From the IMG/VR virus record IMGVR_UViG_3300043411_002907, positions 1 to 21,907 of that record: a stretch of 21,907 bases of DNA. One strand, 5' to 3'. The notes below the pieces were generated by a model, which saw only the letters and a program-made list of their open reading frames with translations, searched no databases and was not told the origin of the DNA. Shown piece after piece: positions 1 through 21,907 of this stretch. Each line of letters opens with the position of its first letter. The first letter of the stretch is position 1. The stretch comes from a virus. A program made the translations under genes and the position numbers.

Positions 1-83
1 GAGCGGGGGGACCGCGGAGCGCGCCACGCGCGGGGCTGCGTCCCGCGCCGCCCGCGTGCGCCGGATCGCGGGGACCTCGCAGG

Positions 84-102
84 GGTGACGCGATTCGTCA
101 CC
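84..102. promoter_or_regulatory. Operator-like dyad 1 (GGTGACG-N5-CGTCACC)
   Basis: A perfect 7-base inverted repeat with a 5-base spacer. It sits one base before a second, longer dyad built on the same TGAC...GTCA core, which suggests tandem binding sites for one dimeric regulator. The regulator is not identified. Confidence 0.45.
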
Positions 103-103
103 A

Positions 104-125
104 GCTATGACACGGATGTCATAGC
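104..125. promoter_or_regulatory. Operator-like dyad 2, perfect 9+9 palindrome
   Basis: GCTATGACA at 104-112 and its exact reverse complement TGTCATAGC at 117-125 are separated by CGGA. The 22-base site is unusually AT-rich for this sequence, as expected for a repressor or activator operator rather than a chance GC hairpin. It lies about 200 bases upstream of the first plus-strand gene. Confidence 0.55.
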
Positions 126-173
126 GTAGAGTTCCACGATTCCGGGCGTTCTAGCAGAAACGGGCGAAACACC

Positions 174-189
174 ATGACAGCGCCGTCAC
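174..189. promoter_or_regulatory. Degenerate third operator-like dyad
   Basis: ATGACA (174-179), a 4-base spacer, then CGTCAC (184-189). The left half is identical to that of the 104-125 site and the spacer length is the same, but the right half is imperfect (GTCA conserved). It lies 67 bases from the equivalent position of dyad 2. A weaker secondary site for the same regulator is the likely reading. Confidence 0.35.
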
Positions 190-324
190 ACTACGCCGCG
201 AAGGGGCCGCGGACGAAAGCCGCGGAATCCGGGCGTCCTAGAGCGTGACGACGCTGGCACGGTGCTAGCAATAGGGGATTGCACGGCGGCGCGATGGACG
301 CGGCGCTGAAAGGACACGGACACC

Positions 325-588
325 ATGACCATCATCTACTGCCCCTGCTGTGGCTCGATGCTCCGCCCCGGCGCCTCCTGCCGCAAGGGCTGCGCTGTGG
401 AGCCCGTCACCGGGACGATGGCGGACGCGGTCGCGGCACAGGGCGCCTACCTCGCGGCGCAGGCTGCGAAGGCGCCTGCGAAGCCCGCCCCGGCGACCGT
501 CGCGCCGAAGGCGCCCGCGCGCCCCTTCCGCCCGATGTGGCAGCGCCGCTGCACCTGCGGCCAGTGCATGGCCTGCATCGGCGAGTGA
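325..588 (+). CDS. Small cysteine-rich (zinc-ribbon-like) protein, unknown function
   Basis: An 87-residue protein that I do not recognise as a named family. Both ends carry cysteine clusters: CPCC at residues 6-9 with further Cys near 19 and 23, and CTCGQCMAC close to the C-terminus. The middle is an Ala/Pro/Lys-rich linker. Two CxC/CxxC pairs separated by a linker suggest a zinc-binding knuckle. The start is chosen because AAAGGACA lies just upstream. The same ...CGGACACC-ATG context precedes the next gene, so both starts support each other. A perfect GC-rich hairpin follows seven bases after the stop. It is first in a row of five small plus-strand genes opposite in direction to the phage operon. 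Confidence 0.65.
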   Translation: MTIIYCPCCGSMLRPGASCRKGCAVEPVTGTMADAVAAQGAYLAAQAAKAPAKPAPATVAPKAPARPFRPMWQRRCTCGQCMACIGE

Positions 589-595
589 GGTCGAA

Positions 596-629
596 ACGCC
601 CCCCAGGGCGTCCGCGGGTGATGCCCGCG
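596..629 (+). other. Paired GC-rich hairpins after small gene 1
   Basis: ACGCCC (596-601) pairs perfectly with GGGCGT (606-611), and CGCGGG (613-618) pairs with CCCGCG (624-629). Neither is followed by a T-tract, so a classic intrinsic terminator is unlikely. A structure separating adjacent coding units or stabilising 3' ends is more plausible. Equivalent hairpins follow the next three genes. Confidence 0.5.
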
Positions 630-664
630 CTGATGAGACCAGACACAGGAAGACCACGGACACC

Positions 665-973
665 ATGAAGACCACCATCCTCGCCACCGGCACCGTCGAG
701 ACCCTCGCCCCCGAGACCGCCGCGATCCGCCCCGCGCGCTTCGCCTCGCTCTACCGCCGCCACCACGGCGCGGGCGAGGAGGTCCCCGCCGAGGTCCACA
801 CCGCGGCGATGTGGGCGGGCGCGGACAGCGCCGACGCGCACGAGGCGCTCGTCGCCGAGCTCGCCGATGAGGCCTCGCGCCTCGACGCGCTGCCCGAGGG
901 TGAGGACTGCTACGTGCTCCTCGCGGGACAGGGCGACGGCTGCGACGTGTGGGCGCGCGCGACCATCGGCTGA
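665..973 (+). CDS. Small hypothetical protein (102 aa)
   Basis: A 102-residue acidic, soluble protein starting MKTTILATGTVETLAPET. No family is recognised. The start follows ACAGGAAGACC, a good ribosome binding site, and shares the CACGGACACC-ATG context of the preceding gene. The C-terminal part (about residues 55-100) is Asp/Glu-rich, with an ED-C-YVLLAG segment that looks like a beta strand of a small alpha/beta fold. There are no membrane segments. The gene is preceded by a 76-base spacer and followed by a spacer of 133 bases with two hairpins. Function is unknown; small phage early proteins or host accessory proteins are both possible. Confidence 0.7.
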   Translation: MKTTILATGTVETLAPETAAIRPARFASLYRRHHGAGEEVPAEVHTAAMWAGADSADAHEALVAELADEASRLDALPEGEDCYVLLAGQGDGCDVWARATIG

Positions 974-981
974 CCGCACCC

Positions 982-1000
982 ACGGCCCCTCGCGGGCCGT
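982..1000 (+). other. Post-stop hairpin after small gene 2
   Basis: ACGGCCC (982-988) and GGGCCGT (994-1000) form a perfect 7-bp stem with a CTCGC loop, starting eight bases after the stop codon. No T-tract follows. The 13 bases GGCTGACCGCACC around the stop (968-980) recur exactly at the stop of the next gene (1380-1392). Confidence 0.5.
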
Positions 1001-1031
1001 CCATTGCCCCCGCGCGACGGTGGCAGCGGAC

Positions 1032-1046
1032 GGCGCACGATGCGCC
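1032..1046 (+). other. Second spacer hairpin (GGCGCA-CGA-TGCGCC)
   Basis: A perfect 6-bp stem with a 3-base loop in the spacer between the second and third small genes. Its upstream arm is part of a 13-base string GGACGGCGCACGA (1028-1040) found again at 1437-1449 in the next spacer, where it also forms a hairpin. Repetition of the element makes chance less likely. Confidence 0.45.
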
Positions 1047-1106
1047 AAGCTGTGATGCCGCGAGGCGAGGGACCCGCGCCCACGGGGCGCAGAAGGAGCA
1101 CCGACC

Positions 1107-1385
1107 ATGAGCACGACCAGGGCCAGCGGCAGGGATTTGATCGAGGCGAAGCGGGCGGCGGAGATCGCCGCGGTGAAGGCGTACGGTCCTGGGGCCGTGG
1201 TCTTCAGCCACTGCGGCGCCGACGCGCGGAGCGGGACCAAGGTCGTCTTCGACCACGTCGGCGCGAAGAGCGCGGACGGGTCGAGGGTGATCGAGATCCC
1301 GAACCCGCCCGGCGACCACGAACTGACGCGTCACGCCGAGGGCCTTCGGCTCCTCGTGGTCGAGCTCGAAAAGGTGCAGGGCTGA
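1107..1385 (+). CDS. Small hypothetical protein (92 aa)
   Basis: A 92-residue protein starting MSTTRASGRDLIEAKRA, with no recognised family. It opens with a likely helix (about residues 8-26), followed by alternating strand-like segments including VVFSHCG and KVVFDHVG, and ends with a leucine-rich helix (LRLLVVELEKVQG). It looks like a compact soluble alpha/beta protein. AGAAGGAGCACCGACC directly upstream gives a strong AAGGAG ribosome binding site and fixes the ATG. It sits third in the plus-strand row of small genes and is followed by a hairpin spacer. There are no membrane segments or signal peptide. Confidence 0.7.
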   Translation: MSTTRASGRDLIEAKRAAEIAAVKAYGPGAVVFSHCGADARSGTKVVFDHVGAKSADGSRVIEIPNPPGDHELTRHAEGLRLLVVELEKVQG

Positions 1386-1392
1386 CCGCACC

Positions 1393-1409
1393 ACGGGGCC
1401 GCGCCCCGT
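1393..1409 (+). other. Post-stop hairpin after small gene 3
   Basis: ACGGGGC (1393-1399) pairs perfectly with GCCCCGT (1403-1409) around a 3-base loop, seven bases after the stop codon. There is no T-tract. It is the counterpart of the hairpins at 596-611 and 982-1000. Confidence 0.5.
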
Positions 1410-1439
1410 CCCCGGTGCTCCCGTGCGGAGCCTCGGGGA

Positions 1440-1454
1440 CGGCGCACGACGCCG
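1440..1454 (+). other. Second spacer hairpin (CGGCG-CACGA-CGCCG)
   Basis: A perfect 5-bp stem sharing the GGACGGCGCACGA string with the spacer before it (1028-1040). It lies 36 bases before the next start codon. Confidence 0.4.
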
Positions 1455-1490
1455 CAGCGCCGGATGGACCCGGCGAGAGGAGAGACGACG

Positions 1491-1712
1491 ATGGGCCACT
1501 GGATCGACGACGACATGGGGATCCGCTACCGCTGGGACGACGCCGCGCAGGGCATTGAGGTGCAGCGCGCATGCACCTCGGGCGCGGGCTTCGTCGACGC
1601 CGCGACGGTCGACAACGCCGCGGCCTTCGCCGCGCGCCAGCTCACGGCGCGGGATGCCCGACGCGCGGGCGCCCCGGCGTGGTTCTGCGACGCGGTCACG
1701 GCCGCGGGCTGA
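1491..1712 (+). CDS. Small hypothetical protein (73 aa)
   Basis: A 73-residue acidic protein starting MGHWIDDDMGIRYRWDDAAQ, with no recognised family. The ATG at 1491 is preferred over an in-frame ATG 27 bases upstream because GAGAGGAGAGACGACG gives a good GAGGAG binding site at normal spacing. The N-terminal half is rich in Trp, Tyr and Asp. The C-terminal half is an Ala-rich helical stretch ending in AWFCDAVTAAG. It is fourth in the plus-strand row and is again followed by a GC hairpin. Confidence 0.65.
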   Translation: MGHWIDDDMGIRYRWDDAAQGIEVQRACTSGAGFVDAATVDNAAAFAARQLTARDARRAGAPAWFCDAVTAAG

Positions 1713-1727
1713 GTCCCGGCATCCGTC

Positions 1728-1755
1728 GCTGCGCCCCCACGCGGGGCGTAGCAGC
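1728..1755 (+). other. Post-stop hairpin after small gene 4 (imperfect)
   Basis: GCTGCGCCCC pairs with GGGGCG-TA-GCAGC, with a short bulge. It starts 16 bases after the stop codon. The rest of the 120-base spacer is GC-rich and ends in the strong binding site of the next gene. No T-tract follows. Confidence 0.4.
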
Positions 1756-1832
1756 GGGCGCCGCGGGCGTCAGACGTGGGGCGCACGGGGCGTCCCTGAG
1801 ACGGCCGGGAGAGACCGGCGGAGGGTGTGAGG

Positions 1833-2033
1833 ATGCGACACGGGACCTGTCAGGGACGGGACGGCCACGGCGGGTGCGGGCGGGCGCTGATTCAGCGGCC
1901 GCCCCTGGGCTGGCTGCCGCTGTGGTGCGGCGGCGTCGATACTGTCTTCGACGATGGACGGGACACGCGCCCGTCCGACGAGGACGTGCGGCGGTGCGAC
2001 CGCGCGGGCGCCGCGCGGAGCAAGGCTGTCTGA
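1833..2033 (+). CDS. Small cysteine-rich protein (66 aa), unknown function
   Basis: A 66-residue protein starting MRHGTCQGRDGHGGCGRALI. Cysteines lie at residues 6 and 15, with another in WCGG (about 33) and one near residue 55, a spacing compatible with a small zinc-ribbon fold, although the last Cys is not part of a clean CxxC pair. No family is recognised. The ATG at 1833 follows GGAGGGTGTGAGG, a strong binding site; a GTG six bases upstream in frame is possible but badly spaced. It is the last plus-strand small gene and converges on the minus-strand genes that end at 2118. The 84-base convergent gap (2034-2117) contains no clear terminator. Confidence 0.55.
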   Translation: MRHGTCQGRDGHGGCGRALIQRPPLGWLPLWCGGVDTVFDDGRDTRPSDEDVRRCDRAGAARSKAV

Positions 2034-2117
2034 CGCGCGGGCGATGGGGGGCGATGGGGGATGGACCGCACCCGCAGGACGCTGGGCGTGGTGCGCCGGG
2101 ATGGCGCGGGGGTGGGG

Positions 2118-2270
2118 TCAGTCGTGCGCTCGGCGGTTGCCCGCCTCGCGCGGTACGGTCCAAAACACCGCGTCGGGGTCTGCGCCGCGGAGCACGCGGG
2201 CGACGACGGCGCGGGTGTCGGCCTTGGTCCGCTGGGTGACGCGGGTGTCGGGGGTGTGGTGCGGGGTCAT
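2118..2270 (-). CDS. Small hypothetical protein (50 aa)
   Basis: A 50-residue protein starting MTPHHTPDTRVTQRTKADTR, basic and probably helical (RAVVARVLRGADPDAVFW), with no recognised family. The main support is its ATGA overlap with the stop codon of the gene before it (2267-2270), the coupling style used in the lysis operon upstream. It would be the final gene of the minus-strand run. A competing plus-strand open frame covers this region but has no such coupling. Confidence 0.45.
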   Translation of the reverse strand: MTPHHTPDTRVTQRTKADTRAVVARVLRGADPDAVFWTVPREAGNRRAHD

Positions 2271-2473
2271 GCTCTCGATGTGTGGTGCATCTCCAGCACC
2301 GCCAGTGACGGCCGCGCGGGCGCGTCGTCGAAGAACTCGCAGTGATCCCCGGCGCAGCGACACTGCGGCTCGACCCACACGTCGCAGGTCACGCACGCCA
2401 TGCGGTCGTGCGCTTCGGCACGGGCGAAGGTGTGGCCGACGTGTGCGGCCGCGGCGACGTGCTTGCGGGGCAT
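2267..2473 (-). CDS. Small cysteine-rich protein (68 aa), putative zinc-binding
   Basis: A 68-residue protein starting MPRKHVAAAAHVGHTFARAE. The centre has HDRMACVTC, then QCRCAGDHC: a CxxC pair followed by CxC and a further Cys, plus nearby His residues, a plausible metal-binding arrangement. No family is recognised. There is no good ribosome binding site; the ATG lies only five bases after the CCA end of the tRNA gene, so tRNA processing would leave an almost leaderless message. A later start at the Met before ACVTC is an alternative. Its stop overlaps the start of the next small gene (ATGA). Confidence 0.5.
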   Translation of the reverse strand: MPRKHVAAAAHVGHTFARAEAHDRMACVTCDVWVEPQCRCAGDHCEFFDDAPARPSLAVLEMHHTSRA

Positions 2474-2478
2474 GGCGA

Positions 2479-2550
2479 TGGTGGACCCGTCGGGAGTCGA
2501 ACCCGCTGGACCTCCTTGCAAGGGAGGCCCGCCGCCCGCGGCACAAGCCC
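2479..2550 (-). tRNA. tRNA-Ala (UGC), compact
   Basis: Read on the minus strand, all seven acceptor pairs form (GGGCTTG with CGGGTCC, three of them G-U wobbles), and the third pair is G3:U70, the classic alanine identity element. The discriminator is A73 and CCA is encoded. The anticodon stem CCTCC/GGAGG encloses the loop CTTGCAA, giving anticodon UGC. The T-loop is TTCGACT with a stem of four pairs plus a mismatch at 49-65. The D-arm is short (CCGC/GCGG with a 5-base loop) and the variable loop is four bases, so the molecule is 72 bases rather than about 76. It could instead be a tRNA 3' fragment at an attachment site with a fortuitous 5' half. Confidence 0.7.
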
Positions 2551-2561
2551 AGAGTGCCGCG
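2537..2561 (-). other. Inverted repeat overlapping the tRNA 5' end
   Basis: CGCGGCAC (2537-2544) and GTGCCGCG (2554-2561) are perfect 8-base complements. One arm is the D-arm side of the tRNA and the other lies in the tRNA leader, so the precursor could form this hairpin instead of the mature 5' half. Confidence 0.4.
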
Positions 2562-2576
2562 TGTCGTGCGGCGACG

Positions 2577-2593
2577 CCGAGGCGCTGCCTCGG
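2577..2593 (-). other. GC-rich hairpin between the 49-aa gene and the tRNA
   Basis: CCGAGGC (2577-2583) pairs perfectly with GCCTCGG (2587-2593) around a 3-base loop. It lies in the 70-base gap between the last small membrane-protein gene and the tRNA. There is no T-tract, so it may be a processing or stability element rather than an intrinsic terminator. Confidence 0.4.
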
Positions 2594-2620
2594 AGGTCCA
2601 TGGGTACGGACGCGGTCAGG

Positions 2621-2770
2621 CTACCAGCGCCCGCGCGCTGCGTCCACGTCCGCGCGCACCACGGGGCCGGGCGCGACCGCGTCCGCCGCGAGCTCGCACC
2701 CGCGCCCGATGAGCGCGGCGACGACGAGCCCGAGGAGGATGCCTGCGAGCGCGTGTGCGGCGCGCTTCAC
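2621..2770 (-). CDS. Small membrane protein (49 aa) of the lysis cassette
   Basis: A 49-residue protein with a basic N-terminus (MKRAAH), one hydrophobic segment at about residues 7-22 (ALAGILLGLVVAALIG) and a short polar tail containing a single Cys. The GTG start overlaps the TGA of the preceding 27-residue gene (GTGA at 2767-2770). Position right after the endolysin suggests a holin accessory, antiholin or spanin-like role, but no family match is visible. The sequence before the Cys (IGRGC) is not a proper lipobox, so a lipoprotein is unlikely. Confidence 0.55.
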   Translation of the reverse strand: MKRAAHALAGILLGLVVAALIGRGCELAADAVAPGPVVRADVDAARGRW

Positions 2771-2850
2771 CAGCGCACCAGCCGTCCGGTGAGCGCGGCC
2801 CACAGCGCGACGCCGTATCCGATCGCCGCGAGGATGAGCAGAGCGCTCAC
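2767..2850 (-). CDS. Very small membrane peptide (27 aa)
   Basis: A 27-residue peptide, nearly all of it one membrane segment (SALLILAAIGYGVALWAAL), ending GRLVRW. Its GTG start overlaps the stop of the GH25 gene (GTGA, 2847-2850) and its stop overlaps the start of the 49-residue gene in the same way. Two identical coupling junctions are the main reason to accept so short a gene. A holin-related or regulatory membrane peptide is a reasonable guess; no homology can be claimed. Confidence 0.5.
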   Translation of the reverse strand: MSALLILAAIGYGVALWAALTGRLVRW

Positions 2851-3587
2851 GGCTCCTCCCGTCCGCACAGCTTCCAGAACACCGCGAGGTCGTCTTCTGT
2901 GCCGCGGAAAACACTGCGGTCCTGTCGCGCGCGCGCGAACCCCGGCACGGTGCGCGGGTAGCGCACGCGGTCCGCGGGGCCGTCGCTGCCGTTGGTGTAC
3001 TGCATCATCGACCAGCGATCCCACGCGATCGGGACCTTCACGGTGAGCGGGTCCGGGCCGTAGGCCGCGAGCCATAGCGGGCACCGCGCGAGCACGGCGC
3101 GTTGCTCCGGCGTCGCCCGCGCGCACTCAGCGCGGAGCATCGAGAGGTAGCCGTAGAACACCGGCCAGCGTCCCGTCACCTCGCGCACGCGCGTGACGAA
3201 CGCGACCGCGTTCCCGAGCGTCATGTTCCCCGCGGCGCCGTGGTTCGTCTCGAAGTCGAGGACCAGCAGCTCCGCGCGATCCCCGACCACCGACAGGAAG
3301 AAGTCGGCCTGCGCCGCGCCGGTGCCGTTGCCGCTGGCGAAGTGGTACGCACCGCGCGCGAGCCCGTGGACCTTGCACGCGTCCATCGCGGCGATGAACT
3401 TGGGGTCGCGCCAGTCGAGTCCCTCCGTCGCCTTGTGGATCATCGCGACGATGCCGCCCGCGCGCGACACCGCGAGGTCATATGCGCCGTCGGAGTGGTG
3501 CATGTCCACGATGCCCGTGCAGAGCACCGGGGACGGCGTCGAGAGCCCCGCCGCCACGCGCTCGGAGTCCGTGAGCCGGCCGGTCAC
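2847..3587 (-). CDS. GH25 lysozyme, putative endolysin
   Basis: A 246-residue glycoside hydrolase family 25 (Cellosyl/lysozyme type) enzyme, expected to cleave the MurNAc-GlcNAc bond of peptidoglycan. Family signs: GIVDMHHSDG at residues 25-34 with Asp28, AMIHKATEG (48-56), the region around YHFAS (81-85), and the catalytic strand VLDFET with Asp111 and Glu113, followed later by WPVFYGY, LWLAAYG and MMQYTNG. There is no signal peptide, so release would need a holin. The start is GTG, overlapping the stop of the peptidase gene (GTGA at 3584-3587). The first 20 residues or so precede the barrel and may be a short extension. Position after the peptidase and before two tiny membrane proteins fits a lysis cassette. 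Confidence 0.88.
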   Translation of the reverse strand: MTGRLTDSERVAAGLSTPSPVLCTGIVDMHHSDGAYDLAVSRAGGIVAMIHKATEGLDWRDPKFIAAMDACKVHGLARGAYHFASGNGTGAAQADFFLSVVGDRAELLVLDFETNHGAAGNMTLGNAVAFVTRVREVTGRWPVFYGYLSMLRAECARATPEQRAVLARCPLWLAAYGPDPLTVKVPIAWDRWSMMQYTNGSDGPADRVRYPRTVPGFARARQDRSVFRGTEDDLAVFWKLCGREEP

Positions 3588-4393
3588 AGCGCGCCCCGCG
3601 GGTCGTAGTCCGGGCGCACGTCGAGGTCGCTCCCCTTCGGCGGGAAGAGGTCGCCGGGCGCGTGTCGGATCGCGCGCAGCGCGTGGATCTCCCCGCACCA
3701 CGCGAGCGAGAGCCACGCGGCCGGGAGCCACGCTTCGCCGCCCGCACCCCACGAGATCCCCCAGGAGTTGCGCACGCGGAGCTGTACCCCGTGCGCGTCG
3801 CATTGGTAGCCCACGAGGCAGACGGCGTGACCGCCCACGGCGTCACCGTCGGGCGCAGGGAGCACCTCGCCCGGTGCGTCCCACTGGTCGGTCACGCGCA
3901 CGCCGACGACGACGGGATGCCCGCACGCGAGCTCCCAGCAGACGCTGTCGAGGTCATGCGCGAGCGGCTCCGCGGACACGAGCCGCGGCGCGTCGGGCGC
4001 GCGGTCGCGCGGCTGCGCGGTGTAGCTCCCGTCGAAGGTCGCCGCGGGCTCGACGAGTTCGCGCTCCCATCCGCCGCGCAGCACCTCGATCCCGTCCGCG
4101 ATGATCGCGCCGGAGTCCTCGCGCGTGGTGCCGATCGCGCGACGGGCGCGGTAGTACAGCGCCGTCCGGTCGGGGCGCTCGGGCGTGTAGCCCGCGCGCG
4201 GCGCGAGGATCTCCGCGGCGCACGCGAGGGCCTGAGCGACGCACGATCCGACCTGCCGCTGGTCGTAGACCTCCGCGGGCGCGTCGAGCCGGACGTGCGA
4301 CGGGAGGGTGAGCCCCGGCGACGGCGCCGTGACTCGGCCCGCGTGCGGACGCCCGTAGCGGTCCGGGGAGAGCCATCCGAGGGGGCGAGTCAT
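3584..4393 (-). CDS. Papain-like (C1 family) cysteine peptidase
   Basis: A 269-residue cysteine peptidase of the papain fold. The active-site set is complete: Gln45 (oxyanion hole) and Cys51 in DQRQVGSCVAQ, His189 in GGHAVCLVGY, and Asn209 in RNSWGISWG, with the expected spacing. There is no signal peptide and no clear inhibitory pro-domain; only about 40 residues precede the active-site region. The ATG overlaps the stop of the 302-residue membrane protein (ATGA, 4390-4393) and its own stop overlaps the GH25 start. The context suggests a role at lysis or entry, such as cutting peptide stems, cell-wall-linked proteins or host proteins, but the substrate is unknown. Virion maturation is an alternative. 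Such enzymes are not a standard part of phage lysis cassettes. Confidence 0.85.
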   Translation of the reverse strand: MTRPLGWLSPDRYGRPHAGRVTAPSPGLTLPSHVRLDAPAEVYDQRQVGSCVAQALACAAEILAPRAGYTPERPDRTALYYRARRAIGTTREDSGAIIADGIEVLRGGWERELVEPAATFDGSYTAQPRDRAPDAPRLVSAEPLAHDLDSVCWELACGHPVVVGVRVTDQWDAPGEVLPAPDGDAVGGHAVCLVGYQCDAHGVQLRVRNSWGISWGAGGEAWLPAAWLSLAWCGEIHALRAIRHAPGDLFPPKGSDLDVRPDYDPRGAL

Positions 4394-5298
4394 CGGACGC
4401 CCGCGTCCACCGGGCGCAGGTCATCCAGCGCGCGAGAGAGCGGCCCGTGCGCTTCGCGGATTGCCCGCAGCTCCGCGTTCGCGCGGTCGCCCGCCGAGGA
4501 CCACCCCGCGTCGGGCGCGCACGACGGGACCAGCGCGTCCGCGATGGACGCGACGCCGTCGACCACGCGCTCCAGCGTCGTGCCGAGCGCGATCCCGCTG
4601 TCAGCGAGCACGCGCGCGAGCCCCGCGAGGGCGCGGTGCAGCCCGCCGACCGCGGCGTGTGCCGCGCATCGGTCGCCGCCGCGCAGCTCGTACGCGTCGA
4701 CCGCGCGCTCCATCTCGCCCGCCGCCGCCGCGGTCGCGTCGAGGGCGCGGGCCACCTGCGTTCGCGCGGGCTCCGACACGGTGACGTCCGTGATCGCGCG
4801 CGCGGCGGGGACGGCCCATCGCAGCGTCGTGAGCACCACGCGCGCCGTCGAGGTCCACGAGGACGGCGTCACCGCGGGTCCGCCGTCGACGGGCACCACG
4901 GGTCCGGGACACCCCGCGAGCAGCGCGCCCGCGAGGGTCGCGGCGATCACCGCGCCCGAGAGCGAGAGCATCACCGACACGCGCACGGCGCCGCGCTGCG
5001 GGTCCGACGGGGGCGGCGGGGCCTGCGTCGCGCGGGGCTGCGGCGGTGCGAAGATCGACTCCCCGCCGCGCGCGCGCACGAGGCGGTTGAGCGCGCCGGG
5101 GATGTTCAGTGCGAGTTCGGCGAGGACATCGAGCGCGGTCGTCACCGCGTTGCGCGGCATCGCGCGCCCGGTGACGCGCTGGTACGCGGTCTTGATCGCG
5201 GCCCACGCCGACGCGAAGGCGAGCGACGCCGCGGCGAGGTAGCCGAGCGCCTCCATCGGGTGCGCGGTGGACCACTGGATCATCTGGGACACGGTCAT
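4390..5298 (-). CDS. Membrane protein with two hydrophobic segments, possible holin/spanin-like
   Basis: A 302-residue protein of unknown family. One membrane segment lies at about residues 16-36 (EALGYLAAASLAFASAWAAI). After a Pro-rich linker (about 84-101), a second hydrophobic stretch (about 107-129) ends in LAGALLAGC, which resembles a lipobox with Cys130. The C-terminal half is Ala-rich and helical, with extra cysteines near 213 and 254. The ATG is well supported by CGGAGGGG upstream and lies four bases after the stop of the receiver-domain gene. Upstream of the peptidase and lysozyme, a holin or envelope-disrupting role is plausible but unproven. Confidence 0.7.
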   Translation of the reverse strand: MTVSQMIQWSTAHPMEALGYLAAASLAFASAWAAIKTAYQRVTGRAMPRNAVTTALDVLAELALNIPGALNRLVRARGGESIFAPPQPRATQAPPPPSDPQRGAVRVSVMLSLSGAVIAATLAGALLAGCPGPVVPVDGGPAVTPSSWTSTARVVLTTLRWAVPAARAITDVTVSEPARTQVARALDATAAAAGEMERAVDAYELRGGDRCAAHAAVGGLHRALAGLARVLADSGIALGTTLERVVDGVASIADALVPSCAPDAGWSSAGDRANAELRAIREAHGPLSRALDDLRPVDAGVR

Positions 5299-5302
5299 GG
5301 GA

Positions 5303-5719
5303 TCACCCCTCCGGGTGTGCGCCCTCGCGGGGCGCGGTCAGTTGTTCGACGAGCTCGCGCAGGGCGCGCGGGCCGTAAGGTTTCGGGAGTGCGACGACGC
5401 CGACGAGGGCGAGCGCGATGGCGTGCTGTGCGTCGGGGTCCATCGCGGACGCGAGAACGATGGGCGGGGACTTCGTGCGGACCCGCGCCGCCGCCGCGTC
5501 GAGGCGCACCCGCAGCGACGCGACGTAGTCCACGGGCGACGTGCCCGCGATCACGCCGCGCAGGTCCGTCACCACCGCGTCCGGGAGCACGGCGCCGAGC
5601 ATCGCCAGCGCGTCGTCATCGGTCCGCACGCGCGTCACCATCGCGACGCGATCGAGCGCGTGCGCCGCGATAGCCGCGATGTCGTCACGATCCTCGACGA
5701 GTAGGACGTGCGCGCGCAT
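5303..5719 (-). CDS. Stand-alone response-regulator receiver domain protein
   Basis: A 138-residue protein that is essentially one receiver (CheY-like) domain. The N-terminal VLLVEDRDD gives the metal-binding acidic pair Glu9/Asp10. VVTDLRG places the phospho-acceptor Asp52, LASA the switch Ser91, and LPKPYG the invariant Lys113 before the usual cis-proline. No DNA-binding or other output domain follows; the chain ends about 15 residues after the last helix. The start overlaps the end of the coiled-coil protein gene by 35 bases. No histidine kinase gene is in the window, so it would have to receive phosphate from a host kinase or small-molecule donor, or act by protein contact. All signature residues are kept, so it is probably functional. 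Confidence 0.8.
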   Translation of the reverse strand: MRAHVLLVEDRDDIAAIAAHALDRVAMVTRVRTDDDALAMLGAVLPDAVVTDLRGVIAGTSPVDYVASLRVRLDAAAARVRTKSPPIVLASAMDPDAQHAIALALVGVVALPKPYGPRALRELVEQLTAPREGAHPEG

Positions 5720-6200
5720 CGCCGCCTCCGTGCGAGTCCACCAGCGTGCGCAGGATCCCGATAGCATCCGCCACGCCCGCCGTGACCCATCCCTGGATCT
5801 CCGTGCGCAGCGCGTGGCGCGCAGTCGTGTGCGACTCGTCCACTCGCCGGATCTCCGCGCGCAGCGAGACGTGGTCCGCCTCGATGCGCGCGAGACGATC
5901 GCGGTCGTTCTCTGCGCGCGCCGCTGCTGCCGCGTGCTCGACCTTCGCGGCGTTGATGTCGCCGAGCGCGCGATCGAGCTTCGCATCCATCTTGCCGACG
6001 ACGGACGCGAGCGACTCAATCGACTGCGAGAGCGAGGCGACCGTGACGACGTGGCGCTGCGTCGCCCGCGCGGTGTCGTCGAGCACGCGGCCGTCCGTGT
6101 CCTGCCGCTGCGCACGGCGCGCACCCGACACGACCCACGAGACCACCGCGAGCACGACCCCCAGGAGCACGCCGGGGAGCCACGTCACCGCCGCCCCCAT
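5685..6200 (-). CDS. Membrane-anchored coiled-coil protein
   Basis: A 171-residue protein with an N-terminal membrane segment (about residues 6-26, LPGVLLGVVLAVVSWVVSG), a basic stretch (ARRAQR) and then a long helical, probably coiled-coil region (about 45-135) rich in Ala, Glu, Arg and Asp. The layout resembles i-spanins and small DUF2730/Mu gp25-like phage proteins, but I see no diagnostic motif. The ATG at 6200 lies just inside the 30-residue gene before it (16-base overlap), and the end overlaps the receiver gene. Placed between fibres and lysis enzymes, an envelope-spanning lysis role is a reasonable guess. Confidence 0.65.
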   Translation of the reverse strand: MGAAVTWLPGVLLGVVLAVVSWVVSGARRAQRQDTDGRVLDDTARATQRHVVTVASLSQSIESLASVVGKMDAKLDRALGDINAAKVEHAAAAARAENDRDRLARIEADHVSLRAEIRRVDESHTTARHALRTEIQGWVTAGVADAIGILRTLVDSHGGGDARARPTRRGS

Positions 6201-6277
6201 GCGCGCCGCAGCACACGCGCGGCGACGGTCGCGAGGACGACGGCGGACCAGAGCGCGCGCGAGACAGCCGCGCGCAT
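6185..6277 (-). CDS. Very small membrane peptide (30 aa)
   Basis: A 30-residue peptide with a hydrophobic core (LWSAVVLATVAA, about residues 9-20) flanked by Arg residues, ending VLRRAWGRR. Its ATG overlaps the stop of the fibre gene upstream in a TGATG junction, which is the main evidence that it is translated. It overlaps the start of the coiled-coil gene by 16 bases. It could be a holin-like peptide or just a coupling leader. No family is recognised. Confidence 0.4.
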   Translation of the reverse strand: MRAAVSRALWSAVVLATVAARVLRRAWGRR

Positions 6278-7473
6278 CACGACCCGTACCTCGTCGCGAG
6301 CGCGGCCCGGAGCGCCTCGCGCGCCGTCGCGTCGAGCGCGCGGTCGTAGATCCACGCGCCATGCAGGCGCCCGCGGAAGAACTCGCTCGCGCGGTTCCAC
6401 GAGTGCGCGCCGAGCACGAGACCGAACGGCGTCTGAATGCCTCCGGGGGCGCCGCCGCTCGACGTGACGAGGGAGAGCGTCGTCAGCGCGACGGAGGTGC
6501 TCTCCGACGCGCTGTCCACGGGCGTTTGGTAGAGCGCGTACTGCGTGCCCGTGTAGACCGCGTAGAGCAGCGTCGGCGTCGAAGACGACGGGTACGCGCC
6601 CGAGCCCGCAGGGTCCGTGCCGTAGAAGCTCAGCCCGGTCACGTTTGAGGCGTTCGCGTTCACGCGGATGGTGAACGCGGCGTTGCTGCCGATGCCCCAG
6701 CCGCCCACGTTCTGCGCGACGGATCCCGACGCCGCCCACGCCGGAACCGACGACACGAGCACGGCGAAGGTCCGCGGCGCGTCGCCCGATGGGCCACCCG
6801 TCGCGGGCGCGCCGAGGATCACCGGGGTCGCGCCCGACGAGGGCCACTGCGCGAACGGGAGCCCGCCCCACGATGCCGCGGTCGCCGCGACCTGCTTCGC
6901 CGCGGTGACGGTGGCGGTGTTCGCCTGCGTGAGCACGACGCGCCCGCGCGCCTCGGGCCACGCCGCGAGCGATTGGCCCACCACGTCGAGGATGCTCTCC
7001 GCGTCGAAGGCGAGCAGCTCCACCGCGGTGGCAGCAGGGAGCATCGGGAGCACGCGCGAGAGCACCCACGCACCCGCCACATCACAGCGGTACACGCTCC
7101 CGGTGCGCGCCCCCGAGGTCACGGTGTAAGTGTCGCCGAGCTCGGGCGACGCAGGGCGCGCCGCATAGGTGCCGCTCCCCGCGGCAGGACCGCCCGACGA
7201 CGGATCGCGCCACGTCGGGAGCCCCGCGTCGTCGGAGGAGAGCACCTGGCCCGGCGCGGTGGGCGGGTCGACGGGCGCGAGCGAGGTCACGTCCGCGCTG
7301 CCCGCGTCGACGCGCACCGCGAGCTCGCCGTGCCGGGTGGTGATGTCGTGCGCGGCGGCGATGGCCACGCGCGCATCGCTCTGCGTGGCGGCCTGGTAGA
7401 CGGCGCCGCCGACGGCGCTGCCGACGGCAGCCGCAGCCGTGAGCGCCGCGGCGATGAAACGGTTCCCTGCCAT
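6277..7473 (-). CDS. Tail fibre / receptor-binding protein with a LamG-like C-terminus
   Basis: A 398-residue fibre-type protein. After a hydrophobic N-terminus (about residues 6-30, Ala-rich), it has fibre-like phrases: GQVLSSDDAGLPTWRD (about 75-90) and RPASPELGDTYTVTSG (about 106-121). The C-terminal 200 residues look like a concanavalin A/LamG-type sandwich, ending in the signature LHGAWIYDRALDATARE followed by a final helix. Such domains bind sugars, so this is a good candidate for the host-binding protein. The ATG lies one base after the stop of the preceding fibre gene. The hydrophobic N-terminus could be a trimerisation or attachment segment rather than a membrane anchor. Confidence 0.75.
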   Translation of the reverse strand: MAGNRFIAAALTAAAAVGSAVGGAVYQAATQSDARVAIAAAHDITTRHGELAVRVDAGSADVTSLAPVDPPTAPGQVLSSDDAGLPTWRDPSSGGPAAGSGTYAARPASPELGDTYTVTSGARTGSVYRCDVAGAWVLSRVLPMLPAATAVELLAFDAESILDVVGQSLAAWPEARGRVVLTQANTATVTAAKQVAATAASWGGLPFAQWPSSGATPVILGAPATGGPSGDAPRTFAVLVSSVPAWAASGSVAQNVGGWGIGSNAAFTIRVNANASNVTGLSFYGTDPAGSGAYPSSSTPTLLYAVYTGTQYALYQTPVDSASESTSVALTTLSLVTSSGGAPGGIQTPFGLVLGAHSWNRASEFFRGRLHGAWIYDRALDATAREALRAALATRYGS

Positions 7474-7474
7474 C

Positions 7475-8692
7475 TCAGTCCTCCAGCACGTTGCGCAGGT
7501 ACTTCACCTGCCAGCGATAGTCGGTCGCGGGCGGGCCCTTGACCTGGATGTAGACGCCGCTCGCGTCCTCGGTGACCCGCACATCGAGCAGCGCGTTCTC
7601 CGAGAAGTTCGGCTGCCACGCGACGGAGCCCATCGCGTTGTAGGCCCCGCCGTAGCGACGGTGCGCGCAGTAGCCTCGCCACGCGCCGCCCTCGCTCCAG
7701 TCGTCCTTGCGCGCGACGACCGAGAAGTGCGTCTCGACGACCGCGAGCACCGCGTCCGTCGTGATGGTCACGACGGTCGTCCAGGTGTCGTCCGTGGTGG
7801 AGACCTGCGCGCTGGGCATGAACTCGTCGAGCGCGCGGTAGACGGGGTCCGTGCCGTCGCTGCCGAGGATCTCGCTCGCACCGCCGACGGGAAGCCGCGC
7901 GTCGCCGCTCCCATCGCGCACCCAGAGGTCACCGCGCGTCGTGAGCGGGGAGACCAGGCCGATCGTGCGCCACGCGCCGCCGTCCCAGAGCGTCACCGCG
8001 CCTGTGTCGGTCGCGCGGTGCAGGGCGATCACCGCGCCGGGATCCGCAGGGCGCGCCGCGGCCGTCGTCGGCGTGAGCCACAGCACTTCGGTGAGCGTCG
8101 GAACGAGGTCGGGCGGCGGCGCCGAGAGGTCCGGCGCCCGCCCCGTCGCCATCACCAGGAGGTCCAGGTGCAGCGGCGTGGTCGTGTCGTTGTAGAGCTT
8201 GAGCGATCCGTCCGTGGGGTCAGCAAAGATCCAGACCTCGCCGTCGGCGCGCACGTCGAGCGCGATCGGGCACGACCCCGACGCAACGACGGGGGGCACG
8301 CCCGTCGCCACCGCCGCGCTCGCTGCGCCGTACGCGCCGGGGCCCGTTACGCCGAGCGCCGTGCGGACGTTGCAGCTCGCAGGGTCGTTGCCGACGTGCT
8401 CGTCGGCGCGTCCCCACCGGCGCGCGGCGATCGTCACGAAGCGCGCCGTGGCGTTGAGGATGCGCTCGCGCCAGTCCCGGTCGCTCGCGTCGAGCGTGAC
8501 GACGTCGCCCGTGGGGATCCCTGCGTCCGAAGACTGGTACGTGATCCAGTCGGCGCCCTGGGTGTCGGTCGGCGCGCCTGCGTCGGTCGCGGTCGCGAGG
8601 TCGAGCGTGTGCGCGCGGTCCTGCTGCGTGTTCAGCGATGCAGCGGGGACGTGCGAGCCCGCGCTGAAGGTCGTCGTGCGGTGTCCTGCCAC
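7475..8692 (-). CDS. Tail fibre protein
   Basis: A 405-residue fibre protein. The strongest sign is SPLTTRGDLWVRDGSGDARL at about residues 248-267, followed by GGASEILGSD, the standard repeat unit found in many phage fibre proteins. The N-terminal half is Thr/Asp/Ala-rich with short strand-like repeats. The final 110 residues form a separate, Trp/Tyr-rich module that may be the distal tip. The start is GTG at 8692, two bases past the upstream stop, with GGGAGGACTGACC giving a strong binding site. The open frame extends further upstream, but that part is antisense-like and overlaps the previous gene. Confidence 0.75.
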   Translation of the reverse strand: MAGHRTTTFSAGSHVPAASLNTQQDRAHTLDLATATDAGAPTDTQGADWITYQSSDAGIPTGDVVTLDASDRDWRERILNATARFVTIAARRWGRADEHVGNDPASCNVRTALGVTGPGAYGAASAAVATGVPPVVASGSCPIALDVRADGEVWIFADPTDGSLKLYNDTTTPLHLDLLVMATGRAPDLSAPPPDLVPTLTEVLWLTPTTAAARPADPGAVIALHRATDTGAVTLWDGGAWRTIGLVSPLTTRGDLWVRDGSGDARLPVGGASEILGSDGTDPVYRALDEFMPSAQVSTTDDTWTTVVTITTDAVLAVVETHFSVVARKDDWSEGGAWRGYCAHRRYGGAYNAMGSVAWQPNFSENALLDVRVTEDASGVYIQVKGPPATDYRWQVKYLRNVLED

Positions 8693-8694
8693 GG

Positions 8695-9486
8695 TCAGTC
8701 CTCCCAGGAGACGACGCGCACGGTGCATCCCGCGGCGGCGCCGAGCGCGCGGAACCCGATCTCCTGCGACGCGTTGAGCGGGAGGTCGACCATCGACCCG
8801 TCGCCCACCGGCCAGCCGCCCGTGGTGTGCGCGGCCTCGGTGAGCTCCGCGCTGCCCGTCACGCCGCTCACCCCCAGCCGCACCACCCGCGCGCTCGGGG
8901 GCACGCGCGTCGCGAGGCTCTGCGTCGTGTCGCCCGCGCCGCCGAGCGAGATGGCGAAGCCCGCGTCGTCGTACCAGCGCTGGTACAGTGTGCGCCGTCC
9001 GCTGCGCACGACCGAGAGCGGCGCGCCGACGCCTGCGCCCACGTCGATGGTGCGGATGGCGCCGACGTAGCAGAGCTGGCGGTTGGAGTCCCAGCCGTGC
9101 GCCTGCGGCGCTGTCGACGAGAGAGCCCACCCGAGCGCGCCAGCGTTGTTGTACGCCACGAGGTAGCGCCACACGTCAGGCAGCGCCACGAGCGACGGCA
9201 GTGCCGCGAGGGTGACCTCGGTGTTGGACTCGATGAGCTTCGAGCCCTCCGTGCCGACGATCGGCGCGATGCGGAAGGGGCCGACCTTCACCGTGTAGGC
9301 CGCGCCGGAGCCGCCGGGCTCGAGGGTGAAGTACTCCGGCCCCCCGATGCCACCGCGAAGCATCTGCATGGAGAGCTCGAGGCGGTTGAGCACCTCGCGA
9401 AACACGGGGTCGTTCACTCCGGGGCCGTCGGGCACAGACGCATCCGCGTCCGCGACCTCGGGCGAGGCGGCATAGCTCTGGGGCAT
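8695..9486 (-). CDS. Phage tail/fibre-associated structural protein
   Basis: A 263-residue protein with no named family recognised. Its place between the gp48 homologue and the fibre genes points to a baseplate-to-fibre connector or short fibre. An acidic N-terminal stretch (about residues 1-30) is followed by a likely helix (VFREVLNRLELSMQMLRGG) and then beta-rich sequence with frequent Gly/Thr/Val (for example WRYLVAYNNAGALGWAL). It ends in TVRVVSWED. The ATG is preceded by TCGGAGACCCGCG, giving an acceptable GGAG site. There are no membrane segments. Confidence 0.6.
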   Translation of the reverse strand: MPQSYAASPEVADADASVPDGPGVNDPVFREVLNRLELSMQMLRGGIGGPEYFTLEPGGSGAAYTVKVGPFRIAPIVGTEGSKLIESNTEVTLAALPSLVALPDVWRYLVAYNNAGALGWALSSTAPQAHGWDSNRQLCYVGAIRTIDVGAGVGAPLSVVRSGRRTLYQRWYDDAGFAISLGGAGDTTQSLATRVPPSARVVRLGVSGVTGSAELTEAAHTTGGWPVGDGSMVDLPLNASQEIGFRALGAAAGCTVRVVSWED

Positions 9487-9505
9487 CGCGGGTCTCCGAG
9501 GAGGA

Positions 9506-10108
9506 TCAGAAGGAGAGGAGGTCGACGTCGCACTGCGAGTCGTCGGAGCTGTTGCGCCACGCGCAGCGGAAGCCGTACGAGCGGCCGCGCGTCCAGGTGA
9601 TGTACGCGGGCGCCTGCTGCGCGAGCAGCGCGTCGACCATGCTCTCGACGGAGGTGTCGCCCGCGTCGGCGCCGAGCGTCACCGCGAGCCGGAAGATCGC
9701 CTCGATGTCGGTGCCCTCGACCAGGTCGTGCGCGAGTGCGATTACGACCGCCGCGGCGGCGATGGTCTGGAGCGTCGTCTCGATCGCTGCGCGGGTGCCC
9801 TCGCGGCGTGCGCGCCGCTTCGCGAGCAGCCGCGTCTGCCGCGTCGCCTCAGGGAGCCCGGCGCCGACCGGGAGCCCGTACTGGTATTCGAGCTCGGGGA
9901 GGAGATCCGTCGCGGTGCCGGAGTGGGCCTGGTCGACGGCGCGGGCGATGACCTCGCGGGCGTCGGCCAGCACGGAACCGAGCGCGCGCAGGTCCTCGGC
10001 GACGAGGGAGCCGTCGCGCGCGGTGATCGACGGGCCGATCAGCGTCGCGAGGGCGCGCGCGATCCGGTCCGACTCGGTCGTGCCGGTGGGAAGGGCCAAG
10101 GTCGTCAT
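9506..10108 (-). CDS. Baseplate protein, Mu gp48 (DUF2313/YmfQ) family
   Basis: A 200-residue protein matching the Mu gp48 family, which sits at the baseplate rim. The conserved part is DLLPELEYQYGLPVGAGLPE (about residues 69-88), followed by TRQTRLLAKRRARREGT, the usual 'poorly ordered linker then helix' of this family. The C-terminal third contains a single domain ending SQCDVDLLSF. In Mu this gene directly follows gp47; here a 957-base plus-strand lipoprotein gene separates them. The ATG has only a weak upstream GGGGAT site. The first start codons of the two divergent genes are just 39 bases apart. Confidence 0.8.
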   Translation of the reverse strand: MTTLALPTGTTESDRIARALATLIGPSITARDGSLVAEDLRALGSVLADAREVIARAVDQAHSGTATDLLPELEYQYGLPVGAGLPEATRQTRLLAKRRARREGTRAAIETTLQTIAAAAVVIALAHDLVEGTDIEAIFRLAVTLGADAGDTSVESMVDALLAQQAPAYITWTRGRSYGFRCAWRNSSDDSQCDVDLLSF

Positions 10109-10147
10109 CTGGAACCGATCCCCGGTCGCGTCGTACCGTGCTGGGTC

Positions 10148-11104
10148 ATGCGCCTATCCACCCTGCTCGCCCTCGTCATCATTCTCGCTGCGTGCACCCC
10201 GACATCCATGGTCGGCCCAGGGCCCTACCCGGATGCCGCAGAAGACCGCGGGCATGCGCCTCAGTGCGTTTCAGGAATGCAGATCGCGTGCGCGTGTCCC
10301 GGCGGAGCAATGTCGGTGCAGCAGTGCGGCGACGACGGTCGCTACGCCCCGTGCGACTGCACCGGGACATCTCTCGACGCTGGTGTGGATGAAGGCGTGC
10401 CGAGCGAAGACGCACCGCTCGCCGCCGATGCACCGATGGACCTACCCGCAGCGGATGTTCCGTGCCCCGCGGGAAGAACTCGGTGCGGCTTCGCCTGCGT
10501 CGACACTACGACCGATGGCACCAACTGCGGCGGGTGCGGAAGCGTCTGCGGGTTGAGCTCAACGTGCGAGGCCGGGCGCTGCGCCGCGAGGATGGCGACC
10601 GATGCCGGGATCGACGTGCCATTGGTGGATGTGCCGAGAGACTCCGGCGCTCTCCGTGATGTCTGTCGGCTCCTCTGTGACGCGGGTTGCGTGGACACCG
10701 ACACGGACGTTCGCAACTGCGGTCGCTGCGGCAACGACTGCACCTTGTTGCCTGGCGTGGACCGCTCACGTGTCACCTGCGAGGGCGGCCAATGCAGCGT
10801 ATTCCGCGCGTGCCTGCCTGGGCGGCTCAACTGCTCGGGCAGCCCCTCCACCGGATGCGAGACCTCCGTGAACACGTCGTTCCGCTGCGGGAGCTGCACT
10901 AGGGGGTGCGTCGACCCCGCGCCCCTCTGCGGGATGTCTCCTGGCGCGCCCACGGGCTACGCGTGCGTCAGCGGCTGCACCGCGCCGCTCTCTGCGCGCT
11001 GCGGTGGGACCTGCGTAAACACCGACACGGACCCCCGTAACTGCGGCCGCTGCAGCGTGGCCTGCGCAGCAGGGAGGGAATGCCGACTTGGGACATGCCA
11101 GTGA
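10148..11104 (+). CDS. Cysteine-rich lipoprotein (myxobacterial type), probable moron
   Basis: A 318-residue predicted lipoprotein on the strand opposite to the phage operon. The signal sequence MRLSTLLALVIILAAC has a clear lipobox (LAAC, Cys16). After an N-terminal cysteine cluster (40-71) and an Asp/Ala/Pro-rich linker, there are three fairly regular repeats of the form C-V-x-T-x-T-D-x-x-N-C-G-x-C (about residues 117-130, 181-194, 289-302) and one degenerate unit (237-254). Such proteins are frequent in myxobacterial genomes, often under misleading names such as 'tryptophan synthase alpha chain'; binding or envelope roles are only guessed. Its stop abuts the baseplate J stop exactly. Codon use looks less GC-biased than the neighbours. 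It probably modifies the lysogen surface. Confidence 0.82.
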   Translation: MRLSTLLALVIILAACTPTSMVGPGPYPDAAEDRGHAPQCVSGMQIACACPGGAMSVQQCGDDGRYAPCDCTGTSLDAGVDEGVPSEDAPLAADAPMDLPAADVPCPAGRTRCGFACVDTTTDGTNCGGCGSVCGLSSTCEAGRCAARMATDAGIDVPLVDVPRDSGALRDVCRLLCDAGCVDTDTDVRNCGRCGNDCTLLPGVDRSRVTCEGGQCSVFRACLPGRLNCSGSPSTGCETSVNTSFRCGSCTRGCVDPAPLCGMSPGAPTGYACVSGCTAPLSARCGGTCVNTDTDPRNCGRCSVACAAGRECRLGTCQ

Positions 11105-12700
11105 TCACGCGGGCTCGATGACGATCGAGCCTGGGACGAGCAGGTATCCAGGCGCCGGAATCCGGTCCCCGCTCGGCGTAGGCACCGTCACCCCCAGCAC
11201 TCCGTCGACACCCTGCGCGGCCTGCGAGATGCGAGACTGAAACAGCGTGTCGGGCGAACTCGCCGCCGTCGGCCGCGGGTAGCGCGCGGAGGGCACGCTG
11301 AGCGTTCCGCCGGTGATGAGCCCGCCTGAGATCGTCCCGCCCTCCCGCGCGTCGCCGGGGCCGAGCGAGTCGAAGAGCATCAGCACCGCGCGCCGGATCG
11401 AGTCCCAGAGCCCGCAGTCTGGGCGCACAAGGTTCGACGCGGAGGGCGCCGTGGGGAGCGCCTCGGCGAGCGTCACGCGCAGCCCCGCGACGCCCTGGAC
11501 CGTCGCGAGCCACCACCCACCTCGGATCGTCCCCGTGCCGATCTGCACCGCGATCTGGTCGTTCGCCGCGATCCCAGACACGTCGTCGAGGTCCAGCCAC
11601 GTCGCCGACGATGCTGTGATCGTGCGGAAGGCCGGATCACTCTCGCCCCACGGCCACGTCGCAACCGAGGGGTCGATCGTGACGCGCACGGTCACGTCCA
11701 CCGTGACGCCGGTGGGGAGCGGCACGAAGAGGTTGTCGGTGAGCAACGACGCGGGCGCGAGCTCACGCTGCTGCCCCGCCGCCACCGCGAGGCCGTCCAC
11801 GTCCACGGTGCCGAGGAAGTAGTTGCGCAGGCCCGTGGCCAGCGCGAGGAGCGGCACCCTGCTGTAGCTCGGGTCGAGCCCCTGTCCCAGCGTGAGGCCC
11901 GTTTGCGTGTAGCTGTCCTCGGCGGGTGCGGGCGTTACAGGGATGACGGTGAGGACGCCGGGGTACGCGAACTGCGGCGCGACGGTGGGGATCCTGCGCG
12001 AGCGCGGGTACACGAAGCACTCGCCGACGCCTGCGAACTGGTAGCCGATCTCGCGCACGTCGGCGCGGTTGAAGCTTGCGGGCTTCTCGCGCATCCGCTC
12101 CAAGAGGCGCTGGCGCAACGTCGCATCGCTCTCGGCGTTCTGCGCCACGCGCGCGACCGCCGACGTGGTGCCCGTCGCAGCGAAGCCCGTCGGCGCCGAG
12201 CTCCAGGTGAGCACCGTGCCCGTCGCGAGGTTGCCCGAGGTCCCTGCGGTCTGCGCTTCGACGGTGATGGTCGCATTGCCGCTGCCGTCGGTGTCGATGC
12301 TGGTGATCTCCACGCCCGTCACGCCGTCGATCGGCGTGAAACGCAGGCCCGCGGAGGTCGCGAGGGTCGCGCCGTTGATGAGCGTGGTGCTGGACACCGG
12401 GCCCGAGACGGTGACGGTGTGGCGCGCCGTCGTAGCGCTCTTGCGCGCGGTGCCATCGTCCTCGGCGAAGCGGTCGAGGTCCGTGCTGGTGCCCGACCGC
12501 ACGAGCACCCGGTTCGCCGCCTGCTGCGCGCCGAGCTCGATGCCGCCGAGCTCGTGCGCGAAGGCGTCGCAGAGGTCGTACGCCTCGCTCCCCTCGGTGA
12601 TGTCGAGGTCGCGCGGGGGCACCATCGCCGCGTAGCGCGCGCGCCAGCGGGCGAGGAGCGTGTCGCGGATCGTCGCGGCGGTGCGGGCGGAGAAGGCCAT
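11105..12700 (-). CDS. Baseplate J-like protein (Mu gp47 family)
   Basis: A 531-residue baseplate protein, linking wedge and hub. Family signs: N-terminal helix region with DLDITEGSEAYDLCDAFAHE, then LVRSGTSTDLDRFAEDDG (about residues 66-83), the repeat-like beta region with GNLATGTVLTW, and ESDATLRQRLLERMREKPAS (about 189-208), the classic Baseplate_J 'AE(S)D..LR.R' segment. The C-terminal part contains further beta-rich modules and ends near SIVIEPA. The ATG lies three bases after the stop of the gp46 gene. The 3' end meets the lipoprotein gene head-on in the shared palindrome TGATCA. Confidence 0.9.
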   Translation of the reverse strand: MAFSARTAATIRDTLLARWRARYAAMVPPRDLDITEGSEAYDLCDAFAHELGGIELGAQQAANRVLVRSGTSTDLDRFAEDDGTARKSATTARHTVTVSGPVSSTTLINGATLATSAGLRFTPIDGVTGVEITSIDTDGSGNATITVEAQTAGTSGNLATGTVLTWSSAPTGFAATGTTSAVARVAQNAESDATLRQRLLERMREKPASFNRADVREIGYQFAGVGECFVYPRSRRIPTVAPQFAYPGVLTVIPVTPAPAEDSYTQTGLTLGQGLDPSYSRVPLLALATGLRNYFLGTVDVDGLAVAAGQQRELAPASLLTDNLFVPLPTGVTVDVTVRVTIDPSVATWPWGESDPAFRTITASSATWLDLDDVSGIAANDQIAVQIGTGTIRGGWWLATVQGVAGLRVTLAEALPTAPSASNLVRPDCGLWDSIRRAVLMLFDSLGPGDAREGGTISGGLITGGTLSVPSARYPRPTAASSPDTLFQSRISQAAQGVDGVLGVTVPTPSGDRIPAPGYLLVPGSIVIEPA

Positions 12701-12703
12701 CGG

Positions 12704-13078
12704 TCAGATCCTCGTCTGCGGCGTGGACTGCCGCCGGCCGTCGCGGCCCTTGAACGACACCGTGTAGAAGAGCGCGTTGCCCTGCGGGAAGCGGCGCACC
12801 TCGGAGTTGACCTCCACGTCGCGCAGGAACCCGCTGGTGATCCACCGGCGCAGCGCCACGAGCACGTTCTGGCGCCAGCGCGCGCCCGCGTTCGGCAGGT
12901 CCTGGTCGACGGGCTCGACGCCGAAGGTCCGGTCGCGGGCCGCGGACCCGAGGCGCGTGCGCAGCACGTTCTGCACGACGGCGAGTTCGGGAGTCGTCGC
13001 CGAGGTCCAGGTGCGGGTGTCGTCGTCGAACACCACGTCGCCGGTCTCCGGGTCGATCTTGCGGGCGTAGGCGGGCAT
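12704..13078 (-). CDS. Baseplate wedge protein, Mu gp46 family (gp25-like)
   Basis: A 124-residue protein of the Mu gp46 family (T4 gp25-like), part of the baseplate wedge. Conserved features: an N-terminal strand pair with DPETGDVVFDD (about residues 9-19), the helix VVQNVLRTRLGSAARD, the RTFGVEP-type loop, and RWRQNVLVALRRWI later. The length is normal for the family. The ATG starts immediately after the stop of the preceding gene (TGA-ATG, 13081-13076). It is followed after three bases by the gp47 gene, the same order as in Mu. Confidence 0.85.
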   Translation of the reverse strand: MPAYARKIDPETGDVVFDDDTRTWTSATTPELAVVQNVLRTRLGSAARDRTFGVEPVDQDLPNAGARWRQNVLVALRRWITSGFLRDVEVNSEVRRFPQGNALFYTVSFKGRDGRRQSTPQTRI

Positions 13079-13663
13079 TCAGTCCTCCGCGCGGACCTTC
13101 GAGGAGCCCGCGCCGGTCTTGCCGCCGAGGGTGATGGAGGTGCCCCCGGCCTGGGCCACGCCGTTCGGCACGGTGAAGCTGACGACCTGCGCGGCCTCGC
13201 CGGGCGGGGTGTAGGTGATCGTCACGGTGATGCCCGAGGCCACGACCGAGAGCGTGCCCGGGAGGATCGCATCGCCCTCGCGGTTGACCTTCTTGGTCGC
13301 GCTCGCCCCGAGGCGTATCTCCGGGGCCTCGACGACGATGCGCGCCGAGAGCAGCCGGATCACGTTCGCGATGGCGCCGGCGCTGAAGACGCGCGTCTCG
13401 CCCTCGTCGAGGTCCGTGGGCGAGCGGGCCTTGTCGTGGAGCTTCACGACGATGGTGTCGTCGCCGTCCTCATAGGCCAGCGCGCGCAGCGTCGACGCGA
13501 CCACGGGCCGCACCGCCACCCCGAGCTGAGCGAGGAAGCTCGCCCGGTCCTCGGGGCGCGCGTCCTCGTCGTCGCCCTCGGCGCCGTCCTCGCGGAGCTG
13601 AAGCTCCAGGAGCTTGGACGCCGCGCTGAACGCCGCGCGGGTCACCTTCGCGAGCGTGAACAC
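13079..13663 (-). CDS. Baseplate spike protein, Mu gp45-like
   Basis: A 194-residue protein in the place of the Mu gp45 spike, the membrane-piercing tip at the end of the tail. After a charged N-terminal helix, the sequence has LGVAVRPVVASTLRALAYED (about residues 47-66), then EGETRVFSAGAIANVIRLLS and ARIVVEAPEIRLGA, the 'spike stalk' pattern of this family, and beta-rich C-terminal repeats with TVTITYTPPG. The start is GTG at 13663, with GGAGGTGTGAGGT giving a very strong binding site. It sits between the hub and the gp46 gene, exactly as in Mu. An iron-binding tip (HxH) is not visible. Confidence 0.75.
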   Translation of the reverse strand: MFTLAKVTRAAFSAASKLLELQLREDGAEGDDEDARPEDRASFLAQLGVAVRPVVASTLRALAYEDGDDTIVVKLHDKARSPTDLDEGETRVFSAGAIANVIRLLSARIVVEAPEIRLGASATKKVNREGDAILPGTLSVVASGITVTITYTPPGEAAQVVSFTVPNGVAQAGGTSITLGGKTGAGSSKVRAED

Positions 13664-13664
13664 C

Positions 13665-14831
13665 TCACACCTCCGCGTCGGGTTCGAGGTCGATGGTGCC
13701 CGGCGGAACCAGGCGTATCCGCGTCGTGTGCCCGCCCGCGCGGCTGCGGTTGAAGGTCACCGACGTGCAGAGCCAGTTCCCGCGCACGCCGGTGATCTCG
13801 TCGTCGAGGGTGACCATGCTGTTCACCGTCCAGAGCCGGTCCTGCGTGCCCCACGAAAAGCCCTGCACCGTAGCCTCGTAGACGGCGAAGTCCTGCATCG
13901 CGCGGGCGATGGCGTGCCGTCCGCGCTGTTCGGCGATCTGCGGCGTTCGCGCGCGCGGGTCGCGCAGGTAGCGCGGGCGCGGGAGGTACACGTCCGCGAT
14001 GCGGCGCATCGTGAGGCGCGTGTTCACCACCGCGCCCGAGTGCCGCGCGTCCTGCGGCGCGTCCAGGCGCGTGCGACCGAACACGGTCACGTCCGTCGGG
14101 ACGTCCGTGGCGTTCACGTCGAGGGCGCCGTCGAGGATGTTCCCCGCGTAGGTGCCGTCGGCGCGGCGTCGACGGATGAGCGCGCCCTGCGGGGCCGCGT
14201 CGTACGCAGGGCGGTCGATCACGAGGCCCATGCCGTCCTCGAAGGGGCCCGCGTAGATCAGGTAGCCGTGGCGGCGCGCGAGTTGCGAGAGGAAGTCCCA
14301 CACGCGCTGCCCGACCTGGGGCTTGAAGCGGTCCACGCGCTGACGCCGCGGCGTGCGCGTCCCCCCGGCGCGAGACCCCGGCCGCGCACCGGCCTGCACC
14401 TGGCGCACGTCGTCGGCGCCGGCGCCGACCACCACGGGGATGCCGAGGGGCGCCAGGGCCCGCTCGAAGGCCTCCGCGAGCGTCGTCTCCCGGAGCTGGA
14501 GCCGCGGGTCCACGTCGGCCACGAGCGCCGCCGCAAGCGCGTCGCGGCCCGAGATGGTGAAGGGCGCGCCCGCACGGCTCGCGCCGTCACGGAAGCGCTC
14601 CAGAGTGCCCCGGAGTTGCACGGCGCCGTCGACCTTCACGGTGACCGGCGCGTAGATCACGGCCTTCTCGCGCACCCGCTCCCACGCCTCGCCGCGGCCG
14701 GTGCGCCAGAGCGTGAGCGTCCAGGGGCTCCCGGGCCGCAGCATGTCGAGGGTGATCGCGACCTCGTCCCACGCGCTGACCGCAAGGGCCTCGGCGCCGA
14801 TCTCGACGGTGACGACGTGCGAGCGCGCCAT
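13665..14831 (-). CDS. Baseplate hub protein, Mu gpP/gp44 family
   Basis: A 388-residue protein of the gp44/gpP family (T4 gp27-like), forming the ring below the tail tube. Typical points: N-terminal strand WDEVAITLDMLRPGSPWTLT (about residues 21-40), a GRDALAAALVADVDPRL segment (about 94-110), a helix with TTLAEAFERALAPLGIPVVV, and in the middle RFKPQVGQRVWDFLSQLARRHG, the family's most recognisable stretch. The C-terminal part has NTRLTMRRIADVYLPRPRYL. The ATG lies three bases past the gpN-like gene stop, and the end is one base from the spike gene. Confidence 0.85.
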   Translation of the reverse strand: MARSHVVTVEIGAEALAVSAWDEVAITLDMLRPGSPWTLTLWRTGRGEAWERVREKAVIYAPVTVKVDGAVQLRGTLERFRDGASRAGAPFTISGRDALAAALVADVDPRLQLRETTLAEAFERALAPLGIPVVVGAGADDVRQVQAGARPGSRAGGTRTPRRQRVDRFKPQVGQRVWDFLSQLARRHGYLIYAGPFEDGMGLVIDRPAYDAAPQGALIRRRRADGTYAGNILDGALDVNATDVPTDVTVFGRTRLDAPQDARHSGAVVNTRLTMRRIADVYLPRPRYLRDPRARTPQIAEQRGRHAIARAMQDFAVYEATVQGFSWGTQDRLWTVNSMVTLDDEITGVRGNWLCTSVTFNRSRAGGHTTRIRLVPPGTIDLEPDAEV

Positions 14832-14834
14832 CGG

Positions 14835-15710
14835 TCAGTCCGGCACCACGAGCACGGTGCCCGCGGGCACGCGCGACGGGTCGAGGATGGTGTTCGCGCC
14901 GAGGAGGTCCGGGGCGCGCGAGGCGTCGCCGTACACGTCCGGGGACGCCGCGATGCGCGCGATCGAGGCGTCCTCGGTCACGGTGTACGTGCGCGGCGTC
15001 GTCGCGGTGTACCGCTCGCGGTAACGCAGCGTCGCGGTCTGGAGCGACCACACCGCGTCGCGGAACGGGTGAAGCTCCACCGCCGCCGCGGCCGGGTCCG
15101 CAAGGCGCTCCTCGATGCCGCGCGAGAGCGCGTCGAGGGCTGTCACGGCCTCGGCGAAGGTGCGCGAGGCGTCTTCGAGGTAGGTGAGCGCAGCCTCCAC
15201 ATCGGGGAGGATCGCGTCGAGCTCGTCGGGCTTCGCGGCGTCGGCGGTCGCCGCGGTGGAGAGCATCTCCGCGCCCGCGTCGGCGCGCACCGAGGCCATC
15301 TCCAGAAGCTCCGCGGTCCCCTGCTGCTCGGTGAACGAGAGCGTGAGGACCACCCCGCGCCGCTCGACGGGCCGGATCTCCTCGGAGCCCTCGTCGAAGT
15401 GCACGACCATCGCCCCGCGCGTGGGGTGCGAGAGGTTGCCCTCGGGCGTGGTCTTCAGCGCGCGCAAGAGCCGCTGGTAGGTGTCCGGGTAGAGCGGCGC
15501 GCCGCGCCAGCCACGCAAGCCGTTGATCAGCACGGCCTTCACGCGGATCACCTCGGGCTTCGACCCCGTTGTCTCGATGTCCGCGCCGCGCGTGCCGAAC
15601 CCTTTGTGCTGCGCGGAGTCGTGCCCGAACGACGTGGTGATGTCCGTCGCGGGGAACTCCACGCCCCCGTAGATGAAGGGTGCGGTCGTCTGCGCGAGCT
15701 CGTCGGCCAT
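14835..15710 (-). CDS. DNA circularisation/gpN-family tail protein with LysM-like end
   Basis: A 291-residue protein in the position of Mu gp43 (gpN), a baseplate/tail hub component. Residues about 15-125 show the family pattern: GGVEFPATDITTSFGHD, KPEVIRVKAVLIN, YPDTYQRLLRALKT and GNLSHPTRGAMVVHFDEG. The middle is a helical linker. The C-terminus (about 240-291) is a LysM-like domain (YTVTEDASIARIAA...GTVLVVPD), the kind of module also seen as a separate tail protein X in other phages. It could anchor the hub to peptidoglycan or to the tape measure. Start and stop are three bases from each neighbour. Confidence 0.8.
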   Translation of the reverse strand: MADELAQTTAPFIYGGVEFPATDITTSFGHDSAQHKGFGTRGADIETTGSKPEVIRVKAVLINGLRGWRGAPLYPDTYQRLLRALKTTPEGNLSHPTRGAMVVHFDEGSEEIRPVERRGVVLTLSFTEQQGTAELLEMASVRADAGAEMLSTAATADAAKPDELDAILPDVEAALTYLEDASRTFAEAVTALDALSRGIEERLADPAAAAVELHPFRDAVWSLQTATLRYRERYTATTPRTYTVTEDASIARIAASPDVYGDASRAPDLLGANTILDPSRVPAGTVLVVPD

Positions 15711-15713
15711 GGC

Positions 15714-17825
15714 TCAGGGGCTCGCAGTGGGGGTAGTGCGGACGGTCTGCGCGTGGACCGCGGCGTTGCTCGACGGGGCGTCGGAGAAACCGTCCGTGAT
15801 CGCCTGTCGCACGGCCGTCGTGAAGTCCGACCAGTACGCGCGGGAGAACGCGTTCGTCTGGAGACCGTTCGCGCGGTCGCGGTCGGAGTAGATCACCTGG
15901 TTCGCAAGCGAACCGATCCCGAGGCCAGCACCGAGACTCGCGACGACAGCCGCCGCTTTGGTGCCGAGCGCCGCCGCGCCGCTCATCCCAGCGAGTCGCG
16001 CGGTAACCGCCGTGGCTGCGCCCCCGACGCCGCGCTGACCGACGAATCCAGCGAGCGCCGACCCGCCGGCGCCGAGCACCGCTCCGCCCGCGGTGCCGAG
16101 GGCGTTCGAGAGGATGGGGTTTTGCGCCTGGAACGAGCGGATCGCGGTGGAGAGGTCCCTGATCGCGCCCGTGTTGTCGAGGAGCGCGCTGTCGCGCTGT
16201 TGCGCCTCACGCGCGAGGCGCGTCGCGTCCTCGCTCTGCACGAGGTCGCGCCCTGCGGCGACGCTGCGCTCGGTGAACGCGCTGCCCTCGCGGCGCATGC
16301 GCTCGACGCGCTGCTGCACCGTCTCGCCACCCTCCGTCTGGGAGTTCAGCGTCGAGGCCAGCGTGCGGATGTTCGAGAGGAGCACCGTCGGAAGGCCTGG
16401 GCCACCCGAGGAGAGCGCGTTCATCAGCTCCGTGGTGTTGCCGCGGAACAGGCTGTTCATCCGCGAGAGCGTGACCAGCGCGTCGTTCGAGCGGAAGCGA
16501 TCCACCGTGCGCCCGGAGCGCGCGTCGCGCTCGCGCATGAGGACCTCGCCGATCTGCGCCTCGGTGAACCCGCGGCGCTCTAGCGACGAGCGCATGTTCG
16601 TCGCGGTGCGGTCGTTCGTCATCGCGCGCTCGAAGGCCGCGAAGGCGTTCATCGACGCGCGGACATTTCCACCGCCGCGCGACGCAACCTCCTGCATCGC
16701 CATCGTGCGGAGCGTCGCCTCGCGCACCGCGGCCGATCGCTGCTCTTCGGTCGCGCCGGGGCCGAGCCGTCCCGTGGCGATCGCCACGTTCTGCATGAGG
16801 GGCCCGAGGCCCTGGCTCACGATGTCGCGCAGCTCGACGGACCCCGCCTGCGCGATGCCCGTCATCGCGAGCAGCGTCGCGCGCTGGTCGTTGCCGCGCA
16901 CGCCCTGGGCCTGGAGCATGCCCGCGACGCGCATGACCTCCGCGGGGTCCTGGTAGGTGGATTGCGCGAACTCCGCGAGGTCGAGCTGCTGCTGTAGCGC
17001 GCGCTGGCGCGCCGCCGGGGAGTCCCCCGAGAGCACCGAGAACTGCGTCTGGGCCTGTCCGAGTGCCTCTGCGAGCACCGTGGGGTCCATGCCGAGCGCC
17101 TGCGCGCGGGCGCGAACGGTGTCGCGCGCCCCCTGCGCCTCGGCGCCGAACACGCCGGCCTGGAAGAGCGCCGCGTTCAGCGAGTGGTCCACCGCAGCGC
17201 GGCGCTCGCGCGCGTCCTGAATCTGTCCGTGCGCGTCACGCGCAACGCCTGCTGCGGCACCGGCAACAGCCTCGGCGCCGCGCTGGAATCGCCCGCCAAC
17301 CTCGCGCTGCGTCTGTGCGGTCTGCGTCTCCCGCTTGCGCGCCTCGCGCTGCGTCGCCGCGGTCTTCCGGCGCTCCGCCTGTTCGTGCTCGCTCACCATC
17401 GCGAGCGCGAGGTCTTCGGCCTGGCGCTTCTCGCGGTCCGAGAGCTGACCGCGCTTGCCGACCTCGGCCTCGAGGAGCGCCGTCGCGCGCTTGTGGGCCT
17501 CGGTGTACCGCTCGATGAACTTCTTCTGCGCCTCGCCCTGGAGCGCGAGCTCCCGGAGCTTCGCGCGGGTGACGAGCTTCTCCTCGCGCTCGACGACGAC
17601 GCGGCCCTGGCGGTACGCCCCGCCGACTCCCTGCGCGGTCTGCTGCGCTTCCTCGACGACGACGCGGCGTTCCTCGCGGGCACCTCGCGCACGGCGCTGA
17701 CGCCCCGCGGCGTTGATCCCGTCGATGCGCTGCTGCGAGGCCGCGAGCGCGCGCTCCAGTTCCTGGATGACGGCGACGGCTTCACGCCCGCCCTCCGTCC
17801 GGAACTTCAGCGTCGCTTCGCCCAT
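15714..17825 (-). CDS. Tape measure protein
   Basis: A 703-residue protein that would set the tail length and be ejected through the tube. The N-terminal 180 residues are long charged coiled coils (Arg/Glu/Gln-rich). The middle is Ala/Arg-rich helix with many Gln. The C-terminal 150 residues carry hydrophobic Gly/Ala stretches (GTAGGAVLGAGGSALAGFVG and AAALGTKAAAVVASLGAGLG), the membrane-active part typical of tape measures. By the usual rule of about 0.15 nm per residue, this suggests a tail of roughly 100 nm, which is an inference. The ATG sits six bases after the chaperone extension ends, with AAGGACGAG upstream as binding site. Confidence 0.87.
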   Translation of the reverse strand: MGEATLKFRTEGGREAVAVIQELERALAASQQRIDGINAAGRQRRARGAREERRVVVEEAQQTAQGVGGAYRQGRVVVEREEKLVTRAKLRELALQGEAQKKFIERYTEAHKRATALLEAEVGKRGQLSDREKRQAEDLALAMVSEHEQAERRKTAATQREARKRETQTAQTQREVGGRFQRGAEAVAGAAAGVARDAHGQIQDARERRAAVDHSLNAALFQAGVFGAEAQGARDTVRARAQALGMDPTVLAEALGQAQTQFSVLSGDSPAARQRALQQQLDLAEFAQSTYQDPAEVMRVAGMLQAQGVRGNDQRATLLAMTGIAQAGSVELRDIVSQGLGPLMQNVAIATGRLGPGATEEQRSAAVREATLRTMAMQEVASRGGGNVRASMNAFAAFERAMTNDRTATNMRSSLERRGFTEAQIGEVLMRERDARSGRTVDRFRSNDALVTLSRMNSLFRGNTTELMNALSSGGPGLPTVLLSNIRTLASTLNSQTEGGETVQQRVERMRREGSAFTERSVAAGRDLVQSEDATRLAREAQQRDSALLDNTGAIRDLSTAIRSFQAQNPILSNALGTAGGAVLGAGGSALAGFVGQRGVGGAATAVTARLAGMSGAAALGTKAAAVVASLGAGLGIGSLANQVIYSDRDRANGLQTNAFSRAYWSDFTTAVRQAITDGFSDAPSSNAAVHAQTVRTTPTASP

Positions 17826-17830
17826 CGCTG

Positions 17831-18033
17831 CTACTCGTCCTTCAGGGGATCAGTGGTTGGCGGCGGGAGCACGCCGCGCGCGGTGAGTTCGTGGTCAGCC
17901 CACGCGACCATCAGGTATCCGAGGAGCTGGGCGCCGTCGGCGTCGTCCACGCTTCGCAGAGTGCGTGCACGATGGAGAGCTGCGAATCGGCCTCGCAGGA
18001 CATCCAGTAGGTCGACAGCGCCCCAGCGGCTTT
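17831..18033 (-). CDS. -1 frame extension of the tail assembly chaperone (probable frameshift product)
   Basis: This open frame is in the -1 phase relative to the chaperone gene and runs without a stop from the CTAAAA stretch (18036-18031) through the chaperone's stop codon to TAG at 17831-17833. The part past the chaperone stop reads as good protein (QLLGYLMVAWADHEL and GVLPPPTTDPLKDE) with GC-rich third positions. Slipping back one base at the AAA codon (Lys156) would give 156+66 = 222 residues, analogous to the G/GT pairs of many tailed phages. Third positions between 18031 and 17951 are weaker in this frame, so slipping nearer the end, or internal initiation at GTG 17950, cannot be excluded. 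Confidence 0.55.
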
Positions 18034-18498
18034 TAGGTCGCGCACGAGCTCCACGATCCTCGCGGATTCCTCGGGGGTCTTCGACGCGAAGCGCTCGCGC
18101 CGGAAGTCGTTCACCGCCGCGATGAGGCCGACGCGCTGGGGCTCTTCGAGGTGCTCGCGCAGCTCGTCGACGCTCTCGACGAAGGCCTGCTCGGCGTCGC
18201 GCGGGTCGCGCAGCACCAGGGCGAGGAGCTGAAGCTCCCGCTCGCGGCGCGCGAGTTCGGTCTCCTGCGCGAGCGAGAGCTCGAGCGCGCTCAGTCCCAG
18301 GCCCTTCGTGAGGTGCTTGCGCGCCTCCACGTCGGCGGTCGTGAGCTCGTCCTCGGTGGGGCAGCGGATCGCCACCTCCACGCCGTCGAGCCCCGGCATC
18401 GGAATGACCCGGTGAGGGCGCCCGCGCTCCTGCATCACACGGGCGAAGACGGAGAACTCGTCGCCCCCGTCGTCGTCACCGCCGCGTCGCTTCGCCAC
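17911..18498 (-). CDS. Tail assembly chaperone (gp41-like), 195 aa
   Basis: A 195-residue helical, acidic protein between the tail tube and tape measure genes, the usual place of the chaperone that coats the tape measure before tube assembly. The N-terminus has RGGDDDGGDEF, then VIPMPGLDGVEVAIRCPTED (about residues 31-50), and the rest is Leu/Glu/Arg-rich helix. The GTG start is supported by AGGAGG upstream. The codons CTA AAA at residues 155-156 are striking in a GC-rich gene and mark a possible slippery site. Conservation of such chaperones is low, so the call rests mainly on position, length and the extension frame. Confidence 0.7.
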   Translation of the reverse strand: MAKRRGGDDDGGDEFSVFARVMQERGRPHRVIPMPGLDGVEVAIRCPTEDELTTADVEARKHLTKGLGLSALELSLAQETELARRERELQLLALVLRDPRDAEQAFVESVDELREHLEEPQRVGLIAAVNDFRRERFASKTPEESARIVELVRDLKAAGALSTYWMSCEADSQLSIVHALCEAWTTPTAPSSSDT

Positions 18499-18501
18499 GG
18501 A

Positions 18502-18882
18502 TCAGACCTCCTGCTCGTCGCCCATGAAGCTGGTCGCGAAGGTGCTCTTGCCGTTCTCCGTGGAGACCTCCATCGGACCGATCTTGCCGCGGCCGGTGTA
18601 GGTCTGGTCGCCGATCTTCACCTTCACGGTGACGTCGGAACCGCTGCGGCGCAGGCGCCGGAGCGTGGCGACGTAGGACGAGGACCGCAGCGGGGAGCCG
18701 TCGATCTTCAGCTCCATCATCGTCGGGTCCTCGGTGGTCTCGCCGGTGTGCCCGAGCGTCACCACGCGGTTCAGACGTCCCCCGACGGTGCCCGAGACCC
18801 TCGCGGCCTCGCTCACCAGGGTGCCGTTGATCCAGAGCTTGCCGGTGCCCGCGAATCCTCCGGGCGCGCGCGTCGTCGACAT
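18502..18882 (-). CDS. Tail tube protein (Mu gpM-like)
   Basis: A 126-residue beta-rich protein directly after the sheath gene, the normal place and size of the Mu-type tail tube subunit. Segments such as GKLWINGTLVSEAARV (about residues 14-29), TMMELKIDGSPLRSS, the RRSGSDVTVKVKIGDQTYTG hairpin (about 78-97) and ENGKSTFATSFMGDE fit the two-sheet tube fold. The ATG is preceded by GAAGAGGTAG. Its starting residues (MSTT after GTCGAC) closely resemble the sheath's start (MSTS after GTCGAC). Identity is inferred from context, length and composition. Confidence 0.8.
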   Translation of the reverse strand: MSTTRAPGGFAGTGKLWINGTLVSEAARVSGTVGGRLNRVVTLGHTGETTEDPTMMELKIDGSPLRSSSYVATLRRLRRSGSDVTVKVKIGDQTYTGRGKIGPMEVSTENGKSTFATSFMGDEQEV

Positions 18883-18915
18883 GGGGTTCTACCTCTTCTC
18901 GGTGGGGGGCTGCGC

Positions 18916-20475
18916 TCAGCCGATCTGGAGCACGTCGCCGACGGTGGAGTGCAGGTGGTCGATCACCTTCGTGGGGATCGACGCGACGGCGTAGGTGGTG
19001 CCGTCGACGGTGGTGGTCCCCACGGTGACCGCGGAGGCGTTCGCGGTGACGTCGCGCACGAGGCCCTCCTCCTCCATCTCGCGCAGGATCGAGAGCACGT
19101 CGTCGCGGATAGCGGACGGCCAGATCAGGCGAGGGTTGGACGGGGCCTCCTCGGTCGTCGCCGGGTCGCTGGTGAGGTTCTTGTCCGCGTAGTTCGCCGC
19201 GGCCCACGCCTCCAGGCGGTCGGCCACGAGGTCGGGCACCGCGACCTTCGAGGTGTCGTGCACCGCGTAGGAGATGCCGTTCTGTGCGTTTCGCGTGCGC
19301 GTGGTCACCGGGCGCACGACGTTGGCGTAGCCGGGGTGCGCGTAGTCCGCGCCGATCACCGTGACGCCGTCGGCGAGCAGGCTGTTCACGTCCGTCGCGG
19401 AGAGGCGCTCCTCCTCGTCGGTCGCGAGGATCGCCGGGTAGAGGCTCAGCCCGTTGGCCTTCGCCGCGCGGTAGGTGTCCTCGCCAGGGAGCGCGCCGTC
19501 CAGGGGCCCGTAGACCTTCGCCGCGAGGTACGCGCCGAGGATCTCGTTGCCGGGCATGTGCGGGCGCTTCTGGCAGAGCAGCACCACGCGGCCGTTGTTC
19601 ACCGCCACCGCGTCGGCCTGGACCGTCGAGACCGTGTCGTTCAGCGCGGGGAGCGACGCCATGCGCCGCATCCCGACGTTGATGCCGCTCTGCGTGTCCA
19701 CGTGCGTCGACACGGCGGTGCGGATCGTGTCGTCGTCCGCGTCGACGCCGATGCGGTCGTAGCGCGCGCCCGAGATCGCCGTGAGCGCGGTCGTAAGGGT
19801 GGGGTTGCCGACGCCCGCGGTGGCCGGGGCGCCGCTGCCGAAGTACGCCTTGCCGCTCGCAGCCGTCGACGCGCCGTTGAGCGCGATGGTGATGCCCGTC
19901 GCGGTGATCTCGAACACCACCCGGTTCTGGTTGCCCTGCGCGCCGGTGTTGGACGACGTGAGCGTGTAGATGTGCTCGGAGCCACCGCCGCCGACGGCGC
20001 CCGTCGCGGGGAGGTCGCTCATCTCGGCCACCGCGGCGGCGACCAGCGTCGCGGCCTGCGCCGCCGTGGTCCCCGACGGGATCTGCACCTCGCGAACGAG
20101 CTGCCCCGCGATGCGCAGGCGGATCACGCCGGCGGCGGTCGCCGGGCCGGTGAAGGTGAGCACCGCCGTCGCCGCGGTGCCGCCCGCGTCCGCCACGGGG
20201 CAGGCGTAGAGCCGCGCGCGCGGGGCGATCATGCGGAACGCCCGCACCGCCCCTGCGAGGCGCGAACGCGCGCCGAACTTTGCGTTCGCGTCCGTCGCAT
20301 CGCCGACCTCGACGGGCACGTTCGCGGTCGCGGTGCCCGCGGCCAGCATCATGCCGACGAGCATCACCTTCAGGCCTGAGAGGGCGTTGGCGCCGGCGCC
20401 GACGCCGAGGCGCACGGCGAACGCGACGAGCGGGATGTGGACGGGGGTGAAGCCGTTGGGGAGCGACGTCGACAT
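18916..20475 (-). CDS. Contractile tail sheath protein (Mu gpL-like)
   Basis: A 519-residue tail sheath subunit, close to Mu gpL in size. The N-terminal part has GLKVMLVGMMLAAGTATA followed by NVPVEVGDATDANAKFGARS (about residues 54-73), then RLYACPVAD and the inserted domain GPATAAGVIRLRIAGQLV, all typical of the Mu-type sheath. The C-terminal third has GISYAVHDTSK and ends in the strand-helix arm that links neighbouring subunits (IPTKVIDHLHSTVGDVLQIG). I chose the ATG at 20475 over a longer frame because GAGGTCCACCGCC is just upstream and the frame before it overlaps the previous gene in an antisense-like composition. It proves a contractile tail. Confidence 0.92.
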   Translation of the reverse strand: MSTSLPNGFTPVHIPLVAFAVRLGVGAGANALSGLKVMLVGMMLAAGTATANVPVEVGDATDANAKFGARSRLAGAVRAFRMIAPRARLYACPVADAGGTAATAVLTFTGPATAAGVIRLRIAGQLVREVQIPSGTTAAQAATLVAAAVAEMSDLPATGAVGGGGSEHIYTLTSSNTGAQGNQNRVVFEITATGITIALNGASTAASGKAYFGSGAPATAGVGNPTLTTALTAISGARYDRIGVDADDDTIRTAVSTHVDTQSGINVGMRRMASLPALNDTVSTVQADAVAVNNGRVVLLCQKRPHMPGNEILGAYLAAKVYGPLDGALPGEDTYRAAKANGLSLYPAILATDEEERLSATDVNSLLADGVTVIGADYAHPGYANVVRPVTTRTRNAQNGISYAVHDTSKVAVPDLVADRLEAWAAANYADKNLTSDPATTEEAPSNPRLIWPSAIRDDVLSILREMEEEGLVRDVTANASAVTVGTTTVDGTTYAVASIPTKVIDHLHSTVGDVLQIG

Positions 20476-20492
20476 GGCGGTGGACCTCGGTA

Positions 20493-21128
20493 TCAGGTGC
20501 GCGGTTCGCGCGCGGTGGACGTGGTGACGGTGGTCTCGACGGGGTCCTTGACCGCGCCGTCGAAGACGAAGGGCGTGCCGGGGAGGGCATCCGCGGCCGG
20601 GTCCGGGAGCTCGGTGTCGGCCGCGAAGCGCACCGCGTAGACGTAGGCCGTGCGGCGCGCGACGAGCCACGGTCGCGCCCCGAGCCAGCGCACGCCTCCG
20701 CCCTCGAAGAGCCCGCTGATCTGGAGCCCCGCGAGCGCCTCGGTCACCCGCTGCGCGCAGAGCAGCGCCCCGGGCTGTCCGGCGACCACGCCCTTGAGCG
20801 CCTCCTCGTCGCCGCGCAGGTCACGCACGACCACGAAGACGCGCCAGAACGTGCGCGCGACGATCTGAATGAGCCGCGGACCGTCCTGACGGAAAATCCC
20901 GCCGTCCCCGAGCGGTTCAACGCCCTCGAACGCGAGTAGTGCGGCCGGGTGCTGCTCCGGGGTGAGCGCGTAGAGCCCCTGCTCGACGTGCTGGACGAGG
21001 TCCATTGTGACCTCGCCCGCGAAGCGCCGCAGGTGTCGGAAGGGCTGCGTCGCCGACGGCGTCGCGTTCACGAGCCCGCCGAGGGCCGTGTAGAGCGCGG
21101 CGTCGATCTGGTCGAGCGTCGCGGTCAC
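20493..21128 (-). CDS. Mu gp37/DUF1834-like protein
   Basis: A 211-residue protein upstream of the sheath, matching the place of Mu gp37 (DUF1834), thought to act at the neck or tail terminator. The N-terminus TLDQIDAALYTALGGLVNAT (residues 3-22) and LLAFEGVEPLGDGGIFRQDG are consistent with the family. The middle has RTFWRVFVVVRDLRGDEEAL. The start is GTG at 21128, overlapping the upstream stop (GTGA, 21125-21128). An in-frame upstream Met exists but would add 27 antisense-like residues. The C-terminus ends with a Thr/Val-rich tail. Confidence 0.7.
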   Translation of the reverse strand: MTATLDQIDAALYTALGGLVNATPSATQPFRHLRRFAGEVTMDLVQHVEQGLYALTPEQHPAALLAFEGVEPLGDGGIFRQDGPRLIQIVARTFWRVFVVVRDLRGDEEALKGVVAGQPGALLCAQRVTEALAGLQISGLFEGGGVRWLGARPWLVARRTAYVYAVRFAADTELPDPAADALPGTPFVFDGAVKDPVETTVTTSTAREPRT

Positions 21129-21523
21129 GGCCCGAGCCCCGCGCGCCGCACGGCGTCTTCGAGCGCGTCCTCCATGCGCTGGTCGGTCTCCGCGCGCTGC
21201 ATGAGCCACGCGGTGCCGAGGTACTGGTACGCGCGGCTGCGGCGCGTGCCGCTCTCGACGTAGCTCGCGTAGGGCGTCGGCGCGCCCACGAGGCCCTCCA
21301 GCGAGTCCTCGGTGAACTTCCCCACGGGCTCGTAGGACGTGATCGAGCGGGTGAGGCGCCCGGTGCGATCGATGTACGAGTGCGAGCCCTTCGCTTCCTT
21401 CGCGACCTCGCGCGAGGTCGCACGCACGGCGCGCTCCACTGCGGCGTCGAGGGCAGACTCCAGCCGGTGCACCTCGCGGCGCATCTCGCGCAGGCCTTCG
21501 GTGTCGAGCTCGATGGAGATCAC
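21125..21523 (-). CDS. HK97 gp10-like / tail completion protein
   Basis: A 132-residue protein similar in pattern to HK97 gp10-type head-tail proteins: an N-terminal helix (LREMRREVHRLESALDAAVE), then EVAKEAKGSHSYIDRTGRLT (about residues 39-58) with RTGRLTRSI, and later PTPYASYVESGTRRSRAYQYL, the 'YA.YVE.GT.' motif of this family. It probably helps join the tail to the head or close the tail tube. GTG start; overlaps the upstream gene's stop (GTGA, 21520-21523) and the downstream gene's start the same way. Confidence 0.78.
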   Translation of the reverse strand: MISIELDTEGLREMRREVHRLESALDAAVERAVRATSREVAKEAKGSHSYIDRTGRLTRSITSYEPVGKFTEDSLEGLVGAPTPYASYVESGTRRSRAYQYLGTAWLMQRAETDQRMEDALEDAVRRAGLGP

Positions 21524-21906
21524 GCGCCCTGCCTCGCTCGCTCTACGGTGACGCTGAAGCGCAGCGCGCGCGTGTCGTCGACGCGCACCACGCGGAACTC
21601 CTCGCCCGCGCCGAACTGCCCGCCCGAGAGCACGATGGTCACGCGCTTGTTGGTGGAGTCGTCGGGGAGGAAGCTGCGCGGGTCGTAGCCCCCTGCGCCG
21701 TAGACCGGCGTCATCGGGCCGACGATCCAGCGCAGCACGTGAGGGGCCGCGGTGGCGTCGGCGAACTCGCCGTCGAGAATCGCCTCGTCACTGCGGTTGG
21801 CGTGGTCGGGCGAGACGCGCGGCGTCGGCGTGACGGTCACGTTCGTAGTGCTGGTGAGCGTCGTCGCGACCGCGCCCACGGGGCCCGAGTAGAGGCGCGT
21901 GCGCAC
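21520..21906 (-). CDS. Neck/head-tail region protein, probably cut by the window edge
   Basis: At least 128 residues can be read from a GTG at the very edge (21906), but the true start may lie outside. The protein has no recognised family: a Thr/Val-rich N-terminus (TTLTSTTNVTVTPTPRVSP), a central acidic loop (RSDEAILDGEF), and a beta-rich C-terminal half with KRVTIVLSGGQFGAGEEFRV and RALRFSVTVERARQG. Its place before the gp10-like and DUF1834-like genes suggests a structural neck or head protein. Its stop overlaps the next start (GTGA). Confidence 0.6.
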   Translation of the reverse strand: MRTRLYSGPVGAVATTLTSTTNVTVTPTPRVSPDHANRSDEAILDGEFADATAAPHVLRWIVGPMTPVYGAGGYDPRSFLPDDSTNKRVTIVLSGGQFGAGEEFRVVRVDDTRALRFSVTVERARQGA

Positions 21907-21907
21907 G

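Follow-up and report, generated by a model that had tools for sequence, protein, structure and literature searches.

A CheY-like receiver beside phage lysis genes suggests that some phages time host bursting with a borrowed signalling switch

Here we analyzed an IMG/VR virus record of 21,907 bases and ~73% GC (hereafter the window), in which a small receiver protein is encoded between tail and lysis-type genes. Upstream of the receiver and on the same strand are genes for a Mu-like sheath, the baseplate hub, baseplate J, a gp48-like wedge protein, and further tail-region proteins. The features used in this work are listed by window position.

2847-3587, minus strand: GH25 lysozyme-type endolysin (PF01183, E=5.4e-27; phrog_291, endolysin)
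3584-4393, minus strand: papain-like (C1) cysteine peptidase, probable lytic enzyme (PF00112, E=3.2e-5; phrog_16701)
4390-5298, minus strand: 302-aa protein with a holin-like TM and a second TM with lipobox LAGC, resembling an o-spanin lipoprotein (by topology and position)
5303-5719, minus strand: stand-alone CheY-like receiver, 138 aa (by PF00072 profile, family profile, and predicted fold)
5685-6200, minus strand: small membrane protein, 171 aa, proposed receiver partner (N-terminal TM at residues 2-20 and a heptad-patterned region)
9506-10108, minus strand: gp48-like baseplate wedge protein, used as position anchor (profile matches)
11105-12700, minus strand: baseplate J protein, used as bait for relatives (profile matches)
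18916-20545, minus strand: Mu-like tail sheath protein, used as bait for relatives (profile match)

The receiver ORF runs from an ATG at 5719, preceded by a Shine-Dalgarno-like GGAGG, to a stop that ends at 5303, and its codon-position GC of 0.83/0.49/0.90 fits coding in this frame. A sequence-only reading of the window had claimed a full set of receiver signature residues and the lack of an output domain. Both claims are borne out, as the acidic pair E9/D10, the phospho-acceptor D52, S91, and K113-P114 are all present, and the protein is a receiver alone that stops at residue 138 with the last helix and a short tail, leaving no C-terminal winged-helix output domain of the PhoB/OmpR type. That reading also placed the gene between a coiled-coil membrane protein and the lysis genes, which is the arrangement we found. 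The gene for the 171-aa membrane protein, which has a coiled-coil-like heptad pattern (z 2.1), overlaps the receiver start by 35 nt at its end. The 302-aa ORF begins 4 nt past the receiver stop, behind a Shine-Dalgarno-like AGGGG; it has no family match, and its putative role comes from topology and position. The peptidase gene that follows resembles an annotated phage endolysin, and its stop is overlapped by the GTG start of the GH25 gene. Throughout the window family, the names holin, spanin, and coiled-coil are given by topology and position.

The absence of a kinase nearby, also claimed from the sequence, agrees with our domain search: scanning the window and 13 related records, all of them incomplete genomes, for HATPase_c gave no match, while control genomes gave matches. 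A complete two-component system is thus not seen here, as no cognate histidine kinase is encoded in the window or the 13 related fragments. Two further suggestions, a myxobacterial setting and a prophage, gained no support. A scan of genome contigs with the sheath alignment gave a single bacterial genome with a relative of this group's sheath, a Rhodocyclales MAG at 27% identity (JAQGMG010000047.1, L036), and no flanking host sequence was identified in the record, a 21.9-kb IMG/VR fragment.

Searches with the receiver as query found no relatives in viral contigs, in genome contigs, or by tblastn in phages and plasmids. These negatives are weak because the receiver is Ala-rich and a large part of it is masked by the low-complexity filter of BLAST, and a first reading of the receiver as an orphan gene was dropped on account of this masking. 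Full-length sheath, baseplate J, GH25, and C1-peptidase queries likewise retrieved no relatives. A short segment of the sheath led to 20 related viral contigs and a J-protein alignment to 18, giving 32 distinct records besides the window, and a PF00072 search of these located a receiver in six (G008, G025, G026, G027, G028, and G029). The receiver lies ~3.3-4.0 kb downstream of the gp48 homolog in the six relatives and 3.8 kb downstream in the window; the remaining records with a gp48 homolog end no more than ~2.1 kb past it. The receiver is therefore present in 7/7 contigs that reach the site, namely the window and the six with 3.3 kb or more of sequence beyond gp48, although G025 and G027 are close kin and not independent in this count, and all records of the family are metagenomic fragments. 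The search for the same domain at the equivalent position, proposed in the sequence-only reading, was thus successful in every relative that reaches the site (6/6). In each it sits between a small membrane or coiled-coil protein and genes for holin-like, lipoprotein, and endolysin proteins. The family receivers are 19-43% identical to that of the window, with G025 and G027 at 43% and their coiled-coil proteins at 38-40%. The J proteins of the receiver-bearing relatives are ~30% identical to the window's.

Taken as a single sequence, the window receiver gives only a weak Pfam match that leaves room for doubt, with residues 5-124 aligned to Response_reg at E=3.4e-4 and 21.2 bits, under the gathering score of 30.2 bits. 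It also matches phrog_731 (6.5e-5), a phage family without assigned function. The G026 and G029 receivers score above the Pfam gathering score, at 48.9 and 47.0 bits. A profile built from the six relatives, run against 9,648 translated frames, recovers the window receiver at 4.8e-16 and has no match there beyond known receivers. The profile of all seven sequences matches 254 distinct PDB sequences, the best at 1.2e-16, and nearly all of the matches listed are response regulators. AlphaFold performed poorly on the single sequence (pLDDT 60), and a fold search from that model was meaningless; the model from all seven sequences was used instead, with pLDDT 87.9, pTM 0.83, and a clean (βα)5 order. 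A confident fold of this type was the check named beforehand for a CheY-like protein. Foldseek and VIA-align searches with this model returned overwhelmingly response regulators (Z ~16-17), among them the receivers of PhoP, CheY, KdpE, PmrA, and Spo0F, with an rmsd of ~2 Å over ~118 residues. By fold, active site, and profile, the protein belongs to PF00072 and is a true receiver, presumably one that can be phosphorylated. It shares the fold, the acceptor site, and the lack of an output domain with the single-domain regulators CheY and Spo0F; unlike these, it is phage-encoded and lies in a lysis operon with no cognate kinase found. We also considered the divergent receiver fold of jumbo phages, cREC, which keeps the catalytic Asp and is reported alongside NAD+/RNA-repair genes (PMC7824862). 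This identity was rejected since cREC is a weaker structural match than true receivers and the neighbors in the contigs examined are tail and lysis-type genes rather than NAD+/RNA-repair genes.

All seven family members keep the acidic Asp, the phospho-Asp, and a Ser/Thr. The conserved Lys is Lys in 5/7 and Arg in 2/7 (G008 and G028). Degenerate Asp or Lys positions among relatives had been named as grounds for abandoning the receiver assignment; these apply only in part, with the Asp intact in 7/7, the Lys changed to Arg in two, and a degenerate copy in Alteromonas phage V19 (below). The phospho-Asp is kept in 13/14 of all phage sequences compared. The position of CheY Tyr106 is Ala in the window receiver and Ala, Met, or Leu across the family, and the Met-Pro motif that follows the phospho-Asp is lost in most members, including the window receiver, where the β3-α3 loop is longer. 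Given these changes at Tyr106 and Met-Pro, the signal output probably differs from that of CheY/OmpR.

The receiver stands alone in the window, G025, and G027, and is joined to a hydrophobic segment in the other four of the six relatives. In G008 and G028 this is an N-terminal hydrophobic helix, and the two proteins can be aligned with each other through the extension. In G026 weakly hydrophobic TM-like segments precede the receiver within one ORF, and in G029 (L064 449-1699, minus strand) the receiver is followed by a strong TM segment in one ORF. The G029 ORF also has an in-frame internal ATG behind GGAGA that could give the membrane part alone, a possible dual start reminiscent of lambda S107/S105. 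After the receiver, G025 and G027 encode a holin-like protein, a lipoprotein, and a putative HExxH metalloprotease (by motif), and G025 additionally encodes an Amidase_2 endolysin. The holin-like and lipoprotein parts are one ORF in the window (4390-5298) and in G026, and separate genes in G025/G027 (L060 4006-4628). In G026, the TM-receiver gene is separated from the holin/lipoprotein gene by an ORF resembling a D12-class adenine DNA methyltransferase (L061 5808-6689, minus strand).

Between G025 and G027 (L045/L048 17156-17552), the receiver has a dN/dS of 0.54, near the top of 23 gene pairs, compared with 0.07 for the adjacent coiled-coil gene. The receiver value could reflect either a relaxation of constraint or adaptation to differing host partners and does not discriminate between them. 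Several of the G025/G027 substitutions fall in α1, which in known receivers forms a surface that faces the kinase.

When viral proteins were searched by fold, the top match was ORF30, a CheY-like protein of Alteromonas phage V22. In V22 the gene order is a papain-like amidase, small hydrophobic/coiled-coil ORF29, receiver ORF30, an overlapping Rz-like spanin ORF31 (phrog_4297), and a 2-TM protein. Using tblastn with the V22 and R8W receivers, stand-alone receivers were found in A5, R9Y1, R8W, PB15, and XX1924, along with a degenerate one in V19. In the schitovirus A5, a coiled-coil protein precedes receiver gp11, which is followed by Rz-like spanin gp12 (phrog_4297), a 2-TM protein, and gp14, an endolysin as annotated. 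R9Y1, a siphovirus by name, has a TM/coiled-coil protein, the receiver, and an endolysin (phrog_315). In R8W (Autographiviridae), holin gp46 (phrog_1356) and a TM protein come before receiver gp48 and a membrane protein after it, so that the receiver falls between the holin and the terminase. In PB15 and XX1924 the receiver follows an XhlA-like protein (phrog_937, "hemolysin"), with an endolysin (phrog_894) and a holin (phrog_3427) next in PB15. XhlA is a lysis accessory protein of the PBSX type, a small heptad-patterned protein with one TM; the partner in the window family differs in its N-terminal TM and lack of a family match. The V19 copy (PT11-V19, OP751378; L075 3498-3950) is receiver-like but has lost the phospho-Asp, Ser/Thr, and Lys; it still follows a small TM protein and adjoins a 3-TM holin-like gene.

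In these cultured Alteromonas phages, a spanin, holin, or endolysin lies within three genes of the receiver. Since these cases were found by receiver similarity and not by place, the link with lysis genes is not built in; the association describes phages retrieved in this way and is not a full census, as Alteromonas phages without a receiver were left out, as were unannotated "phage" records among the tblastn matches, many of them probably host DNA. An artificial consensus receiver matched only host-like DNA when searched against phages, and the G029 receiver only unannotated or contaminant-like records. One exception to the setting is Stenotrophomonas phage Bhz63, where a full-length regulator is followed by a kinase-like gene beside recombination genes. 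The link to lysis raised in the sequence-only reading thus gains from two sides, the position kept in every contig that reaches it and the recurrence of this gene pair within the lysis cassettes of Alteromonas phages that are unrelated.

The receivers of V22 (ORF30), A5 (gp11), and R8W (the PhoB-like gp48) resemble the window's in being stand-alone, in following a small TM/coiled-coil protein, and in lying amid lysis-type genes, while they are not close to it in sequence, have the Tyr switch in canonical form, and carry an additional extension at the C terminus. The papers on these phages (PMC7289586, PMC10579305, and PMC8228385) annotate the gene as an AMG or PhoB and do not draw a link to lysis. 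Gonzalez-Serrano and colleagues (PMC10579305) describe the gene block of A5, V22, and P24 as a laterally transferred host recognition module, in which the CheY-like gene is called an AMG and gp29/31/32 are given as of unknown function. In the block shared by V22 (L069, MN877442; 5370-7039) and A5 (L070, OP481051; 3631-5745), the unknown genes look like lysis genes, the candidates being the Rz-like spanins (phrog_4297), 2-TM holin-like proteins, and the small membrane protein with a coiled coil encoded ahead of the CheY-like gene. Because the block is shared by lateral transfer, the Alteromonas cases are not fully independent. They comprise three divergent receiver types plus V19, and together with the window family they amount to at least two independent settings.

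Our search, which mostly did not extend to subscription papers, found no literature tying a CheY-like receiver to phage lysis. The T4 antiholins RIII and RI (PMC8385771) and N4 gp62/gp63 (PMC12642591) are small and are encoded with or act on holins, as proposed for the receiver; unlike the window protein, they are not described as receiver folds. The "Receiver domain" of N4 gp63 was rejected as a precedent, as it is the authors' label for a mutation cluster near the TM and is not CheY-like (PMC12642591).

The receiver, then, has its fold and active site intact, is tightly coupled to its operon, keeps its position among relatives, is fused to hydrophobic segments in some of them, and recurs with its partner gene in unrelated phages. 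From this we infer a role in which a phosphorylatable single-domain receiver is part of the lysis module and modulates the timing of lysis, a reading whose chances we regard as about even. The receiver would be made late, together with the tail and lysis genes, and may dock on the upstream membrane-anchored coiled-coil protein, the downstream holin-like protein, or both. Host histidine kinases or acetyl phosphate would set the Asp52~P state, and this state would shift holin triggering in one direction or the other; for example, the receiver could act as a soluble antiholin-like brake that is released or applied according to the signalling or energy state of the host. Since two members carry Arg for Lys and V19 has lost its active-site residues, phosphorylation is not essential everywhere. 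The same changes, and the missing switch aromatic of the window family, speak for a phosphorylation-independent adaptor, in which the receiver fold docks to or scaffolds a coiled-coil/holin complex and retains the acceptor site by descent. We consider the adaptor rather unlikely, given that the acidic pair and phospho-Asp are kept in seven members, and the phospho-Asp in nearly all phages compared, despite such low identity. Between them, the phospho-switch and the adaptor make some lysis-modulating role likely.

Sitting in a lysis module does not prove a role there, and the receiver may instead act on the host as a decoy or AMG, draining or mimicking the phosphoryl flow of host kinases and so reprogramming stress, motility, or phosphate responses, with its late-gene place incidental. 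The intact acceptor site and missing output domain would suit such a function, the V22/A5 gene has been published as a class II AMG (PMC7289586, PMC10579305) and the R8W gene as PhoB (PMC8228385), and PIT4 is an example of a phage protein with several host kinases as binding partners (PMC10714779). A decoy would be expected to be expressed early and from any place in the genome, whereas in all of the lineages examined the receiver is tied to late lysis-type genes, and the hydrophobic fusions fit a membrane partner better than a soluble sponge; we therefore find it unlikely. A part in the tail-fiber or host-recognition module, such as an assembly accessory, would follow from the published V22/A5/P24 module boundaries (PMC10579305) and from the receiver closely following tail-fiber genes in several phages. 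It is quite improbable, as the R8W receiver lies between holin and terminase, that of PB15 lies between the XhlA-like protein and an endolysin, and the shared genes past V22 ORF30 and A5 gp11 encode Rz-like spanins and 2-TM proteins. Least probable of all, and very much so, is a captured host gene without selected function, a moron being lost. The fast evolution of the receiver relative to the adjacent coiled-coil gene would agree with this, but the ORF, operon position, and active site are retained in seven contigs with highly diverged J proteins.

Lysis timing is usually accounted for by holin accumulation and antiholins, with sensing known mainly for superinfection (lysis inhibition). If the phospho-switch reading is correct, a switch in the lysis operon would let the phage read host signalling or energy state when releasing progeny. 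It would also mean reassigning a number of genes published as "AMG" or "PhoB" and naming likely spanin and holin genes where they have been reported as unknown. As the same gene pair is present in cultured Alteromonas phages, the idea is testable now. More tentatively, and less likely than not, a late phospho-receiver paired with a membrane coiled-coil protein may be a general lysis-timing device, one that links holin triggering to the two-component or acetyl-phosphate state of the host and that contractile, siphovirus, schitovirus, and autographivirus phages have come to share.

Elsewhere in the window, ARAGORN predicts a tRNA-Ala (TGC) at 2479-2550 on the minus strand, adjoining the lysis genes. 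An Rfam scan of the whole window at gathering score was empty and does not include this tRNA, which is either doubtful or divergent. Positions 1-2400 hold several small plus-strand ORFs with a codon-like GC pattern, opposite in direction to the structural genes; one of them, at 325-588, encodes a Cys-rich zinc-ribbon-like protein.
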